Shown here: positions 1 through 64,000 of the stretch, piece after piece | Layout of the letters: each line of letters starts with the position of its first letter | Position numbering within the stretch: the first letter of the stretch is position 1 | Source of the DNA: Amycolatopsis sp. DSM 110486 | GTDB lineage: Bacteria; Actinomycetota; Actinomycetes; Mycobacteriales; Pseudonocardiaceae | Assembly (NCBI RefSeq): GCF_019468465.1 | Contig: NZ_CP080519.1 | Coordinates: 2,867,001 to 2,931,000, forward strand | DNA: 64,000 nt | Direction: 5' to 3' | Notes under the pieces: generated by a model | The model's input: only the letters and a program-made list of their open reading frames with translations | Database searches by the model: none | Told to the model about the DNA's origin: nothing | Made by a program: the position numbers and the translations under genes

Positions 1-820
1 GGCCGGCGAGCGAAGGCACCGCGGCCGGCAGTTGTGAAGGCGCTTTCACGAGCGCGGAGGCTTCGGGGACGGCGACGTTCAGGTTGTCGTTGAGCACGCG
101 CTCGTGCAGCCACCGCAGGTCGCCACCCGGTTCGACGCCGAGCGTGCGCAGCGTGGCGCGCGAGACCGTGCGGTAGAGCTCCAGCGCGTCGCCGCGGCGG
201 CCGGCGTAGTAGAGCGCGCGCATGAGCTGCCCGGCCGTGCGCTCGGCCAGCGGGTCGGCGCGCACGAGCGGGCTGAGCTCCACGATCAGCTCGTTGTGGC
301 GGCCCAGCTCCAGGTCGGCGTCCACGCGCGCGCCGTGGACCGCGAGGCGCAGGTCCTCAAGTTCGGGCGCCCGCACCGAATCGGGCACGCCGGACAGTGC
401 GGGTCCCCGCCACAGAGCCAAAGCCGAGCCCAGCAGCGTCGACGCCTGCTCCGGCGGCTCCAGCACGGCGCTGTCCAGCAGGGCCCGGGCGTGGTGCACG
501 TCGACGCGCGCCGGATCCACCGCGAGCTGGTAGCCGGGCGGGCTGGTGAGGATTTCCGCGACGGAGTCACCTCCCAGGTCGCGCAGCACGCGGCGCAGGT
601 GCGAGACGTTGCCGTGCACGATCGTCCGCGCGGTGGCGGGCGGGTCGTGGCCCCACAGCGCGTCGATGATCTCCTCGAGCGGTACGACCTTGCCGACCTT
701 CAACGCCAGCAGCGCGAGCAGGCCTTTCACACCGGGACCGCCGATGGAAACTGCACGTGCACCGTCGAGGAGTGTGACGGGGCCGAGCAGCTGCACGTGC
801 GCGCCCGCGTTTTCGGCCAT
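1..820 (-). CDS. AfsR/SARP-family transcriptional regulator (5' part, cut by window edge)
   Basis: At least 273 residues are visible and the frame is still open at base 1, so the C-terminus lies outside the window. The N-terminus (about residues 8-92) reads as an OmpR/PhoB-type winged helix, with LLGPVTLLDG and the helix TARTIVHGNVSHLRRVLRD. Residues about 97-245 match the bacterial transcriptional activation domain (BTAD), with VDVHHARALLD, ALWRGPALSG and LYRTVSRATLRTLGVEPGG. This layout is typical of SARP/AfsR activators of secondary metabolism. Whether an NB-ARC/TPR part follows cannot be seen. ATG at 820 was chosen because GGGGAGG lies 11 bases upstream; an in-frame GTG lies four codons earlier. 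No biosynthetic cluster is visible on this side. Confidence 0.85.
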   Translation of the reverse strand, partial: MAENAGAHVQLLGPVTLLDGARAVSIGGPGVKGLLALLALKVGKVVPLEEIIDALWGHDPPATARTIVHGNVSHLRRVLRDLGGDSVAEILTSPPGYQLAVDPARVDVHHARALLDSAVLEPPEQASTLLGSALALWRGPALSGVPDSVRAPELEDLRLAVHGARVDADLELGRHNELIVELSPLVRADPLAERTAGQLMRALYYAGRRGDALELYRTVSRATLRTLGVEPGGDLRWLHERVLNDNLNVAVPEASALVKAPSQLPAAVPSLAG

Positions 821-1296
821 GCTCGCGCGCACCTCCCCGGTTGGTTCCGGCGTCTCCCCCGCCAGGAGGCACAACCTACCGTGGTGTTGAGCTGACAGAC
901 ACAACTCTTTCGTGAACTCCACACGCCGGACACCCACGTGTCAGTCGCTGTTTCCTCGGCTGTGCGCACGGTTTTCCCGCCCGAGCAGCGGCCGTAGCCC
1001 GAATGTCGTAACGGACTTAGCCCCGGGCAAAACGAATCCGGCCCCGCACCATCAGTCCCGATCTGATGGTGCGGGGCCGGACTCGGTGACGTCGGCTGGG
1101 CCGCCAGGGGGCGCGGTCCACCCGACCTCAATGCTGCCCGGGCGGGACGGGTGGGCTCACCCCGAGCTAGGAACCCGGACTGCCACGGACAGCTCCTCCG
1201 CGACGGACCCACGAGGCCCGTGCGGAGTGGCGACAAAGTAACAGGGTGCACATTCACGGCTACGGGCGACCCGCCGCCGCGCGGAGGTAACCCTCG
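821..1296. other. Intergenic region between SARP gene and ectD
   Basis: No convincing coding frame or RNA gene is seen in these 476 bases. The region should hold the promoter of the SARP gene and the 3' end of the ectoine transcript. Its one clear element is the long hairpin at 1038-1080. Confidence 0.6.
1038..1080 (-). terminator. 18-bp perfect hairpin downstream of ectABCD
   Basis: Bases 1038-1055 and 1063-1080 are perfect reverse complements (18 bp) around a 7-base loop, TCCCGAT. No T-run follows, as is common for actinobacterial terminators. It lies about 215 bases past the ectD stop and before the SARP gene, so it probably ends the ectoine transcript; an operator role is possible. Confidence 0.65.
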
Positions 1297-2199
1297 TCAC
1301 CGGCGCACCGGGGTGGCGTCGCGGCCGGCGATGAACGACGGCCTCGGGCTGGCTGCCGCGAAAGGTTCCTGTAGCGCGTTCTCGACGCTGTTGAACACCA
1401 GGAAGATGTTCGAGCGCGGGTACGGCGTGATGTTGTTCGACGACCCGTGCATCACGTTGGAGTCGAACCACAACGCCGTGCCCGCCGTGCCGGTGAACTG
1501 GTCGATGCCGCACTCGGCCGCCATCTTCGTGATGTCGTCCTCGGCCGGCACACCGACGCGCTGGTCCTTGAGCGAGCTCTTGTAGTTGTCGTCCGGCGTC
1601 TCGCCCGCGCACTGCACGAATGTGCGCTGCGAGCCCGGCATGACCATGAGCCCGCCGTTGTACGGGTAGTTGTCCGTGAGCGCGATCGAGCAGCTGACGG
1701 CCCGCGGCGTCGGCATGCCGTCCTCGGCGTGCCACGTCTCGAAGTCCGAATGCCAGTAGAACCCCGTGCCCTTGAAGCCCGGCATGTAGTTCACGCGGCT
1801 CTGGTGGATGTAGACGTCCGAGCCCAGCATCTGCCGGGCCCGGTCGAGGACCCGCGGGTCGCGCACGAGCTCCGCGATCAGGTCCGAGATCACGTGGACG
1901 TCGAAGATGGACCGGACCTCGCCGGTCCTCGACTCGGTGATCACCCGCTCGTCGGCCCGCAGCTCCTGATCGGAGGACAGCCGCACGAGCTCCTGCCAGT
2001 ACGTCTGGACCTCACCGGGCGAGAGCAGGCCTTCGTCGACGGTGTAGCCCTTGGCCTCGTGGTTGGCCAGGGTCGCGGCGTCGATGGGACCGTCTGCCTC
2101 GGTACCCCACACCGTGGGGTGCACGCGCGGAAGTTGCTCCGGCGTACCGGCGATCCGGGTCGGGTACCCGTCTTCGACCCGGGTGTCCGTCAGCGTCAC
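1297..2199 (-). CDS. ectD: Ectoine hydroxylase
   Basis: This 300-residue 2-oxoglutarate/Fe(II) dioxygenase converts ectoine to 5-hydroxyectoine in the cytoplasm. The EctD signature FYWHSDFETWHAEDGMP is intact. Iron ligands are His150 and Asp152 in that motif and His251 in NVMHGSSNN. Length equals the family norm. It is the last gene of ectA-ectB-ectC-ectD, 64 bases after ectC, all on the minus strand. Presence of ectD means the strain can probably make both compatible solutes, used against osmotic, heat or drying stress. No specialised aspartokinase (ask_ect) is attached. Confidence 0.97.
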   Translation of the reverse strand: MTLTDTRVEDGYPTRIAGTPEQLPRVHPTVWGTEADGPIDAATLANHEAKGYTVDEGLLSPGEVQTYWQELVRLSSDQELRADERVITESRTGEVRSIFDVHVISDLIAELVRDPRVLDRARQMLGSDVYIHQSRVNYMPGFKGTGFYWHSDFETWHAEDGMPTPRAVSCSIALTDNYPYNGGLMVMPGSQRTFVQCAGETPDDNYKSSLKDQRVGVPAEDDITKMAAECGIDQFTGTAGTALWFDSNVMHGSSNNITPYPRSNIFLVFNSVENALQEPFAAASPRPSFIAGRDATPVRR

Positions 2200-2263
2200 A
2201 GTTGCTCTCCTCCTGGTTCTCGCGTTCGTTCGGCGTGGTGGTCGCGGCAGCAGCCGGGAAGGC

Positions 2264-2659
2264 TCAGGCGGTTTCTTCGACGATGAGCGGGTACACGCCG
2301 TTCTCGTCGTGCACCTCGCGGCCGGTGACCGGCGGGTTGAACACGCACACGCACTTGATCTCGGTCTTGGGCCGGACCTGGTGCTTGTCGTGGTCGTTGA
2401 GCACGTAGATGGTGCCGGGCGCCAGCGGGAAGACCTCGCCGGTCGCCTTGTTCTCCACCTCGCCCTCGCCGGAGGTGATGAACACGGCCTCGATGTGGTT
2501 GGCGTACCAGAAGTCGTTCACCGTGCCCGCGTACAGCGTGGTCTCGTGCACCGAGAAGCCCAGACCCTCCTTGGCGAGGATGATGCGCTTGCTGCGCCAG
2601 TTGGGCGTCTTGATGTCGGCGTCGGTGTCGGTGACTTCGTTGAGCGTGCGGACCAGCAA
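2264..2659 (-). CDS. ectC: L-ectoine synthase (TTG start)
   Basis: This 131-residue cupin-fold enzyme closes N-gamma-acetyl-diaminobutyrate to ectoine. Recognisable segments are NDFWYANHIEAVF, GTIYVLNDHDKHQVRP and VCVFNPPVTGREVHDENG, which match the EctC core. The reading frame opens with TTG. The strong Shine-Dalgarno AAGGAG six bases upstream makes this the likely start, giving MLVRTLNEV, close to the usual EctC N-terminus. It sits 27 bases after ectB and 64 before ectD. Translation may be tuned down by the rare start codon. Confidence 0.96.
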   Translation of the reverse strand: MLVRTLNEVTDTDADIKTPNWRSKRIILAKEGLGFSVHETTLYAGTVNDFWYANHIEAVFITSGEGEVENKATGEVFPLAPGTIYVLNDHDKHQVRPKTEIKCVCVFNPPVTGREVHDENGVYPLIVEETA

Positions 2660-2686
2660 AGGTCGCTCCTTACCTGTTGTTCGGGA

Positions 2687-3937
2687 TTACTTGAGGACGG
2701 CGGCGATGGAGTCGTTGATGATCGACAGGCCCTGCGTGAGCTCGTCGTCGGTCAGCGTCAGCGGCGGCAGGAGCTTCATGACCTCACCGTCGGGCCCGGA
2801 CGTCTCCATCAGCAGGCCGCGCTCGAACGCTTCCTTGCACACCGCGCCGGCCAGGTCGCCGTTCGCGAACTCGATGCCGCGCGCGAGGCCGCGGCCCTTC
2901 GCCACCAGGTTGGCGTCCGGGTAGGCCTCCACGATGTCCTTGAAGGCGGCGGCGATGCGCTCACCCTTGGCCTTCGTGGACTTCTCGAGCTCGTCGTCGC
3001 TCCAGTAGAGGTTGATCGCCTCGGTGGCGGTCACGAACGCGGGGCTGACGCCGCGGAACGTGCCGTTGTGCTCGCCGGGCTCCCAGACGTCGAGCTCCGG
3101 CTTGATGAGCGTGAGCGCCATCGGGAGGCCGTAGCCGCCGATGGACTTCGACAGGCAGACGATGTCGGGCTTGATGCCCGCGTCCTCGAAGCTGAAGAAC
3201 GGGCCGGTGCGGCCGCAGCCCATCTGCACGTCGTCGAGGATCAGCAGGATGTCGTGGCTCTCGCACAGGTCCGAGAGGCCCTTGAGCCAGGCGAGGCGCG
3301 CGGCGTTGATGCCGCCCTCGCCCTGCACGCCCTCCACGATCACGGCGGCGGGCTCGTTCAGGCCGCTGCCGGAGTCTTCGAGCAGCTTCTCGAAGTAGAG
3401 GAAGTCGGGGATCGTGCCGTCGAAGTAGCGGTCGTACGGCATCGGGGTGGCGTGCACGAGCGGGACGCCGGCGCCGCCGCGCTTCATCGAGTTGCCCGTG
3501 ACCGACAGCGCACCGAGCGTCATGCCGTGGAACGCGTTGGTGAAGTTGATGACCGACTCCTTGCCGGTCACCTTGCGCGCGAGCTTCAGCGCGGCTTCCA
3601 CCGCGTTGGCGCCACCGGGACCGGGGAAGACGATCTTGTAGTCCAGCTCGCGCGGCGCGAGGATCTTCTGCTGGAACGCCTCCAGGAAATCGCGCTTGGC
3701 CACGGTGTACATGTCGAGCGCGTGGGTCACGCCGTCGCGCTGGATGTAGTCGATCAGCGCGGCCTTGAGCTTCGGGTTGTTGTGGCCGTAGTTGAGTGCG
3801 CCGGCACCCGCGAAGAAATCGAGGTAGGCCTTGCCGTCCTCGTCGTACAGCCAGCTGCCCTGCGCGCGGTCGAAGACGACCGGCCACCCCCTGCTGTAAC
3901 TTCGGACTTCTGATTCGAGCTCTTCGAAGATGCTCAT
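2687..3937 (-). CDS. ectB: Diaminobutyrate--2-oxoglutarate aminotransferase
   Basis: This 416-residue class III PLP aminotransferase makes L-2,4-diaminobutyrate from aspartate semialdehyde, the first committed ectoine step. The PLP lysine is Lys264 in [10 protein letters not shown], and the cofactor aspartate lies in LILDDVQMG (about 235). [17 protein letters not shown] near residue 105 is the phosphate-binding region. Length is normal for EctB. It begins 38 bases after ectA and is followed by ectC. No strong ribosome binding site is visible, so coupling to ectA translation is possible. Confidence 0.97.
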
Positions 3938-3975
3938 GACGTTTCTTTGCTCCTACTCGACCCGAAATTCACGGC

Positions 3976-4479
3976 TTATTGACGGATCAACGGCCCGATG
4001 CGGTAAAGGTTTTCGGGCTCGTGCCCACCTTCGCCATCTTCCGGGAAATCTTCGGCTTCGAACAGCCTGCTGCTCTTCAGCGTGGCGTTCCACCGCTTCG
4101 CGAACGACGCGAAGAGACGGATCGAAGCCTCGTTGTCAGGGGTGATCGTGGTTTCGAGGAAACGCACCCCGTCGTCGACCAGGCGGGCGTACAAGGCGTC
4201 GAGCAACTGCCCGGCCAGGCCTTTCCCGCGCTGCGAAGAGTCGACCGCGACCTGCCACACGAGCGCGACGTCGGGCTCGGACGGCCTCCGGTAGGCGATG
4301 ACAAAACCCACCGCCTCCGCCTCGACTCGGGCGACCACCGAACTCTCCGCGAAATCGCGACACCACAGCAGGTATGCATACGGAGAGTTGAGATCAAGCT
4401 TCTGCGAATCGCGCGCGATTCGCCAGAGGGCGGCGCCATCGGCCTTGGTCGGGGGTTCGATCAAGTGCTTTCCGGACAT
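3976..4479 (-). CDS. ectA: Diaminobutyrate N-gamma-acetyltransferase
   Basis: This GNAT-fold enzyme acetylates diaminobutyrate with acetyl-CoA. ATG at 4479 gives 167 residues, beginning MSGKHLIEPPTKADG, which fits EctA length. An open frame extends to 4701, but the extra residues are Arg-rich and unlike the family. The acetyl-CoA loop is visible as QRGKGLAGQLLDAL (about 97-110), and LDLNSPYAYLLWCRDFAES is the typical EctA N-terminal segment. It is the first gene of the ectABCD operon. No clear ribosome binding site precedes the chosen start, so the transcript may be leaderless. Confidence 0.95.
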   Translation of the reverse strand: MSGKHLIEPPTKADGAALWRIARDSQKLDLNSPYAYLLWCRDFAESSVVARVEAEAVGFVIAYRRPSEPDVALVWQVAVDSSQRGKGLAGQLLDALYARLVDDGVRFLETTITPDNEASIRLFASFAKRWNATLKSSRLFEAEDFPEDGEGGHEPENLYRIGPLIRQ

Positions 4480-4626
4480 ACTCAGGAAACGTAACAGAGA
4501 ATTTTCACGCCGCCAGCGACGCGCGCCACGCCCACCCTGCTCACCTGCGGGGACGTGAAATGTTCGGTGAGGAGCCCCACAAACACGTTTGATCGACAGC
4601 GTCTCGGGGCAAGACGTGGGATTGGA

Positions 4627-4646
4627 CCGCTCGCCGTGGCGAGCGG
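4627..4646 (-). terminator. Short GC hairpin downstream of the patatin-like gene
   Basis: CCGCTCGC and GCGAGCGG form an 8-bp perfect stem with a CGTG loop. It lies 93 bases past the stop of the patatin-like gene and upstream of ectA, so it may separate the two transcripts. No T-run. Confidence 0.4.
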
Positions 4647-4738
4647 CCTGTACTCCCCGACCATGACGCGTCACGCGGTTCGGCGCAAGACGGATGAACA
4701 CCGCCCCTGACCAGACGGCGCGTCTCGGCCGTGACCAC

Positions 4739-7700
4739 TCAGGTGCGGCGGGTGATCCCGCTGCCCTTGACCTGGCGCCGAGTACTCCGCGTGCGCGTGC
4801 GGCGGCGCAGTGCGGCGATCGGCGTCCACACGGCGGGCAGCACGAGCAGCAGCACCACGAGCAGCCACCACACGGGCGCCTCGCCGCGGCGCCAGCCCGC
4901 GACCACCGTGCCGAGCCAGCCGAACATCGGCTGCGCCAGCGGCGGCAGGAACGCCGCGAACAGCAACGCCGCCACCACCAGCACGCACAGCAGCGTGAGC
5001 ACCATGCGCCACGTGCGTTTCAGCGTCAGCAGGCTCACCACGAGGAACACGACCGCACCGGCGGCCACGGGCGGGCCGACCCACTGCAGCACCTGGCCGC
5101 CGTTGCCGCCGAGCACGAGGCCCGCCACGGCCGTCACAGCTGCCGCGATGAGGTTCCACGGGCGCCCGAGCTTCGACGCGCCCTGCGTGACCCACCACGC
5201 GCTGCGCCCGGTCGCCTGGGCCACCTTCGCGGCGGGCTGCAGCGACGTCGGCACGCGGGTGGCGCCCGCGGCGGCGTTGACGCCCGTCGCGCCGGCCTTC
5301 ACGAGCGTTTTGGTGAGCAGCATCGTGCCGCGTTCGCCTTCGAAGCGTTCGGCTGAGACCTGGCAGGCCTGGAACGCGCGTTGTGTCGCGGCGGCGTCCG
5401 CGGGCGGCGTGGCCATGACCGTGCGGAAGACCGCGGACGGCTTGCCGTTGCCCTCGGCCGCGTCGTCGGCCGCCTGCTTGGCGACGACCGGCAGCTCCTC
5501 GCGCGCGATCTCCAGCTGGCGGCCGCGCGCGAGCACCATCGACGTCACCGGCAGGCTGGTCGGCAGGTCGTCGCTGAACGCCGCGTCCGCCAGCTGCGCG
5601 TCGAGGCCCAGGAAGGCGAGCTCCTCGCCGAGCTGCGCGACGAGCGACTGCACGTCGGCGGCCGGCACGTTGTCGGCCACACTCGGCAGCTGCCAGCCGA
5701 CCGCGGTGAACGCCTCGCGCACCTCGGCGCGGAACGCCTCCGGGCCGACGACGTTGCGCAGCACCCGCAGCCGATGCGGGTCGAGCAGGCACTGCACGAG
5801 CCAGCCGACGGCGTCGACGCGGCCCCACATCCAGTCGTTCGCGCGCCACGAGGACTTGTAGAACGCGCCGAAGTAGTCGGCCTGCAGGCCGGTGAGCTTG
5901 TCCCAGCCGCGCTGGCGACCGAGGTCGAGCAGCGTGCGGGAATCGGCGCTGACCTGCACCAGGTCCACGCGCTGGTCGACCGACGGCGGTTGCGCGAGCA
6001 GGCCGCGGGTGGCGACGTGCAGGAGGATCAGGCGGGACATCAGGGTGTGGTCGTTGACGGACTGGGCCGGGTCGTTGGACTGGGCCGGGTGCGTGGGCTG
6101 CACTGCAACCGCGGCCTGCGCCGGGTCGTCGGGCGGGGCTGCGTCCTCCGGCTGGGCTACGACCGCGGGCTGCGGCGCCACCGCGGGCTGCACTGCGACC
6201 GCAAGCTGCGCTGGTTCCGTGGGCTGTACTGCCACCGCAGGCTGGGCTGCGACCGCAAGCTGCGCTGGGACCGCACGCTGGGCTGCGTCGCCCTGGCGCG
6301 CCGGGTCCTCCGGCTGAGCCGGATCCTGAGCCGGATCCTCGGCCAGGCCGAACCAGCCGACCAGCGTCGTGACGGTGTCGACGGCGTCGGCCACCACGCC
6401 GGCGACCTCGGCGTCCAGCTTGGCCCCGTCGGTCTGCTGCGGCGGCGCCTGCCCGTTCATCTTCAGCACCGCCGCCGTCGCCAGCGGGTCGCTCGCCAGC
6501 TCCCGCAGCACCGGCGCCGCGTCGCGTAGCGCGCCCGTGACCAGGGGCCACGCTTCGCGCAGCGCGTCCGACTTGCCCAGCTGAGCCCATTCCCGCGCCA
6601 GCTGCGCGATCCAGTCGGCCGCCGAGGTGCCCGCGGCCGGCGGTTCGTGTTTCGCCACCCACGGCGAGATGCGGATGCCCCGCGCGGCCTTGCTGCGCGC
6701 CGCGTGCAGGCGTGCGCGGACGTCGTTGAGCGTCGCGGCCTGCTGCCCGTCCGGGCAGAGGTGGAACGCGGCGTTGACCAGCTGCAGGCCCGTGGCAACC
6801 GAATCGTCGAGCGCCGTGGTGCGGAAGGCGGCGAGGTCCTCGACCTGGCACCCGGCTCCCGGCGCCTTCGCCGGCATGCCGTGCCGGAGACCGTCGGCTG
6901 CTACCGAGCGCAGTTCCGTCGAAATCCCCTTGGCCCAGCCTGGATCCTTGCTATCCACAGTGGACAGCGCGTAGTACCGCGTGGCCGTGCGCACCAGCTC
7001 GGCCGCGTCCTCGGCGACGCGCCGGTCGAGGTAGGCCGCCATCACGCGGCGGTCCACCAGTTCGCCGCCGCGAAGTCCCAGCGCGGCAAGGGAAACGCGA
7101 GTGTCGCGGGTGGCGACCACGGCGTCGTTGTGCGCGGTGAGCTCCTCCAGATCGGAGCTGATCGTCTGGTTGATCACCGTCGAGACGACCTTCGCCAGCG
7201 CCGCGCCCAGCAGTGGCGGGTTCGCCGGATCCACCGGCACCGCGGCCGCCTCGGCCTCGACGGTGGGCACCACGTAGAGCAGCAGCCGCCGCACGTCCGA
7301 CGAAGACGGCAGCTCGAAGATCTCCCGCAACGCCGGGCGCAGCGGCTTGTTCACGAGCACGCCGCCGTCGGTGAGCCAGTGCGAGCGCGTGAGCTCGGTG
7401 TAGTCCGTCATGTCCGGGTGCTGCCGGTCCGCGACCCGAGGGCCGACCGGCAGCCGCGCCAGCTCGAACGCGCCGGGGAACGACGCGGTCGAGCGCGCCG
7501 CGAGCGCGAGCGGCGCCGTGACCTGGTTGTTCCACAGTGGACCGACGAAGCGGAACAGCATGCGGTGCTCGGTGTCGCGCACGAGGTTGCCGAGCGCGTC
7601 GTCGTAGCGCACGGTCTCACCGTCGATCATCGTGCCGGGCAGCAGCAGCGTCATGTCCGGCGCCTCGGCCGGCGTCGTGCCGCCCGAGACGATCGCGCGG

Positions 7701-8095
7701 AACGCGCCGTCGAGGCAACCCAGGAACTGGTCGCCGTCGAGCAGTGAGCGCGGCTGCGCCTCCTTCGGGTCGCGGATCAGGTTCGCCAGCGAGGCGTCGG
7801 CCACCAGCGCGTCGCGCAACGGCGCCGGCGAAGACCGGAACGCCTCTGCCAGCCCGAGCCCCGCCGCGCCGACGCCGCCGGCGCTCGTCCCGGTGAGCAC
7901 GTCGAGGCGCACCTTCGCGCGCAGCAGGTCGAGCAGCTTCCGGTACCCACCACTCGGCTCGGAAGAGCGCGACGCCTGCAACAGCTTCGACGTCTCGGCG
8001 GCCACCCCGCTCATCCACACGGCCAGGCTCGCGCCCCCGACCATGGTCATCGCGAGCCGGATCTCCTGCGGCCACGGAGCCGCTCCCTCGCCCAT
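4739..8095 (-). CDS. Large patatin-like phospholipase-type protein with repeat linker and C-terminal membrane segments
   Basis: This 1118-residue protein has an N-terminal patatin domain. It shows an oxyanion-type glycine motif (VGGASLAVWMSG), nucleophile Ser71 in LTGTSAGGVGA (GxSxG), and catalytic Asp243 in WLTDGGVLVNKPL (DG[GA]). Substrates of the family are membrane lipids. A long middle region resembles the DUF3376 patatin-related group. Residues about 582-682 are an Ala/Gln/Pro-rich imperfect repeat (units like AQLAVAVQP). About four hydrophobic segments lie in the last 150 residues, suggesting membrane anchoring. ATG at 8095 is preferred because CGAGGGG lies six bases upstream; an earlier in-frame start at 8131 lacks such support. 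It is the last gene of a unit with DUF445 and Abi-alpha-like genes. Confidence 0.85.
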   Translation of the reverse strand: MGEGAAPWPQEIRLAMTMVGGASLAVWMSGVAAETSKLLQASRSSEPSGGYRKLLDLLRAKVRLDVLTGTSAGGVGAAGLGLAEAFRSSPAPLRDALVADASLANLIRDPKEAQPRSLLDGDQFLGCLDGAFRAIVSGGTTPAEAPDMTLLLPGTMIDGETVRYDDALGNLVRDTEHRMLFRFVGPLWNNQVTAPLALAARSTASFPGAFELARLPVGPRVADRQHPDMTDYTELTRSHWLTDGGVLVNKPLRPALREIFELPSSSDVRRLLLYVVPTVEAEAAAVPVDPANPPLLGAALAKVVSTVINQTISSDLEELTAHNDAVVATRDTRVSLAALGLRGGELVDRRVMAAYLDRRVAEDAAELVRTATRYYALSTVDSKDPGWAKGISTELRSVAADGLRHGMPAKAPGAGCQVEDLAAFRTTALDDSVATGLQLVNAAFHLCPDGQQAATLNDVRARLHAARSKAARGIRISPWVAKHEPPAAGTSAADWIAQLAREWAQLGKSDALREAWPLVTGALRDAAPVLRELASDPLATAAVLKMNGQAPPQQTDGAKLDAEVAGVVADAVDTVTTLVGWFGLAEDPAQDPAQPEDPARQGDAAQRAVPAQLAVAAQPAVAVQPTEPAQLAVAVQPAVAPQPAVVAQPEDAAPPDDPAQAAVAVQPTHPAQSNDPAQSVNDHTLMSRLILLHVATRGLLAQPPSVDQRVDLVQVSADSRTLLDLGRQRGWDKLTGLQADYFGAFYKSSWRANDWMWGRVDAVGWLVQCLLDPHRLRVLRNVVGPEAFRAEVREAFTAVGWQLPSVADNVPAADVQSLVAQLGEELAFLGLDAQLADAAFSDDLPTSLPVTSMVLARGRQLEIAREELPVVAKQAADDAAEGNGKPSAVFRTVMATPPADAAATQRAFQACQVSAERFEGERGTMLLTKTLVKAGATGVNAAAGATRVPTSLQPAAKVAQATGRSAWWVTQGASKLGRPWNLIAAAVTAVAGLVLGGNGGQVLQWVGPPVAAGAVVFLVVSLLTLKRTWRMVLTLLCVLVVAALLFAAFLPPLAQPMFGWLGTVVAGWRRGEAPVWWLLVVLLLVLPAVWTPIAALRRRTRTRSTRRQVKGSGITRRT
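6050..6350 (-). repeat. Imperfect in-frame repeats encoding an Ala/Gln/Pro/Val linker
   Basis: The DNA inside the patatin-like gene repeats short GC-rich units. CTGCGACCGCAAGCTGCGCT, for example, occurs twice about 50 bases apart (near 6197 and 6249). The product is runs of AQPAVA / VQPAV / DPAQ. The frame is kept throughout, so the repeat behaves as an expandable linker between the enzymatic and membrane parts. Confidence 0.75.
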
Positions 8096-8144
8096 GCCGC
8101 ACCCCTCGACGTCCCGCCCCGACGGCAGCACCCTAGCGGCGCGC

Positions 8145-9389
8145 TCAGGAGGCGAGGTGCTCCAGCAGCAGAACTTGGCCCTCTCCTACACAAAACCCGA
8201 GTACAGCGCCCGTCGCGATGAGGATCCACTCGTCCTGCTGGAACGCCGGGCGCAGCAGCTGCTCGAATTCCTCGGGCGAGAGCTCCTTCATCTTGGTGAC
8301 GAGCACGTTGCGAATGTCCATCGCGTCGGTGGCGTAGTCCTCGATGTAGCGCATCGTGTCGGGCAGGCGCGCCATGATCTGCTCGGAGATCGCGAACTTC
8401 ACGTCCTGGTAGCGGCGGCTGCCGATGGCGAACACCAGCAGCGGCTTCGCGACGTTCGCCGCGCGGCCGATCTCGGCGTCGAGCTGGCGCTGGATCAACG
8501 CAAGCACCCGGTCGGACAGCGGACCCTGCAGGATCGCCTCGATCACGTTATGCGGCGTGATGATCTCCTTGGCGATCAGCGCGCCGTACGCCTCGGCCAC
8601 CTCCGCGCGCCGCTTGAGGAACAGGCCCTGCCACCGCACGCCGAAGTACCGCTTCGGCTCCAGCGGGTAGAAGATCATGCGCAGCGCGAGCCAATCGGTG
8701 AACCAGCCCGTGAAGAGCCCGAACAACGGCATGATCAGCGGGAACTTGAACAGCACCCACGCCACCATCTGGATCACGCCGATCAGCCCGCCGAACACCA
8801 GGCCCGAGCGCGCGATGAACTTGAACTCCTGCTCGCCCGCCTCCTGGAAGATCCGGTTGAGCAGACGCTTGTCCTTTACCAGGCTGGTGACGACCATGCC
8901 CTTGAGGTCGAACACACTGTCCACATCGGACTTGATGAGCTCCAGCACGGCCTTGACCATGTGCGGCGACTCGGTCTGCACGCGCTGGATCACCAGCCGC
9001 TGCACACCCACCGGCAGCGATTCCCACAGCCCCGGCTGGTAATGACCCGCGACCTCGCGCACGATGTCCTCGACCGCCGCCTGCAACGGTTTCTCGATCT
9101 CCCGCGCGATCCGCTCGGCGTCGAGCCGCGCGACGATCTCGGCCGGCTTGATGAGCTGCTCGGTCATCGTGTCGCACGCGATGCTCGCCATGCGCGCCGC
9201 GCGTTTCGGCACGATGCCCTGCCAGCCGAGGAACGGCTTGATCCCGAGGAACTCCACGGGCTGGAACATCATGCGGATCGCCACGAGCTTCGTGCCGTAC
9301 CCGATGAGGGCGGCGACGACGGGGATCGAAACGTAGAGCGGCCAGTGGCGGGCGAAGTCGTCGAGCAGGCCCGAAAGGAAAGCGCCCAC
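8145..9389 (-). CDS. DUF445-family membrane protein
   Basis: This 414-residue protein is of the DUF445 (YjiN/YheB-like) family, whose function is unknown. An N-terminal hydrophobic segment (PLYVSIPVVAALIGYGTKLVAIRMMFQPVEFLG) and the related central block (IMPLFGLFTGWFTDWLALRMIFYPLEPKRYFG) are the two characteristic DUF445 repeats. A C-terminal hydrophobic stretch (IATGAVLGFCVGEGQVLLL) follows. The start is GTG, one base after the stop of the upstream gene, so translation is probably by reinitiation. It is followed 49 bases later by the patatin-like gene. A membrane-associated role is inferred; no enzymatic motif is seen. Confidence 0.85.
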   Translation of the reverse strand: MGAFLSGLLDDFARHWPLYVSIPVVAALIGYGTKLVAIRMMFQPVEFLGIKPFLGWQGIVPKRAARMASIACDTMTEQLIKPAEIVARLDAERIAREIEKPLQAAVEDIVREVAGHYQPGLWESLPVGVQRLVIQRVQTESPHMVKAVLELIKSDVDSVFDLKGMVVTSLVKDKRLLNRIFQEAGEQEFKFIARSGLVFGGLIGVIQMVAWVLFKFPLIMPLFGLFTGWFTDWLALRMIFYPLEPKRYFGVRWQGLFLKRRAEVAEAYGALIAKEIITPHNVIEAILQGPLSDRVLALIQRQLDAEIGRAANVAKPLLVFAIGSRRYQDVKFAISEQIMARLPDTMRYIEDYATDAMDIRNVLVTKMKELSPEEFEQLLRPAFQQDEWILIATGAVLGFCVGEGQVLLLEHLAS

Positions 9390-9390
9390 G

Positions 9391-10182
9391 CTAGCCGAGG
9401 CTCGGGTCGCAGGCCTGCCAGAACTGAGCCCCGAGCCGGGAGATGTGCACGGTCCGGCGGATCACCTTGACCCGCTTCACCTGCTTCTCCACCTCACGCA
9501 CGGTCTCGTCGGTCAGGAGGATCTCGTACTGCGTCTCCAGCGCCGGCACCTCTTCGTCGAGGTCGACGAGGCCCAGCCCGATCAGCCGCGTGAGGTAACC
9601 GGGCACCTGGTCGGGCAGCGACACCCCGGCCGCCTTGCCGACAGTCGAGGCGTTGCGCAGCACGATCCGGCCCGCGCCGCCGAGGTTCGTGCGCTCGGCG
9701 ACGTCGATGGCGGGGAACGGCGAACCGTCGGACAGCGCGGCGAGGATGCGCGCCTCGTCGGGCGTGAGCTGGCGCAGGATGATCGCGTAGAAGTACTCGC
9801 GGGCGCGCTCGCGGCCGAAGCCGATGGAGTGGTTGAGCAGCTCGGCCATCGCCGCGCGAAGCGGCTCTTCGTGCTCGCGGGCGGGCACCAGCGTCACGGT
9901 GGACTCGACCACGCGGCCGCCTCCGTCACCGCGGTTCATGGCAGACGCCGCGGTGAGCGCCGCGTGGTAGGGGTCGTCGACCTCGTCGAGGCGGCGGCGG
10001 AGCTCGCTCAGCAGGCTGCGCTCCACGTGCCGGATCCCGCGCTCGGCCTGGTCCACCCCGGGCAGCTTGCGCGTGAGCCCGAACCCGGTGCGCGCGGCCC
10101 AGCCGGCCAGCTGCCCGGCGCGGCGGGCCACGTTGACCACGTCGTCGGCCGAGCCTCGGCCGTGCGGTCGCTGACTGTCCAC
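9391..10182 (-). CDS. Abi-alpha-like (DUF4393-type) protein
   Basis: GTG at 10182, with GAGGGG nine bases upstream, gives 263 residues starting VDSQRPHGRG. The central part (LLNHSIGFGRERAREYFYAIILRQLTPDEARILAAL, about 120-155) and the following winged-helix-like segments resemble the Abi-alpha/DUF4393 family. That family was named from a lactococcal abortive-infection protein, but its biochemical role is poorly known. A basic end (VEKQVKRVKVIRRTVHISRLG) closes it. It is the first gene of a tight minus-strand unit with DUF445 and patatin-like genes. The defence link is by family name only and is not shown by the sequence. Confidence 0.65.
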   Translation of the reverse strand: MDSQRPHGRGSADDVVNVARRAGQLAGWAARTGFGLTRKLPGVDQAERGIRHVERSLLSELRRRLDEVDDPYHAALTAASAMNRGDGGGRVVESTVTLVPAREHEEPLRAAMAELLNHSIGFGRERAREYFYAIILRQLTPDEARILAALSDGSPFPAIDVAERTNLGGAGRIVLRNASTVGKAAGVSLPDQVPGYLTRLIGLGLVDLDEEVPALETQYEILLTDETVREVEKQVKRVKVIRRTVHISRLGAQFWQACDPSLG

Positions 10183-10267
10183 AGGAGTGCTCCCCTCGTG
10201 CTCCGCGCTGATGCTACCTGCGGGTAGGCGATGCGGCCCCGTGATCGTCCGGTGTTGGATGGCGCGC

Positions 10268-11116
10268 ATGACCGCCACCGCCTGGGGACCGCCGATCGAC
10301 GTCCTCCCGCTGTTCGCCCGCGAGGAACAAGCCCTGGTCAGCGTGCTCACCGACCTCGACGCCGACCAGTGGGCCGCGCCGACGGCGTGCCCCGGCTGGA
10401 CCGTGCACGACGTGGCCGCCCACATCCTGGGCGACAAGCTCGGGCGGCTTTCCCGGGACCGCGACGGCTACCACGTCGACGAGCCCCGCGAGGCCGAGCC
10501 GTTCCCGTCGTTTCTGCACCGGATCAACGACGAGTGGGTGCGCGCGTGCCGCCGGCTCTCGCCCGAGGTGCTGTTCGCGCTGCTCGTGGACAGCACGGCG
10601 CAGCTCACCGACATGTGGAAGCGCCACGACCTCGACGAGCTGGGCGGGCCCGTCACGTGGGCGGGCCCGGAGCCGGCGCCGCTGTGGCTCGACGTGGCGC
10701 GCGAGTACACGGAGCTGTGGGTGCACCAGCAGCAGATCCGCGAAGCCGTGGGCGCGACGCTGCTCGACGAGCCCGAGTTCCGGGCGCCGGTGGTGGACAC
10801 GTTCATGCGCGCCCTGCCGCACACGCTGCGCGGCGTGGAAGCCCGCAGCGGTCGCCAGGTCGGCTACACCGTCACTGGACCGAGCGGTGGCCAGTGGACC
10901 GCCCGCGCTTCGGCAGCGTCGGCGGCAGGGTGGACGCTCGACCGGGCCGCGCCGACCTCACGCAGCCCGCTGGCGTCGGTGACCACGGACGCGGACACCT
11001 TCTGGCGGCTGTGCACGCGCATGGTGAAACCCGCCGACGTCGAGGATCGCGTGACGGTGAACGGCGACGAAATCGTTTGCGCGACGATGCTCGAGATGAT
11101 CTCGATCATCGCTTGA
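10268..11116 (+). CDS. Maleylpyruvate isomerase-family mycothiol-dependent enzyme
   Basis: This 282-residue protein has the DinB-like four-helix N-terminal fold of mycothiol-dependent maleylpyruvate isomerases. The metal-site helix is visible as CPGWTVHDVAAHILGDKLG (about 44-62), with further His in WVHQQQIREAVG. The C-terminal half (VGYTVTGPSGGQWTA and onward) matches the MDMPI C-terminal domain. The real reaction in most homologues is unknown. ATG at 10268 was taken; an ATG nine bases earlier is also possible, and no ribosome binding site precedes either. It is divergent from the Abi-alpha-like gene. Confidence 0.85.
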   Translation: MTATAWGPPIDVLPLFAREEQALVSVLTDLDADQWAAPTACPGWTVHDVAAHILGDKLGRLSRDRDGYHVDEPREAEPFPSFLHRINDEWVRACRRLSPEVLFALLVDSTAQLTDMWKRHDLDELGGPVTWAGPEPAPLWLDVAREYTELWVHQQQIREAVGATLLDEPEFRAPVVDTFMRALPHTLRGVEARSGRQVGYTVTGPSGGQWTARASAASAAGWTLDRAAPTSRSPLASVTTDADTFWRLCTRMVKPADVEDRVTVNGDEIVCATMLEMISIIA

Positions 11117-11130
11117 CACAGATTTACCCC

Positions 11131-11156
11131 GTGGATGTCGCGGCTGCGGCATCCAC
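11131..11156. terminator. Bidirectional hairpin between converging genes
   Basis: GTGGATGTCGC and GCGGCATCCAC pair over 11 positions (one T-G wobble) around GGCT. It lies between the stops at 11116 (plus) and 11171 (minus) of two converging genes, so it can serve both. Confidence 0.7.
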
Positions 11157-11170
11157 CCTGACCGCCCCGA

Positions 11171-11515
11171 TCAGCGCTGCCGCTGACGCTTGGTCTGCTT
11201 CCTCAGCTGCATGATCCGGGCACCGCCGACCAGGCCGATCACCACCATGCCGCCGAGCGCGGCCAGGAGCATCGCGATGCCGAGCGGCAGGTTGCCCGCC
11301 ATGCCGAGGAAGTGCACCGTGACGCTGTCGAGGTTCTGCAGGATGAACACCAGCAGGAACGCCAGCAGCACGATGGCCACGACCGCCGAGATCCAGGCCC
11401 CGCTGACCCGGGTGGGCCTGCGTTTCGTGGTCGAGGGAGGTGCGGTCGTGATCGGGTCGGTCCCGGGCATCTCGACACCCGGCACCTCAGGGTTGTCACT
11501 TCGCGCGTGGGACAT
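11171..11515 (-). CDS. LapA-domain small membrane protein
   Basis: This 114-residue protein has a hydrophilic N-terminus of about 42 residues and two membrane helices (ISAVVAIVLLAFLLVFILQN and LPLGIAMLLAALGGMVVIGLVGG). It ends in a very basic tail, RIMQLRKQTKRQRQR. The NLDSVTVHFLG segment between the helices is the signature of the LapA/DUF1049 family, which in proteobacteria assists lipopolysaccharide assembly; in actinobacteria its role is unknown. It stands alone on the minus strand and shares a hairpin terminator with the preceding plus-strand gene. Confidence 0.85.
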   Translation of the reverse strand: MSHARSDNPEVPGVEMPGTDPITTAPPSTTKRRPTRVSGAWISAVVAIVLLAFLLVFILQNLDSVTVHFLGMAGNLPLGIAMLLAALGGMVVIGLVGGARIMQLRKQTKRQRQR

Positions 11516-11583
11516 GCCCTGATTGTCCGCCCGCGGTCAGCCGATCGCCGGTTCTGAAACCCTAACGGGTGAGTACCGGTGTT

Positions 11584-12720
11584 TCAGTGCTTGAGGTCGA
11601 CCTCGCGCAGCACCCGCAGCGAGTTGCGGCCGGCGAGCTTCGCGCAGTCCTCGTCGCTCCAGCCGCGTTCCATCAGGGCGGCGAACAGCACCGGGTACTT
11701 CGAGACGTCTTCCATCCCTTCCGGGAGCGTGCCGACGCCGTCGTAGTCGCCGCCGAGGCCGATGTGGTCGATGCCGGCGACCTCGCGTGCGTGCTCGACG
11801 TGCGCGACAACGTCGGCGACGGTCGCCTTCGGCTTCGCCGGCCCGTCCCACGCCTCGGCGAAGCGCCCGCGCTGCCCGAGGTCGCGGAACTCCTGGCCGG
11901 CGGCGGCCATCGCGGCCTTGAGCTGCTCGTCCCACGCGGAGACGGCCGGGGAGATGAAGGCGGGCACGAAGGTGATCATGGCGACGCCGCCGTTGCCGGG
12001 CAGCTGCGCGAGGACGTCGTCGGGGATGTTGCGCGGGTGGTCGTTCACGGCGATGCACGAGGAGTGGCTGAAGATCACCGGCGCGGTGCTGACCTCCAGC
12101 GCGGCGCGCATGGTGCTCGGCGCGACGTGCGAAAGGTCGACCAGCATGCCGATCTCGTTCATCGTCCGCACGACCTCACGGCCGAAGTCGGTGAGGCCGT
12201 CGTGCGCCGGTTCGTCCGTGCCGGAATCGGCCCACGGGGTGTTGAAGTTGTGCGTGAGCGTCATGTACCGCACGCCGAGACGGCGCAGGATCCGCAGCAC
12301 GCCCAGGGATTCGTTGATGCTGTGGCCGCCTTCGGCGCCGAGCAGCGACGCGATCTTGCCGGCGGCGAACGCGGCTTCGGCCTCGTCGGCCGTGGTGACG
12401 AGCTCAAGCCGGTCGGGATAGCGCTGCGCGAGCTGGTGCACGAGCTCGATCTGCTCCAGCACGGCGGTCACGGCGCTGTCGCCCGCGAGCTGGCACGGCA
12501 CATAGACCGACCAGAACTGCATGCTGAGCTTTCCGTCGGCCAGCTTGGGGAAATCGGTGTGCAGCGACGGCTGGCGCACGGTCAGGTCGAGCGCCGCGGC
12601 CGCGGCTGCGGGGTCGGGTCCACCCTGCAGCCGCAGCTCCCACGGCAGGTCGTTGTGACCGTCGGACAGGATCGTGGTGCTCAGCAGGTTCGTCGCACGT
12701 TCGAGTGCCCCAGAAGTCAT
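11584..12720 (-). CDS. Membrane dipeptidase (peptidase M19)
   Basis: This 378-residue protein is of the renal-dipeptidase family, zinc enzymes that cleave dipeptides, often with D-residues. The metal motif DGHNDLPW (His22, Asp24) is at the N-terminus; GAEGGHSI (about 126) holds the bridging Glu. VDLSHVAPSTM and VIFSHSSC carry the later metal histidines, and IGLGGDYDG is near the end. No signal peptide is seen, so it is probably cytoplasmic. It lies 10 bases after the alpha/beta hydrolase gene and may be co-transcribed. A dyad (11554-11587) overlaps its stop codon. Confidence 0.92.
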   Translation of the reverse strand: MTSGALERATNLLSTTILSDGHNDLPWELRLQGGPDPAAAAAALDLTVRQPSLHTDFPKLADGKLSMQFWSVYVPCQLAGDSAVTAVLEQIELVHQLAQRYPDRLELVTTADEAEAAFAAGKIASLLGAEGGHSINESLGVLRILRRLGVRYMTLTHNFNTPWADSGTDEPAHDGLTDFGREVVRTMNEIGMLVDLSHVAPSTMRAALEVSTAPVIFSHSSCIAVNDHPRNIPDDVLAQLPGNGGVAMITFVPAFISPAVSAWDEQLKAAMAAAGQEFRDLGQRGRFAEAWDGPAKPKATVADVVAHVEHAREVAGIDHIGLGGDYDGVGTLPEGMEDVSKYPVLFAALMERGWSDEDCAKLAGRNSLRVLREVDLKH

Positions 12721-12730
12721 GGGCTCGACC

Positions 12731-13336
12731 CTAGCGAGCGAGCCACTCCCGGGCCGCGCGGACGCCGTCGAGCGTGATCTGGTGCCCGCCGGGCTGGCGG
12801 TGCGTGGTCACTTCGGCGCCCCGCTCCTTGAGCAAGCGGATGTACTCCTCGGTGGAAGCCAAGGGGGCCATCGGGTCCTGCTCTCCGTTGGAGAGGAACA
12901 CGCGGGTGCCCGAAAGGTCGTGGCCGGGCGGTTGCGGGACCGGGGACATTCCGGAGAACAGCGCGGCTTCCGCGAGGACTTCCGGACGCAGGAGCGTGAC
13001 CGCGGCGGCGATGTTGGCGCCGTTGGAGAAGCCGACGGCCACGAGGCGGCGGTTTTTCAGGTCGTACTCACCCTTGGCCGCCTCGACGAAATCGGCGAGG
13101 TCGTTGGCGCGCTTGACGACGTCCTCGTAGTCGAAGACGCCCTCGGCGAGCCGGCGGAACCACCGTGCGGCACCGAACTCCGACACCGGGCCCGCCGGGG
13201 CGAGCGTGGCCGAGCCGGGGCTCAGCTCGCGGGCGAGCCCGAGCAGGTCGTCGGGGCCGCCACCGGTGCCGTGGAGCAGGAGCAACACGGGCTTGTCCGG
13301 CTCGCCTTCCGCGTACTTGTGCTCGAAGGTGCTCAC
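12731..13336 (-). CDS. Alpha/beta hydrolase, MhqD-like carboxylesterase/phospholipase family
   Basis: This 201-residue single-domain alpha/beta hydrolase has nucleophile GFSNGANIAA (about 116-125), acid in NGEQDPMAPL and histidine in GGHQITLDG. The GTG start overlaps the TGA of the preceding VOC dioxygenase gene by four bases (GTGA), so the two are translationally coupled. In Bacillus subtilis the hydrolase MhqD and the dioxygenase MhqO belong to one quinone-responsive regulon under MhqR. The same trio (MarR, ring-cleavage VOC, hydrolase) is seen here, so a role in hydroquinone or electrophile handling is inferred, not proven. Confidence 0.85.
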   Translation of the reverse strand: MSTFEHKYAEGEPDKPVLLLLHGTGGGPDDLLGLARELSPGSATLAPAGPVSEFGAARWFRRLAEGVFDYEDVVKRANDLADFVEAAKGEYDLKNRRLVAVGFSNGANIAAAVTLLRPEVLAEAALFSGMSPVPQPPGHDLSGTRVFLSNGEQDPMAPLASTEEYIRLLKERGAEVTTHRQPGGHQITLDGVRAAREWLAR

Positions 13337-14298
13337 TTCTGCTCCGGGTTGTTTTCGCTGGGGAGGTTCAGCTTGGGCAGCATGTGCTCGATCTCGTCGC
13401 GGCGCGGTTCCAGCCACGGCGGGAGCTTCAGCGCGCGGCCGAGCTCGAGCAGCGGCTCGTCGTACGTGAAGCCGGGCGCGTCCGTGGCCACTTCGAGCAG
13501 CGTGCCGCCGGGCTCGCGGAAGTAGATGGAGCGGAAGTACTGGCGGTCCAAAATGGACGTGACGTTGACGCCCTTGTCCACGAGCTCCTCGCGCCAGGCC
13601 GCCTGCGTCGGCTCGTCGGGCGCGCGCCAGGCCACGTGGTGCACGGTGCCGGTGGCGACGAGGCCGCGCGGAGTCTCCGGTGTCACGAGCACGTCGACGA
13701 GCGCGCCGGGGCCACCTTCACCCGCCTCGAAACGGAAGCGGTTGCCGTCCTGGCTGTGGAAGGAAAGGCCGAGGCCGTCGGTGAACATGCCGGCCGTGGC
13801 GTCCTCTTTGGACACCGAGAGCGTGACGGAGTGCAGGCCGCGGATGGCGTTCTCCGCCGGGACGAGCTTCGTGTCCCACGGGTCGCGCGGGTCGCCCTGC
13901 GGGTGCGCGACGAGGGCGATCTGCAGACCGTCGGGATCGCGGAAGGTCAGGGTTTCCTCGTTGTCGGCGTTGCGGATCTGGCTCGTCTCCACGCCCTGCG
14001 TCTTCAGGTGCTGCTGCCACCAGCCGAGCGAGGTCTCCGGCACGGAGAACGCCGTGGTCGTCGCCTGGCCGGTGCCCAGGCGACCGGCGGGCGCGTCGGA
14101 CCAGGGGAAGAAGGTGATCAGCGAGCCCGGCTTGCCGGACTGGTCGCCGTAGTAGAGGTGGTAGGTGCCCGGATCGTCGAAGTTGACGGTGGTCTTCACC
14201 AGCCGCAGCCCCAGGGTCCGGAGGTAGAAGTCGACGTTGCGCTGCGGGTTGCCGCCGATGGCGGTGACGTGGTGCAACCCGCTCGTTTTGATGGACAT
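13333..14298 (-). CDS. Ring-cleaving dioxygenase (VOC superfamily, MhqO-like)
   Basis: This 321-residue protein has two tandem glyoxalase/dioxygenase (VOC) modules. It starts MSIKTSGLHHVTAIGG, and the second module starts GLHSVTLSV and continues with TVHHVAWRA. Metal ligand candidates are His in LHHVTA, His in TVHHVAW and Glu in GTLLEVATD. The family cleaves substituted hydroquinones or catechol-like rings. ATG at 14298 is supported by GAGGAG five bases upstream; an open extension to 14412 runs through the promoter region. It is divergent from a MarR gene and overlaps the downstream hydrolase. A 15-bp box upstream is shared with another VOC gene at 26453. Confidence 0.88.
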   Translation of the reverse strand: MSIKTSGLHHVTAIGGNPQRNVDFYLRTLGLRLVKTTVNFDDPGTYHLYYGDQSGKPGSLITFFPWSDAPAGRLGTGQATTTAFSVPETSLGWWQQHLKTQGVETSQIRNADNEETLTFRDPDGLQIALVAHPQGDPRDPWDTKLVPAENAIRGLHSVTLSVSKEDATAGMFTDGLGLSFHSQDGNRFRFEAGEGGPGALVDVLVTPETPRGLVATGTVHHVAWRAPDEPTQAAWREELVDKGVNVTSILDRQYFRSIYFREPGGTLLEVATDAPGFTYDEPLLELGRALKLPPWLEPRRDEIEHMLPKLNLPSENNPEQK

Positions 14299-14341
14299 CA
14301 GGTCTCCTCGGGTGCTGTTGCTCAACGCTAACCCGCAAAAC

Positions 14342-14356
14342 CTCTCGCGCGCAAGA
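14342..14356 (-). promoter_or_regulatory. 15-bp shared operator/promoter box (copy 1)
   Basis: On the minus strand this reads TCTTGCGCGCGAGAG, a near-palindrome (TCTYGCGC / GCGCRAGA). The same 15 bases occur at 26387-26401, also upstream of a VOC gene and in the same orientation to it. TTGCGC can serve as -35 with TAGCGT 18 bases downstream as -10. It lies in the 94-bp gap between the dioxygenase and the divergent MarR gene. Confidence 0.65.
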
Positions 14357-14392
14357 TATATTCCGGTGAGACTGTGCGGTAGCGTGTGCGCC

Positions 14393-14845
14393 GTGACACC
14401 TGACCCGCGCACGGACGACGACGAGATCGTGACCTGGTGGGGCCTCGTGATCGAGGGCTACCTCGCCACGCAGGACAAGCTGATGGGCGAGATCGCCGAT
14501 CGCTTCGGCCTCGCGCCCGCGTCGTTCGACATCCTGCTGAGACTCGTGCGCTCGCCCGACCACCGCATGCCGATGACCCGCCTGGCCACCGAGGCCGCGC
14601 TCTCCAGCGGCGGCTTCACCAAGGTCGCCGACCGCCTGGTCGCCGCGGACCTCATCTGCCGCATCCCCAGCCCGGACGACCGTCGCGTCACATTCGCCTC
14701 CCTGACCGAACACGGCCTCGACGTGGCCCTGAAGGCCCGCTCGGCCTGCGCGGAAATCCTGCGCCGCATCGTCCTGAGCCCCCTGGGCGACGACGCGGCG
14801 GCTCTCGCCGCCGCCATGCGCACCCTGCGCTCGGCCAACGGCTGA
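14393..14845 (+). CDS. MarR-family transcriptional regulator (MhqR-like position)
   Basis: This 150-residue winged-helix protein has the MarR core MPMTRLATEAALSSGGFTKVADRLVAADLICRIPSPDDRRVTFASLTEHG (about 60-110), including the wing DDRR. GTG at 14393 was chosen; a second in-frame GTG lies nine bases earlier and no strong ribosome binding site distinguishes them. It is divergent from the ring-cleavage dioxygenase/hydrolase pair, the usual arrangement for a MarR repressor and its target. The near-palindromic box at 14342-14356 is its likely operator. A quinone or phenolic ligand is inferred from the neighbours. Confidence 0.85.
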   Translation: MTPDPRTDDDEIVTWWGLVIEGYLATQDKLMGEIADRFGLAPASFDILLRLVRSPDHRMPMTRLATEAALSSGGFTKVADRLVAADLICRIPSPDDRRVTFASLTEHGLDVALKARSACAEILRRIVLSPLGDDAAALAAAMRTLRSANG

Positions 14846-14892
14846 AAAACGCGCCCTACCGACGTTTTGCCTGGTCGGCGCATGCTGCTGAC

Positions 14893-15273
14893 ATGCTTAC
14901 CGACTCGACCATCACCACCATGCTCCCGGTGTCCGACGCCACCCGCGCCGCCCACTTCTACACCGACTCCCTCGGCCTCGCCCCGGTGAACACCGGCGAG
15001 GACGGGACTCAGTACTTCGCCGCGGGGGCCGGGACGATCGGCCTTCGGCTGATGCCCGAGGGGACGCAGAGCCCCAACACCGCGTTGAGCTTCGAGGTCG
15101 TCGACCTGCCGGCGGAGATGACGGTGCTGGAGCGGCGGGGGGTGACGTTCCAGGATGTCGACGTGGAGGGGCTGAAGACTGTCGACCACGTGGCGCAGGT
15201 GGGGCATGAGAGGGCTGCGTGGTTCTCGGATTCGGAGGGGAACGTTTTGTGTCTGCATGAGATTTTGGATTGA
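14893..15273 (+). CDS. VOC-family protein
   Basis: This 126-residue single VOC module begins MLTDSTITTMLPVSD and ends ERAAWFSDSEGNVLCLHEILD. It follows the MarR gene on the same strand by 47 bases. Members include glyoxalases, bleomycin-type binding proteins and dioxygenases. The first metal His of classic members is replaced here (TTMLPVSD), so a binding or non-metal role is as likely as catalysis. The 3' part is noticeably richer in G and T than neighbouring genes. Confidence 0.75.
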   Translation: MLTDSTITTMLPVSDATRAAHFYTDSLGLAPVNTGEDGTQYFAAGAGTIGLRLMPEGTQSPNTALSFEVVDLPAEMTVLERRGVTFQDVDVEGLKTVDHVAQVGHERAAWFSDSEGNVLCLHEILD

Positions 15274-15318
15274 TTTTGGGTTGTTGAGCTGCGGTTTTGC
15301 GCGGGTGGGCGAGTTCCC

Positions 15319-15816
15319 TCACGGGTAGGTGTACCCCTGCGCAGTGAGCCGATACCTCAACACGGCAAGACACCGGCTCCGCACCTTGCCCAGGCTGCTC
15401 GGCGAAATCCCCAGCTCAGCCGCCACCTCACGCACCGACAGCTCAGGCCGATGCGCCAGCAGCCACACCAGCCGTCGGTGGCGGTCCGGCAGGCTGTCGA
15501 CCGTGCGCCACAGGGCGGTGGCCACGTCGTTGTCCAGCGCGGCCGCTTCCGGAGACTCGGCGCCCGCCGGGGCAAACGCCGCCTCGACCTCCGCCGACCG
15601 CGCCCGCCGGCCGACAGCGCGGATGGCGTGGCGCCGGGCGACGGTGGTCAGCCAGGCGCCGAGGCGTGTGCGCTCGTGCACGGCGTCCGGCCGCCCGAGG
15701 AACTCGGCCCACGCCGTCTGGCACGCGTCCTCCGCGTCGCCGCGCAGCCCCGGGTCGGCGGCCACCACGCGTACGACAAGCTCCGAAATCCGGCGTAACT
15801 CCCCGTCCTCGGCCAT
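15319..15816 (-). CDS. ECF-type RNA polymerase sigma factor
   Basis: This 165-residue protein has sigma region 2 (DAEDACQTAWAEFLGR, then LGAWLTTVARRHAIRAVGRRAR) and region 4 (LPDRHRRLVWLL, with helix-turn-helix LSVREVAAELGISPSSLGKVRSRCLAVLRY). ATG at 15816 is preferred over GTG at 15822 because AAAGGA lies seven bases before it. No anti-sigma gene is adjacent, and the regulon cannot be deduced. It stands between the VOC gene and the benzoyl-CoA operon on the minus strand, 122 bases downstream of the amidohydrolase-side boundary. Confidence 0.9.
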   Translation of the reverse strand: MAEDGELRRISELVVRVVAADPGLRGDAEDACQTAWAEFLGRPDAVHERTRLGAWLTTVARRHAIRAVGRRARSAEVEAAFAPAGAESPEAAALDNDVATALWRTVDSLPDRHRRLVWLLAHRPELSVREVAAELGISPSSLGKVRSRCLAVLRYRLTAQGYTYP

Positions 15817-15938
15817 GCCCACGTCCTTTCGTCCGCAAACGCAGACGAACTGACCACCCCCGCCGGCTCCCGATCACCGGAACGACCGCCGAATCGGGCG
15901 ACTCCGCGTATCCGCAGGTCACCCCGGTGCACGTGGCG

Positions 15939-16793
15939 CTACTTCAACCCCGGCATCAGCTTCAGCGCATTACCCGCCAGCACGTCCCCCAGCGTTTCCT
16001 CCGGCAGGCCCAGCCCGGCGATCGACCGGACGTTCACGGCGGTTCCCGGCACTCCCGGCCAGTCCGTGCCGAAGATCCACTTGCGGGCCAGCCGCGGGAG
16101 GTCGAAGCGGGCGTAGTAGTCCGGGAGTTTCTTGGGCGGCAGGCCGGCGAGGTCGAGCCAGACGTTGGGGCGCGACTGGGCCATGAAGGCCGCGGTGTCG
16201 TACCACCAGCCGCGGCCGCCGTGGGCGAAGACGAAGTTCACGGCCGGGAAGTCTTCGACCACGTCGGACAGCAGGGCGGGGTCGCCGAAGCTCGCGCGGG
16301 CGCCCGGGAACACCGACAGGCCCGAGTGCAGAACGACGGGCACGCCGACGGATGCGCACAGCTCGTAGACGGGGTACAGCTCCTTGTCCGCGGGCGAAAA
16401 GCCGCCGTGGACGGGGTGGAGCTTCAGCGCGACGGCGCCCAGGTCCAGCTGGCGGGCGACCTCGTCACGAAGCGGGTGGTGCAGGTGCGGATTTACGTTC
16501 GCTACCAACCGAAACCGCGAAGGGTTGCACGCGACCAGCGGCAGGTTGTCCTCGATCGGCTGGATGCCGGTGGCGCGCGGGCTGTACTCGCAGAACAGCA
16601 GCACGCGGTCGACGCCCTCGGAGTCCATCAGCTCGTCCATCGCGGCGGGGATCACCGAACCCGCGTCGTCGTAGACCGTGCGCCACGGGTACGTGCCGGC
16701 GAAGTCGCGGGCCCAGTCCATCCAGGCCGGTTTGAGCGTGGGCAGCCGGGGGGTGTGGACGTGGGCGTCGACCACGAAGCGACCGTCGATCAT
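15939..16793 (-). CDS. Amidohydrolase-family (ACMSD-like) protein
   Basis: This 284-residue TIM-barrel metal hydrolase has VDAHVHTPRLP at the N-terminus (HxH metal motif), ALKLHPVHGGF (barrel His), VVLHSGLSVF and FVFAHGGRGWW, and the late Asp in IFGTDWPGVPG. The amidohydrolase-2 subgroup includes decarboxylases and lactonases of aromatic catabolism. It is the last gene of the minus-strand boxC-boxB-ligase unit, 13 bases after the ligase. It may therefore act on a ring-cleavage product or an alternative aromatic acid; the substrate is not evident. No signal peptide. Confidence 0.85.
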   Translation of the reverse strand: MIDGRFVVDAHVHTPRLPTLKPAWMDWARDFAGTYPWRTVYDDAGSVIPAAMDELMDSEGVDRVLLFCEYSPRATGIQPIEDNLPLVACNPSRFRLVANVNPHLHHPLRDEVARQLDLGAVALKLHPVHGGFSPADKELYPVYELCASVGVPVVLHSGLSVFPGARASFGDPALLSDVVEDFPAVNFVFAHGGRGWWYDTAAFMAQSRPNVWLDLAGLPPKKLPDYYARFDLPRLARKWIFGTDWPGVPGTAVNVRSIAGLGLPEETLGDVLAGNALKLMPGLK

Positions 16794-16806
16794 GCCGGCC
16801 AGTCGA

Positions 16807-18372
16807 TCACGGTTTCGCGGGAACCACGAGCAGCGACTCGCGCACCTGGTCGCGGATCACATTGCGCCGGATCTTGCCCGTCGCGGTCTTCGGCAGCTCC
16901 GGCAGCTCCACGACACCGCGCGGACGCTTGAACGCCGCCAGACCCGCGCGGCAGAACTCGATCAGCACATCCGGGTCCACGGCGAAACCGGGCGCCGCGA
17001 CGACGCACGCCACCGGCTTGTCGAGGCCGTCCGCGTCCGGCGCGGCCACCACGGCCACCTCGGCGACGGACGGGTGCTGCAGCAGCCGTTCCTCCACTTC
17101 GGACGGTGACACCCAGATCCCGCCCGCCTTCAGCATGTCGCCGAAGCGGCCCAGGCAAGTCAGGGTGTCGTCCTCGTTGCGGACGTAGCTGTCGCCCGTG
17201 CGCAGCCATTCGCCCTGGAACACGCGCTTGGTGGTCTCGTACCGCGCCCAGTAGCCCATCGCCGTCGACGGGCCCGAAACGAACAGCTCGCCCGGCTGCC
17301 CGGGGCCCTCGATGAGCGCGCCGTTCTCGTCGCGGATCTCCACGGCGTAGCCCGGCACGGCGGTGCCCGTGCTGCCCGGCCGGATCGAGCCCGGGCGGTT
17401 GGACAGGAAGATGTGCAACGCTTCCGTAGAGCCGATCCCGTCGAGGATCTCGACGCCGAAGCGGTCGCGGAAGCGCGTGAAAATGGTGGCGGGCAACGGT
17501 TCCCCGGCCGACACCGCGAACCGAACCGAGGCGAACGAGTCGTCCGGCACGTCGCTGGCCAGCACGCCGGCGAAGAACGTCGGCACGCCGAAGAACAACG
17601 TCGGCTTGTCGGCGCGAGCGCGGGCGGCGAACAAGGCCGGCGTCGGCCGCGCCGGTTCCAGCAGGGTCGTGCCGCCGGCGGCGAGCGGGAAGAACGCGGA
17701 GTTCCCCAAGCCGTAGGCGAAAAACAGCTTCGGCACGGACAGGAACCGGTCACTCGAAGCCGTCGCCAGGACGGAGTGCGCGTACGTCTCGCACACCGCG
17801 CGGATGCTCGCGTGCCGGTGCATCGCGCCCTTCGGCTGGCCCGTCGTGCCCGACGTGTACAGCCACAGCGCGGGCGAATCCTCCCACGTGCGAGCGGGTT
17901 CCAGGTCCACATCGTCCACAGTGGTCAATTCGGCCCACGCGTGCGTGGCCACACCCGAGGGGAACGCCGCCGCCTCCGCGCGGTCCAGCACCACGTCGGT
18001 GACCTCCGGCGCGGCCGCCAGCGCGCCGACGGCCTGCGCGGCGAACTCCCCGGACACGCACAGCACGCGCGCCCGCGAGTCGGCCAGGACCTTGCCCAGC
18101 TCGAGGCCCGTGACCATCGTGGACACCGGCACCGCGACGGCGCCGGCCAGCATCGTGCCGAGGATGCCCGTGAGCAGCTCGACGTCGTCGACCATGCAGA
18201 ACATCACGCGCTCTTCCGGGCGCACGCCCAGGGAACGCAGGCCCGACGCGAACCGGTAGGCCTCGTCGGTCAGCTCGGCGTAGCTCAGGGTCCGCCGCGC
18301 GGAGACGACGGCGGGTGCGTCGGGACGCCCCTGGGCCAGCAGGTACTCGGCGGCGTTGAACCCGCTGCTCAT
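16807..18372 (-). CDS. bclA: Benzoate--CoA ligase
   Basis: This 521-residue ANL-superfamily ligase activates benzoate to benzoyl-CoA with ATP. The P-loop is LYTSGTTGQPKGAMH (about 167-181). Hallmarks of the benzoate-CoA ligase group are SVPKLFFAYGLGNSAFFPL and GSTEALHIFLSNRPG. The hinge region is TGDSYVRNEDD, and the catalytic lysine is in PKTATGKIRRNVI near the C-terminus. Length is typical. ATG at 18372 has AGGGGG four bases upstream. It lies 10 bases after boxB and 13 before the amidohydrolase gene. Related aryl acids could also be substrates. Confidence 0.94.
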   Translation of the reverse strand: MSSGFNAAEYLLAQGRPDAPAVVSARRTLSYAELTDEAYRFASGLRSLGVRPEERVMFCMVDDVELLTGILGTMLAGAVAVPVSTMVTGLELGKVLADSRARVLCVSGEFAAQAVGALAAAPEVTDVVLDRAEAAAFPSGVATHAWAELTTVDDVDLEPARTWEDSPALWLYTSGTTGQPKGAMHRHASIRAVCETYAHSVLATASSDRFLSVPKLFFAYGLGNSAFFPLAAGGTTLLEPARPTPALFAARARADKPTLFFGVPTFFAGVLASDVPDDSFASVRFAVSAGEPLPATIFTRFRDRFGVEILDGIGSTEALHIFLSNRPGSIRPGSTGTAVPGYAVEIRDENGALIEGPGQPGELFVSGPSTAMGYWARYETTKRVFQGEWLRTGDSYVRNEDDTLTCLGRFGDMLKAGGIWVSPSEVEERLLQHPSVAEVAVVAAPDADGLDKPVACVVAAPGFAVDPDVLIEFCRAGLAAFKRPRGVVELPELPKTATGKIRRNVIRDQVRESLLVVPAKP

Positions 18373-18382
18373 GGGGCCCCCT

Positions 18383-19804
18383 CTAGGTGAGGTGCACGTA
18401 CTCGTAGTCGAACGGTTTGCCGTTGATGCCCTGCCTCGGCGGCGCGACCCAGCTGGCGATCTTCCCGCGCTCGTACACCGGATGCATGAGCGAGCGGACG
18501 AACGTCAGGTCCTCGGTCGTCGGCAGCCACCGGTGCCGGCTGGCCTCCCACGTGGCCTCGTCGACGATGTTGCCGTCGGGAGTGATGTGGTGGCCGGAGT
18601 TTATGCCGACCTCGCGGTTGAAACCAGGGTGCGGCAGCTTGAAGCGGAAGTCGAGGTCCGCGTCCGCGAGGATCTTGTTCCAGCGGTTCACGCCGGTCTG
18701 GCAGTCGGCCGTGTACTCGCCGCGCAGGTCGAGGTTCAGCAGCAGGATGGCCTGCAGCTCGTCGGAGGTCCACGTGCCGTCGCCGTTGGGGCGGTCGAGG
18801 TCGCGGCTGTCCTCGGTGAGCTTGTGGTCGTCCTTGCGGCGCGTCTCCTGCCAGCGGCCCTTGAGGCCCGCGGTGTAGTAGTTCGCGGCGTTCGTGGAGG
18901 TCTCACTGCCGAACAGGTCGAGCGACACCGTGTAGTGGAAGTTCAGGTACCGCTGGATGATGTCGAGCGGGATGCCGCCGTGCGAGGCGATGTCGAGCGT
19001 GTCGTGCTCGCGGATGAGATCCGCGGACCGCTGCACCACGCGGTCGACACCCGTGGTGCCGACGAACATGTGGTGCGCCTCTTCCTTCAGCATGAACTCG
19101 CACGTGCGCGAGAGCGGGTCGAAGGAAGACTCCTTCAACGTCCCGAGCTGGTACTTCCCGTCGCGGTCGGTGAAGTAGGTGAACATGAAGAAGGCCAGCC
19201 AGTCGGCCGTTTCCTCGTTGAACGCGCCCAGGATGCGCGGTGCGTCGGGGCTGCCGGAGTTGCGCAGCAGCAGACCTTCCGCCTCGTCACGGCCTTCGCG
19301 GCCGAAGTACGCGTGCAGCAGGTAGACCATCGCCCACAGGTGCCGGCCCTCTTCGACGTTGACCTGGAACAGGTTCCGCAGGTCGTACAGGCTCGGCGCG
19401 GTCAGGCCCAGCAGCCGCTGCTGCTCGACCGACGCCGGCTCGGTGTCGCCCTGGATCACGATCAGGCGCTGCAGGTCGGCGCGGTACTCACCGGGCACCT
19501 GCTGCCACACGGACTCGCCCTTGTGCTCCCCGAACGCGATGCGCCGGTCGGGGTCGCGTTCGGCGAGGAAGATGCCCCAGCGGTAGTCCGGCACGTTCAC
19601 GTGGTCGAAGTGCGCCCAGCCCTCCCGCCCGACGCTCACGGCCGTGCGCAGGTAGACGCCGTGCGTCTGCAGGGTGGGACCCATCTCGCCCCACCAGTTC
19701 ATGAACTTCGGCTGCCAGCCTTCCAGCGCCCGCTGCAACCTCCGGTCGTCGGCGAGGTTGACGTTGTTGGGGATCTTGGCGTCGTAGTCGATCCGCTCGG
19801 GCAT
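18383..19804 (-). CDS. boxB: Benzoyl-CoA 2,3-epoxidase, oxygenase component
   Basis: This 473-residue class I di-iron oxygenase epoxidises benzoyl-CoA in the aerobic box pathway. All six iron ligands of characterised BoxB can be matched at a constant offset of two: Glu122 (GDTEP), Glu152 and His155 (VEEGRHLW), Asp213 (FTDRDGK), Glu242 and His245 (KEEAHHMF). Length matches the family. It lies five bases after boxC and 10 before the ligase. The reductase partner BoxA is not in this window, so electrons must come from a gene elsewhere or from another reductase. Confidence 0.96.
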   Translation of the reverse strand: MPERIDYDAKIPNNVNLADDRRLQRALEGWQPKFMNWWGEMGPTLQTHGVYLRTAVSVGREGWAHFDHVNVPDYRWGIFLAERDPDRRIAFGEHKGESVWQQVPGEYRADLQRLIVIQGDTEPASVEQQRLLGLTAPSLYDLRNLFQVNVEEGRHLWAMVYLLHAYFGREGRDEAEGLLLRNSGSPDAPRILGAFNEETADWLAFFMFTYFTDRDGKYQLGTLKESSFDPLSRTCEFMLKEEAHHMFVGTTGVDRVVQRSADLIREHDTLDIASHGGIPLDIIQRYLNFHYTVSLDLFGSETSTNAANYYTAGLKGRWQETRRKDDHKLTEDSRDLDRPNGDGTWTSDELQAILLLNLDLRGEYTADCQTGVNRWNKILADADLDFRFKLPHPGFNREVGINSGHHITPDGNIVDEATWEASRHRWLPTTEDLTFVRSLMHPVYERGKIASWVAPPRQGINGKPFDYEYVHLT

Positions 19805-19809
19805 CTCGG

Positions 19810-21465
19810 TCAGACCCGCTTCCTGTCGAAGATCGCTTTCTGGCCCGTACCGTAGCGGCGCAGCGCGCCTTCGGGACCAGACGCGTTAGGTCGGGTGAAG
19901 ATCCAGTTCTGCCACGCGGTGAGGCGGCCGAAGATCTTCGTTTCGATCGTTTCCGGGCCGACGAACCGGTGGTTCGCCTCCATCCCGGTGAGCGCGTCGG
20001 GGCTCAGCGAGGCGCGGCCCTCCAGCGCGATCCGGATCTCGTCCTCCCAGTCGAGGTCGTCCGGCGCGTCGGTGACCAGGCCCAGCTCCACGGTCTCGGC
20101 CGGCGTCAGCGCGTGGTCGCGCTCGCGCACGAGCCACGCGAGGTGGTCGTCGTCGCCGTAGAACCGCGACTGCAGGCGGGTGAGGCCGTTGCCCATGGGG
20201 AACGGGCCGAAGTTGGCTTCCGACAAGGTGATCGACGCGCGTTCTTCACTGTCTTCGTCGTCGATGGGCGGACCGTCCAGGATGTACTGGCGGTCGGCGG
20301 CCAGCGCGAGCTCCAGCAGCACGCCGGCGAAGCAGCTGCCCGGCTCGATGAGCGCGATGAGCGTGCGGCTGGTGACGTCGAGACGCTTCAGCGTGCGCTT
20401 GTAGTAGTGCAGGATTTCGTTGCTCAGCCAGTCTTTCGCGCCGAGCACCTGCTGCTCGTGGGCCAAGACGCCGGCCGGGTCGCCTTCGGTGCGCAGGACC
20501 CAGGTGCCGAGCTCGGTTTCGTTGGCGCGCAAGCGGAGGATCGCGTCGTCGAGCTCGCGGGTGAGGCGCAGCAGCCAGCCGTCGGCACCCTCGGCGTGCA
20601 GGTCACCGGGTTCGCCCTCGGGGCCGCGGACGGTGATCGTCGCGAGCGAGGCGGGGCGGTCGAAGGTGATGTCGACAAAGCGGTACTTGATGCCGTCGTC
20701 GGTGACCTCCGGGTTCAGCGGCGTGAGCCACACGCCCTGGTCACCCGGCAGGCGCTCGGACTCGGCAGCCAGCTCTCGAGCCCTGGCCAGCACGGATTCG
20801 CGGAACCCCACGCGGGGCACGAGCTCGTCGACCAGCCGCCAGTCGACGGCGGTCTTGCCCTTCACACCGTCCGAGCGCGTGGCGAACACGTCGGCGAGGT
20901 CGCGGCGCACCCGGCGCTTGTCGACCACGCGCGTGAGGCCGCCGGTGCCGGGCAGCACGCCGAGCAGCGGCACCTCGGGCAGCGCGACCGTCGACGAGTT
21001 GTCGTCCACGAGCAGGATCTTCTCGCACGCGAGCGCGATCTCGTAGCCGCCACCCGCGCAGCTCCCGTTGACCGCGGCCAGGTACCGCTGACCGGAGAAC
21101 TCGGTGGCGTCCTCGATGCCGTTGCGGGTTTCGTTGGTGAACTTGCAGAAGTTCACCTTCCACTCGTGCGCCGACGACGCGAGCATCCGGATGTTGGCCC
21201 CGGCACAGAACACCTTGTCCTTGGCACTCGTCACGATCACGGCTTTGACGCCGGGGTGCTCGAAGCGCAGGCGCTGCGTGGCGTCGTAGAACTCGATGTC
21301 CACGCCGAGGTCGTAGGAGTTCAGCTTCAGCTCGTAGCCCGGCACGAGGCCGCCTTGCTCGTCGACGTCCATCTCGAGCCAGGCGACCTCGCCGTCGACG
21401 TCGAGCTTCCAGTGCCGGTAGGTGTCCGGGTGGCGCTCGAACGTCACAGTCGTGGTGGTGGTCAC
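19810..21465 (-). CDS. boxC: Benzoyl-CoA-dihydrodiol lyase (2,3-epoxybenzoyl-CoA dihydrolase)
   Basis: This 551-residue crotonase-fold enzyme opens the ring of the epoxide to 3,4-dehydroadipyl-CoA semialdehyde and formate. The crotonase core is KDKVFCAGANIRMLASS with the oxyanion loop NGSCAGGGYEIALACE and LPEVPLLGVLPGTGGLTRV. The second half (SLATITVRGPEGEPGDL to FGPFPMGNGLTRLQSRF) is specific to BoxC. It is the first gene of the operon. The start is GTG at 21465. AGGGAG directly abuts it, and a promoter ends just upstream, so the mRNA is probably leaderless. Confidence 0.95.
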   Translation of the reverse strand: MTTTTTVTFERHPDTYRHWKLDVDGEVAWLEMDVDEQGGLVPGYELKLNSYDLGVDIEFYDATQRLRFEHPGVKAVIVTSAKDKVFCAGANIRMLASSAHEWKVNFCKFTNETRNGIEDATEFSGQRYLAAVNGSCAGGGYEIALACEKILLVDDNSSTVALPEVPLLGVLPGTGGLTRVVDKRRVRRDLADVFATRSDGVKGKTAVDWRLVDELVPRVGFRESVLARARELAAESERLPGDQGVWLTPLNPEVTDDGIKYRFVDITFDRPASLATITVRGPEGEPGDLHAEGADGWLLRLTRELDDAILRLRANETELGTWVLRTEGDPAGVLAHEQQVLGAKDWLSNEILHYYKRTLKRLDVTSRTLIALIEPGSCFAGVLLELALAADRQYILDGPPIDDEDSEERASITLSEANFGPFPMGNGLTRLQSRFYGDDDHLAWLVRERDHALTPAETVELGLVTDAPDDLDWEDEIRIALEGRASLSPDALTGMEANHRFVGPETIETKIFGRLTAWQNWIFTRPNASGPEGALRRYGTGQKAIFDRKRV

Positions 21466-21471
21466 TCCCTG

Positions 21472-21512
21472 ATTGTCTACATATTGCTGACTAGCGTCAA
21501 TGTTGTGTAGAC
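21472..21512 (-). promoter_or_regulatory. box operon promoter overlapped by a GTCTACA dyad
   Basis: On the minus strand, TTGACG (21495-21500) and GACAAT (21472-21477) are spaced by 17 bases and would start transcription at or next to the boxC GTG. Arms GTCTACA (21475-21481) and TGTAGAC (21506-21512) are perfect inverted repeats flanking these elements. That is the geometry of a repressor site. The right arm lies inside the 3' end of the upstream membrane-protein gene. Confidence 0.55.
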
Positions 21513-21925
21513 GCTTGATCGGCGATACTCACCCGGTTGAGCTGCGCCGCCGCCCAGGACACGAAGAGCCACAACGCTATCGCGGCCGCCGTGTCGGTGA
21601 AGATCGTCGCGAACCAGAACGCCGGGATCTGCGGCACGCCGACCAGGAAGTGACCCGCGCTGACCAGGCCACCCAGCGAGCAGACCAGCAGAAACCCCAA
21701 CGCCCGCCAGTACCGCCCGCGGACGTAGTAGCGGTAGCCGGCCAGCCCGAACCCCGTGAACAGCACCCACCCGAACGCGACGACGATCTGCGCCGCGAGC
21801 ACGGGGATCCCCGGGATCTGCGGGTAGTCCTGCGCGCGGATGACGTTGTGCGCGTAGTGGAACGTGGTCGTGAGCAGCGTGAACGCGAGGATCACGCGGA
21901 GTGCGGTGAGACCTCTGTCAGGCAT
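21497..21925 (-). CDS. Small multi-pass membrane protein
   Basis: This 142-residue protein has about four membrane helices: LTALRVILAFTLLTTTFHY, IPVLAAQIVVAFGWVLFTG, ALGFLLVCSLGGLVSAGHF and FATIFTDTAAAIALWLFVS. Start ATG at 21925 has AGGGGG nine bases upstream. The family is not recognised with certainty; it resembles small uncharacterised actinobacterial integral membrane proteins. Its 3' end overlaps the box promoter region. A dyad GCGAT-N7-ATCGC (21943-21959) lies just upstream and may be an operator. It does not share function clues with its neighbours. Confidence 0.75.
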   Translation of the reverse strand: MPDRGLTALRVILAFTLLTTTFHYAHNVIRAQDYPQIPGIPVLAAQIVVAFGWVLFTGFGLAGYRYYVRGRYWRALGFLLVCSLGGLVSAGHFLVGVPQIPAFWFATIFTDTAAAIALWLFVSWAAAQLNRVSIADQASTQH

Positions 21926-21990
21926 AACCGATCGCCCCCTGTGCGATTTGATAGATCGCTCTAGCGAGAAGGGTAACGCCGGTCCGCCGC

Positions 21991-22893
21991 TCACACCAGA
22001 TCAATGCGGTGGTACTTCACCGGATACCCGGCCTTCGCGAACGCCGCCGCCATGGGTTTGTTCGTGACGTCCGTGGCGGCGACGATCGTCTCGGCGCCGT
22101 GCCCGACCAGCTCGTGCGTGGCCTCGACGAGCAGGTCGTAGGCGTAGTTATGGCCACGCTGCTCCGGCACGACACCGACGTACGCGACGATCGGGACCGT
22201 CGGGTTGCGAGCGGGAATGGTGAGGCCGACGAGGTCACCTTCGGGCGTGTACGCGAGGCGCCACCAGTCGCGCGGGCTCGGCAGCCGGCGCAGAAGGTCG
22301 AGGTCTTCCTGCGCCGCCGCGTCGAGGCCGTGCTCGGCGGTGGTGCGGCGGACATGCGCGTCGAGGCTGCCCTGGTGGACGCGGCGGAAGACCGCGAGGA
22401 TCTTGTCGTCTTGCGGCTCTGCCCGGAACTCGAGGCGACGGGGTCGTTCCGGGAGGCCGTCGGCGACGGTCCAGGTGTAGCGGTAGCGCTCGACGAGCAC
22501 CTCCATCCCCGCGGCTTCCGCGGCCTCGATGCGGGTTTCGACCTCGGGTTTGACGGCTGGGTCGTCACGCCAGCCGGGCGGGACGGTCAGGGAGTACTCG
22601 GCACGGAACGGCGCTTGGCGGAGGACTTCCACGCCGGCGTCAAAGTCGGTGAAGTCGAACCAGTCGAGGGCCAGGGGCGCTTCGTCGTTTTTGCTCGCCC
22701 ACCAGGCCGCGCGTGCCACGGGTTTGCCGTTTCGGGCGGCGATCCAGGTCCACTCGGGACGGTATTCGCCGTGTTGGGCCATTTCTTCGTAGTCCCGCCC
22801 GAGCAGGGCGCTGCCCACACACTGGGTTGCAGGGAGGTTGGTGAACAGGTGTTCCTCACCCGCGACGAGCGGGCGCACGACCAGATCGGTCAT
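21991..22893 (-). CDS. GNAT-family N-acetyltransferase
   Basis: This 300-residue protein has a C-terminal GNAT domain. VPIVAYVGVVPEQRGHNYAYDLLVEATHELV (about 225-256) contains the acetyl-CoA binding V-x-P-x-x-RG-x motif, and ETIVAATDVTNKPMAAAFAKAGYPV is the terminal GNAT strand-helix. The N-terminal 150 residues form a second, poorly conserved module, as in two-domain GNATs. The acceptor is unknown. ATG at 22893 has GGAAGGAA four bases upstream. That ribosome binding site is adjacent to a hairpin following an 18-codon leader ORF, which suggests translational attenuation. A MarR gene lies upstream on the same strand. Confidence 0.85.
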   Translation of the reverse strand: MTDLVVRPLVAGEEHLFTNLPATQCVGSALLGRDYEEMAQHGEYRPEWTWIAARNGKPVARAAWWASKNDEAPLALDWFDFTDFDAGVEVLRQAPFRAEYSLTVPPGWRDDPAVKPEVETRIEAAEAAGMEVLVERYRYTWTVADGLPERPRRLEFRAEPQDDKILAVFRRVHQGSLDAHVRRTTAEHGLDAAAQEDLDLLRRLPSPRDWWRLAYTPEGDLVGLTIPARNPTVPIVAYVGVVPEQRGHNYAYDLLVEATHELVGHGAETIVAATDVTNKPMAAAFAKAGYPVKYHRIDLV

Positions 22894-22904
22894 GAGATTC
22901 CTTC

Positions 22905-22923
22905 CGGGAGTTCCGCGCTCCCG
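22905..22923 (-). promoter_or_regulatory. Hairpin between leader ORF and GNAT gene
   Basis: CGGGAG (22905-22910) and CTCCCG (22918-22923) form a 6-bp stem with a 7-base loop, immediately after the leader ORF stop codon. On the mRNA its 3' arm directly abuts the GNAT ribosome binding site GGAAGGAA. It could mask that site unless a ribosome stalls upstream. Confidence 0.5.
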
Positions 22924-22980
22924 TCAGGCCCTCGGCACCCTCAGCCGGAGGTGGGAACGCGTGATCGAGTAGCCGAACAT
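22924..22980 (-). CDS. Putative 18-residue leader peptide with Arg-Leu-Arg motif
   Basis: ATG at 22980 is preceded by a near-perfect ribosome binding site (AAAGGAGGTG, eight bases upstream), stronger than that of any neighbouring gene. The peptide is MFGYSITRSHLRLRVPRA, followed by TGA at 22924-22926. The RLR followed by hydrophobic-Pro recalls the ErmDL leader (RLRFP), where R-x-R arrests macrolide-bound ribosomes. Hairpin 22905-22923 follows directly, then the GNAT start 30 bases after the stop. Seen: ORF, ribosome binding site, hairpin. Inferred: drug-sensing attenuation. Confidence 0.6.
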   Translation of the reverse strand: MFGYSITRSHLRLRVPRA

Positions 22981-23046
22981 GGCGTCCACCTCCTTTCCGT
23001 TCGTGAGGGTGCTGGGCGGTACTCAACCGGGCGGGGGCTGGGGTGG

Positions 23047-23490
23047 TCAACCGGTTTTCACCTCGGCGAGGCGCTCGCGCAGGCGGTGGAGCGTGCGCAG
23101 CGTGATCTCGAGGTCTTCGGGTGACAACCCGGCGGCCACGGCGTCGGCCCACCGGACACGGCGGGTCTCCAGTTCACGGAGAGCCTTCCGCGCCGCAGGG
23201 GTCAGGTGGAGCAGGGGCGCGCGGGCGTCAGTGGGGTTCGGCGCTCGGGTGAGCATTCCGTTGCGCAGCAAGCGGTTCACCGTTTCCTGCACGCTCTGCC
23301 GGCGCAGGCCCCGGCGGCGGGCGAGGTCGGCGGCCGTGGTGGGGCCGTCTTCGAGGAAGCCGAGGACCTGCCACTGGGCGGCAGTGAGGCCGGCCGGGGC
23401 GGTGAGGGCGTCGCCGGTGGTGAGGAGGGTGCCGTTGGTCAGGAAGACGTCGTTGACGAGCTGGGTGAGGCGCTGCGCCCGGTCGGTCAT
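23047..23490 (-). CDS. MarR-family transcriptional regulator
   Basis: This 147-residue MarR protein has helix-turn-helix TTAADLARRRGLRRQSVQETVNRLLRNGML (about 50-80), followed by the wing TRAPNPTDARAPLLHLTPAARKAL. The AQWQVLGFLEDGP segment is the usual MarR entry helix. Start ATG at 23490 was chosen because a longer open frame runs through the operator and the divergent gene. It is divergent from a small DUF1579-like gene, with the palindrome GACAGGCACCTGTC between them. It is followed at 66 bases by the leader ORF and GNAT gene on the same strand. Confidence 0.9.
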   Translation of the reverse strand: MTDRAQRLTQLVNDVFLTNGTLLTTGDALTAPAGLTAAQWQVLGFLEDGPTTAADLARRRGLRRQSVQETVNRLLRNGMLTRAPNPTDARAPLLHLTPAARKALRELETRRVRWADAVAAGLSPEDLEITLRTLHRLRERLAEVKTG

Positions 23491-23510
23491 GCGTGCTAGC
23501 GTCTCATATT

Positions 23511-23524
23511 GACAGGCACCTGTC
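23511..23524. promoter_or_regulatory. Palindromic MarR operator with embedded -35
   Basis: GACAGG-CA-CCTGTC is an inverted repeat with 6-bp perfect arms. TTGACA (23509-23514) overlaps it and could be the -35 of the plus-strand gene starting at 23539. It lies between divergent genes, the classical position for MarR autoregulation. Confidence 0.65.
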
Positions 23525-23538
23525 GAAAGGGGAACGGC

Positions 23539-24003
23539 ATGGAGATGCCACGAAGAGGCGACGCGCACGAGGCACTGGGCGCGCTGGTCGGGGACTGGGC
23601 GGGCGTTGAGGAGCTCGCGGCGTCGCCATGGGCGCCCGCGGCCACCGCGAAGGCCACAGCCAGTTACCGAGCCGCGCTGGACGGGTTCGCGGTGGTGCAG
23701 GAGTACGTCCAGACGCGCGAGGACGGCAGCAACTTCCTGGGCCACAACGTTTTCACCGTCGACCCGGCCACGCAGGAAACGCTCTGGTACGGCTTCGACA
23801 GCTACGGCTTCCCGCCCGGCGAGCCCGGCCGCGGTGGGTGGCGCGAAGGGACCCTCCACCTCGAGAAGCGCACCCCGCGTGGCGTCGCGTGGCATCGGCT
23901 CCAACCGGAAGGCGACACACTCATCCACGAGATCGACGTGAAGATGGGCGACGCCGCGGAGTTCAGCCCGTTCCTCCGAGCCCGCTACGCACGTACGCGG
24001 TAA
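23539..24003 (+). CDS. DUF1579-like conserved protein
   Basis: This 154-residue protein shows the lipocalin-like heme/ligand-binding-type pattern HEALGALVGDWAGVEE (N-terminal), then FAVVQEYVQTREDGSNFLGHNVFTVDPATQETLWYGFDSYG. That resembles DUF1579/DUF1794-type beta-barrel proteins of unknown function. ATG at 23539 has GAAAGGGG six bases upstream. It is divergent from, and probably repressed by, the MarR gene through the palindrome at 23511-23524. Eight bases separate it from the alpha/beta hydrolase, so the two form an operon. Confidence 0.75.
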   Translation: MEMPRRGDAHEALGALVGDWAGVEELAASPWAPAATAKATASYRAALDGFAVVQEYVQTREDGSNFLGHNVFTVDPATQETLWYGFDSYGFPPGEPGRGGWREGTLHLEKRTPRGVAWHRLQPEGDTLIHEIDVKMGDAAEFSPFLRARYARTR

Positions 24004-24011
24004 GAAGGGGC

Positions 24012-24872
24012 ATGAGTGAGTCGACCACCCAGGCCAACGGCGTAACCCTCTGCCACGAGGAGTTCGGCGCCGCGACGGCCCCGCCGCTGGTGCTGATCAT
24101 GGGCCTCGCCGCGCCGATGACCTGGTGGGACGACGACTTCTGCGAGCAGCTCGCCGGCCGGGGCTTCCGCGTGGTCCGCTTCGACAACCGCGACGCCGGG
24201 CGCTCGCAGCGCATGTCCGGGCGCGCCGACGTCGTGCGCGCCTACCTGCTGCGCGCGGCGCCGTACTCGGTGGCCGACATGGCCGACGACACCGCCGGCC
24301 TGCTCGACGCCCTCGGCATCGAGCGCGCCCACGTCGTCGGCGCGTCGCTGGGCGGCATGATCGCGCAGACGCTCGCCATCCGGCACCCGGGCCGCGTCCG
24401 GTCGCTGACGTCGATCATGTCCACCACCGGCAACCGCCTGATCGGCCACCCGAGCCCGCGCGCCGCTGCGTCGATGCTGGCGCCGCAGCCGCGCAGCCGC
24501 GAGGAGTACGTCGAGCTGCTGGTCAAGACGTTCCGCCTCATCGGCTCCCCCGGCTACCCCTTCGACGAGAAACGCATCCGCGAACGCGCCGAACGCACCT
24601 TCGACCGCGGCGTCAACCCGGGCGGCGCCGCGCGCCAGCTCGCCGCGATCCTCTCGACCCGCGACCGCACGGCCGCCCTGCGCCGCCTCGCCCTCCCGTC
24701 CCTCGTCATCCACGGCGCGCGCGACCCGCTCGTCCACGTCTCCGGCGGCCGCGCCACGGCCCGCGCTCTTCGCGCCGACCTCGACGTCGTCCCGGGCATG
24801 GGCCACGACCTGCCGGAACCCGTGTGGCCCCGCGTGCTGGACGGCATCGCGCGGGTGGCGGCACAGGCCTGA
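24012..24872 (+). CDS. Alpha/beta-fold hydrolase
   Basis: This 286-residue protein is of the alpha/beta hydrolase 1 family. The oxyanion region is LVLIMGLAAPMTWWDD, the nucleophile elbow VVGASLGGMIAQTLA (about 107-121), the acid HGARDPLVH, and the histidine PGMGHDLPEP. The sequence resembles aclacinomycin-methylesterase-like or epoxide-hydrolase-like members; the substrate is unknown. AGAAGGGG precedes the ATG. It is the second gene of the MarR-controlled unit. Its stop is one base from the stop of an SDR remnant on the opposite strand. Confidence 0.88.
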   Translation: MSESTTQANGVTLCHEEFGAATAPPLVLIMGLAAPMTWWDDDFCEQLAGRGFRVVRFDNRDAGRSQRMSGRADVVRAYLLRAAPYSVADMADDTAGLLDALGIERAHVVGASLGGMIAQTLAIRHPGRVRSLTSIMSTTGNRLIGHPSPRAAASMLAPQPRSREEYVELLVKTFRLIGSPGYPFDEKRIRERAERTFDRGVNPGGAARQLAAILSTRDRTAALRRLALPSLVIHGARDPLVHVSGGRATARALRADLDVVPGMGHDLPEPVWPRVLDGIARVAAQA

Positions 24873-24873
24873 C

Positions 24874-24963
24874 TCACTGCGCCACCAACCCACCGTCCAC
24901 GGCCCACGCCTGCCCCGTCACGAAGGACGCCCGGTCGGACAGCAGTCAGGCCACCGCCTTTCA
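24874..24963 (-). pseudogene. 3' remnant of a short-chain dehydrogenase gene
   Basis: Read on the minus strand, this stretch encodes LLSDRASFVTGQAWAVDGG followed by LVAQ and a stop. That is the highly typical C-terminus of a short-chain dehydrogenase/reductase. An in-frame TGA at 24946-24948 interrupts the KAVA-LLSD junction, and a second stop follows at 24961-24963. No SDR N-terminus is found upstream. It is therefore a decayed fragment, not an expressed gene. The 24873-25096 interval holds nothing else recognisable. Confidence 0.65.
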
Positions 24964-25096
24964 CTGCTGAAGACCGGCTGCAGGAGCTTGCGCAGCCGGC
25001 GGCCCCGCGAGCCTCGACGGCCGCGCGAACCTCGTCTGTCCTGTATGGACACTCGGATCGGGCACGAGGTGCGCCCGTGCGCGTTGTCGGCGGTGC

Positions 25097-25525
25097 CTAG
25101 AGCGTGATCACACCCAGGTGCGTGAAGTGCGTGGCCAGCCGGAAATCGGGACGGACCTCGACCGGTTCGATGAGGCCATCGGTCATCACGAGCAGGCCTT
25201 CCTCCGCGTCGACACCGGCCAGCGCCTGCGCCGGGTGGCCCACCGCGGCCCCCGTAGCCGTGTCCACGATCTGGCCGTCGACTTCCAGCAGCACGGCTTC
25301 CAGCGTGAGGTCGAGTCCGTCCGGCGAGACCCCGACGCGGCCGAGCCGGACGGCCGTGACGGCACCGTCGTCGAGCAGCGCAACGCCGCCGTACACGCGC
25401 GAGACGGCTTCGAGCGCGGTCACCCCGGGACCCACCACACCCTGAACCAGCCGGAAAACCAGCACCGGCTGCACCCGCATCCCGGCGGCCACGGGAGCCG
25501 TGAGCATCTCGTCCGTCAACAGCAC
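25097..25525 (-). CDS. Truncated fumarylacetoacetate-hydrolase/hydratase-like protein
   Basis: This 142-residue protein has GAGGAG five bases before its GTG at 25525, and it overlaps the stop of the upstream hydratase by ten bases. Segments VQPVLVFRLVQGVVGPGVTALEAV and LDLTLEAVLLEVDGQIVDTATGAAVGHPAQALA align by eye with the middle and C-terminal parts of 2-keto-4-pentenoate hydratases. The normal family length is about 260. The N-terminal third and the DSRIxDW/NASSG catalytic stretch are missing. Either a degenerate paralogue or a non-catalytic partner of the intact enzyme next to it. Confidence 0.6.
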   Translation of the reverse strand: MLLTDEMLTAPVAAGMRVQPVLVFRLVQGVVGPGVTALEAVSRVYGGVALLDDGAVTAVRLGRVGVSPDGLDLTLEAVLLEVDGQIVDTATGAAVGHPAQALAGVDAEEGLLVMTDGLIEPVEVRPDFRLATHFTHLGVITL

Positions 25526-26301
25526 GCGTCCTCCTCGGCCGCGAACACCGCGGTCACACTGCCGAGCCCGGCCATCGTCGCGACGACCGTGTCCCCCGGC
25601 CCCACCGGAAACGCGCGCGTCATCGATCCCGGCAGCACCACGTGCCCCGGCTCCAGCGTCACGCCGAGCGGGCCGACGGTGTTGGCCAGCCACACGAGCG
25701 CGTTCACCGGCGAACCCAGCACGGCGCCGCCGGCGCCGGTCGCGGCGAGCGTGCCGTTCACGTGCAGGGTGCAGCCGGTGAGCCGTAGGTCCACGTCAGC
25801 CAGGGCCGTAGGGCGGCTGCCGAGCAGGACACCGCCGGACGAGGCGTTGTCGGCGATCGTGTCGAACAGCGAAATGCGCCAGTCGCGGATGCGCGAGTCG
25901 ACGATCTCCAGCGCCGGCAGCACGAAGTCGACGGCACGCACGGCGTCGGCCACCGTCACACCCGGCCCACGCAGGGGCGCGCCGAGTACGAACGCGACCT
26001 CCGGCTCGATCCGCGGCTGCAGGAACAGGCCCGCGGGGATGGGCTGGTGTTCGAGGTGGAACATCGAGGCGGTGAGGTGACCGTAGTCGGGCTGGTCCAC
26101 GCCCATCTGCCGCTGCATCGCGGCCGACGCGAGCCCCACCTTGTGACCGCGCACGACGTCGCCGGCCTCGACCCAGCGGCGCACGAGCTCGAGCTGGATC
26201 CGGTAGGCGTCCTCGGCCGTCCCACCCGCGAACGGCTCGACGGGCTCGCGCCGTTCGTGGGCCCGGACCAGGCTGTCGACGACTTCGCGCAGGTGCTCCA
26301 C
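25516..26301 (-). CDS. 2-keto-4-pentenoate hydratase-type enzyme
   Basis: This 261-residue enzyme belongs to the hydratase/4-oxalocrotonate decarboxylase family of meta-cleavage pathways. DAYRIQLELVRRWVEAGDVVRGHKVGLASAAMQRQMGVDQPDYGHL matches the N-terminal half. IEPEVAFVLGAPLRGPGVT carries the metal-site Glu residues; VLPALEIVDSRIRDWRISLFDTIADNASSGG is the active-site stretch. GTG at 26301 gives exact family length. The open frame extends far upstream into the divergent promoter, so earlier starts are rejected. It overlaps the truncated paralogue and is divergent from a VOC gene. Confidence 0.88.
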   Translation of the reverse strand: MEHLREVVDSLVRAHERREPVEPFAGGTAEDAYRIQLELVRRWVEAGDVVRGHKVGLASAAMQRQMGVDQPDYGHLTASMFHLEHQPIPAGLFLQPRIEPEVAFVLGAPLRGPGVTVADAVRAVDFVLPALEIVDSRIRDWRISLFDTIADNASSGGVLLGSRPTALADVDLRLTGCTLHVNGTLAATGAGGAVLGSPVNALVWLANTVGPLGVTLEPGHVVLPGSMTRAFPVGPGDTVVATMAGLGSVTAVFAAEEDACC

Positions 26302-26371
26302 GCCGTCGAACTCTCCCGGACCGGCCGGTGCCGACCAAGGCGTTCGTTCCGCTGGACGGCACGCCGAAATA

Positions 26372-26417
26372 TCTCGCGAAGAAACTTCTTGCGCGCGAGA
26401 GATTGGGAGAGTAGGTT
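26372..26417 (+). promoter_or_regulatory. Shared operator/promoter box (copy 2) with extended dyad
   Basis: TCTTGCGCGCGAGAG at 26387-26401 is identical to the box at 14342-14356. TTGCGC (26389-26394) and TAGGTT (26412-26417) are 17 bases apart and would drive the VOC gene at 26453. A longer imperfect dyad pairs TCTCGCGAAGAA (26372-26383) with TTCTTGCGCGCGAGA (26386-26400). It sits between divergent hydratase and VOC genes. Confidence 0.6.
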
Positions 26418-26452
26418 TTGAAGCATCAGCCCCAGAGAGGACGTGACCGGAA

Positions 26453-26956
26453 ATGGCACCAACCGAGACAGACGTCGCGAAGCTCACCGAAGCCCGCGAC
26501 CAGCTGCGGGACAAGCACCTCCACCCGGCCGCCGTCCGGCCCACGACCGCGGGCCGCGGCATCCACCACACCGCGCTGCTCTCCAGTGACGTCGAGCGGA
26601 CGATCAACTTCTACCAGGACGTGCTCGGCTTCCCGCTCACCGAACTGATCGAGAACCGGGACTACCCGGGCTCCAGCCACTTCTTCTTCGACGTCGGCAA
26701 CGGCAACGCGGTCGCCTTCTTCGACCTGCCGGGTCTCGACCTCGGCCCGTACGCGGAGGTCCTCGGCGGCCTGCACCACCTCGCGCTCTCGCTGACGCCG
26801 GAGAACTGGGCCGGCGCGCGCGACCGCCTCGACAAGGCGGGCGTGAAGTACCTGGAGGAGAGCGGCACGTCCATCTACTTCACCGACCCCGACGGCGCGC
26901 GTATCGAGCTCATCGCCGACAACCTCGGTGAGATGTACGGCTCGAAGATCGGCTGA
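26453..26956 (+). CDS. VOC-family protein (glyoxalase/dioxygenase superfamily)
   Basis: This 167-residue protein has an N-terminal helix-rich stretch of about 30 residues, then one VOC unit. GRGIHHTALLSSDVERTINFYQDVLGF is the first beta-alpha module; LGGLHHLALSLTPENWAGARDRL is the second. SIYFTDPDGARIELIADN ends it. Candidate metal ligands are His in GIHHTA, His in GLHHLA and Glu in RIELIA, all present. The substrate is unknown. It is divergent from the hydratase and shares a promoter box with the MhqO-like gene, which suggests co-regulated aromatic or electrophile metabolism. Confidence 0.85.
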   Translation: MAPTETDVAKLTEARDQLRDKHLHPAAVRPTTAGRGIHHTALLSSDVERTINFYQDVLGFPLTELIENRDYPGSSHFFFDVGNGNAVAFFDLPGLDLGPYAEVLGGLHHLALSLTPENWAGARDRLDKAGVKYLEESGTSIYFTDPDGARIELIADNLGEMYGSKIG

Positions 26957-26993
26957 CGCGGAATCCTCCTCTTTCGAACGGCGTTCAACCGAC

Positions 26994-27395
26994 ATGCAAC
27001 CTGAAGAAATCCTCGCGAACGCCACGACGATCGCGGTGGTCGGCCTGAGCCGCGACCCGGCGAAGGCCGCGCACGGGGTGCCGGCCACGCTGCAGGCCCA
27101 CGGTTTCCGCATCATCCCCGTGCACCCGTCGGCCACAGAGCTGCTCGGCGAGAAGGTCTACCGGTCCCTGAAGGACATCCCGGAGCCGGTGGACCTCGTC
27201 GACGTCTTCCGCCCGGCCGCCGAGGCCCCGGGGATCGCGGCCGACGCCGTCGCCATCGGTGCGAAAGCGCTGTGGCTGCAGCAGGGCATCGTCTCCGCCG
27301 AGGCGAAGCGCATCGCTGAGGAGGGCGGGCTCGAGTACGTGGAGAACCGCTGCACCGCGGTGGTCCGCGCGGTCGCCGCGATCTCGAAGAACTGA
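26994..27395 (+). CDS. CoA-binding domain protein
   Basis: This 133-residue protein has a Rossmann-type CoA_binding_2 domain. TTIAVVGLSRDPAKAAHGVPATLQAHGFRIIPVHP is the nucleotide-binding first half, EKVYRSLKDIPEPVDLVDVFRPAAEAP the second, with ALWLQQGIVSAEAKRIAEEGGLEYVENRCTAV at the end. The family (YccU-like) is related to succinyl-CoA synthetase alpha; no reaction is known. It starts 37 bases after the VOC gene and probably shares its transcript. No ribosome binding site stands out before the ATG at 26994. Confidence 0.9.
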   Translation: MQPEEILANATTIAVVGLSRDPAKAAHGVPATLQAHGFRIIPVHPSATELLGEKVYRSLKDIPEPVDLVDVFRPAAEAPGIAADAVAIGAKALWLQQGIVSAEAKRIAEEGGLEYVENRCTAVVRAVAAISKN

Positions 27396-27471
27396 TCGCG
27401 GCCGGCCTAGGGCATCATCAACGCGTAGCAGCGTCCGCCGGCCGAGGCGCGCTCCTGGCCGGCGAGGCACC

Positions 27472-28029
27472 GTGACCGACGAACAGCCCCACCACCGCGG
27501 CGACCGGGCCGTTTTCGCCGAAGACCTGCGTGCCGACGGGGAACCGGAGGCCGAGTTCAACCCCGGCATCGCCGGGCGGCTGCCGCGGAAGAACGTCGCC
27601 GCCGGCGCGCTCGTGCGCGACGATCAGGGCCGGGTGCTGTTCGTCGACCCGACCTACAAGCCGTTCCTGGAGATCCCCGGGGGCATGGTCGAGGACGACG
27701 AGTCCCCGCTCGCCGCCTGCCACCGTGAGGTCCGTGAGGAGCTCGGCCTCGAGCTCACGCTGGGGCGGCTGCTGCTCGTCGACTGGATGCCGACCCACGG
27801 CGTCTGGCGCGACAGCCTGCAGCTGATCTTCGACGGCGGCACCCTCAGCCGCGCGCAGATCCGGGCCATCGACCCGGCCGGCGACGAGCTCGGCGGCTTC
27901 GAGTTCCTGGGCCTGGACGCGGCCAGGCCACGGCTGCGGCCGTCCAAGGCCAGGCGCGTGGCATTGGCGCATCAAGCCCTGCTCTCCGGCGAGACTTGCT
28001 ACGGAGAGTTCGGCCGCCCAGCGCAGTAG
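27472..28029 (+). CDS. NUDIX hydrolase
   Basis: This 185-residue protein has a complete Nudix box (GMVEDDESPLAACHREVREE then LGLEL, about 78-102), so it hydrolyses a nucleoside-diphosphate-linked compound; the substrate is open. The core begins GRLPRKNVAAGALVRDDQGRVLFVDP. GTG at 27472 was chosen on the GGCGAGG before it and on family length. It ends six bases from the stop of the converging phospholipase gene, leaving no room for a separate terminator. Confidence 0.9.
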   Translation: MTDEQPHHRGDRAVFAEDLRADGEPEAEFNPGIAGRLPRKNVAAGALVRDDQGRVLFVDPTYKPFLEIPGGMVEDDESPLAACHREVREELGLELTLGRLLLVDWMPTHGVWRDSLQLIFDGGTLSRAQIRAIDPAGDELGGFEFLGLDAARPRLRPSKARRVALAHQALLSGETCYGEFGRPAQ

Positions 28030-28035
28030 AGCAGC

Positions 28036-29436
28036 TCAGTTCGGCATCGACTGCGGCCCCGTCGGGACCGACGGCGCCGGGTTGTCGCGGACCTGGACCT
28101 GCGCCTGCAGCAGGTCCGCCGTCGTCGCCGGATAGTGCAACGCGCGGTTGTCGCGCGGGTAGCGCGAAGGCTGCCGGTCGAACCGGAACGCCGACGTCAG
28201 GTCACCGACCGTACGGCGGCGCCAAGCGCTGATGTGCGGCTCCCGCACGCCGAACCGCGCTTCCAGCAGCCGGATCAACGACGTGTGGTCGAACGTCTCC
28301 GAGCTCACGTACCCGCCGGCCGTCCACGGCGACACCACCACGGTCGGCACGCGGAACCCGAGGCCGATCGGCACGCCGCCGACGAACTCGTCCGGCGTGC
28401 CGGCGGGCGGGGTCGGCGGGGCGACGTGGTCGAAGTACCCGTCGTTCTCGTCGTAGGTGAGGATGAACGCCGTCTTGGCCCACACGTCCGGGTTGGCGGC
28501 GATCGCGTCCAGTTTCGACGCGATGTACTGCGCGCCCGCCGCGGGCATCCAGTTCGGGTGCTCGGTCTGCGCCGAGGGCGCCACCAGCCACGAAACGGCG
28601 GGCAGGTTGTCGTTGCGGGCGTCGTACTCGAACCAGCCCGCCGACTTCTTCACCATCGCGTTCTTGTGGAGCGGCGACGACTTCGGCGCGTCCGCGAACT
28701 GGCGGAACCAGGCCAGCGCGTTGTCGTCGTAGTTGGCCTCCTCCTGGTAGATCCGCCAGGAAACGCCGGCCTCGGTGAGCCGCTCCGGGTAGGTCTTCCA
28801 GGACAGCGCCGGGTTGTCCGACGACATGAAGTTGGTGTTCGCGGGTCCGCCGGCGGTGCCGTGCGGGTCGATCCAGCCGGTCCACATGTAGAGCCGGTTG
28901 GGGTTCGTCGGGCCGATCACCGAGCAGTGGTAGTGGTCGCAGACCGTGAACGCCTCGGCGAGCGCGAAGTGGAACGGGATGTCGTCGCGATCGTAGTAGG
29001 CCATGGTCTTGGCGCCCTTGGCCTCGATCCAGCGGTCCATCTTCCCGTTGTTCCACGCGGTGTGCTGGTCGGTCCAGTCGTGCGGGAGGCCGGGTGTGGC
29101 CTGCGCGCTCGTCTCGCGCGTGTTGTAGCGGAACGGCAGCAGGTAGCCGTCCGGGTGGCCGCTGTAGGGCTGCTGGAAGACGGAGTTGCCGCCGGCGAGT
29201 TTCAACGCGTGCGGGTCGGCGAAGCCGCGCACACCGTCCATGGTGCCGAAGTAGTGGTCGAACGAGCGGTTCTCCTGCATCAGGATCACGATGTGCTCGA
29301 TGTCCTCGAGCCTGCCCGGCCGGCGCGCGGGCTCGGCCAGCGCCTTGCGGACGTTCGCCGGCAGCGCGAGCGATCCGGCGGCTGCCGCGGCGGCCGCGGC
29401 AGCGCCCAGAACCCGGCGCCGGGTGAACTCGCTCAC
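28036..29436 (-). CDS. Tat-exported phosphoesterase (phospholipase C/acid phosphatase family)
   Basis: This 466-residue protein begins with a Tat signal, TRRRVLGAAAAAAAAAG. The phosphoesterase domain follows with the hallmark HIVILMQENRSFDHYFGTMDG (about 48-68) and later FILTYDENDGYFDHVAPP and SPWTAGGYVSSETFDHTSLI. The family includes phospholipases C and acid phosphatases acting outside the membrane. GTG at 29436 overlaps the stop of the preceding NHL gene by four bases, so the pair is translationally coupled. Together with the upstream two-component genes, this suggests regulated secretion of a lipid- or phosphate-releasing enzyme. Confidence 0.9.
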   Translation of the reverse strand: MSEFTRRRVLGAAAAAAAAAGSLALPANVRKALAEPARRPGRLEDIEHIVILMQENRSFDHYFGTMDGVRGFADPHALKLAGGNSVFQQPYSGHPDGYLLPFRYNTRETSAQATPGLPHDWTDQHTAWNNGKMDRWIEAKGAKTMAYYDRDDIPFHFALAEAFTVCDHYHCSVIGPTNPNRLYMWTGWIDPHGTAGGPANTNFMSSDNPALSWKTYPERLTEAGVSWRIYQEEANYDDNALAWFRQFADAPKSSPLHKNAMVKKSAGWFEYDARNDNLPAVSWLVAPSAQTEHPNWMPAAGAQYIASKLDAIAANPDVWAKTAFILTYDENDGYFDHVAPPTPPAGTPDEFVGGVPIGLGFRVPTVVVSPWTAGGYVSSETFDHTSLIRLLEARFGVREPHISAWRRRTVGDLTSAFRFDRQPSRYPRDNRALHYPATTADLLQAQVQVRDNPAPSVPTGPQSMPN

Positions 29437-30596
29437 GCTCTCACTCCAAAGTGGACGATACGATCGTTTCCCGTGTCCGCCACGAAGATCCGGCCCTGCG
29501 CGTCCACGGCCACGCCGAGCGGGAAGCTCAAGGCACCGGGCCCGTCGGTGCCGAACTCGGCGCGGTACGGGCCGGTGGTGCGGAACTGCGCGACCCAGCC
29601 GTAGTCGGGGACGGTCACGTACGCGTCGCCCTGGGTGTTGAGCGCGACGCCCGCGGGGTTGGACAGGCCGCCGAACTCGCTGTTCTGGCCGCCGCCGATC
29701 GAGCCGATCGCCTTGCCGTCGCCGGAGTAGTGCACGACCGCGACGCTGCCGCTCGCAGCGCGGCCGTTCTGCACGATCCACGCGCCGCCCGCGCCGTCGC
29801 TGACGATGCCCTGCGGCGAGCTGACCTTCTCGGTGATGTCGGTGAGCGCCTTGCCCGTGTGGGTGTCGAAGCGGGCCACGCGCTGGTGGCCGGTGTCCGA
29901 GACGAGCAGCCGGCCCGCGGTGTCGATGGCGACGCCACGCGGGTTGTCGAGCTTGCCGGCGCCGTACTCGCGCGCGAAGCCGCCCCACCAGGAGTACTGG
30001 ACAACGCGGTTGTTGCCGGTGTCGGCCACGTAGACGTTGCCCGCGTGGTCCACGGCCACGGCCTGCGGCGCCTTGAACCGGCCGGCGAGTACGCGCACCA
30101 GCCGGCCGTCGCGAGTGAAGGCCTGCACGCGGTCGTTGCCGGTGTCGGCGACCCAGACCTGGCCCCGCGCGTCGACCGTGAGGCCGGCCGGGCTGCTGAA
30201 CTGCGACGGTCCGGGGCCGCTGCGGCCGAACGCGCCCTGGTACACGGGCGGCGGCGTCTGCGGCGTCGGACGTACGACGAAGCGCACGGGTTCGGCGAGC
30301 CAGGCGTAGCCGTCGTTCGCGAGGTAGAACGCGAGGTAGTTCCCGGGGCCGAGAGAGCCGGTGGAGAACGAGACGGTGCCGGTCGCGAGCGGGGTGTACT
30401 CCCACAGCGTCGACGGGCCGACGTAGGACTGGTCGACGGGACCGCCGCCCGGGTCGGAGTAGAGCCCGACCCAGTTCTTCGGGGTCACCGACGACTGGGG
30501 CGTCGTGTAGGTGAAGGTGATCAGCTCGCCCTGCTCCACGGAGGGCGCACTGCTGACCAGGGTGCCGGTAGCCACGGGCACAGCATCCACTGGCAC
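29433..30596 (-). CDS. NHL-repeat protein with N-terminal beta domain
   Basis: About 387 residues if GTG at 30596 is used; several in-frame GTGs follow (30590, 30581, 30575) and none has a clear ribosome binding site. Residues about 10-110 form a beta-rich domain (ITFTYTTPQ, NWVGLYSDPG, GNYLAFYLANDGYAWLAEPVRF) seen in secreted actinobacterial phosphoesterases. After a Pro-rich linker, six or more NHL repeats follow, for example GLTVDARGQVWVADTGNDRV and GVAIDTAGRLLVSDTGHQRV, a beta-propeller. No signal peptide is seen, which is odd for such a protein and may mean the start is misplaced. The 3' end overlaps the phospholipase start. Confidence 0.75.
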   Translation of the reverse strand: MPVDAVPVATGTLVSSAPSVEQGELITFTYTTPQSSVTPKNWVGLYSDPGGGPVDQSYVGPSTLWEYTPLATGTVSFSTGSLGPGNYLAFYLANDGYAWLAEPVRFVVRPTPQTPPPVYQGAFGRSGPGPSQFSSPAGLTVDARGQVWVADTGNDRVQAFTRDGRLVRVLAGRFKAPQAVAVDHAGNVYVADTGNNRVVQYSWWGGFAREYGAGKLDNPRGVAIDTAGRLLVSDTGHQRVARFDTHTGKALTDITEKVSSPQGIVSDGAGGAWIVQNGRAASGSVAVVHYSGDGKAIGSIGGGQNSEFGGLSNPAGVALNTQGDAYVTVPDYGWVAQFRTTGPYRAEFGTDGPGALSFPLGVAVDAQGRIFVADTGNDRIVHFGVRA

Positions 30597-30643
30597 GGTC
30601 GTACCAGGAAAGCCGGGGTGGTGGGTGTTCAGGAAGAGTTCGC

Positions 30644-31312
30644 TCAGGTGACGAGCCGGTAGCCGACCCCGCGCACGGTCTCGATGGTGTGGGTGCCGAA
30701 CGGGGCGTCGATCTTGCGCCGGAGGTAGCCGACGTAGACCTCGACCACGTTCTCGTCGCCCTCGTAGTGCGCGTCCCAAACGTGACCGAGGATCTCGTTC
30801 TTCGTCAGCGCAGCGCCCCGGCGGCGGAGCAGGAACTCGAGCAGACCGAACTCGCGGGCGGTCAGGTCGATCCGCCGCTCTCCCCTGTGGACGGTGCGGG
30901 CGGCGGGGTCGAGTTTGAGGTCGCCGGCCGCGAGCACGGCGGGGCGGGCGGGGGCACCTCGTCTGAGCAGGGCCCGAAGGCGGGCGACGAGGACGACGAA
31001 GGAGAATGGTTTGGACAGGTAGTCGTCGGCGCCGAGGTCGAACGCGTCGGCCTCGTCGTACTCGCCGTCCTTGGCGGTGAGCATGAGGACGGGCGTCCAA
31101 TTCTCCCTGGCCCGCAGGCGTTTGAGGACTTCGTAGCCGGAGAGCTCGGGGAGCATGATGTCGAGCACGACGGTGTCGTAGTCGTGCTCGGTGGCCGACC
31201 ACAGGCCGTCGGGTCCGGTGTGGACGACGTCGACGGTGAACCCCTCCGCGACGAGTCCCCGGCGCAGGGTTTCGGCGAGCTCGCGCTCGTCCTCGACAAT
31301 CAGCAGCCGCAC
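30644..31312 (-). CDS. OmpR/PhoB-family response regulator
   Basis: This 222-residue protein has a receiver domain with acidic pair VEDERE, phospho-acceptor Asp in TVVLDIMLPELSG (about 51), Thr in MLTAKDG and Lys in YLSKPFSF. The C-terminal winged helix has TAREFGLLEFLLRRRGAALTKNEILGHVW and VYVGYLRRKID. GTG at 31312 has GAGGAGG about seven bases upstream, inside the end of the kinase gene. It follows the kinase by two bases, so kinase comes first, the reverse of the usual order. NHL and phospholipase genes follow. Confidence 0.95.
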   Translation of the reverse strand: MRLLIVEDERELAETLRRGLVAEGFTVDVVHTGPDGLWSATEHDYDTVVLDIMLPELSGYEVLKRLRARENWTPVLMLTAKDGEYDEADAFDLGADDYLSKPFSFVVLVARLRALLRRGAPARPAVLAAGDLKLDPAARTVHRGERRIDLTAREFGLLEFLLRRRGAALTKNEILGHVWDAHYEGDENVVEVYVGYLRRKIDAPFGTHTIETVRGVGYRLVT

Positions 31313-31314
31313 GG

Positions 31315-32688
31315 TCAGTCCTCCTCGAGGCAGGGCAGTTCGATCCGGAAGTGCGCACCCGGGTAGCTGGGGTCGGTGACGTCCACATAGGACGCGTGGC
31401 CGCCGTGGCGCGCGGCGATGCCCGCGACGATCGGGAGGCCTAGGCCGGTGCCGCCGTGGCCGCGCTGTCGCGAGGCGTCGAGCCGGACGAACCGTTCGAA
31501 GACGCGCTCGCGGTCTTCGGGCGCGACGCCGGGGCCGTCGTCGCTGACCTCGACCACGGCGGTGTTTTCGTGGACCCAGCTGGCGATGCGGACGCGTTCG
31601 CGGGCGTGGCCGCGGGCGTTGTCGACGAGGTTGCGCACGGCCCGCCTCAGCTGTGCTTCGCTGCCGCGGACTTTGGCCGGCCCGGCACGGACCTCGATCG
31701 TGACGGGACCTTCCGCGCGGATGCGCCTGCCCTCGGCGCGGACGATGTCGTCGAGGTCCACTTCGGTCGTGGCGGGGCGGTCGGTGGTGTCGTCGGTGCG
31801 GGCGAGCATGAGGAGGTCGTCGACGAGCTCACGCAGGCGCGCGGTTTCCCGGGTGATCACGGGGACGAGCTCACCGGTCGTCTCGGGGTGGCGGCCGGAG
31901 ACGTCGAGGGCGGTGCTGATCGTCGAGAGTGGACTGCGGAGCTCGTGGCTGGCGTCCGCGACGAACCTGCGTTGCGCGGCTTGGGCGGAGTGCAGCCGGG
32001 TGAGCATCTCGTTGAGGGTCACGGCGAGGCGGTGGACCTCGTCGTTGCCGGGTGGCAATGGGACTCTCGCGGCGAGGTCCCTTGTGGACACTTCGGCGAC
32101 GGTGCGGCGCATACGTTCCACCGGCCGCAGCGCCGCGCCGACGGATCGGTGGACGGCGAATCCGGCGATGGCGAGGACGGGCAGGGAAATCAGGGCCAGC
32201 AGAAGGGTGAGCCGGGTTGAGGCTTCGGTGACGGGTTCGAGGGATCTCGCCGAGATGACGGTGTAAGGCCCACCCGGTCCCCTGACGCCTTGGGAAACGA
32301 CGCGGTAGTCGGCGCCGTCGCCGTTCAGGTCCAGCGGCAGGGTTTCGACGGTTTCCCGGCCGGGCTCGGGCCGGTCCGAGGTCAGGGGCGGATGGCCGGT
32401 GATGGCGGGGTCGCCGGCGATGGGCGTGCCGACCTTGTCGAGCACCTGCGTGACAGCCTCGGTGTCGCCGGTGCTGGCGACGTCGCTGGCGGAGAGGTCG
32501 CGTGAGCCTTCGCGGACGAGCTGGATGGCGACCTGCCGGCCAGTGCTGCGCGCACTCTCCGTCACGCTACGGTCGAGCGACTCTTCGAGCAGCACGACGA
32601 CGACCACGCACGCCACCGCGATGGCCAACGCCAGCACCACCACCGCGACGGCCGTGGTCCGCATCCGGACGCCGATCACCGCTCGCAC
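31315..32688 (-). CDS. Sensor histidine kinase
   Basis: 457 residues if GTG at 32688 is used; ATG at 32664 is an alternative. Helix 1 is TTAVAVVVLALAIAVACVVVVV, then an extracytoplasmic sensor of about 110 residues, then helix 2 LLLALISLPVLAIAGFAV. HAMP follows (ALRPVERMRRTVAEVSTRDLAARV), then the phospho-His in FVADASHELRSPLSTIST and the ATPase with DNARGHARERV, DDGPGVAPEDRERVFERF and GGTGLGLPIV. It pairs with the response regulator starting two bases after its stop. The signal is unknown; the envelope-directed downstream genes suggest a membrane or phosphate cue. Confidence 0.93.
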   Translation of the reverse strand: MRAVIGVRMRTTAVAVVVLALAIAVACVVVVVLLEESLDRSVTESARSTGRQVAIQLVREGSRDLSASDVASTGDTEAVTQVLDKVGTPIAGDPAITGHPPLTSDRPEPGRETVETLPLDLNGDGADYRVVSQGVRGPGGPYTVISARSLEPVTEASTRLTLLLALISLPVLAIAGFAVHRSVGAALRPVERMRRTVAEVSTRDLAARVPLPPGNDEVHRLAVTLNEMLTRLHSAQAAQRRFVADASHELRSPLSTISTALDVSGRHPETTGELVPVITRETARLRELVDDLLMLARTDDTTDRPATTEVDLDDIVRAEGRRIRAEGPVTIEVRAGPAKVRGSEAQLRRAVRNLVDNARGHARERVRIASWVHENTAVVEVSDDGPGVAPEDRERVFERFVRLDASRQRGHGGTGLGLPIVAGIAARHGGHASYVDVTDPSYPGAHFRIELPCLEED

Positions 32689-32754
32689 GTACGCAGGGTA
32701 ACGATTTCCGGGCCGGGTGCCGGCGGCTGTCCTATTCGGACTCGTGAATGATTT

Positions 32755-32829
32755 GTTAGTCGTCCTAACGATCGGAGGTTGAACCATTCAGGCCAACCTT
32801 GACCTGCCGCAATACGAAAGTAGGTCAAG
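32755..32829. promoter_or_regulatory. Two inverted repeats in the kinase/IclR divergent region
   Basis: GTTAG-N5-CTAAC lies at 32755-32769. CTTGACCT (32798-32805) and AGGTCAAG (32822-32829) are perfect 8-bp arms 16 bases apart. They fall 95-170 bases before the IclR start, where autoregulatory IclR sites usually are. TTGACC within the second dyad may be a -35. Confidence 0.45.
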
Positions 32830-32923
32830 ATCTTCCGTCCATACATCCGAGGTGTTAGCGTCCAACCCCGCTTAGCGGAAACACGTGCCGATGAGCGGGA
32901 ATTTGGGCGAAGGGGCGAACGGC

Positions 32924-33697
32924 GTGACGGAACGAGGGCTGGACCAGAGCGGCACGCTGGAGCGAGGGCTCGCGGTGCTGGAACACGTGGGGCAGCACCA
33001 GGAGATTTCCACCAACGCGATCGCAAGGCAACTGGGGCTCTCGCGAAGCGCGGCGTACCGCATCGTCGGCACCCTCAAGCGGCTCGAATACCTCGAAGCG
33101 GACACCGTGACCGGCCGCGTGCGCCTCGGCACGCGGCTCGTCGAGCTCGGCGCCCGCGCGATGGCCGCGACCGACCTGCACCGCTGCGCGCCGCGCTACC
33201 TGGCGTCGCTGGCCGAACGTTCGGGCGAGACGACCTACCTCGCCGTGCCCGACAACGACACCATGGTCTACGTCGCGACCGAGCGCAGCGCCAGCGCCGT
33301 CACGCTCGCCTGCCGTCTCGGCACGCGCCGCCCCCAGCACGCGACCTCGCTGGGCAAGGCGTGGCTCGCGGCGTTGCCGGAGATGGACCGGGTGGAGCGC
33401 GTGCGCCGCATGAAGCTCGACAGCCTCACCCTCAAGACCATCATCGATCCCGGCCGGCTCCTCGACGACCTCGCCCGCACGAGCCGCCGCGGGTGGGCCA
33501 TCGACGACGTCGAGAACGAGCCTGACGTGGGTTGCGTCGCCGCCGCCGTCCGCGACCACTCCGGGCGGCCCATCGCGGCGATCAGCGTGGCCGGTCCGGC
33601 GCCCCGGGTGCTGCGCCGCGTGGAGGAACTGGGCGCGACCGTGGCGGGGACGGCTGCGGCGCTTTCGCTTCGGCTGGGGTACGTCCGGAGCCGGTAG
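32924..33697 (+). CDS. IclR-family transcriptional regulator
   Basis: This 257-residue protein has an N-terminal winged helix (TLERGLAVLEHVGQHQEISTNAIARQLGLSRSAAYRIVGTLKRLEYLE, about 10-57). The C-terminal IclR effector domain has LASLAERSGETTYLAVPDNDTMVYVATERS, RPQHATSLGKAWLAALP and GWAIDDVENEPDVGCVAAAVRDHSGRPIAAISVAGP. GTG at 32924 has GAAGGGG eight bases upstream; ATG at 32891 is an alternative without one. Divergent from the kinase gene. Its target may be the downstream lactate permease on the same strand, but that is only positional inference. Confidence 0.93.
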   Translation: MTERGLDQSGTLERGLAVLEHVGQHQEISTNAIARQLGLSRSAAYRIVGTLKRLEYLEADTVTGRVRLGTRLVELGARAMAATDLHRCAPRYLASLAERSGETTYLAVPDNDTMVYVATERSASAVTLACRLGTRRPQHATSLGKAWLAALPEMDRVERVRRMKLDSLTLKTIIDPGRLLDDLARTSRRGWAIDDVENEPDVGCVAAAVRDHSGRPIAAISVAGPAPRVLRRVEELGATVAGTAAALSLRLGYVRSR

Positions 33698-34039
33698 GGC
33701 TCCCCGTCTCGTCCCAGCCCAGCTCCGGCTCGGCTTCGGTCCACCCACGACCGACACATCAAGCCGGCTGCCACCGCGACCGGCTCGACCCTCCGCCGGG
33801 CTCGTGCCGCGGCAACTCCGCGCACCCCAGCCCGAACCGGCCGGACACACGCCAAACCGGTCGCCGTCGTGACCAGTAGACCCGCCTCACCCCAGGCTCG
33901 GCACCGGCCGCAGCCGAAACACCCGCCGCCAGCGTAGGCCGGCTCGGCGTCCGCCGTGGTCGGCAGGAAACGAAACCCCTGGGTCTCCCGGAACCGCCGC
34001 CGTCGGGAGGGCCGGACGGATCAGCGAAGGGGCTGACGC
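33698..34039 (+). other. Non-coding gap between IclR and lactate permease genes
   Basis: These 342 bases hold no convincing coding frame. A short hairpin (GGAGCC/GGCTCC, 33687-33703) overlaps the IclR stop codon and could act as a terminator. The rest should carry the permease promoter; AAGGGG seven bases before GTG 34040 is its ribosome binding site. Confidence 0.5.
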
Positions 34040-35722
34040 GTGACCTGGATCCAGGATTACCAACCGGCGGGCGGGCTGTGGGTGTCCGCGGTGCTCGCCG
34101 CGCTGCCGATCATCGTGTTGCTGGTGGCGCTGGGCGTCGTGAAGCTGTCGGCGCACCTGTCGGCGGCGTTGGCGCTCATCACGGCGCTCGAGGTGGCGCT
34201 GCTGCTCTACCGGATGCCGGCGGGGCTCGCGCTCGACTCGGCTGTGATGGGCGTGGTCTTCGGCGTGTGGTCGGTGGCGTGGATCGCGTTCCACGCCGTG
34301 TACTTCCACAACGTCACGGTGACCACGGGCCGCTTCGACAGCATCAAGCGCGTGCTCGCCGGGTTCAGTGAGGACCGGCGGCTGCAGGCATTGCTGATCG
34401 CGTTCAGTTTCGGCGCGCTGCTGGAGGGCGTCGCGGGTGGTGGGTCGCCGATCGCGATCACGGCGGCGATGATGGCGGCGCTCGGCTTCCCGCCGGTGAA
34501 GGCCGTGGTGCTGGCGTTGCTGGCGAACACCGCGCCGGTGGCTTTCGGAGGGCTCGGCAACCCGTTGATCGTGCTGGGCCGCCTGACCGGGCCGATCATG
34601 CACCTCAAGCCGGAAGAGGCGACGGCCGCGTTTTCGTCGATGGTCGGGCGGCAGGTGCAGTTCCTGGCGGTGATCATCCCGGCGTTCCTGATCGTCGTGC
34701 TGGCCGGCTGGAAGAAGATGCTGGAGGTCTGGCCCGCCGTCGTCACGGCCGGGCTGGCGTTCGCGCTCATGCAGTTCGCGGCGTCGAACTACATCAGCGC
34801 GAGCCTCGTCGACGTGCTCGCCGCCCTCGCCGCGATGGCCGCGCTGTACGTGCTCACGCGGTTCTGGCAGCCGAGGACCGTGTGGCGTTTCGAGGGCGAG
34901 GAACCCGTCAAGTCGACGAGCCTGGGCGCGGCGAAGTCCGAACGCGGTGCGCTCTACGCCTGGATGCCGTACGTGATCCTGATCCTCGCGATCTTCCTGT
35001 CGCGCATCGGCACGATCTTCGCGCACCTGCCCGTGTGGTTGGACCTCACGAAGCTGCTGCACAAGGCCGACTGGGTGTTCGCGTGGCCGGGGCTGCACAA
35101 CCACGTGATCCAGCACGCGCCGATCACACCGAAGGACACGCCGTACGCGGCGACGTTCACCGTCGACTTCCTCTTCTCCCCCGGCACGATCGCGCTCATC
35201 GCCACGGTGATCGCCGGCTTCGCGATGGGCGCCCGGCCGAAGCAACTGGTGCAGACGTACCGCAGCACGCTGCACCAGATGCGCTGGGCGCTGGCGACGA
35301 TCTTCATGATCCTGGCCATCGCGTTCGTGATGAACTACTCCGGCGCCACGCAGACGCTCGGCCTCGCGCTGGCCACGACAGGCGTGCTGTTCCCGATCTT
35401 CTCCGCCTACATCGGCTGGCTCGGCGTGTTCCTGACCGGCTCCGACGCGTCGACCAACAGCCTTTTCGGGCCCATGCAAGTGATCTCCGCGCAGCAGCTG
35501 CACCTCAACCCCGTGCTGGCCGGCGCCACGAACACCTCCGGCGGCGTGATGGGCAAGATGATCTCGCCGCAGAACCTGTCGATCGGCGCGACGGCGATCG
35601 GGCAGAGCGGCAAGGAAGGAGCACTGTTGCGCCAGACGTTCCTGTGGTCGCTCGCCCTCACCGCCGTGGTCGGCGTGATCTCACTGCTGCAGGCGACCGT
35701 ACTCGGTTTCATGATCCCCTGA
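34040..35722 (+). CDS. lldP: L-lactate permease
   Basis: This 560-residue integral membrane protein is of the LctP/LldP family, with about a dozen helices, importing lactate with protons (glycolate in some members). Family hallmarks are FGALLEGVAGGGSPIAITAAMMAALGFPP, NTAPVAFGGLGNPLIVLG, YIGWLGVFLTGSDASTNSLFGPMQ and TNTSGGVMGKMISPQNLSIG. Length is normal. The start is GTG with AAGGGG upstream. No lactate dehydrogenase gene is adjacent. A perfect 10-bp hairpin follows the stop. Confidence 0.95.
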   Translation: MTWIQDYQPAGGLWVSAVLAALPIIVLLVALGVVKLSAHLSAALALITALEVALLLYRMPAGLALDSAVMGVVFGVWSVAWIAFHAVYFHNVTVTTGRFDSIKRVLAGFSEDRRLQALLIAFSFGALLEGVAGGGSPIAITAAMMAALGFPPVKAVVLALLANTAPVAFGGLGNPLIVLGRLTGPIMHLKPEEATAAFSSMVGRQVQFLAVIIPAFLIVVLAGWKKMLEVWPAVVTAGLAFALMQFAASNYISASLVDVLAALAAMAALYVLTRFWQPRTVWRFEGEEPVKSTSLGAAKSERGALYAWMPYVILILAIFLSRIGTIFAHLPVWLDLTKLLHKADWVFAWPGLHNHVIQHAPITPKDTPYAATFTVDFLFSPGTIALIATVIAGFAMGARPKQLVQTYRSTLHQMRWALATIFMILAIAFVMNYSGATQTLGLALATTGVLFPIFSAYIGWLGVFLTGSDASTNSLFGPMQVISAQQLHLNPVLAGATNTSGGVMGKMISPQNLSIGATAIGQSGKEGALLRQTFLWSLALTAVVGVISLLQATVLGFMIP

Positions 35723-35746
35723 CACGGTTTGCGCGTTTCCCGGCAA

Positions 35747-35777
35747 CCAGTCACCGTCCACTGTGGGCGGTGACTGG
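35747..35777 (+). terminator. Hairpin terminator after lldP
   Basis: CCAGTCACCG (35747-35756) and CGGTGACTGG (35768-35777) are perfect 10-bp arms around an 11-base loop, 24 bases after the permease stop. No T-run. Confidence 0.7.
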
Positions 35778-35832
35778 GCTGTCCGGATGAAAACCGGACA
35801 CACCCGGCTCCGCGCGACCTACCGTGGTGCAC

Positions 35833-36702
35833 ATGCCACTGACGCTGATCAAAGGCACGTTCCAGCTCCTCGGTGCCGCACCGGACGGCGACTCCGTGCG
35901 GTTCTACCCCGACGACCCTTCCGCCACGAAGAAGGCCGGCCTGCGCGTCCGCCTCAACTCCCGCGGCGGTATGCAGCTGCGCCTCGACGCAATCGACGCG
36001 CTCGAGACCCACTACCGTCCACGCGGCGGCGAGATGCTGCACCAGCCCGCCGGGCTCGGCGACGCCGCGGCCGACCGGCTCGTGTCACTGCTGGGTTTCA
36101 CGTCCGTCACGCGGGACGAAGGCGGCGTCGTCACGGCGGCGAAACCGGAGAAAGTCGCGGGGCACATCCTCACGCGCTTCGCCGACAAGTACGGCCGCGC
36201 GGTCGCGTTCGCCTTCCCGGGTCAGCGACCCGGCCGTTCGGTGGACGGCAGCGAGGTGTTCCTCGATGCGAAAACGGTGAAGAACTCGGTGAATTTCCAG
36301 TTGATTTCGGAGGGTCTCACGTATCCGACGTTCTATTCGCTGTTGTACGTCGATCTGCGCCAGGCGCTGGCCGACGCTGCCTCGTCCGCGCGAGCGTCGG
36401 GGAGCGGTGTGTGGGCAACGGACGTGACCACTGAGGGTTTTCGGCTCCGGTCTCGGGCTCAGCTGCAGGATGAGCTCGTGCTGCTGCCCAAGCTGTTCCG
36501 CCGACTGGCCGATTACCTTGCTCTGGACGAGACGGGCGGCGTCTCGCTGGCCGGCTTCGCCCACTTCCTCGACACGCGCGACGACCGGTTGTTCACCGTC
36601 CCGGACGGACAGTCGACGGAGCTCGCGACTCTGGTGGAGGTGAAGCGGCAGACGGTGAAGCTGGTGGTGCCGCCGGAACGGATCGTGTTCGTGGAAGCGT
36701 AA
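35833..36702 (+). CDS. Thermonuclease-family (SNase-like) protein
   Basis: This 289-residue protein has an N-terminal half resembling the staphylococcal-nuclease fold: DGDSVRFYPDD, then LRLDAIDALETHYRPRG (compare the D-x-x-E active-site loop), and late GLTYPTFYSLLYVDLRQALADAASSARASGSGVWATD, the usual helix end of the domain. The insertion between these parts is longer than in classic SNases. The last 85 residues are an extra domain. No signal peptide is seen. ATG at 35833 was chosen; GTG at 35824 is an alternative. Stands alone. Confidence 0.7.
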   Translation: MPLTLIKGTFQLLGAAPDGDSVRFYPDDPSATKKAGLRVRLNSRGGMQLRLDAIDALETHYRPRGGEMLHQPAGLGDAAADRLVSLLGFTSVTRDEGGVVTAAKPEKVAGHILTRFADKYGRAVAFAFPGQRPGRSVDGSEVFLDAKTVKNSVNFQLISEGLTYPTFYSLLYVDLRQALADAASSARASGSGVWATDVTTEGFRLRSRAQLQDELVLLPKLFRRLADYLALDETGGVSLAGFAHFLDTRDDRLFTVPDGQSTELATLVEVKRQTVKLVVPPERIVFVEA

Positions 36703-36713
36703 ACAACGCGAGA

Positions 36714-37964
36714 TCAGCAAGCCGCCGCGCGGTCGAGCAGCAGAGTGCGCTCGCGGGCGTTCCCCGTCATGTCCGCCGCGCGTTCGAACTCCGCCTTCGC
36801 TTCGGCCCGACGGCCCAGCTTCACCAGAAAATCCCCCCGGACACTCGGCAGGAGGTGGTAGTTCTTCAACGCCGGCTCGTCCTTCAGCTTGTCCACAAGC
36901 TCCAAGCCGGCCTCCGGACCTTCAGCCATCGACACCGCCACCGCCCGGTTCAGCTCGATCACCGGCGAAGGCGTCAGCTGCGCAAGCCCCGTGTACAACG
37001 CGGCGATCCGCGCCCAATCCGTTTCCTCCGGCACCCGCGCCCGGGCATGACACGCGGCGATCGCCGCCTGCGCCGAATAGGGCCCGTAAGCACCCTCGGC
37101 CAGTTCCTCAGAACGAGCCAACGCCGCAAGCCCACGACGGATCAGCAACTGGTCCCAACGACCCCGATCCTGCTCCATCAACAACACCGGCTCCCCGGAC
37201 GGCCCGGTCCGCGCGGCCGACCGCGAAGCCTGGATCTCCAGCAGCGCCGCCAACCCGTGGACCTCGGGTTCCGTTGGCATGAGCCCCGTGAGCACGCGGG
37301 CCAGCCGGAGGGCGTCTTCGCACAGGGCGGGGCGCAGCCAGTCGTCGCCGTGGGTGGCGGAGTAGCCCTCGTTGAAGATCAGGTAGATGACTTCCAGCAC
37401 GGACGACAGGCGGGCCATGCGCTCTTCGCCGACGGGGACCTCGAAGGGCACCTTCGCGTCGGCCAGCGATTTCTTCGCGCGTACGATCCGTTGCGCCACA
37501 GTGGATTCCTTGACGAGGAACGCGCGGGCGATCTCGTCGGTGGTGAGGCCGCCGAGCATGCGCAGCGTGAGGGCGACGCGCGCCGGTGTGGGCAGCACCG
37601 GGTGGCACGCGGTGAAGACCAACCGGAGGATGTCGTCCTCGATGTGTTCCTCGTCGAGGACCGCGTCGAAGTCGTCGAGGTCCGGCTCGAAGACCTGCTG
37701 CTCGCGGCCGAGCTCGTCGAGCTTGCGGCCGAACGTCTCGTTGCGGCGGAACTGGTCGATGGCGCGGCGTTTGGCCGTGGTCATCAACCACGCGCCGGGG
37801 TTGCGCGGCACACCGGTCTCCGGCCACTGCTCCAGCGCGGCGACCAGCGCGTCCTGCGCGAGCTCCTCCGCGAGCCCGACGTCGCGCATCATCCGCGCGA
37901 GGCCCGCGATCACCCGCGCCGACTCGATCCGCCAGACCGCCTCCACGGCACCGTGCGTCTCCAC
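36714..37964 (-). CDS. ECF42-type RNA polymerase sigma factor with C-terminal TPR-like domain
   Basis: This 416-residue protein is far longer than ordinary ECF factors. Region 2 is VGLAEELAQDALVAALEQWP and PGAWLMTTAKRRAIDQFRRNE. Region 4 is RVALTLRMLGGLTTDEIARAFLVKESTVAQRIVRAKKSL. The C-terminal 200 residues (VLEVIYLIFNEGYSATHGDD, then TPSPVIELNRAVAVSMAEGPEAGLE) form the helical extension typical of ECF42/SigI-like factors. Such factors are encoded with DGPF/YCII proteins, and two lie directly upstream here. GTG at 37964 is the likely start. The operon promoter matches the motif reported for this group. Confidence 0.93.
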   Translation of the reverse strand: METHGAVEAVWRIESARVIAGLARMMRDVGLAEELAQDALVAALEQWPETGVPRNPGAWLMTTAKRRAIDQFRRNETFGRKLDELGREQQVFEPDLDDFDAVLDEEHIEDDILRLVFTACHPVLPTPARVALTLRMLGGLTTDEIARAFLVKESTVAQRIVRAKKSLADAKVPFEVPVGEERMARLSSVLEVIYLIFNEGYSATHGDDWLRPALCEDALRLARVLTGLMPTEPEVHGLAALLEIQASRSAARTGPSGEPVLLMEQDRGRWDQLLIRRGLAALARSEELAEGAYGPYSAQAAIAACHARARVPEETDWARIAALYTGLAQLTPSPVIELNRAVAVSMAEGPEAGLELVDKLKDEPALKNYHLLPSVRGDFLVKLGRRAEAKAEFERAADMTGNARERTLLLDRAAAC

Positions 37965-38018
37965 GGGCCCATCAGACAGGCTGGCCCGCCCGAGAGCAAG
38001 CCTCGGGCGGGCGCGGCG

Positions 38019-38369
38019 TCACGGAACGAGCGGCCTGATCTCGACGACCCCCGCCTGCAGGTCGGGGTTGGGCGCGCGCTTGAGCAGCTCGACGATCTCC
38101 GCCACCGACTCCCCCTGCAGGACCCACAGCCCGGCCACGAGCTCCTTCGTCTCCGCGAACGGCCCGTCGACCACCTGCGGCTGCGGCTCGCCGTCGAAGT
38201 AGACCAACCGCGCGCCCTTCGAGCTGGGGGCGAGGCCCTCGGCCTGCACGAGGTGCCCCGACGCCGCCAGCTCGTCGTTGAACTTCCCCATCTGCGCCAT
38301 CAGCTCGGCGCTCGGCATGACCCCCGCCTCGGAGTCGGCGTTGGCCTTGACCATCACGAGGAAGCGCAT
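38019..38369 (-). CDS. DGPF/YCII-domain protein
   Basis: This 116-residue protein starts MRFLVMVKANADSE and contains the name-giving DGPF in VVDGPFAETKELVAGLWVLQ (about 70). Its ATG overlaps the TGA of the upstream paralogue (ATGA). DGPF proteins accompany ECF42 factors; their biochemical role is unknown. The end (RAPNPDLQAGVVEIRPLVP) matches the family. The sigma gene follows at 54 bases. Confidence 0.9.
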   Translation of the reverse strand: MRFLVMVKANADSEAGVMPSAELMAQMGKFNDELAASGHLVQAEGLAPSSKGARLVYFDGEPQPQVVDGPFAETKELVAGLWVLQGESVAEIVELLKRAPNPDLQAGVVEIRPLVP

Positions 38370-38797
38370 CAGGCGTTCTTCGCCGCTTCCGCGCGCAGCT
38401 TCTCCTCGGCCTCACGCAGCTCCGGCGTCAGGTTGTCGCCGAAGTCCTCGGCCTCGGCGATGCGCCGGATCTCGATCTCGTGGTGCGCGCCGTCCGTGTT
38501 GGGCACGCGCTTCACCCACTCGATGACCTCTTCCTTCGACTTCACCTGCAGGATCCAGAAGCCGGCCACGAGCTCCTTGCTCTCGGCGAACGGGCCGTCG
38601 ATCACGGTCGGCTCGGTGTTGCCCGCGAAGCGCACGCGCGCACCCTCCGAGCTCGGCAGGAGCCCCTCACCGGCGAGCATCACGCCCGCCTTCACGAGTT
38701 CCTCGTTGAACTTGCCCATCTCGGTGAGCATTTCCGTCGTGGGCACCGAGTTGGCCTCGGACTCTTCGCTCGCCTTCATGATCACCATGAACCGCAT
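38369..38797 (-). CDS. DGPF/YCII-domain protein
   Basis: This 142-residue paralogue of the next gene starts MRFMVIMKASEESE. It has TVIDGPFAESKELVAGFWILQ in the middle and a charged C-terminal extension (LTPELREAEEKLRAEAAKNA) not present in the shorter protein. It is the first gene of the DGPF-DGPF-sigma operon. ATG at 38797 is preceded by AGAGAGGA about nine bases upstream. The promoter with TGTCGA and CGAC elements lies at 38838-38864. Confidence 0.9.
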   Translation of the reverse strand: MRFMVIMKASEESEANSVPTTEMLTEMGKFNEELVKAGVMLAGEGLLPSSEGARVRFAGNTEPTVIDGPFAESKELVAGFWILQVKSKEEVIEWVKRVPNTDGAHHEIEIRRIAEAEDFGDNLTPELREAEEKLRAEAAKNA

Positions 38798-38837
38798 TTG
38801 GGAGATCCTCTCTTTTCGGTTTTGCCGTCACCCCTGC

Positions 38838-38864
38838 GTCGAACGGGCGGCCGCTGGATCGACA
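38838..38864 (-). promoter_or_regulatory. Putative ECF42-dependent promoter
   Basis: On the minus strand TGTCGA (38859-38864) is followed after 17 bases by CGAC (38838-38841), 40 bases before the first DGPF start codon. TGTCGA at -35 and CG(A/T)C at -10 is the motif I recall for ECF42 factors, so the operon is probably autoregulated. Confidence 0.65.
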
Positions 38865-38934
38865 AGGCGCCCGAACTTTTTTTCCCGCGGCCGAAACTAG
38901 CAGGTCAGGCGCCCGCTTGGGGGACAAATCGGGC

Positions 38935-39957
38935 ATGGGAGAATTCTCCGTCGTGGCGCACCTTCCCAACGACCTGCGAACCGCCCTCGACCACGAGCTC
39001 GGCCGCTTCCCCGAATCCCGGCTCGCCCAGGCGGTCGACAAGCTCAGCTCGCGCTACCGCTCCGGCGAAGCCGCGACGTCGCCGATCCTCACCTCGGAGC
39101 TCGACGTCGCCGCCTACGCGGGTTACCGCATGCCGGCGACGTACGCGGCCGTCAGCTCCGTGCTCAGTGAAGTGGCGGCGGCCGCGCCCGAGTTCGCGCC
39201 GCGCACGCAGCTCGACGTCGGTGGCGGCACGGGCGCGGCGATCTGGGCCGCGGCCCGCGCGTGGCCGACGCTGGAAAAGTGCACGGTCGTCGAGCAGGTC
39301 GCCGGCGCACTCACCCTGGGCCGGAAACTCGCGGCGAGCGCCGCGGACGCGGCGGTCCGCGGGGCGACGTGGCAGCGCGGGCTGATCGATCCGTCGTCGC
39401 CGCTGCCGGCCGCCGACCTGGTGACACTGTCGTACGTCCTGGGCGAGCTGCCGGAACGCACGCGCGACGAGGTGGTGCGCTGGCTCGCCGCGTCGGGTGG
39501 TGCGGTGGCGCTGATCGAGCCCGGCACGCCCGCCGGGTTCGCCCGCATCCGCGCGGCGCGCGACGTGCTGCGCGGCCTCGGCCACACGGTGCTCGCGCCG
39601 TGCCCGCACGACGGCGAGTGCCCCGTCAAACCCGGCGAGGACTGGTGTCACTTCGCCGCGCGCCTGCCGCGAAGTGGCGTGCACCGGCGCATCAAGGCGG
39701 GCACGCTGGGGTTCGAGGACGAGAAGTTCTCCTACGTCGTCGCGGCGCCGGCGGGCGTCGCGGCCGACCGCGCCGACGCGCGGATCCTGCGGCACCCGCG
39801 CAAGCACAAGGGCTTCGTGCAGCTCGACCTGTGTACGGTGGATGGCCTCGCTTCCGGCGTCACCGTGTCCAAACGCCACGGCCCCCGCTACCGCGCCGCG
39901 CGCGACGCGGAATGGGGCGACGCTTGGACCACGAACACCGGGACCACGAAGGAGTAG
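38935..39957 (+). CDS. Rsm22-type small-subunit ribosomal methyltransferase-like protein
   Basis: This 340-residue protein has SAM-binding LDVGGGTGAAIWAAA (about 93-107), VTLSYVLGELPE as the post-core motif, and a cysteine set in CPHDGECPVKPGEDWCHFAAR plus LDLCTVDG. The latter matches the metal-cluster cysteines of the Rsm22/Mtt family linked to mitochondrial-type small-subunit assembly. In bacteria the exact role is unproven. ATG at 38935 was taken; TTG at 38917 is the longer alternative. It is divergent from the ECF42 operon. The downstream DHFR-like gene has its ribosome binding site inside this gene's end. Confidence 0.85.
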   Translation: MGEFSVVAHLPNDLRTALDHELGRFPESRLAQAVDKLSSRYRSGEAATSPILTSELDVAAYAGYRMPATYAAVSSVLSEVAAAAPEFAPRTQLDVGGGTGAAIWAAARAWPTLEKCTVVEQVAGALTLGRKLAASAADAAVRGATWQRGLIDPSSPLPAADLVTLSYVLGELPERTRDEVVRWLAASGGAVALIEPGTPAGFARIRAARDVLRGLGHTVLAPCPHDGECPVKPGEDWCHFAARLPRSGVHRRIKAGTLGFEDEKFSYVVAAPAGVAADRADARILRHPRKHKGFVQLDLCTVDGLASGVTVSKRHGPRYRAARDAEWGDAWTTNTGTTKE

Positions 39958-39961
39958 TCCG

Positions 39962-40549
39962 ATGGGGAAGGTTGTCGCGGAGATCAGCATGTCGCTCGAC
40001 GGGGTCGTCGCCGGCCCGGGCACGGACACCGACAACCGCCTCGGCCGCGACGGCGAGCTGCTGCACACCTGGATGGCCCACGGCACCGAGGCCGACCACG
40101 ACGTGATGGCCGGGTTTTTCACCGGCACCGGCGCGTTCGTGCTCGGGCGCACCACGTTCGACATGGGCATCGACGTCTGGGGCCCGGACGGCGCCTTCGA
40201 GCGGCCGGCGTTCGTCCTCACCCACCGCGCGGCCGAGCCGCTGGAGCGCGGAAAGACCACGTTCACCTTCGTCACCGACGGCCCGGAAGCCGCGCTGACT
40301 CAAGCCCGAGAAGCCGCGGGCGAACACGATGTCGTGCTGATGAGCGGCTCGGCGATCAGCCAGTACCTGCGCCTCGGCCTCGTCGACGAGCTGCGGCTGC
40401 ACCTCGTGCCCTTGCTGTTCGGCGACGGCGTGCGGCTGTTCGACGACCTCGCCGACCACCGCGTGGCACTGGAGCGCACCGACGCCGTCACCACGCCGAC
40501 GATGACGCACCTGACCTACCGCGTCACCTCTCTCGAACGCACGGCGTAG
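39962..40549 (+). CDS. Dihydrofolate reductase-family (RibD C-terminal-like) protein
   Basis: This 195-residue protein starts MGKVVAEISMSLDGVVAGP, the standard opening of the actinobacterial RibD-C/DHFR-like family. FVLGRTTFDMGIDVWG is the central helix, and VVLMSGSAISQYLRLGLVDELRLHLVPLLFGDGVRLFDDL the nucleotide-binding end. NADPH-dependent reductase activity is inferred from the fold; the substrate is unknown. ATG with AAGGAG seven bases upstream, five bases after the methyltransferase stop, so the two genes form an operon. Confidence 0.92.
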   Translation: MGKVVAEISMSLDGVVAGPGTDTDNRLGRDGELLHTWMAHGTEADHDVMAGFFTGTGAFVLGRTTFDMGIDVWGPDGAFERPAFVLTHRAAEPLERGKTTFTFVTDGPEAALTQAREAAGEHDVVLMSGSAISQYLRLGLVDELRLHLVPLLFGDGVRLFDDLADHRVALERTDAVTTPTMTHLTYRVTSLERTA

Positions 40550-40584
40550 CCGCCGGTGCCCGAGTGAGTAGCACAGTCGTGCCT

Positions 40585-40600
40585 TTCCCGGGCCCGGGAA
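40585..40600. repeat. 16-bp perfect palindrome
   Basis: TTCCCGGGCCCGGGAA is its own reverse complement, 35 bases past the DHFR-like stop and about 130 bases before the SDR gene. It may be a terminator stem or a regulator site; the sequence does not decide. Confidence 0.6.
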
Positions 40601-40733
40601 GGAAAAGCCTGAGGCCGACGGACACAACGTGTTCCCGAAAGCCTCCGCCACCACGCTGCCGGTGCCGCCGCGGACCCGCTCCTCCTAGCCTCGCGCCCGG
40701 CTTCCCCCACCGCGCGAGTTCCTGGAGTTGCAG

Positions 40734-41585
40734 ATGAGTGCTGTCCGTCGCTGGTTCGTCACCGGGGCCTCCCGCGGCTTGGGCCGGGCGCTGACCGAGG
40801 TCGTGCTCGATCGCGGCGACCGGGTCGTCGCCGCGGTCCGGCGGCCCGAGAGCGTGGCCGACCTCGAGCAGAAGTACGGCTCGCAGATCGAGGTCGAGCA
40901 GCTCGACGTCAGCGACCTCCCGGCGATCGACGAGGTCCTCGGCCGGGTGCTGGCCCGCGGGCCGCTCGACGTGGTCGTGAACAACGCCGGCTTCGGCGTG
41001 ATCGGGGCCCTCGAGGACCAGAGCCCCGAGCTCGTGCAGAGCCAGCTCACCACGATGCTGCACGCGCCGATCGCGATCACGCGCGCCGTGCTGCCCGCGC
41101 TGCGCGAGCACGGCGGCGGGCACATCTTCCAGATCTCCAGCATGGGTGGCCAGATGACCTTCCCCGGCAACACCGTCTACAACGCGGTCAAGTGGGGTCT
41201 GGAGGGTTTCAGCGAGTCGCTCGCCCAGGACGTGGCCCAGTTCGGCATCCGCGTCACGATCGTCGAGCCGGGTGCCATCCGCACCGACTTCCACCACGCG
41301 GCGAGCTTCCCCGAGGGAAATCCGGCCTACCAGGAAGGCGCGGTCGCGGCCGTGCGCGGCTACTTCCGCACAGCGGGCCTCGACCTCTACCAGGGCGACG
41401 CCGGCAAGGTCGCCGGCGCGATCCACGATCTCAGCACCCAGGAGAACCCGCCGCTGCGGGTTCCGCTGGGCAGCGATGCCTTCGACGCGTTGTCCGCCAC
41501 GCTGCAGGGCCGCCTCGACGCCCTCGCGCCGCTGGAGACGCTCGCCCGGTCCGTGGCCATCGACCCGGCGCCGGAAGAATCCTGA
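40734..41585 (+). CDS. Short-chain dehydrogenase/reductase
   Basis: This 283-residue classical SDR has NAD(P) motif VTGASRGLGRALTE (TGxxxGxG, about 10-23), NNAGFGVIG, catalytic Ser in IFQISSMGGQ, and Tyr/Lys in VYNAVKWGLEGFSES. Arg/Lys pattern near AAVRRPES hints at NADPH. The C-terminal part (FHHAASFPEGNPAYQEGA) is of the type seen in actinobacterial oxidoreductases often called YkvO/retinol-dehydrogenase-like. ATG 40734 has GGAG six bases upstream; TTG at 40728 is less likely. The mycothiol-type gene follows at 67 bases. Confidence 0.92.
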   Translation: MSAVRRWFVTGASRGLGRALTEVVLDRGDRVVAAVRRPESVADLEQKYGSQIEVEQLDVSDLPAIDEVLGRVLARGPLDVVVNNAGFGVIGALEDQSPELVQSQLTTMLHAPIAITRAVLPALREHGGGHIFQISSMGGQMTFPGNTVYNAVKWGLEGFSESLAQDVAQFGIRVTIVEPGAIRTDFHHAASFPEGNPAYQEGAVAAVRGYFRTAGLDLYQGDAGKVAGAIHDLSTQENPPLRVPLGSDAFDALSATLQGRLDALAPLETLARSVAIDPAPEES

Positions 41586-41652
41586 GCCACCGTGTCCGGT
41601 CGGCGGCACCGGCGCCGACTCCGTGGTGAAGCGAACCGAAAGGACGACCACC

Positions 41653-42411
41653 ATGGATTTCGAACGCCGGGCCGCCGAGATCGTGGCGCAGACCGAGCTG
41701 CTGCAGGCCACCGCGAAAGGCGCTGACCTCGCGACGCGGATCGCGGCGTGCCCGGACTGGAGCCTGGGCCAGCTGCTCAACCACGTCGGCGCGGGGCACC
41801 GGTACGCCGAGGGAATCGTGCGCACGCGCGCGTCCGAGGCCCCCGCCGATGACTACCTGCGTAACCCGGGCCACGAAGTCCGGCCGGGCAGCTGGCTCAC
41901 CGACGGCGCCCGGGCCCTGGCGACGACCTTGCGCGAAGCCGGGCCCGACGCCGAGGTCTGGACCCCCGTCCCCGCCGGCGCGCCGCGAGCCGCCTTCTAC
42001 GCCCGCCGCTTCCTGCACGAGACGGCCATGCACCGCGCCGACGTGACGCTCGCCCTCGGGCGGAGCTTCACGCTCGACGGCGACGTCGCCCACGACATCC
42101 TGGACGAGTGGCTGGAACTCGGCTCCCTGCCGGTGATGTTCGACTACTTCCCCGAACGCCGCGCGCTGCAGGGACCCGGCCACACGATCCACCTCGCGCC
42201 GACGGACCACGCGGCGTCGTGGACCGTCGACCTCACCGGCGACCTGCCCGCGTGGCACCCCGGCACCGTCGGGAACCCGGCCGTGACCGTCGAGGCGCCG
42301 CTGACCGACCTGCTGCTGATCATCTATGCCCGCGTGCCCGCCACCACCGCGAAGCTCACGGGCGACACGGAGTTCCTCGGCACCTGGCTGTCGCTGGTGA
42401 GTTTCGGCTGA
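41653..42411 (+). CDS. Maleylpyruvate isomerase-family mycothiol-dependent enzyme
   Basis: This 252-residue protein has the DinB-like metal-site helix CPDWSLGQLLNHVGAGHRYAEGIV (about 34-57) and FLHETAMHRADVTLALG (about 127), giving the three metal histidines of the family. The C-terminal domain begins near HTIHLAPTDHAASWTVDL. Mycothiol dependence is a family inference; the reaction is unknown. ATG with AAAGGA upstream. It follows the SDR gene and precedes a hairpin. Confidence 0.87.
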   Translation: MDFERRAAEIVAQTELLQATAKGADLATRIAACPDWSLGQLLNHVGAGHRYAEGIVRTRASEAPADDYLRNPGHEVRPGSWLTDGARALATTLREAGPDAEVWTPVPAGAPRAAFYARRFLHETAMHRADVTLALGRSFTLDGDVAHDILDEWLELGSLPVMFDYFPERRALQGPGHTIHLAPTDHAASWTVDLTGDLPAWHPGTVGNPAVTVEAPLTDLLLIIYARVPATTAKLTGDTEFLGTWLSLVSFG

Positions 42412-42437
42412 ACGCCCGGCTCAGCCTCACGGCCGAG

Positions 42438-42468
42438 GCGCTTCGCACCCGCGCAGGAGGCGAAGCGC
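42438..42468 (+). terminator. Hairpin after the mycothiol-type enzyme gene
   Basis: GCGCTTCGC (42438-42446) and GCGAAGCGC (42460-42468) are perfect 9-bp arms around 13 bases. It lies 27 bases past the stop and 25 before the kinase gene. Confidence 0.55.
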
Positions 42469-42493
42469 GCCCCGGCACGAGACGATCAGGACC

Positions 42494-43654
42494 ATGACCA
42501 CCCAGCGCGTGGGCCCGCGCATCGCCCTGGTCGCCGAGATCGCGGCGCTCGGCGTGCTCGTGGTGCTCGACGCCGTGGTGTTCGCGCGCTCCGGCTCGGC
42601 ACAGGGCACGCTCGCGCTGATCGCCGTGGACTTCGCGCCCGGGCTGGGGCCCGTGGTGGCCGTGCTCGCGGTGCTGCGCCGCCGTTTCCCGGATCACGTC
42701 GCGCTCGTGGCGACGGCGGTTTCGTGCCTGTCGCTGCTCGGCACGGCCGTCACGGCGGGCGTCGCGGCGCTCGGGCAACGGCTGCCGGTGCAGCCCAGCG
42801 GTGCGGAGGCGCTCGCGATCGCGCTGGTAGTCGGTGCGTGCTGCCACCGGCTGCAACGCCCGCCCGCCGCGACGTTGTCCGTCCTCGGCGGGATCGCGGC
42901 CGTGACGGCGCCGGTGTTCCGCTACGGCATCGGCTCGCCCGCGGCGCTGTTCTCGGCCGCCGCGGCCGTCGCGTGGGGTGCGGCGCTCGCGATCGGCCTG
43001 CTGCTGCGCGACGCCGACGCGCGGGCCCGCGCCGAAGCCGTCGAGGTGCGCGCGGCGGAGCGGCTGAACCTCGCGCGCGAGCTGCACGACCTGGTCGCGC
43101 ACCAGATCACCGGCATCGTCGTGCGCGTGCAGGCCGCGCACCGCGTGACCGAACGGCAAGGCGGCGACACCAGCGCGTTCTCCGAGATCGAGCAGGCGGG
43201 CGCGGAGGCGCTGGCGTCGATGCGCCGACTTGTCGGCACGCTACGCACTGACGGGGAGAACTTGTTCAGTCCACCGTCCGGGCTCGCTTCGGCCGTGGAC
43301 CGCGCGGTGCCCGACGACGGCACCGTCACCCTCGACGTGCCCGACGACCTCGGCGGCCTCAGCGCGACGCCCGAGGTCGTGACCACCGTCCACCGCCTGA
43401 TCACCGAGGCCCTCACCAACGTCCGCCGCCACGCGCCGCGCGCCACCGACGTGCGCGTGAGCGTGCGCCGTGACCAGCGCGACCTCGTGGTGGAGGTCGG
43501 CAACGACGGCGCCGCCAAGCCCACGCGTCCCGGCGGCTACGGCTTGATCGGCATGATCGAACGCGTCACCGCCGTCGGCGGTACGGTTTCCGCGGGCCCG
43601 GCGGCCGGGCACCGCTGGCTGGTGGCCGCGCGGCTGCCGCTCGAAACAGCCTGA
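42494..43654 (+). CDS. NarL-type sensor histidine kinase
   Basis: This 386-residue protein has about five or six N-terminal hydrophobic segments (to about residue 170), then the HisKA_3 dimerisation helix with phospho-His in LARELHDLVAHQITGIVV and an ATPase with VHRLITEALTNVRRHAPRATDV and GGYGLIGMIERVTAVGG. No extracytoplasmic sensor loop is large, so the signal may be sensed in the membrane. The cognate LuxR-type regulator starts 14 bases later. Confidence 0.93.
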   Translation: MTTQRVGPRIALVAEIAALGVLVVLDAVVFARSGSAQGTLALIAVDFAPGLGPVVAVLAVLRRRFPDHVALVATAVSCLSLLGTAVTAGVAALGQRLPVQPSGAEALAIALVVGACCHRLQRPPAATLSVLGGIAAVTAPVFRYGIGSPAALFSAAAAVAWGAALAIGLLLRDADARARAEAVEVRAAERLNLARELHDLVAHQITGIVVRVQAAHRVTERQGGDTSAFSEIEQAGAEALASMRRLVGTLRTDGENLFSPPSGLASAVDRAVPDDGTVTLDVPDDLGGLSATPEVVTTVHRLITEALTNVRRHAPRATDVRVSVRRDQRDLVVEVGNDGAAKPTRPGGYGLIGMIERVTAVGGTVSAGPAAGHRWLVAARLPLETA

Positions 43655-43668
43655 GCAGGAGGAACCCC

Positions 43669-44319
43669 GTGCCGGTGACCGTGTTGATCGCCGACGACCA
43701 GGCGATGGTCCGCACCGGCTTCCGGCTCATCCTCGAAGGCGAGCCCGACATCGAGGTGGTCGGCGAGGCCGCCGACGGTCAAGACGCCGTACGGCTGGCG
43801 CGGCAGCTGCGTCCCGACGTCACGCTGATGGACATCCGCATGCCCGGCGTCGACGGGCTGCAGGCCACGAAACTCCTGGCCGGTCCCGACGTCGCCGATC
43901 CGCTGCACGTCGTGATGGTCACGACCTTCGGGCTCGACGAGAACGTCCACGCGGCCCTGCGCGCGGGCGCGTGCGGATTTCTCTTGAAGGACGCGGGCGC
44001 GACGCTGCTGATCGAGGCCGTGCACGCCGCTGCGCACGGCGAAGCGCTCGTCTCCCCGGCCATCACCACGCGGTTGCTGGCCCATTTCGTCGGCAGCGCC
44101 GGCAAAGAACGGTCCGAACCGGACAGTCCGCTCACGAACCGCGAGCTCGACGTGGTGAAAGCCGTGGCGGGCGGCCAGACCAACGCCGAGATCTGCGAGT
44201 CACTCGTCCTGTCGCTCTCCACCGTGAAGACTCACCTCGCGGCCGCCCAGCGCAAGCTTCGGGCTCGCAACCGCACCGAGATCGCCATCTGGGCCTGGGA
44301 GACCGGGCTCGTCCGCTGA
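43669..44319 (+). CDS. NarL/LuxR-family response regulator
   Basis: This 216-residue protein has a receiver with LIADDQAMVRTGFRLIL, phospho-Asp in DVTLMDIRMPGVDG (about 54) and Lys in GFLLKDAGATLL. The LuxR helix-turn-helix is LTNRELDVVKAVAGGQTNAEICESLVLSLSTVKTHLAAAQRKLRARNRTEIAIWA. GTG start with AGGAGG six bases upstream. It pairs with the kinase just before it. Its last 120 bases overlap the 3' end of the converging RDD gene. Confidence 0.95.
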   Translation: MPVTVLIADDQAMVRTGFRLILEGEPDIEVVGEAADGQDAVRLARQLRPDVTLMDIRMPGVDGLQATKLLAGPDVADPLHVVMVTTFGLDENVHAALRAGACGFLLKDAGATLLIEAVHAAAHGEALVSPAITTRLLAHFVGSAGKERSEPDSPLTNRELDVVKAVAGGQTNAEICESLVLSLSTVKTHLAAAQRKLRARNRTEIAIWAWETGLVR

Positions 44320-44787
44320 GGCCGAGGTCGAGGCCGGGACACGCGCCGGTACTCGCACTACCAGCGTTCCCGCGACCAGGTCACCAAGGCGTTGCCGGCG
44401 CGGGCTGACCAGCATGATCACCACGCCCGCGAGGCCCCAGCAGAACCCGTCCACCACCATCAGCACCGCGCGGATCACGTAGGCGCGCAACGGCGGCTGC
44501 CCGCCGTCCGGCAGCACCACACGGATCCGCAGCCAGCGCATCGCCGGCGTCTGGCCGCCGTGGCGGTGCGGCCACCAGATCTCGAGGTACAGACTCGCGA
44601 TGGTCCAGATCCCGAACGTCGTGAACGCCACGATCTTGATGAACGTGAGCAGCGAGCCGGGCGGGGGCACGTAGAGCACGACAAGCACCGCGACCACCGC
44701 CACGGGCACGGTGGCGAGCAGCTGGTCGAGCACGCGCTGCACGACCCGTCGGCCCACCACGCCGGGGCCGGGCGCGGGAATGGTCAT
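44200..44787 (-). CDS. RDD-family membrane protein
   Basis: This 195-residue protein begins GVVGRRVVQRVLDQLLATVPVAVVAV, with the Arg and Asp residues that name the RDD family, and has three or four membrane helices up to about residue 140 (VLVVLYVPPPGS, FIKIVAFTTFGIWTIASLYLEIWW, YVIRAVLMVVDGFCWGLAGVVIMLVSPRRQRLGDLVAGTLVV). The polar last 40 residues are translated from DNA antisense to the LuxR-type regulator, a 120-base convergent overlap. The core domain ends before the overlap, so the tail may be accidental. Function of the family is unclear. Confidence 0.82.
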   Translation of the reverse strand: MTIPAPGPGVVGRRVVQRVLDQLLATVPVAVVAVLVVLYVPPPGSLLTFIKIVAFTTFGIWTIASLYLEIWWPHRHGGQTPAMRWLRIRVVLPDGGQPPLRAYVIRAVLMVVDGFCWGLAGVVIMLVSPRRQRLGDLVAGTLVVRVPARVPASTSASADEPGLPGPDGDLGAVASPKLALGGREVSLHGGERQDE

Positions 44788-44944
44788 GCCGCCAGTTTCC
44801 CCGCTGCGGCAGCACCGCGCGCGTTGGCCCGCCTCGTTCGCACGGCCGAGGCGGCACCGGAAGTTCGTACCCGAGGCTGATCGCCGGCGTCCGCGCGCGC
44901 ACGAGACTCGACGGCAAGCGGATCACGGACGAAAGGACTTCCCG

Positions 44945-46624
44945 GTGCGAACTCCCAGCGCAGTACTGGTCGCGGCGGTCATCACCGCCACCGCGGCAGC
45001 CACGGTCCCGGCGGTGGCGACCGCGGCCGAAGACCCCTACACAAGCCAGAAAATCACGTGGGGCGACTGCGCGTTCAAACCGGCCACCGGGGCGAAACCC
45101 GCACAATGCGCCGAAATCACCGTTCCGCGCGACTGGGCGAACCCGTCCGCGGGCACCGACCTCAAGGTGTCGATCAGCCGCGTCGCGGCGACCGGTGACC
45201 GGCAGGGTGCGATCCTCGTGAACCCCGGCGGCCCGGGCGGGCAGGGCACCTCGCTGGCCGGCCAGCTCGCCGGGCTCGAGCCGACCGTCAACGCGCAGTA
45301 CGACTTCATCGGCATGGATCCGCGCGGCACCGGCCAGGAAGGCAGCAGCGACAAGGGTTTGTCGTGCCAGGTACCAACGGGCCGGCTGCCCGGCACCGCC
45401 CTCGACGCCCGTGACCGCTCCGCCGCCAGCATCGCGGCGCATCAGGCGACGCCGCGTGCGATCGCCGAGGCCTGCCAGAGCGACGCGCTCACGCCGTACA
45501 TCACGACGTGGCAGACCACACACGACATGGACCTGATCCGCACGCTGCTGGGCGACCAGCAGCTCGACTACCTCGGCTACTCCTACGGCACCTGGCTCGG
45601 CGCGAAGTACGCGTCGATGTTCCCCGACCACGCGGGCAAGATCGTCCTCGACTCCAGCGTGAACTTCGAAGGCCGCCTGCAGGCCGACTTCGAGGCCTTC
45701 CCCGTGGTCGACCAGCGCCAGTTCGACGACGTGTACGTGCCGTGGCTCTCGCGCCAGTTCCCTGACCAGCTGGGCAAAACGCCGGAAGCGGTGAAACAGA
45801 AGTACGAACAGGTGCGCGCGTACTACGCGGGCAAGGACATGTCACCCGACAACTTCGACCACATCTTCGTCGGCAACGGCAGCAAACTGCAGTGGCTGCT
45901 CGCCGCGCTGGTCTTCACGCAGGGCGCAGCCGCGCTGGACGGCACCGTCCCGGCGCCGCCGAAGGACCTCGCGGCCGACCTCGACGCCGAGTCGCGCACC
46001 GCGTTCGGCGTGCCGGCCGCGGACCTGACCGTGGCGAAGGTCGTCGCGGCGACGCCCGACTACGTGCCGGTGGGCGGCACCCGCTACGCCGTGGCCTGCG
46101 GTGACCAGCCGACGCGGTCGGCGGCCTGGTACAAGAACCTCAGCGACCGCCAAGGTCCCGTCGACCCGCTGTACGGCTGGTCCTACGGGCTCAGCGAGCC
46201 GTGCGGCTACTGGTCAGAAGCGCCGCAGCACGAACTGCCGGACCTGCCGGCGTCGGTCGCGAGCCACGTTCTCGTGGTGCAGGGCGAGTTCGATCCGCAG
46301 ACCGGCTACGAGCAGGGCCGCGCCGGGGCTCGTGCGGCCGGCGTGCCGCTGATCTCCGTGGACGACGCGCCCTTCCACGGCGAGTACGCGATCAACGGCA
46401 ACCCGTGCGTCGACGGGCTCGTGAACACCTTCCTCACCAAGAACTCACGGCCCGCCTCGACCACATGCCCCGGTGTGCCACTGCCCGGCGAGGACGAGGT
46501 GCACCCCGTGGCCGGGCCGGTCGACCACCACGCCGGCGGCGTCGCGACCGAGGTGCGCGACGCGCTTTCGCACCTGCGCCAGAACGTGCAGGACCTGATC
46601 CGCGACCTCAACTCCGGGAGCTAG
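44945..46624 (+). CDS. Secreted alpha/beta hydrolase, tripeptidyl-aminopeptidase-like
   Basis: This 559-residue protein has signal peptide MRTPSAVLVAAVITATAAAT and a likely cleavage near VATAA-EDP. The oxyanion region is ILVNPGGPGGQGTSLAG, the nucleophile YLGYSYGTWLGAKYASMFPDH, the acid VVQGEFDPQTGYEQG and the histidine APFHGEYAING. This matches the TAP/SCO7095-like family of exported actinobacterial peptidases (related to mycobacterial Hip1). GTG at 44945 has AAAGGA seven bases upstream. A small membrane protein gene starts three bases after its stop. Confidence 0.92.
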   Translation: MRTPSAVLVAAVITATAAATVPAVATAAEDPYTSQKITWGDCAFKPATGAKPAQCAEITVPRDWANPSAGTDLKVSISRVAATGDRQGAILVNPGGPGGQGTSLAGQLAGLEPTVNAQYDFIGMDPRGTGQEGSSDKGLSCQVPTGRLPGTALDARDRSAASIAAHQATPRAIAEACQSDALTPYITTWQTTHDMDLIRTLLGDQQLDYLGYSYGTWLGAKYASMFPDHAGKIVLDSSVNFEGRLQADFEAFPVVDQRQFDDVYVPWLSRQFPDQLGKTPEAVKQKYEQVRAYYAGKDMSPDNFDHIFVGNGSKLQWLLAALVFTQGAAALDGTVPAPPKDLAADLDAESRTAFGVPAADLTVAKVVAATPDYVPVGGTRYAVACGDQPTRSAAWYKNLSDRQGPVDPLYGWSYGLSEPCGYWSEAPQHELPDLPASVASHVLVVQGEFDPQTGYEQGRAGARAAGVPLISVDDAPFHGEYAINGNPCVDGLVNTFLTKNSRPASTTCPGVPLPGEDEVHPVAGPVDHHAGGVATEVRDALSHLRQNVQDLIRDLNSGS

Positions 46625-46626
46625 AC

Positions 46627-46836
46627 ATGGGACTTCGGTGGCTTCCCCGCACGCGGGGCACGGCTTGGGCGTACCTCGTGATCGGTTTGGTGATGCTGGG
46701 TCTGCTGATCGTGGAGCTGTCCACGGGTTTCGCCGGGGATTCCCTCGTGCAGTACGGAATCCTGGCGTTCATCTTCCTCGGGTTCACGTCGACGGGCGTC
46801 GCCAAGCTCGTCCTGACGCGCGGTCATCCCCACTGA
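46627..46836 (+). CDS. Small membrane protein (69 residues)
   Basis: MGLRWLPRTRGTAWAYLVIG begins it. Two hydrophobic segments follow: AWAYLVIGLVMLGLLIVELS and LVQYGILAFIFLGFTSTGVAKLVL. No known family is recognised. It begins three bases after the tripeptidyl-aminopeptidase-like gene and is probably co-translated. Its last 13 bases overlap the 3' end of the converging P450 gene. Confidence 0.75.
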   Translation: MGLRWLPRTRGTAWAYLVIGLVMLGLLIVELSTGFAGDSLVQYGILAFIFLGFTSTGVAKLVLTRGHPH

Positions 46837-48095
46837 ATGGGGAGGCTCTTGAGGCCGTTCTGGAAGTTCGACCGCAGCCGCCGCGGTTCGCCCGCGAGAC
46901 GGACTTCGCCGAGCTGCTCCAGGACGGCCTCGAAGAGCGCCCGCATCTGCACGCGCGCCAGGTGCGAGCCGAGGCAGAAGTGCGGGCCGTGGCCGAACGT
47001 CAGGTGCTCGCTCGGCGCGCGCGTGACGTCGAACGCGTCGGGGTCGGCGAACACGGTCTCGTCGCGGTTGGCCGAGGAGAACCAGACCACGACCTTGTCG
47101 CCGGCCTTGATGTCCACATCGGACAGCCGGGTGTCCTCGGTGGCCGTGCGACGGAAGTGCATGACGGGCGTCCACCAGCGCAGCATCTCCTCGACGGCGC
47201 CCGGCAGCAGCGAGCGGTCGTCGAGGAGCTTGCGGTACTGCTCCGGGTGCCGCAGGAGCGCGGCGAGCCCGCCGGGCAAGCCGTTTCGCAGGGTTTCGTT
47301 GCCCGCCACGGAAAACAGCCAGAACAGGTTCTCGAACTCCGCGATCGAGACGCGGCCGCCGTCGTCGTCGACGTGCTGCATGAGGTTGCTCATCACGTCG
47401 TCGCCGGGGTGGCTGCGTTTGTACGCGCCGAGGGCGTTGGCGTATGCGTAGAGGTCCGGCATCCCGGCGCGCGTGCGCGGATCGGGCATCGAGCCGTCCG
47501 GCCCCGGTTCGGGCCGCACGGCGAGGGCGGCGCGGGCGAGGTCCGTGACATCTTCCGGCCGGACGGTGGCGCTCACCGCGTACTCGGCGTCCTGGAAGCC
47601 GATCACGCGGTTGCTCCAGTCGAACATCAGCCGCCGGTCTTGCTCGGGCACGCCGAACACCTCGGCCAGCGTGAGCAGCGGCAGGTCGGCGGCCACGTCC
47701 TTGGCGAAATCGCACTCGCCGCGGTCCGCGACGGCCGCGACCAGGTCGTGGGCCCAGCCCTCGATGCGCTCGGTGAGCCGGCCGATCGCGCGCGGCGTGA
47801 ACGCCTTGGTCAGCAGCCCGCGCAGCCGGCCGTGCTCGGGCGGGTCCATGTTCAGCATCATGCGCCGCACGTAGCCGAGGTCCTCGGGCGTCGCGGGGTC
47901 GCGGATCTGCGTGCCGCCGAGCTGCGACGAGAACGTGGCGGGGTTGCGCAGCACGTCGCGCGCATCGGAGTGGCGCAGCACGGCCCAGAAGTCGCCGACG
48001 CGCGTCACCGGCGTCTCGCGCCGCAGCTTCGCGAGCACGTCGTAGGGCACGCCTTCGACGTAGGTGTCCGGGTCGGCGATCAGGGCACTCGACAC
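46824..48095 (-). CDS. Cytochrome P450
   Basis: This 423-residue soluble bacterial P450 has I-helix FSVAGNETLRNGLPGG (acid-alcohol pair as Glu-Thr), the ExxR motif in AVEEMLRWWTP, and heme loop LTFGHGPHFCLGSHLARVQM with the ligand Cys. MLNMDPPEHGRLRGLLTKAFTP is the C-helix region. AGNET and FGHGPHFCLG recall the CYP125/CYP142/linalool-hydroxylase branch, whose members often act on sterols or terpenes; the substrate is not determinable. GTG at 48095. No ferredoxin is adjacent. Confidence 0.93.
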   Translation of the reverse strand: MSSALIADPDTYVEGVPYDVLAKLRRETPVTRVGDFWAVLRHSDARDVLRNPATFSSQLGGTQIRDPATPEDLGYVRRMMLNMDPPEHGRLRGLLTKAFTPRAIGRLTERIEGWAHDLVAAVADRGECDFAKDVAADLPLLTLAEVFGVPEQDRRLMFDWSNRVIGFQDAEYAVSATVRPEDVTDLARAALAVRPEPGPDGSMPDPRTRAGMPDLYAYANALGAYKRSHPGDDVMSNLMQHVDDDGGRVSIAEFENLFWLFSVAGNETLRNGLPGGLAALLRHPEQYRKLLDDRSLLPGAVEEMLRWWTPVMHFRRTATEDTRLSDVDIKAGDKVVVWFSSANRDETVFADPDAFDVTRAPSEHLTFGHGPHFCLGSHLARVQMRALFEAVLEQLGEVRLAGEPRRLRSNFQNGLKSLPIQWG

Positions 48096-48143
48096 GGTCT
48101 CGACCCTAGCCCCGGAACCCGTGGGTGGGGAAAGATCCGACTG

Positions 48144-48881
48144 GTGGAAACGCTGAAGCTGCGCACCGACGGGTCCGGCGAGCCCGCCGTGCTGCTGCTC
48201 CACGGCCTGGGTGCGACCGGCGCGGTGTGGGACGGGCTGGCCGAACTGCTGGACCGGCGCGTGCTCGCGCCCGACCTGCCCGGTCACGGTGGTTCGGCGC
48301 CGTTGCCGGCTTACTCGTTCCCGGCGATGGCGGGCGCGGTGGCCACCGGGTTGGGTGCCGCCGGGCCGGTGGTCGTCGTGGGTCATTCCCTGGGTGGCGT
48401 GGTGGCCCTGGAGCTGGCTTCCGGGCGGCACGGTCTGGACGTCGCCGGGGTGCTGGCGCTGGGCGTCAAGGTGGAGTGGAGCGCCGAGGACCTGGAGCGC
48501 GCCGCCGCGATGGCCGCGCGTCCGCCGCGGTTGTTCGCCTCGCGGGAAGACGCCGAGGTCGCGTACCTGAAGGTCGCCGGGCTCGCGGGCCTGGCGCCCG
48601 CCGATCCCGGTGGCGTGACGGAGACCGCCGACGGTTGGCGCTTGGCGTTGGACTCCGCCGCGTTCGGCGTGGGCGCGCCGGACATGCCGCGGTTGCTGGC
48701 CGAGGCGACGTGCCCCGTCGTGCTCGCCGCCGGCGCCGACGACCCGATGTCACGCCCCGAGCAGCTGCGCGCGCTGGCTGCCGACTCCGTCACATTGACG
48801 GGGCTCGGGCACAACGCCCACGTGGAGAAACCCGCCGCACTGCTGCCGTTGTTGACGCAGCTCACGGGGCGTGCGGAGTGA
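48144..48881 (+). CDS. Alpha/beta-fold hydrolase
   Basis: This 245-residue protein has HG motif LLLHGLGATGAVWDGLAE, nucleophile VVVGHSLGGVVALELASG (about 79-96), acid in AAGADDPMS and histidine in LGHNAHVEKP. It is a compact hydrolase of the 3-oxoadipate enol-lactonase/BioH-like group; the substrate is unknown. GTG start. It is divergent from the P450 (48 bases between starts) and 21 bases before the thioesterase gene. Confidence 0.9.
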   Translation: METLKLRTDGSGEPAVLLLHGLGATGAVWDGLAELLDRRVLAPDLPGHGGSAPLPAYSFPAMAGAVATGLGAAGPVVVVGHSLGGVVALELASGRHGLDVAGVLALGVKVEWSAEDLERAAAMAARPPRLFASREDAEVAYLKVAGLAGLAPADPGGVTETADGWRLALDSAAFGVGAPDMPRLLAEATCPVVLAAGADDPMSRPEQLRALAADSVTLTGLGHNAHVEKPAALLPLLTQLTGRAE

Positions 48882-48902
48882 GCGGTCGCTTAGGATGACG
48901 GG

Positions 48903-49724
48903 GTGATCACCGACCCCGTACACCCCGGCATCGACCAGCTCCTCAAGCTGGAACCGCTCGAGCGCAACCTCTTCCGTGGCACCAGCCACGAGGGTTCGCC
49001 GCAACGAGCGTTCGGCGGGCAGGTGGCGGCGCAGGCGCTCACCGCGGCGGGCGCGACCGTGCCCGAGGACCGGCACGTGCACTCCCTGCACGGCTACTTC
49101 ATCCGCGGCGGCCGCACGGACCTGCCGATCGTCTATGAGGTGGAGCGCACGCGCGACGGCGGCTCGTTCACCACCCGGCGCGTGGCGGCGATCCAGAACG
49201 GCGAGACGATCTTCAGCCTCTCGGCGTCGTTCCAGAAACCGGCCGGCAGCAGCGAACACCAGGCCCGCATGCCCGAGGTCCCGGCGCCCGACGACGTCGA
49301 GGTCCGCGACGAGGACGAGCTGCCGATCATGCTGTCGGTGATCGAGGCACGATTCATCAGTGACCCGGCAGCGGGGCTGCCGGACGTCGGCAGCGGGCCG
49401 CGCCAGCGCATCTGGGTGCGCGCGAAGGGCCGGCTGCCGGACAACCCGCTGGCGCACGTGTGCGCGCTCACCTACATCTCCGACATCCGCCTCGCGGGCA
49501 CGGCGGCGCTGCCCCACCGCGACGAGCCGGGCCGCGCGCAGCTGACCTCACTCGACCACGCCGTGTGGTTCCACCGCCCGTTCCGCGCCGACGAGTGGCT
49601 GCTGTTCGACATGGAGAGCCGCAGCTTCACCAACGAGCGCGGCCTCACCCACGGCGAGTTCTACACCACCGACGGCCGGCTGGTGGCCTCCGTCACGCAG
49701 GAAGTCCTGCTGCGGCGGCGGTGA
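48903..49724 (+). CDS. tesB: Acyl-CoA thioesterase II
   Basis: This 273-residue protein has a double hot-dog fold. LLKLEPLERNLFRGTSHEGSPQRAFGGQVAAQALTAA opens it; VHSLHGYFIRGGRTDLPIVYEVERTRDGGSFTTRRV is the first hot-dog core. TSLDHAVWFHRPFRADEWLLFDMES with SFTNERGLTHGEFYTTDGRLVASVTQE is the second and carries the Asp/Thr/Gln catalytic network. It hydrolyses acyl-CoA to free acid and CoA. GTG start with AGGA upstream. The last 32 bases overlap the end of the converging membrane gene. Confidence 0.94.
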   Translation: MITDPVHPGIDQLLKLEPLERNLFRGTSHEGSPQRAFGGQVAAQALTAAGATVPEDRHVHSLHGYFIRGGRTDLPIVYEVERTRDGGSFTTRRVAAIQNGETIFSLSASFQKPAGSSEHQARMPEVPAPDDVEVRDEDELPIMLSVIEARFISDPAAGLPDVGSGPRQRIWVRAKGRLPDNPLAHVCALTYISDIRLAGTAALPHRDEPGRAQLTSLDHAVWFHRPFRADEWLLFDMESRSFTNERGLTHGEFYTTDGRLVASVTQEVLLRRR

Positions 49725-50244
49725 GCTCACCGTCCTTGATGGACACTCCATTGAGGACCTTCGTGAGCGCCAGCATCTCGAGCACCGCGAGCAGCGTGTT
49801 GGCCACGGCCAGCACCAGGTACACGCCGGCCTGCAGCGAGAGCGTGAACGGGTGCAGCCCCGACGCCCCCGCCAGCAGCACGAAGTGACACACCGCGACG
49901 AGGACCAGCGACGCGGCGGAGAGCACCCCCAGCGCGAACAGCAGCCCCCGCAGTACGCGCGTGCGACGCCAGCGCAGGCGGCCGGTCTTCACGAGGTCGG
50001 GCGTGCTGACCATCACGAGGCCGCAGCCGTAGCCGCAGAAGCCGCCCAGCACGCCGCCGCCGGCGACCAGCGCCGTGGTGGTGTGGTACGACACGGGCAC
50101 GCGGTACGCGGCCAGGATCGCGGCAACGCAGACCAGCAGGCCGAGCGGCAGGTGCGGCCACCCGAACCAGGGCAGCCTCCGCTCCATGCGGACGATCGTC
50201 GGCAGGTCGACATCACGGTACGACCCGGAGTCAAGCAGGGGCAT
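49693..50244 (-). CDS. Uncharacterised four-helix membrane protein
   Basis: This 183-residue protein has a polar N-terminus of about 28 residues, then helices HLPLGLLVCVAAILAAYRV, TTALVAGGGVLGGFCGYGCGLVMV, VLRGLLFALGVLSAASLVLVAVCHFVLLAG and FTLSLQAGVYLVLAVANTLLAVLEMLALTKVL. No family is recognised. AGGAA lies before the ATG at 50244. It converges with tesB, overlapping by 32 bases, and is divergent from the small gene at 50373. Confidence 0.72.
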   Translation of the reverse strand: MPLLDSGSYRDVDLPTIVRMERRLPWFGWPHLPLGLLVCVAAILAAYRVPVSYHTTTALVAGGGVLGGFCGYGCGLVMVSTPDLVKTGRLRWRRTRVLRGLLFALGVLSAASLVLVAVCHFVLLAGASGLHPFTLSLQAGVYLVLAVANTLLAVLEMLALTKVLNGVSIKDGELTAAAAGLPA

Positions 50245-50323
50245 CTCGCCATTCCTGTTCTTCCGGTGATCGGCGCAGCCTAGGCCAGCGCGCGCCCGGC
50301 CGCAAAAACGCGGGTCAGGCGCT

Positions 50324-50345
50324 CGTCCACGGTGGACGGTTTTTT
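50324..50345 (+). terminator. Intrinsic-type terminator upstream of a small gene
   Basis: CGTCCAC (50324-50330) and GTGGACG (50332-50338) form a tight stem followed by six T (50340-50345), the only clear stem-plus-T-run in the window. No plus-strand gene precedes it (the neighbour is divergent). It stands 28 bases before the ATG at 50373, like an attenuator. Confidence 0.5.
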
Positions 50346-50372
50346 GTCGGTGGTCGTCGCTAGGGTTCCCGT

Positions 50373-50648
50373 ATGAGTTCCGAGGAAAACTCCGCTCTCG
50401 AAAACGCCGCTTGGGGGAACGCCGTGGGGAACACGATGGGCAACGCTGTGGACGAGGTTGCCGCCGAAGATCTGACGCAGGGCCAGTGGTTCTGGCACGT
50501 CCCCGTCCCTGGGCTCACGGGCTGGCCCCTGCAGGTCGCCACCGCCGAACTCCTGGACGACGCCGTGCGCATCATCACCACCGACGAGGTCCGCGAACTC
50601 GTGTCCTACGCCCGCGACCGCCGCGTCCGCCTGGCCGTCGCTTCCTGA
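50373..50648 (+). CDS. Small conserved-looking hypothetical protein (91 residues)
   Basis: The first 30 residues are Asn/Glu/Ala-rich (ENSALENAAWGNAVGNTMGN). The rest is a compact, better-looking segment, GQWFWHVPVPGLTGWPLQVATAELLDDAVRIITTDEVRELVSYARDRRVRLAVAS. No family is recognised. TAGGGT seven bases before the ATG could be a -10 for a leaderless transcript. The opposite strand also has an open frame of 157 codons, but its composition looks antisense. Confidence 0.5.
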   Translation: MSSEENSALENAAWGNAVGNTMGNAVDEVAAEDLTQGQWFWHVPVPGLTGWPLQVATAELLDDAVRIITTDEVRELVSYARDRRVRLAVAS

Positions 50649-50776
50649 CACCCGACGGCCGGAAAGCTTTCGTTGCCACGGGTTTCCGGCCCGCACGTGG
50701 TGATTCGACGGATGTCGGTCCAGCACGATTCGATTCAGCAAGATCAATTGCAACGCCCCGGCCCTTCACGGTTCGA

Positions 50777-50796
50777 GCCGGTCCCTTCGGGCCGGC
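50777..50796. terminator. Hairpin in the gap before the LuxR-type regulator stop
   Basis: GCCGGTCC and GGGCCGGC pair with one G-T wobble around CTTC. It lies between the small plus-strand gene and the end of the minus-strand regulator (50803), so it may end either transcript. Confidence 0.35.
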
Positions 50797-50802
50797 CCGC
50801 CG

Positions 50803-51438
50803 TCAATCCAGCAAATGCAGGTCCGAAGCGAGCCGCACCAGTTCGGCGCGACGGTGGACGTCGTGGCGGCGCAGCATGGACGCGATGTGGTACTTCACCG
50901 TGTGCGGGCTGAGGTGCAGGTGTTCGCCGATCTCGTGGTTGTTCTCGCCCCGGCTGATGCCGTGGACGATGTCCAGTTCGCGACTACTGAAGGCGGGTGG
51001 CGCGGCGTCCCCGCGGGCGCGGCGGTGTAGGAGTTCGCTGGCGATCCGCGGTTCGAACCAGCTCCCCCTAGTGGTGATCTCGCGCAGGATCCCCGGCACG
51101 CGCCCGACCGACGTCTCCTTCAGCAGGTAACCCGCGGCGCCCGCCTCGATGGCCTTGGCGAGGAGTTCGCCGTTGCCGTATGCGCTGAACATCACCACGG
51201 ACAGCGCCGGGTACCGGCCGGTGAACGTTCGGCACAGGTCGATCCCGTTGCCACCGTCGCGTTCACCGATGCGGAGGTCGAGGATGGCGACCGCGGGCTG
51301 AACCTGTTCCACCAGCACCTCGCCGTCGGTGACGGTGGTGGCGCCGCCGAGGAATTCGAGGTCGGGTTCGCGTTCGGCCATGGCGCGCAGGCCGTCGTGG
51401 ATGACCTCGTGGTCGTCGATCACGCAGAACCGGATCAC
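50803..51438 (-). CDS. NarL/LuxR-family response regulator
   Basis: This 211-residue protein has receiver CVIDDHEVIHDGLRAM, phospho-Asp in VAILDLRIGERDGGNG (about 54; the loop carries a short insertion), Lys in GYLLKETSVGRVP, and LuxR helix-turn-helix FSSRELDIVHGISRGENNHEIGEHLHLSPHTVKYHIASMLRRHDV. The GTG start overlaps the TGA of the kinase gene (GTGA), so kinase and regulator are made together. A gene upstream encodes a deacetylase, a possible target by position only. Confidence 0.93.
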   Translation of the reverse strand: MIRFCVIDDHEVIHDGLRAMAEREPDLEFLGGATTVTDGEVLVEQVQPAVAILDLRIGERDGGNGIDLCRTFTGRYPALSVVMFSAYGNGELLAKAIEAGAAGYLLKETSVGRVPGILREITTRGSWFEPRIASELLHRRARGDAAPPAFSSRELDIVHGISRGENNHEIGEHLHLSPHTVKYHIASMLRRHDVHRRAELVRLASDLHLLD

Positions 51439-53021
51439 GACGGCACCGGCCAGACCGGGATCGTCGCCTCGACCACGGTGCCGCGGACCGGCGCCGGGTG
51501 CACGGCGAGCGAACCGCCGAGCGACTCGACGGCCGAGCCCATCGCCCGCATCCCGAAGTGGCCGGCCGCCGGGCTGCGGGCGGCGTCGTCGAATGTGCCG
51601 TTGTCCGTGACCTGCAGGCTCACCACGCGCGAAACCGCCGTCACCACCCGGACCGCGAGCCGGTCGCAGCCCGAGTGCTGCTCGGCATTGGCCACGGCCT
51701 CCTGGCCCACCCGCACCAACGCCTCGGCCACCTCCCGGGCCACGTCCACGTCGTCACCCTCGAGCTCCAGGCTGCGCGGCACCCCGCGGTCGGGCAGGCC
51801 GTCGATCCGTTCCAGCACCTCCGAAGCCTGCATCACGCCCGCACCGCTCCCGACGACCAGGGTGCCCAGCTCACCGCGCAACCGCGCCAGGCAAGCCTCG
51901 GCCGCGTGCGCGATCGCCGCCAGCCGCGTCGCGGTCTCCGGGTCTGTCGCCGCAAAGCCCGCCTGCTCGGCCTCGAACCCGATCGTCACCAGCCCCCGCA
52001 CCACGGAATCGTGCAGGTCGTACGCCACGCGCTCACGCACCGATCGCTCCACCGCCTCGGCCCGATGCCCTTCGCTGAGCCGCCGTCGCAACCCGAGCGA
52101 AGCGTGGCCCGCGAACTCCTCGAGCAGGTCCTCGTCGACGGACGTGAACGCGCGCATCCGCCGGTCGCCGACGTACAGCACCGCCGCGATCTCCCGGCCC
52201 ACCAGCACCGGAACCGCCATCGCCGAGATGATCCCCTCGTCACGCGTTTCGCTCACGGGCGCGGCCTGCAGCCGCGCGTCGGCCGCGTAGTTGGCCGACC
52301 GGATGGGTTTGCCCAGCTCGCGCGCCAGCCCGCCGAGGCCTTGGCCGAGCTGCACGCGCAGGCTGCGGAACGCCGGCGTCCGGATCCCCAGCACCTGGTC
52401 GAACACGAACGTCCCCGGCCCGCCGTCGGGCACGGCGAGGTAGGCGACCTCCGACCGCAGCAAGTCCCGCGCCGACGTCAGCACCGCCGACAACACCGCC
52501 GGCACGTTCGGGCCGTCCACCGCCGCTTCGGCCACCAGCCGCGCCGCACCCCGCAGCGAGCGGTTCAGCTGCACCGCCCCCGACCGGCGCGCCTCGCGCA
52601 ACGCCCGGGCGATCGTCGAACGGTAGTGCTTGCGCAGCGCGTCGTCCGCCAGCGAAGCCGGGTCGGGCACCGGCGCGCCGGCGGTCCCGACGATCACGGC
52701 GCCGACGCCATACGCGTCACGCCACGGCACCACCACACACGCACCGAGCCGCACCGCGTGGCGGCGCAGCTTCGACCGGATCTCCAGCTCCACCAGCGAC
52801 GCCGGCTCGTGGCGCGGCAGCTCCTGGTTGACGACCACGGGCTCGTTGGGCAGGAACCAGTCGGCGGTGCCCGACAGCACGACGTGCGGCGGACCGCTGC
52901 GCCGGGCCTCGTAGACGACCAGCGCGACGTCGGCCGCGAGCAGCTCGCGGATCTCGTCGAGGATCGGGCGCAAGGCGTCGTCGATCGCCTGCAGGCCACC
53001 ACCGTCGACGAGGTAGTCCAC
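51435..53021 (-). CDS. GAF-domain sensor histidine kinase
   Basis: This 528-residue protein lacks membrane helices. GAF-like sensor modules occupy about residues 1-320 (second one: AAVDGPNVPAVLSAVLTSARDLLRSEVAYLAV to MAVPVLVGREIAAVLYVGDRRMRAFTSVDEDLLEEFAGHA). Then comes HisKA_3 with phospho-His in RVAYDLHDSVVRGLVTIGF, and an ATPase with VGQEAVANAEQHSGCD, DNGTFDDAARSPAAGHFGMRAMGSAVESLGG. The AAGHFGM replaces the usual GxGLxGM. GTG at 53021 has GAGAGGA nine bases upstream. The cognate regulator overlaps its stop. Confidence 0.9.
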   Translation of the reverse strand: MDYLVDGGGLQAIDDALRPILDEIRELLAADVALVVYEARRSGPPHVVLSGTADWFLPNEPVVVNQELPRHEPASLVELEIRSKLRRHAVRLGACVVVPWRDAYGVGAVIVGTAGAPVPDPASLADDALRKHYRSTIARALREARRSGAVQLNRSLRGAARLVAEAAVDGPNVPAVLSAVLTSARDLLRSEVAYLAVPDGGPGTFVFDQVLGIRTPAFRSLRVQLGQGLGGLARELGKPIRSANYAADARLQAAPVSETRDEGIISAMAVPVLVGREIAAVLYVGDRRMRAFTSVDEDLLEEFAGHASLGLRRRLSEGHRAEAVERSVRERVAYDLHDSVVRGLVTIGFEAEQAGFAATDPETATRLAAIAHAAEACLARLRGELGTLVVGSGAGVMQASEVLERIDGLPDRGVPRSLELEGDDVDVAREVAEALVRVGQEAVANAEQHSGCDRLAVRVVTAVSRVVSLQVTDNGTFDDAARSPAAGHFGMRAMGSAVESLGGSLAVHPAPVRGTVVEATIPVWPVPS

Positions 53022-53098
53022 GAGCGTTCGTCCTCTCTGCTCGCCCGCCAGCGTCCCACACCCACCGGGGCCCGTCACGGCTCCGGCCGTGCGGAAAC

Positions 53099-53131
53099 GG
53101 CCCGGACCGGCGCGTTTCACCGGTCCGGGCC
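53099..53131 (-). terminator. 12-bp hairpin terminator after the deacetylase
   Basis: GGCCCGGACCGG (53099-53110) and CCGGTCCGGGCC (53120-53131) are perfect 12-bp arms around a 9-base loop. It lies 31 bases downstream of the deacetylase stop and before the kinase start, so it separates the two minus-strand units. Confidence 0.75.
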
Positions 53132-53161
53132 CGTCTCGACGACCCGGGTTCAGCAGGTGGC

Positions 53162-54088
53162 TCAGCCCTGGCGGGCCCAGCTCGAGTCCGCAGGCGGGGG
53201 CTCCACGCCACGGACGTCCGGCAGCGCCATCAGCCGCTCGTCCTCCTCGTCGTCCACCCACGCGCGGGCGATCTCGTCGCACGTGGCGAACCAGACGCCG
53301 TCGTGGGAAACGATGTGCTCGACGAGCTTTTCGTACCAGAGCATGTTGTGCGCCTGGCCGATGATCTGCGGGTGCACGCACGAGGCGAACACGGGGTTGG
53401 GCACGCGCTCGTAGGCGTAGTCGAAGATGTCGCGCCAGCGGCGGAAGATCGTCTCCGTGTCCTGCATGCCGGTCGACACGCCGGTGTAGGCGAGCGGCGG
53501 GAAGTCGTCGAGGTACCAGTTGACCGGGATCTCGATCACGGAGCTGGCCTTGCCCGCGACGTTGCCCTTCTCCCAGTTGATCTGCCAGCGCTGCGGGTGG
53601 TAGGGCACGAGGTCGCGCGCCATCAGGCTGGTGTCGTAGCGGAAGCCGGACTCCTCGATGATGTCGAGCGTGTTCTCGCTGTAGTCCCAGTACGGCGACC
53701 GGTAGCCCGTCGGGCGGATGCCGAGCACGTTCTTGTACGTGGCGAACGCCAGGTCCACTAGCCGGCGCTCGGTGTCGCGCTCGATGCCCGGCGGGATCTC
53801 GTGGTAGTAGCCGTGGTGGCCGAACTCGTGGCCCGCCTCCAGCACCGCCTTGCACTGCTCGGGGAAGGTGTCCACGGAGTGGCCCGGCGTGAACCACGTC
53901 GTGGTGATGTCGAAGCGCTTGTACAGCTCCAAAAGCCGCGGCACGCCGACCTCGGCGCCGAACTGGCCGCGCGACATGAACGACGGGCTGGGCCGGTTGA
54001 ACCCGCCGAGCCACAGCGACTGCGCGTCGAAGTCGGTGCCGAGGTTCACGGCGATCTTCTTGCCGGGCGGGAGTTGCAGGTGACCCAT
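53162..54088 (-). CDS. Polysaccharide deacetylase-family (NodB-like, PuuE type) protein
   Basis: This 308-residue protein has a NodB fold with metal motif: Asp in NLGTDFDAQS and the His pair in AGHEFGHHGYYHE (about 84-96). YRSPYWDYSENTLDIIEESGFRYDTS is the next motif and CVHPQIIGQAHNM the late His region. The length and PPGIERDTERRLVD are like cytoplasmic PuuE/allantoinase-type or peptidoglycan-deacetylase-like members acting on small amides. ATG at 54088 has GAGGAGG upstream. No signal peptide. It follows the penicillin acylase gene after an 85-base spacer with tandem repeats. Confidence 0.87.
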   Translation of the reverse strand: MGHLQLPPGKKIAVNLGTDFDAQSLWLGGFNRPSPSFMSRGQFGAEVGVPRLLELYKRFDITTTWFTPGHSVDTFPEQCKAVLEAGHEFGHHGYYHEIPPGIERDTERRLVDLAFATYKNVLGIRPTGYRSPYWDYSENTLDIIEESGFRYDTSLMARDLVPYHPQRWQINWEKGNVAGKASSVIEIPVNWYLDDFPPLAYTGVSTGMQDTETIFRRWRDIFDYAYERVPNPVFASCVHPQIIGQAHNMLWYEKLVEHIVSHDGVWFATCDEIARAWVDDEEDERLMALPDVRGVEPPPADSSWARQG

Positions 54089-54099
54089 GGGTCCTCCTC

Positions 54100-54159
54100 T
54101 TGTGTCGGACGGTGTTGTGTCGGGCGATGGTGCGTCGGACTGTCTTGCGTCAAACTGTG
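54100..54159. repeat. Four 15-bp tandem repeats
   Basis: Units TTGTGTCGGACGGTG, TTGTGTCGGGCGATG, GTGCGTCGGACTGTC and TTGCGTCAAACTGTG lie head to tail between the penicillin acylase stop and the deacetylase start. The 15-base period keeps an in-frame extension (from GTG 54166) open. Confidence 0.75.
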
Positions 54160-54173
54160 CGTTCACAGGGTTT

Positions 54174-56474
54174 TCAGGCGGGCGGATTCAGCTCGATGAC
54201 GGTTTCGGCCTCCGCGTCGATCCGTTCCCGGCTGTAGAGCAGCGGGAACGCCTCCCCGCGGGCCCACGGTGCGAACAGGTCGGTCAGGTGCGGGTCGTCG
54301 AGCCGGCCGGACTGGCCCGGCGCGTTCATGGCGAGCGAGGAGTCCCACTCGCCGACGTCGACGACGATCCGGAACGTCGCGCCGGCCGACTGCACGAAAT
54401 TCGGGCCGTACGCGGTGTTCCCGACGGTGTCGCCGCTGCCGCCGCGCGGAAGCGGTTCAGTGGCGAGCCGGTCTTCGGGCAGGTTGCCGAGCAGGGCCTT
54501 CAGCGGGTGCTGCGCGCGAGCCACGTGCAGCCGGCCCCACGCCCACGCATCGCGGTCGACGCCGAGCAGGCCTTCGAGCTCGGCCACGGCGGCGGGCAGG
54601 GTCTTGGCGACGATCTCGCCCAGTGCCTCGGAGTTCTCGACCAGTTCGAGGTCGATGCGCGCGTCGGCCAGGAGGTCCTCGGCGGGTGAGATGCGCGTGG
54701 CCGTCGCGTCGGCCTGGTCCCCGACCAGCGGTTCCAGCGCCCGGGCCAGCAGCTCGGGCCGCAGGTGGCGGCGGTACCAGACCTCGAACAGCGCGGCGGC
54801 CGCGGAATCCGGCGCCAGCACGGCGTCCCAGCCGGTGAGCAGGTCCAGCCCGTCGACGGCCACGCTCAGTTCCCGCAGCCGCGCCACGATCCGGCGCGCG
54901 GGCACGGACAGGAAGTCGCTCTGCAGGTCGACCATGCTCTGCGGGGTGGCGTCGGTGGTCTGCGCGAGGACCTCGTCGATGCGGTGCTTGCGGTAGGGCG
55001 CGTACCAGTCGTAGGTGATGTGCCGGTCGGGCGGGTAGTCGGCGGGCAGGTTCATTTCGTTGGCCGTGGCCAGGAATCCCGCCTCCGGGTCGAGGGTGCC
55101 GGGCAGCTGGTCGGTGTCGTAGAAGCCGGCCCACTCGTAACGGCCGTCGCCCGGCACGGGCAGTGTGCCGTCCCAGTTGGGCCGGATCGGGGTGAGACCG
55201 CCGGTCTGCCAGGCGATGCGGCCCGACGGGTCGGCGTAGACCTGGTTCTCCGGCGGCGCGCCCCAGCGGTTCATGGCGGCCGAGAACTCGTCCCAGTCCC
55301 CGGCGCGCATGTAGTCCATGCTGCCGAGGTAGGGCGCCATGCCGGCCTCGAGCCAGGCGGCGCGGACCGCGAACGCCGTGTTCCGCTCGGGATCCTGGTA
55401 CACGACCGGGCCGTGGCGGGTGAAGAGCAGCTCGGCCTCCACCGGCTCGCCGTCGCGTACGGCGATGGTCTCGGTGACGCGCCGCATCGGTTCCCAGCGG
55501 CCGTCGTAGCGGTAGCTCGTCGGGTCGGCGGGATCGGTTTCGTAGACGTAGAGGTCTTCCTGGTCGATCGCGAAGATGGTGAGCCCGAAAGCGATCCGGC
55601 CGTTGTGGCCGATCGAAATGCCGGGCAGCGCGGGCTCGCCGCCGCCGATCACGTCGAAGCCCGGCGCGTTGAGGTGCGCGATGTAGCGCAGGCCGGGCAA
55701 CGCGGCGGCCGCGCGGTGCGGGTCGTTGGCCAGCAGCGGCCGGCCCGAGCGTGTCCGCGAACCGGCGAGGACCCAGTTGTTGCTGCCCTCCGGCAACACG
55801 TCGCCCTGCGGGTCCTGCGGTGCGGGCGGCGCGAACCCGGGCGCGGTCGTCGCGAGGTCGTAGACGCGCAGCACGTCGTCGGGGATCGCGGCGAGGTCGA
55901 GCCCCTCGGGGATCTCCACCGGCCGCCACGGTTCGCGCCGCCTTCGCAGCTCCTCGGCCTCCGCCGGCAGGTCACGCAGGGTGCGAGCGCGGGCGACCTC
56001 CTCGCGGACGTTGTAGAACAGGCCGTGGCTGCGGATGCGAGCCACGTCTTCGGGTGCCCACAGCGCCGGCTCGTAACCGAGCTCCCGGAACTCGGCGGGC
56101 AGCAGCTCGGGGTTCTGGCGCGTGAGCTCCACGAACGCGTTGACGCCTTCGACGAACGCCGTCGTCGCGCGTTTCGTGTCCGAGCCGTACGCGAGCCATT
56201 CGCGGTGCATGTCGCCGCGGTAGAGGAACAGCCGCGCCGCACGGTCCCGCTCCACATGCTCGGGCCCGAAGACCTCGGCCAGGCGGCCGAGGCCGCGCCG
56301 GCGCCAGAAGTCGATCTGCCACAACCGGTCACGGGCAGCGTTGAAGCCCTGGGCGCGGAACGCGTCGTAGGTGCTGGCCGCGTAGATGTGCGGCACACCC
56401 CAGCGGTCGACCACGATCTCCGCGGGCGCCGTCAGCCCGGGCAGCGTGTGGGAAATTCGATCAGGTGCCACCAC
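54174..56474 (-). CDS. Penicillin acylase-family N-terminal-nucleophile hydrolase
   Basis: This 766-residue precursor has an alpha part of about 235 residues (VDRWGVPHIYAASTYDAFRAQGFNAARDRLWQIDFWRRRGLGRLAEVFG) and a predicted autocleavage before the nucleophile Ser in EGSNNWVLAGSRTRSGRPLLANDPH (about 236). Then comes the beta chain with ISIGHNGRIAFGLT and FLATANEMNLP. The family includes penicillin, cephalosporin and acyl-homoserine-lactone acylases. There is no signal peptide, so it is probably cytoplasmic, unlike many characterised members. GTG at 56474 has GGGAG upstream. The linked deacetylase suggests a shared amide substrate. Confidence 0.92.
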   Translation of the reverse strand: MVAPDRISHTLPGLTAPAEIVVDRWGVPHIYAASTYDAFRAQGFNAARDRLWQIDFWRRRGLGRLAEVFGPEHVERDRAARLFLYRGDMHREWLAYGSDTKRATTAFVEGVNAFVELTRQNPELLPAEFRELGYEPALWAPEDVARIRSHGLFYNVREEVARARTLRDLPAEAEELRRRREPWRPVEIPEGLDLAAIPDDVLRVYDLATTAPGFAPPAPQDPQGDVLPEGSNNWVLAGSRTRSGRPLLANDPHRAAAALPGLRYIAHLNAPGFDVIGGGEPALPGISIGHNGRIAFGLTIFAIDQEDLYVYETDPADPTSYRYDGRWEPMRRVTETIAVRDGEPVEAELLFTRHGPVVYQDPERNTAFAVRAAWLEAGMAPYLGSMDYMRAGDWDEFSAAMNRWGAPPENQVYADPSGRIAWQTGGLTPIRPNWDGTLPVPGDGRYEWAGFYDTDQLPGTLDPEAGFLATANEMNLPADYPPDRHITYDWYAPYRKHRIDEVLAQTTDATPQSMVDLQSDFLSVPARRIVARLRELSVAVDGLDLLTGWDAVLAPDSAAAALFEVWYRRHLRPELLARALEPLVGDQADATATRISPAEDLLADARIDLELVENSEALGEIVAKTLPAAVAELEGLLGVDRDAWAWGRLHVARAQHPLKALLGNLPEDRLATEPLPRGGSGDTVGNTAYGPNFVQSAGATFRIVVDVGEWDSSLAMNAPGQSGRLDDPHLTDLFAPWARGEAFPLLYSRERIDAEAETVIELNPPA

Positions 56475-56602
56475 GGTTTCTCCCGTCTCGTCATCGAGGT
56501 GGCCGCAGTCAAGCAGCCGGGGCGGTCGCCGCGTCGGCAGAAGTTCGCGGCCGGGCGGGTGGTGGCCGACTACCCGTTCGGCTAACCACCGGAGGCGAAC
56601 AA

Positions 56603-56627
56603 AAAGCCGCGGAACCGCACCGGCTTT
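56603..56627. repeat. Hairpin in the acylase/DeoR divergent region
   Basis: AAAGCCG (56603-56609) and CGGCTTT (56621-56627) are 7-bp arms; GCGG/CCGC can extend the stem inward with a bulge. It stands between divergent genes in a 289-base gap that otherwise holds the DeoR operator. Confidence 0.4.
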
Positions 56628-56672
56628 CGGGCCTGGACGATGGTGGTTGCTCCTGGGCGCCGTTCGCGGCTA

Positions 56673-56690
56673 ATGTTCGATTATTGACAT
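56673..56690. promoter_or_regulatory. DeoR operator box, copy 1
   Basis: ATGTTCGATTATTGACAT matches 16 of 18 bases of the box at 57591-57608. The complement of the adjacent ACTAACATC repeats its GATGTTAGT half, so the site is two-sided. It lies 74 bases before the DeoR start, consistent with autoregulation. Confidence 0.65.
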
Positions 56691-56763
56691 TGACTAACAT
56701 CACACCCAGGGTCGACGGGCGCGTGCCACGATCGCGCGCGGGGCGCCGGTCCGGAGGAGCGCC

Positions 56764-57561
56764 ATGCCCCCTGAGCCCGCCCAGGAGAGGCGCAGCCGCC
56801 TCGTCGAACGCATGGAGGAGCAGGGTTTCTGCACGATCGCCGAGCTTTCGGAGGCACTCGGCGTCTCGGAGATGACCGTCCGGCGCGACGTCCGCCTGCT
56901 CGTCCGCGAGGGCCGCATGCGCAGCGTGCACGGCGGTGTCACCACGCTGCCCGCGAGCGCGATCGGCGGCACCGACTTCCAAGCCCGATCCGGGCGCCAC
57001 CGAGCGGCGAAAAGAGCGATCGCGCGCCGGGCGATCGAGCTGCTGCCCCACGGTGGCGCGGTCGCCTTCGACGCCGGCACCACCACCAACGAGGTCGCGA
57101 ACCTGCTCCCGCCGACGCTGCGGCTGCAGGTCGTCACGGCGTCGCTGCCGATCATCAACACCTTGCCGGGCAAGGAGAACCTCGACGTGATCAGCCTCGG
57201 GGGCACCCTGCACCCGAGCTCGCAGTCGTTCGCCGGACCCATGACGATCGCCGCCATCGGGGAGCTGCGGGTGCGCACCCTGCTGCTCGCCGCGTCGGGC
57301 CTCACCGCCGAGGGCGTGTACTGCGGCAACCACTTCGACGCGGTGTCGAAGCGCGCACTCGTCGACGCCGCCGACGAAGTGATCCTGGTGGCCGACTCGA
57401 GCAAGTTCGCCCTCTCGGCGATGGTGCGGGCCTGTTCCCTCGACGACGTCGACGTGCTCGTGACCGACGACGGTCTGTCCGAAATGCACCAAAAGGTGTT
57501 AGCGGAGCACCACGTGCAGGTCATCACGGTGCCCGTCGACGAGGACCACGCCTTCACCTGA
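56764..57561 (+). CDS. DeoR-family transcriptional regulator
   Basis: This 265-residue protein has N-terminal winged helix RRSRLVERMEEQGFCTIAELSEALGVSEMTVRRDVRLLVREGRMRSVHGGV (about 9-59), with the DeoR signature MTVRRD. The DeoRC sugar-phosphate sensor domain has VAFDAGTTTNEVANLL, VVTASLPIINTL, ISLGGTLHPSSQSFAGP and EVILVADSSKFALSAMV. GGAGGAG precedes the ATG. It opens the cluster of cyclases and sugar-type ABC importer downstream. Matching 18-base boxes before it and before that operon mark it as the local regulator, probably sensing a phosphorylated metabolite. Confidence 0.95.
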   Translation: MPPEPAQERRSRLVERMEEQGFCTIAELSEALGVSEMTVRRDVRLLVREGRMRSVHGGVTTLPASAIGGTDFQARSGRHRAAKRAIARRAIELLPHGGAVAFDAGTTTNEVANLLPPTLRLQVVTASLPIINTLPGKENLDVISLGGTLHPSSQSFAGPMTIAAIGELRVRTLLLAASGLTAEGVYCGNHFDAVSKRALVDAADEVILVADSSKFALSAMVRACSLDDVDVLVTDDGLSEMHQKVLAEHHVQVITVPVDEDHAFT

Positions 57562-57590
57562 CCTCGGGTTGGTACTTTCCTGTCACGCCG

Positions 57591-57630
57591 ATGTTAGTTT
57601 ATTGACATCACTGCCCCGGCCACTTATGTT
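57591..57630 (+). promoter_or_regulatory. Promoter of the cyclase/ABC operon with DeoR operator box, copy 2
   Basis: TTGACA (57602-57607) and TATGTT (57625-57630) are 17 bases apart, a near-consensus promoter 55 bases before the cyclase GTG. The operator ATGTTAGTTTATTGACAT (57591-57608) overlaps the -35; with flanking bases it forms GATGT-N10-ACATC. Confidence 0.75.
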
Positions 57631-57684
57631 CGCTGCACAGCACCAGCGCGAGCCCGACAGTGACGTCAAGGAGCGTGGTCCGTC

Positions 57685-58647
57685 GTGAGCGATCAGCCGG
57701 TGAAACAGCTTTCCGAGATCCTGTCCGGGGCCCCGACGAACTGGGGCCGCTGGGGCGCGGACGACGAGATCGGGGCCTTGAACCTGTTGGGCCCCAAGGA
57801 AGTTCTCGCGGCCGCGGCCTGTCTGCGGCAGGGCCGGGTGTTCACCCTCCAGACCCGCATGTGCGACCCGGCGGGCGACCCGTTCGCACCGCACCGGCAG
57901 CGGCCGGTGCGGGTCAACGTCCAAGATCAAGGCACCTGGCGCGGTGGCCTGGCGCCGGACATCCCCGGCGGCGGCCGGTTCGCCGACGACTACCTCACCA
58001 CCCACGTGCAGGGCTCCACCAACTACGACGCGCTCGGCCACGTCTGGTACGACGACCGGCTCTTCAACGGCTACGACGCCGACTCGACCATCGGCGGCCT
58101 CGTCCGCGACAGCATCCTGCCGATCGCCGAGCACGGCGTCGTCGGCCGCGGAGTGCTCATCGACCTCGCCCGTCATCGCGGTAAGCGCTATCTCGACAGC
58201 GGCGAAACCTACACCCACCACGACCTCGAGGCCGCGGCCGAACGGCAGGGCGTCGAGCTGCGCAAGCGCGACATCCTGCTGGTCCGGACCGGCCGCACGG
58301 TCTTCTTCCGCGAGACGCCCACCGCCGAGTTCCACAAGAGCTGGCCAGAACCGGGACTCGTCTACTCACCCGGGCTCGCCGAGTGGTTCCACGAGCAGGA
58401 GATTCCGAATATCGGCTCCGACACCATCGGCGTCGAGACCTCCCTCGACCCCGAAACCGGGGCGAAACTGCTGGTGCACAGCGCGCTCATGCGCAACCTC
58501 GGTGTGCTGTTCCTCGAGATCTGCGACCTCGAAGACCTCGCCGAAGATTGCGCGGCCGACGGCCAGTGGGACTTCTTCTACGTCGCCGCGCCGCTCAAGA
58601 TCGTGCACGCCACCGGTGGCCCGGTGAACCCCGTCGCCATCAAGTAA
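57685..58647 (+). CDS. Cyclase-family metal-dependent hydrolase
   Basis: This 320-residue protein is of the cyclase/kynurenine-formamidase superfamily (Pfam Cyclase). NWGRWGADDEIGALNLLGP is the usual opening of the long subgroup. The metal region is HVQGSTNYDALGHVWYDD (about 106-123), where classic members have HxGTHxDxPxH. RGVLIDLARHRGKRYL, ILLVRTGRT and GVETSLDPETG follow, with VHSALMRNLGVLFLEICDLEDL near the end. These enzymes hydrolyse or dehydrate small amides, lactones or diols; the substrate is unknown. GTG start with AAGGAG upstream. First gene of the DeoR-controlled operon; its paralogue closes the visible cluster. Confidence 0.88.
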   Translation: MSDQPVKQLSEILSGAPTNWGRWGADDEIGALNLLGPKEVLAAAACLRQGRVFTLQTRMCDPAGDPFAPHRQRPVRVNVQDQGTWRGGLAPDIPGGGRFADDYLTTHVQGSTNYDALGHVWYDDRLFNGYDADSTIGGLVRDSILPIAEHGVVGRGVLIDLARHRGKRYLDSGETYTHHDLEAAAERQGVELRKRDILLVRTGRTVFFRETPTAEFHKSWPEPGLVYSPGLAEWFHEQEIPNIGSDTIGVETSLDPETGAKLLVHSALMRNLGVLFLEICDLEDLAEDCAADGQWDFFYVAAPLKIVHATGGPVNPVAIK

Positions 58648-58674
58648 GACCCACCGAAAACCTTCGCGCAGGAA

Positions 58675-58695
58675 CGGTTCCCCGTCCGGGAACCG
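58675..58695 (+). promoter_or_regulatory. Intercistronic hairpin after the first cyclase gene
   Basis: CGGTTCCC (58675-58682) and GGGAACCG (58688-58695) form a perfect 8-bp stem, 27 bases past the cyclase stop and 66 before the next gene. It may give partial termination or stabilise the upstream mRNA segment. Confidence 0.5.
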
Positions 58696-58761
58696 GCGAT
58701 CCGCCCCGCGCGCACACCGGAACACGCACACCGGAAGACCAGGAAACGGAGAGGACGGCTC

Positions 58762-59856
58762 GTGATGAGCGTTGCCCAGGAAACCCGTGACCAGAACGCC
58801 GTGTCGGAGCAGGAGATCAGGGCGGCGCAGGAAAGCCTGCGCAAGGTCCGCGCCCGCGGGGTGCGGTGGCTGCTCGACCACGTCGCCGACGACGGCAAGC
58901 CCGCCGCGGCCGACATCCGCAACGGCTACTACCGGATGCCGTGGGTCTTCGCGGTCGTCGGCGAGCGCGAGGTAGCGGCCCGCGTGCTGTCGTGGATCGA
59001 ACGCAACACCCTGACCGCGCAGGGAGATCTGCGCGAGGGCGTGCCGCGCGAGGCGTTCGTGCACCGGTGGGCGACCTACCCGCACTCGCTGCTGGCCCAC
59101 GGCGCGTGGGCGCTGGAGCGCTACGACACCGCGCTCGCGCTCGTGGACACGATGCGCACCACCTTCCAGGACCCCGAGACCGGCGGGTCCTACATGGAGC
59201 GTCCGGAAGCCCGCACGGGCCGGCAGTTCATCTTCCCCACCGCCCAGATGGGCTTGGCCGCGCTCGCGAGTGGACAGTCCGATGTGGCCGACGGCGCGTT
59301 CGGCTGGTTCGACCGGCTGTGGGCCGCGCAGCCGGAGCTGCCGGACGTGCTCTACGCCTCGTGGGGCCCGCAGGGCCTGCGCACCGTGGCCGACCACGAC
59401 GACGAGTTCATCAGCAAGATCGACTTCCGCAAGCCGCGCCAGGCTTTTTACGCCCCGGGCATCAGCGCGGCGTTCCTCACGCGCTACTACATGGTCACCC
59501 GCAACGAGCGGGCGAAGGAGATCGCCACCGGCATCTTGAAGCTGTCGGCCAATGGGACCCAGGACCAGTACAACTGGTGGGAATCCATGCAGATCTGCAA
59601 GTTCGGCTGGGGCTCGGCGATGGCGGCCGAGATCGACCCCACCGGCGACCACCTCAAGCACGTGGTGCGCATGGCTCGCTGGTACGTCGAGTCGCAGGGC
59701 GAGGACGGCAGCTGGGTACCGAGCGGATTCCTCGTGCCCGAGCCCAACGACAGCCACGCCATCGAGAAGACCACCGAGCACACGCTGTGGGTGAGCATGA
59801 TGCTGGCGACCCTCGCCGGCGCCGCCACGCGGGGCCCCGTGGCCGCCGGCCGCTGA
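58762..59856 (+). CDS. Alpha/alpha-toroid-like protein of unknown function
   Basis: About 364 residues with no membrane segment or signal. Repeating helical hairpins with aromatic anchors are visible: GVRWLLDHVADDGKPAAADIRNGYYRMPWVF, HSLLAHGAWALERYDTALALVDTMR, AQMGLAALASGQSDVADGAFGWFDRLWAAQP and MARWYVESQGEDGSWVPSGFLVPE. This pattern suits an (alpha/alpha)6 barrel as in prenyltransferase/terpene-cyclase-like, glycosidase-like or epimerase proteins, but no catalytic signature was recognised. GTG 58762 (or ATG 58765) has GAGAGGA upstream. It lies between the cyclase and ABC genes, so it probably acts on the same compound. Confidence 0.75.
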   Translation: MMSVAQETRDQNAVSEQEIRAAQESLRKVRARGVRWLLDHVADDGKPAAADIRNGYYRMPWVFAVVGEREVAARVLSWIERNTLTAQGDLREGVPREAFVHRWATYPHSLLAHGAWALERYDTALALVDTMRTTFQDPETGGSYMERPEARTGRQFIFPTAQMGLAALASGQSDVADGAFGWFDRLWAAQPELPDVLYASWGPQGLRTVADHDDEFISKIDFRKPRQAFYAPGISAAFLTRYYMVTRNERAKEIATGILKLSANGTQDQYNWWESMQICKFGWGSAMAAEIDPTGDHLKHVVRMARWYVESQGEDGSWVPSGFLVPEPNDSHAIEKTTEHTLWVSMMLATLAGAATRGPVAAGR

Positions 59857-59867
59857 CCGGACGCGTC

Positions 59868-61397
59868 ATGACCACATCGGACACTCTGCTCGCCGTGCGC
59901 GACCTGTCGAAGACCTTCGGCGGCACCAGGGCGCTTCGCGAGGTCGACCTCGACGTGGGCCGCGGCGAGATCCACGGTCTCGCCGGGCACAACGGATCGG
60001 GCAAGTCGACGCTGATCAAGACCCTCGCCGGGTTCCAGGACGCCGATCCCGGCTGCGGCGCCCGTGCGTGGCTCGACGGCGACGAGCTCGACCTCACGGC
60101 GTCGGCCGGCGGCGCGCGGCACCCGCGGATGCGGTTCGTGCACCAGGATCTCGGCCTGGTTCTGCAGCTCAACGCCGTGGAGAACCTCGCACTGCGGTCC
60201 GGCTTCGCCCGCACGCGGCTGCGGACGATCCGGTGGGACCGGCAGGAGGCCGAGGCGCGCGAGCTGATCGCGCGCCTCGGGATCGAGCTCGACGTGCGGG
60301 CCCCGTTGTCCGAGACGACCCCGATCGAGCGGACCGGGGTCGCGATCGCGGCCGCGTTGCAGGGCTGGGAGACCGGCCCGGCCCTGCTGGTGCTCGACGA
60401 GCCGACGGCGGTGCTGCCGCCGAACGAGGCGCACCGGCTCTTCGAGATCGTCGAGGAGGTCCGCCGCCAAGGCGCGAGCGTGCTCTACGTGACCCACCGG
60501 CTGGACGAGATGTTCGAGATCTGCGACCGGGTCACCGTGTTCCGCGGCGGCCGGCGCGTCGCCACCCGCGACGTCGCGGGGCTCGACCGGCCGGGTCTGG
60601 TGGAGCTGATGCTCGGCGACGAGGTCTCCCACAACGTCACACCCGCCGCCGCACCGGCGCCCGAGGTGCCGGATGTGCTCGAAGTGCGCGGGCTGTCCGG
60701 CCGATACCTCACCGGGGCCGCGCTGCGGCTGCGGGCCGGCGAGGTGCTCGGCCTCGCGGGGCTGCCCGGGTCCGGTCGCGACGAGCTGCCCTACGCGCTC
60801 GCCGGGGCCCTGCAGTACCCCGTCGCCGGCGAATACCGGACGTCGGACGAGAGCGGGTGGAACCGGCTCGGCCGCGGTGGTGTGCCGAGCTGCTCGCTGG
60901 TCCCGGCCGACCGCGGGGCCGAGGGGATCATCGGCGAGTTTTCCGTGCGGGAGAACCTGACGCTGTCGATCGTGCCGCGCATCGCCTCCGCGGGCGTCCT
61001 CGGACGCCGACGCGAATCCCGCGTGACCGACGACTGGATCGGGCGGCTGCGGGTGAAGTCGGAAAGCCGGGACTCCGCCATCACCACGCTCTCGGGCGGC
61101 AACCAGCAGAAGGTGCTCGTGGGGCGCTGTCTCGCGCAGGAACCGGCGATCCTGCTGCTGTGCGAACCGACCGCCGGCGTCGACATCGGCACCCGGCGCG
61201 CGCTGTACGCGCTGATCAATGAACGCGTCGCGCAAGGGCTCAGCGTGATCGTGTCGTCGACCGACGTCGGCGACCTGCTCGGCCTGTGCAGCCGCGTGCT
61301 GGTCTTCGACCGGGGCGCCGTGGTGGGTGAGCTCGCCGGGACGGCGATCACCGAGAAGGCCCTCGTCCTCGCAATGGAAGGAATCGCCGCCCCGTGA
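59868..61397 (+). CDS. Sugar-type ABC importer ATPase (RbsA-like, two domains)
   Basis: 509 residues with two fused nucleotide-binding domains. Domain 1 has Walker A GHNGSGKST (about 40-48), Q-loop VHQDLGLV and Walker B ALLVLDEPTA. Where LSxGxxQ should stand, it reads LSETTPIERTGVAIAAAL, so the signature is degenerate. Domain 2 has the usual non-canonical Walker A (GLPGSGRDE), an intact signature LSGGNQQKVLVGRCL and Walker B AILLLCEPTAGVD. This resembles RbsA/XylG/MglA. It starts 11 bases after the toroid-like gene and overlaps the permease start. It energises import of the cluster substrate. Confidence 0.93.
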   Translation: MTTSDTLLAVRDLSKTFGGTRALREVDLDVGRGEIHGLAGHNGSGKSTLIKTLAGFQDADPGCGARAWLDGDELDLTASAGGARHPRMRFVHQDLGLVLQLNAVENLALRSGFARTRLRTIRWDRQEAEARELIARLGIELDVRAPLSETTPIERTGVAIAAALQGWETGPALLVLDEPTAVLPPNEAHRLFEIVEEVRRQGASVLYVTHRLDEMFEICDRVTVFRGGRRVATRDVAGLDRPGLVELMLGDEVSHNVTPAAAPAPEVPDVLEVRGLSGRYLTGAALRLRAGEVLGLAGLPGSGRDELPYALAGALQYPVAGEYRTSDESGWNRLGRGGVPSCSLVPADRGAEGIIGEFSVRENLTLSIVPRIASAGVLGRRRESRVTDDWIGRLRVKSESRDSAITTLSGGNQQKVLVGRCLAQEPAILLLCEPTAGVDIGTRRALYALINERVAQGLSVIVSSTDVGDLLGLCSRVLVFDRGAVVGELAGTAITEKALVLAMEGIAAP

Positions 61398-62476
61398 TGA
61401 GCAGACTGCCGACCACCGAACCGGACGCGCCGCCGAGCACCGCGGACGGCGCGCTCCCGGCCGCGCCGCACCACGGCCGCAACGTGGCCCACTACCTGAG
61501 CTTCAAGCGGATCGGCGCGGTGTACCTGCTGGTCCTCGCGATCGTGCTGTTCACCGTGAAGCTCGGCGGGGTGTTCTTCGCCGGGGCGACCGTGAAACAG
61601 GTCGTGGACAACTACTCGATCACCGCCATGGCCGCGCTCGCGCTCGTGGTGCCGCTTTCGGCGGGGGTGTTCGACCTTTCGTTCGCGTACACGATGTCGC
61701 TGACCGGCGTGACCACCGCGTACCTGGTGGTGCACGCGGGCATGGGGCTCGGCGGCGCGATCGTCGTCGCGATGCTCGTGGCGCTCGTGGTGGGCCTGGT
61801 CAACGCGTTCGTGGTGGTGGTGCTCAAGATCGACTCGCTGATCGGCACGCTCGGCACCGGCTCGCTGATCCAGGCGGCCAACACGTTCATCACCGGTGAT
61901 TCGCCGATCAACGACGACAAACTCACCGCACCGGGCTACGCGCACATCGCGCAGGCGAGCTGGGCCGGGATCACGATCCCCGTGGTCTACGCGATCGTGC
62001 TCGCGGCCGTGATCTGGCACGTCCAGGAGCACACCGTGACCGGCCGCCGGTTGTACGCGACCGGCTTCAACGAGCGCGCCGCGCGGCTCGCCGGCGTGCC
62101 GACCTTCCGGCTGCGGTTCCTTTCGCTCGTCGCGGGAGCGCTGATCGCCGGGTTCACCGGGATCGTGCTGGGCTCGTCGGTCGGTTCGGGCGACCCCGCG
62201 TCCGGCACGCCGTACCTGCTGCCGGCGTTCGCCGCGGTGTTCCTCGGCGCGACGCAGTTCAAGGAGGGCCGCTTCAACGCGGGCGGCACGGTGCTCGCCG
62301 TGGTGCTGCTGGGCACCGGCGACACCGGACTGGCGCTGGCCGGCGCCGCCACCTGGGCGTCCAACACCTTCACCGGCATCGTGCTGATCGCCGCGCTCGC
62401 GGTCACCGGCAAGCAGCGCGGCACGCTGCGCGGCATCAAACGCCGCCTACGCCGTACCACCGAGCCCGTTTCCTGA
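61394..62476 (+). CDS. Sugar-type ABC importer permease (RbsC-like)
   Basis: This 360-residue protein has a polar N-terminus of about 35 residues and eight to ten helices of the BPD_transp_2 (RbsC/AraH) family. Visible are SITAMAALALVVPLSAGVFDLSFAYTMSLTGV, DSLIGTLGTGSLIQAANTFITG, the coupling-loop region TGRRLYATGFNERAARLAGVP and GTPYLLPAFAAVFLGATQFKEGRFNAGGTVLAVVLLGTGDTGL. GTG 61394 or ATG 61397 overlap the ATPase stop. A lone permease gene implies a homodimer, as in RbsC. Confidence 0.93.
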   Translation: MMSRLPTTEPDAPPSTADGALPAAPHHGRNVAHYLSFKRIGAVYLLVLAIVLFTVKLGGVFFAGATVKQVVDNYSITAMAALALVVPLSAGVFDLSFAYTMSLTGVTTAYLVVHAGMGLGGAIVVAMLVALVVGLVNAFVVVVLKIDSLIGTLGTGSLIQAANTFITGDSPINDDKLTAPGYAHIAQASWAGITIPVVYAIVLAAVIWHVQEHTVTGRRLYATGFNERAARLAGVPTFRLRFLSLVAGALIAGFTGIVLGSSVGSGDPASGTPYLLPAFAAVFLGATQFKEGRFNAGGTVLAVVLLGTGDTGLALAGAATWASNTFTGIVLIAALAVTGKQRGTLRGIKRRLRRTTEPVS

Positions 62477-62504
62477 GCTTTCCCCGTCGACAAAGGAGTC
62501 GTTC

Positions 62505-63632
62505 ATGCTCGGAAAACCCTTGCGCGGCAAGATGTTCGCGCTCATGGCCGCGGCGCTCGCCGTCGCCGGACTGGTCTCGGCCTGCGGTTCGGGCGGCGCC
62601 GGCGCGTCGGCCGGCACCAGCGGTGCGAAGGCCGATCTCACGCAGGCCAAGCAGATCCTCGCCGCCGCGTCGCAGCGGCCGACCAAGATCCAGGTCACCG
62701 ACCCGATCGGCAAACCCGTACCCGCGGGCAAGAAGATCGCGTTCGTCAGCTGCGGGCTGCCCGAGTGCGTGCTGCAGGGCGAGGTGATCAAGAAGGCGAC
62801 GGACCTGCTGGGCTGGTCGCTCACCACGATCAACACCAACGGCACCCCGCAGGGCTTCCAGAACGCGTTCGACACGATCCTGCGCCAGAAGGTCGACGGG
62901 GTCATCTACAACGCGATCGACAAGTCCGTGATCCGCTCGCAGCTCGGGCAGCTGCAGTCGCAGGGTGCGATCACCGGCGCGTGCTGCCAGCTCGACCCGG
63001 TGGGCGACGGCATCACCTACGTGATCGACACCCCGGACGACAACTCGCCCAAGGGCAAGATCGACGCCGCGTGGGCCGTGGTCAACGGCGGCGACAGCGC
63101 TTCGGTGCTGTACGCGAACATCCCCGACTTCAAGATCCTCAGCTCGATCAAGTCCGGCCTGCAGACCAACCTCAAGACCCTGTGCCCCGGCTGCACGTTC
63201 GACTCGATCGACCTGCCGCTGACGTCGCTGGGCAAGGACGCGCCCAACCGCATGGTGTCCTACCTGCGCAGCCACCCGAAGACCAAGTTCGTGGTCCTCG
63301 CCGACGACGCGGCAGGCGTCGGTCTGCCCGCGGCGCTGAAGGCCGCGGGCCTCGACGACGTCAAGGTCTTCGGCCAGGCCCCGTACGGCGCTTCGCTGGG
63401 CTACCTGAAGAACGGCACCGAGGCCGGCGCGATCCCGTACGACCTCTACGGCGACATGTGGGCGATCGTCGACAGCATGGCCCGCAAGTTCGCCGGCGTC
63501 GCGGTGCCGACCATCCACCCACCGATGTGGGTCGTCACCAAGGACAACTACCCCACCGAGGCCGGCAGCGAGCTGTTCCCGATCGTCGCCGACTACGACA
63601 AGCAGTACGCCGCGCTGTGGGGCAAGGCGTGA
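62505..63632 (+). CDS. ABC importer substrate-binding lipoprotein
   Basis: This 375-residue protein has a lipoprotein signal peptide with lipobox LVSAC (Cys27), then a Gly/Ala/Ser-rich tether. The periplasmic-binding fold (RbsB/peripla_BP_4 type) has KKIAFVSCGLPECVLQGEVIKKATDLLGWSL, GFQNAFDTILRQKVDGVIYNAID and KFVVLADDAAGVGLPAALKAAGLDDVKVFGQAPYG. Several paired Cys residues (SCGLPEC, GACCQL, LCPGC) are unusual and may form disulfides outside the membrane. AAGGAG lies before the ATG, 28 bases after the permease. It captures the unknown substrate. Confidence 0.92.
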   Translation: MLGKPLRGKMFALMAAALAVAGLVSACGSGGAGASAGTSGAKADLTQAKQILAAASQRPTKIQVTDPIGKPVPAGKKIAFVSCGLPECVLQGEVIKKATDLLGWSLTTINTNGTPQGFQNAFDTILRQKVDGVIYNAIDKSVIRSQLGQLQSQGAITGACCQLDPVGDGITYVIDTPDDNSPKGKIDAAWAVVNGGDSASVLYANIPDFKILSSIKSGLQTNLKTLCPGCTFDSIDLPLTSLGKDAPNRMVSYLRSHPKTKFVVLADDAAGVGLPAALKAAGLDDVKVFGQAPYGASLGYLKNGTEAGAIPYDLYGDMWAIVDSMARKFAGVAVPTIHPPMWVVTKDNYPTEAGSELFPIVADYDKQYAALWGKA

Positions 63633-64000
63633 CGGACGAGGTCCCGGCCGTGGCGCACCTGCTCGCGGGTGCGCCACGGAACTGGGGCCGCTGGGGCGAG
63701 GACGACGAGGTGGGCACCCTCAACCACCTCGGCCCGGCGGAGGTGCTCGCCGGGCTCGGGACGGTCCGCCAGGGCCGGGTGTTCACGTTGCAGACGCCGA
63801 TGTTCCACGAGCACGGCGACCCGTCCTCGCCCGCGCGGGCGGCGCCGCGGCGGTACATGGTGCAGGACCAGGGTTCCTGGTACGCCCCCGAACCACCGGA
63901 CCTGCCCGGCGGCGCGCGGTACGCGGACGACGTCGTCGTGAGCCACCTGCAGGGCTCGACGCAGTACGACGCGCTCGGCCACGTCTGGTACGACGACACG
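63629..64000 (+). CDS. Cyclase-family metal-dependent hydrolase, second copy (cut by window edge)
   Basis: The first 124 residues are visible and the frame is open at the right edge. NWGRWGEDDEVGTLNHLGP, VRQGRVFTLQTPM, VQDQGSWYAPEPPDLPGGARYADDVVVSHLQGSTQYDALGHVWYDD closely parallel the cyclase at 57685, so it is a paralogue. The metal region reads STQYD where the first copy has STNYD. GTG at 63629 overlaps the binding-protein stop (GTGA), which ties it to the importer operon. Confidence 0.88.
   Translation, partial: MTDEVPAVAHLLAGAPRNWGRWGEDDEVGTLNHLGPAEVLAGLGTVRQGRVFTLQTPMFHEHGDPSSPARAAPRRYMVQDQGSWYAPEPPDLPGGARYADDVVVSHLQGSTQYDALGHVWYDDT

Follow-up and report, generated by a model that had tools for sequence, protein, structure and literature searches.

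A candidate ribosome-mediated start-codon-arrest attenuator upstream of a tandem-GNAT acetyltransferase gene in Amycolatopsis

Analysis of the window, a 64,000-nucleotide stretch of the Amycolatopsis sp. DSM 110486 genome (11 Mb in two contigs), points to a ribosome-mediated translational attenuator upstream of a gene coding for a tandem-GNAT acetyltransferase, which would respond to ribosomes arrested on the start codon of a short leader open reading frame (ORF) and act in the response to ribosome-targeting antibiotics; we give this reading a probability of roughly 0.55. The segments of the element, their conservation, the competing helices, the rule for ribosome position in the GNAT-1 class of leaders and the promoter box are supported by comparison or by calculation. 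We further infer that the inducers are drugs holding ribosomes on start codons, e.g., tetracyclines, pleuromutilins, lincosamides, and streptogramin A, and that the GNAT confers protection from a drug acting on the ribosome. The kinds of regulation involved, namely, ribosome-mediated attenuation, start-codon-arrest upstream ORFs (uORFs), and WblC control, are known. If the reading is correct, the element would represent an undescribed RNA-based ribosome-stress regulon in Actinomycetes, its uncharacterized enzymes, with the query GNAT among them, would be candidate defenses against ribosome drugs, and the leader could provide a reporter for drugs blocking initiation or the first peptide bond.

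Organization of the leader and its target gene

The locus lies on the minus strand, where a promoter-like region is followed in order by the leader ORF, a hairpin after its stop codon, the Shine-Dalgarno sequence (SD) of the GNAT gene, and the GNAT gene itself. The leader ORF (57 nt, 22980..22924) reads MFGYSITRSHLRLRVPRA before its stop, is preceded by GGAAAGGAGGTGGACGCC and lies 30 nt upstream of the tandem-GNAT gene. Its strong SD, written GGAAAGGAGGTGG, has 10 contiguous matches to the SD reference that we used. The 6-bp hairpin CGGGAG/CTCCCG pairs 22923-22918 with 22910-22905 and ends at the GNAT SD. The features are as follows.

23045..23059, minus strand: putative WblC/WhiB7-type box plus -35, GAAAAC-CGG-TTGACC; box proper 23059-23054, -35 at 23050-23045 (sequence, GAAAWY rule, and scan)
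23021..23026, minus strand: probable -10, TTGAGT, 18 nt past the -35 (from the sequence)
23004..23012, minus strand: segment 0, GCACCCTCA, partner of segment 2' (covariation and centroid fold)
22985..22996, minus strand: segment 1, the leader SD AAAGGAGGTGGA, partner of segment 2 (SD match, pairing, and fold)
22924..22980, minus strand: leader ORF, 18 codons plus TGA (ORF and comparison)
22947..22961, minus strand: segment 2, CGCGTTCCCACCTCC, codons 7-12; 22961-22953 pairs with segment 3, and the remainder plus its overlap with segment 1 (SD/segment table and pairing counts)
22935..22943, minus strand: segment 2', TGAGGGTGC, partner of segment 0 (covariation)
22914..22922, minus strand: segment 3, GGGAGCGCG, partner of segment 2 or segment 4 (pairing counts)
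22905..22910, minus strand: segment 4, CTCCCG, adjoining the GNAT SD (pairing counts and fold)
22898..22904, minus strand: GNAT SD, GAAGGAA (sequence)
21991..22893, minus strand: tandem-GNAT acetyltransferase gene, 300 aa (Pfam PF00583, AlphaFold2 model, and fold matches)

The 136-nt leader stretch folds at -60.7 kcal/mol (z, -2.67), and 1 of 200 shuffles folded as well or better. A transcription terminator was considered and rejected, as the hairpin is followed by GAAGGAATCTC with no U-run.

Phyletic distribution of the leader

Searches for the GNAT covered 80 genomes of the genus, with matches in 53 at an E value of 0.001, 297 genomes of the family, with matches in 80, and 296 genomes of the class, with matches in 51 at an E value of 1e-20. 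Short ORFs with strong SDs recur upstream of the orthologues, with the leader peptide MITQPITRSHLAARVPAV in many members of the genus, MITTTIMRSLLAVRASRS and MVTRLFTCSHRTPRA elsewhere in the family, and MRSTPDPRSRPVTPACRV further off. A permissive SD-plus-ORF rule collected 99 leader rows, of which 22 were removed by hand for alignment and folding, leaving 77, and 11 of those 22 were left out of the phase and motif counts (n = 88). The removed rows comprise paralogues of 40% identity, odd leaders, and rows without the segments, so that the percentages apply to leader-bearing rows. Thinning the 77 rows for identity selected 46, of which three were omitted to give the alignment A1, and a covariance model, R1, was built from its 43 sequences.

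R1 matches 89 of 94 GNAT orthologue loci, a set that includes the 43 training rows (46 of the 51 others match, many of them close kin of training rows), and the remaining 5 lack the element. Since this holds and only 1 of the shuffles above folds as well, the layout exceeds what chance would give, and the ORF and hairpin that the initial annotation had placed before the GNAT gene are real, with 18 codons, a strong SD, and a hairpin adjoining the GNAT ribosome binding site. Among the named loci, R1 matches 24 of 35, with positives in Amycolatopsis, Umezawaea, Streptosporangium, Phytoactinopolyspora, a Hamadaea MAG, Kibdelosporangium, Actinosynnema, Micromonospora, and Streptomyces; of the 11 negatives, 2 are Streptomyces loci and the other 9 are relatives whose identity does not exceed 44%. 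At the paralogue loci (~40% identity), R1 matched 3 of 26 at an E value of 0.1, one of them weakly. Seven distant GNATs at this level of identity have upstream SDs and short ORFs of their own, differing in sequence, which are possibly other leader families. A search of Rfam with the region 22700-23200 returned no family at the gathering score and three chance-level matches. Neither Rfam nor searches of the open PMC literature, in which few subscription journals are represented, yielded a description of the leader, and the leader peptide strings retrieved no paper from that literature.

Competing helices conserved in the RNA

In A1, covariation is clear for the helix between segments 0 and 2' (0:2'), in which 84.0% of the cells are paired versus 72.4% in shuffles and 43 cells have two-sided changes versus 15.6, a value reached by 0 of 500 shuffles; these changes affect 7 of the 8 pairs, a number that 19 of 500 shuffles attain. 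The 2:3 helix, with a match length of 8-11 bp, is paired in 94.4% of the cells versus 92.8% and has 11 two-sided cells (1 of 500 shuffles), with two-sided changes in 2 of 9 pairs, and 1:2 is paired in 75.7% versus 72.9% (0 of 500). In 3:4, pairing is 87.3% versus 86.6% in shuffles (66 of 500) and covariation is not above shuffles; as its columns hardly vary, covariation says little about this helix. The shuffle counts overstate significance throughout because the sequences are related. When the partners were slid against each other, pairing reached at most 57, 73, 66, and 55% for 0:2', 2:3, 3:4, and 1:2, respectively. The 2:3 helix is an alternative both to 1:2, which contains the leader SD, and to 3:4, which bears on the GNAT SD.

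The element accordingly has the parts of a four-segment attenuator: a leader ORF with its own SD that is kept in relatives; mutually exclusive 1:2, 2:3, and 3:4 helices, with weak covariation for 3:4; and, by calculation, a GNAT SD closed by 3:4, at a mean opening cost of 6.2 kcal/mol in the free RNA (n = 77). The proposal of the initial annotation that the leader ORF is an attenuator of the GNAT gene agrees with the preservation of the alternative helices across the class. In the ermC type of attenuator, 1:2 and 3:4 form at rest and 2:3 forms on induction, the SD of the enzyme gene lies in the 3:4 hairpin, and the peptide fixes the stall in midleader. The present leader resembles it in opposing 1:2 and 3:4 to 2:3 among four segments and in having the SD of the controlled gene in 3:4; unlike it, segment 1 is the leader SD itself and the peptide is free to vary.

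Calculated response to ribosomes on the leader

We folded the 77 leaders with a ribosome placed on each codon, folding the downstream RNA alone and assuming a ribosome edge at +16. The free RNA has a probability of 0.02 for 2:3 and 0.89 for 3:4. With the ribosome at codon 1, these values become 0.71 and 0.24, at codon 2 they are 0.68 and 0.28, and at codon 3 they are 0.19 and 0.71; at later codons, 2:3 is near 0. The corresponding opening of the GNAT SD amounts to 2.5 kcal/mol for a ribosome on codons 1-2 and 1.0 for one on codon 3, and it is -0.9 to +0.3 over codons 4-12. Across codons 14-19, where the leader end and segment 3 come under the ribosome or its edge, it is 2.3-3.3, which equals or exceeds the value for codons 1-2. 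Breaking segment 2 lowers the opening at codons 1-2 to 0.35 kcal/mol, and the late opening stays at 1.9-2.9. A ribosome on codon 1 opens the SD more than one on codons 4-8 in 67 of the 77 GNAT-1 leaders, with the codon 1 effect amounting to only 0.8 kcal/mol under a softer mask in which the RNA on both sides may pair. In most rows, the 2:3 helix starts at +20 or +21, just past a start-codon ribosome. By calculation, then, the GNAT-1 class shows the response to a ribosome at codons 1-2 that start-codon arrest calls for, and this codon profile, together with the position of 2:3, makes the layout fit such arrest, with late opening as a rival.

On this basis, we propose that in the resting mRNA segment 1, with the leader SD and start, would pair with segment 2, segment 0 with segment 2', and segment 3 with segment 4, the last closing the GNAT SD. 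A ribosome arrested at the start codon of the leader would cover segment 1 and leave segment 2, from about +20, free to pair with segment 3, by which segment 4 would be released and the GNAT SD opened. The signal would be the position of the ribosome and not the sequence of the peptide. Counting against the model, the resting fold has the leader SD itself in a helix, and the loading of the first ribosome is not accounted for.

The late opening could instead reflect coupling to termination or a late arrest: with segment 3 and the paired end of the leader covered by a ribosome at the stop or the final leader codons, the GNAT SD would open upon any translation of the leader or any pausing toward its end. 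The calculated opening at codons 14-19 in the GNAT-1 set speaks for this, as does the stop codon, which precedes GGGAG by 0-5 nt in 76 of 88 leaders; however, in a few leaders the stop is 18-30 nt before segment 3, and both the 8- to 11-bp match between segments 2 and 3 and the fixed place of segment 2 are left unexplained. We regard this as unlikely, though by no means negligible. A plain reinitiation antenna that raises GNAT translation and senses nothing appears the least probable of the readings that we weighed: excerpts of PMC4833913 describe leader genes near start codons as common in Actinobacteria, but also an effect that peaks at a leader-gene gap of 10-11 bp, whereas here the gap is 30 nt and competing helices are conserved.

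Excerpts of two studies provide precedents for the preferred start-codon arrest. In the toiL uORF of the Escherichia coli topAI-yjhQ locus, arrest at the start codon by tetracycline or retapamulin, with ribosomes ending at +16 to +18, is described to open a hairpin over the next ribosome binding site, and other drugs act at later codons (PMC12121999, in part). The arrangement of a uORF with a hairpin over the next ribosome binding site, and the ribosome edge, are alike; unlike toiL, which concerns one E. coli gene pair, the present element has an alternative 2:3 helix and is found in Actinomycetes before several gene families. In the are5sc and tiaA uORFs of Streptomyces coelicolor, lincomycin, clindamycin, tiamulin, and pristinamycin IIA stall ribosomes at start codons, and a terminator/antiterminator controlling ABC-F genes is proposed (PMC12421871, in part). 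These too are actinobacterial uORFs with a start-codon stall of the kind that we propose, but in our case there is no U-run and the hairpin lies on the ribosome binding site.

Variation of the leader peptide

The leader is conserved as RNA and not as peptide: the hairpin and alternative helices are kept among relatives, whereas the peptide and its RLR codons are not. The initial annotation had explained the leader as an ErmDL-like nascent peptide in which R-L-R arrests macrolide-bound ribosomes. The query leader does carry an RLR-hydrophobic-P string (RLRVP) like that of ErmDL; unlike in ErmDL, the string is not conserved, with RLR present in 2 of 88 leaders, those of the query and one sister species. 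In favor of the annotation's view, some R/K-x-R/K triplet occurs in 20 of 88, mostly as R-S-R within segment 2. Comparison of 29 close relatives shows residue changes at codons 12, 13, 17, and 18, with codons 6, 9, 14, and 15 invariant. An ErmDL-type stall would presumably sit at codon 13 of the query leader. For this leader, the calculated cost of opening the GNAT SD is 6.5 kcal/mol in the free RNA, 3.5 with a ribosome at codon 1, 5.8 with one at codon 13, and 0.2 with one at codon 14 (0.2-0.9 across codons 14-17), so that a ribosome with its P site at codon 14 frees the SD but one at codon 13 does not. Because the RNA is kept and RLR is so rare, an attenuator is supported and an ErmDL-type macrolide peptide is not; we consider the latter very unlikely for the family, although such arrest could still hold in the two RLR-bearing species.

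Of the 88 GNAT-1 leaders, 82 have the core GCTCCC of segment 2 in phase 1, 5 have it in phase 0, and 1 has it in phase 2. Its GCTC is in phase 2 in most leaders of a second subfamily (see below), but in phase 1 in 10 of the 15 GNAT-2 leaders; these differences in phase count against an RLR arrest peptide. The distance of the core from the leader start takes values of 13, 19, 22, 25, 28, 31, 37, and 52 nt, and the retention of phase in the 82 rows across several such distances argues that the leader is translated. This bears on the alternative in which a protein or small molecule binds the RNA and translation of the leader is only incidental. That the conservation lies in the RNA would suit such an element, as would ATT or ATC in place of ATG or GTG in 23 of 24 leaders of the PrmC class (see below); the retained strong SD, the retained phase of segment 2, its place at the ribosome edge, and the lack of an Rfam match stand against it, and we judge it improbable. 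Residue 3 of the leader is A, S, or T in 66 of 88 GNAT-1 leaders and 66 of 74 in the second subfamily, which may reflect RNA pairing or drug context. Context-dependent arrest by phenicols or oxazolidinones was considered: despite this residue, 3:4 remains closed when the P site is at codon 4. Amino acid attenuation was also examined and rejected, as no run of a single codon is conserved.

Promoter

Excerpts of PMC7157823 give the WblC rule as GAAAWY placed 3 nt upstream of the -35, which the query promoter GAAAAC-CGG-TTGACC (23059..23045) satisfies, and reviews, in the portions available, tie the WblC/WhiB7 factor to translation drugs. Of 88 GNAT-1 upstream regions, 31 carry the pattern GAAAWY N2-4 TTG, versus 0.09 in shuffles, with the exact box absent from 57 of 88; the carriers are 30 of the 31 loci L002 to L032 plus L038. 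Elsewhere, it occurs in 8 of 30 hydrolase, 0 of 15 GNAT-2, 0 of 24 PrmC, and 0 of 5 monooxygenase regions. When 141 upstream regions are aligned on TAnnnT, the A/T fraction is 0.84-0.87 over positions -31 to -29, with values of 0.69 and 0.62 in the -35, and the PrmC class lacks the A/T peak. The box combined with the TAnnnT pattern had no match in the own genome, where the query -10 is TTGAGT. The promoter looks to be of the WblC/WhiB7 type, in which case ribosome-jamming drugs would raise transcription and translation together, and the earlier suggestion that the GNAT is a ribosome-stress gene is likely on account of this box. A tandem-GNAT gene, MAB_4324c, is reported as a direct WhiB7 target in excerpts of PMC7157823 and PMC10727445. 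The query shares with that regulon the promoter box, and MAB_4324 is the top Foldseek match of its product, albeit with only 18% identity in the structural alignment.

A second subfamily of leaders upstream of other genes

R1 found six places in the own genome and matches in 38 of 197 genomes of the class, and many of the weaker matches are a sister leader, a second subfamily, from 25 members of which we built the model R2. In the own genome, R2 has three matches (E values of 7e-33, 9e-30, and 1e-26) plus two weak ones; the sister leaders, at C1:159979-160122 (minus), C1:1557473-1557625 (plus), and C1:5246179-5246322 (plus), stand before two alpha/beta-hydrolases and one second GNAT. R2 matches occur in 18 of 396 genomes of the phylum and 108 of 121 Streptomyces-type genomes; from the latter, 40 R2 places were fetched out of a larger number of matches, and loci L188 to L215 are outside the counts. 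Five repeats were removed, five weak matches were taken as chance, two loci fall in no downstream class, and one gave no ORF. Among the matches read, the downstream genes code for at least 40 alpha/beta-hydrolases, at least 29 PrmC-related methylases (four more were assigned only from the leader and an off-frame reading), at least 16 members of a second GNAT family, at least 10 rifampin monooxygenases, and at least 3 patatins. Single members scanned matched NF033145 rifampin monooxygenase (846.8 bits; cutoff, 800), TIGR03704 for the PrmC-related protein (407 bits; cutoff, 248.8), Patatin (51.6; cutoff, 27.7), and GNAT (48.0; cutoff, 20.7). Against Pfam, the leader-bearing hydrolases stayed below the cutoff (19.5 against 27 for one and nothing for the other), and the name alpha/beta-hydrolase is therefore tentative, being based on that weak match and plasmid annotation. 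Patatin-like phospholipase genes stand behind the sister leader at three loci.

Peptides of this subfamily resemble MNAVSMWVLPLPVTVGR, VNTVTHGCSLNPSRSGG, and ITAVSGRVLSSRDRAVHPA, and in 65 of 74 leaders, the distance between the start and GCTC is 22 or 23 nt (0-based). The 24 leaders of the PrmC class have ATT (19), ATC (4), or ATG (1) where other classes have ATG or GTG; the ATT or ATC, behind a strong SD, may serve for initiation or mark a start codon that has been lost. The first 25-40 residues of five monooxygenases compared resemble the N terminus of the leader-bearing hydrolases, and a similar N terminus is found in four further monooxygenases, as if the monooxygenases had captured the leader when their genes fused with the 5' end of a hydrolase gene. 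On plasmids, two queries found the leader in 41 and 36 of 72,556 records (overlapping sets), and it stands before genes predicted as rox on the Streptomyces plasmids NZ_CP109481.1 (67.09% identity by rgi) and NZ_CP108366.1.

No equilibrium switch is seen in the leaders of the hydrolase, GNAT-2, and monooxygenase classes, for which the probability of 3:4 is 0.77-1.0 at all ribosome positions listed. In PrmC leaders, the SD opens by 1.7 kcal/mol at codon 1, yet 2:3 rises only from 0.19 to 0.25. Over the subfamily, codon 1 exceeds codons 4-8 in 33 of 72 rows (the 74 less two). In the alignment A2 of these leaders, 2:3 is paired in 96.0% of the cells, not above shuffles, 0:2' in 86.9% (27 of 500 shuffles), and 1:2 in 89.3% (4 of 500). 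These leaders either switch during transcription or work in some other way. We tentatively suggest, as a possibility somewhat short of even, that a peptide-indifferent start-codon-arrest RNA attenuator has spread over two GNAT families, alpha/beta-hydrolases, rifampin monooxygenases, PrmC-related methylases, and patatins as a portable, mostly WblC-linked antibiotic-response cassette of Actinomycetes and plasmids, with the monooxygenases gaining it by the hydrolase fusion and the AUU/AUC starts of the PrmC leaders tuning the sensing of initiation. If so, rox-type rifampin monooxygenases would in some lineages be linked to translation sensing.

The GNAT protein and its gene neighborhood

The GNAT protein matches Pfam PF00583, and its AlphaFold2 model has a mean pLDDT of 94.9. 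Against the NCBIfam resistance acetyltransferases, its best score was 14.9 bits, missing the curated cutoff of 124; PADLOC gave no match, and the best hit in a PDB sequence search had an E value of 0.24. The closest named relatives, 88 and 87% identical, are both from Amycolatopsis. A MarR-type gene upstream (23047-23490, minus strand), whose end is overlapped by the promoter box, was considered and rejected as a functional partner, being present in only 2 of 30 close loci, all of which have the two genes that follow the GNAT gene (19810-21994, minus strand).
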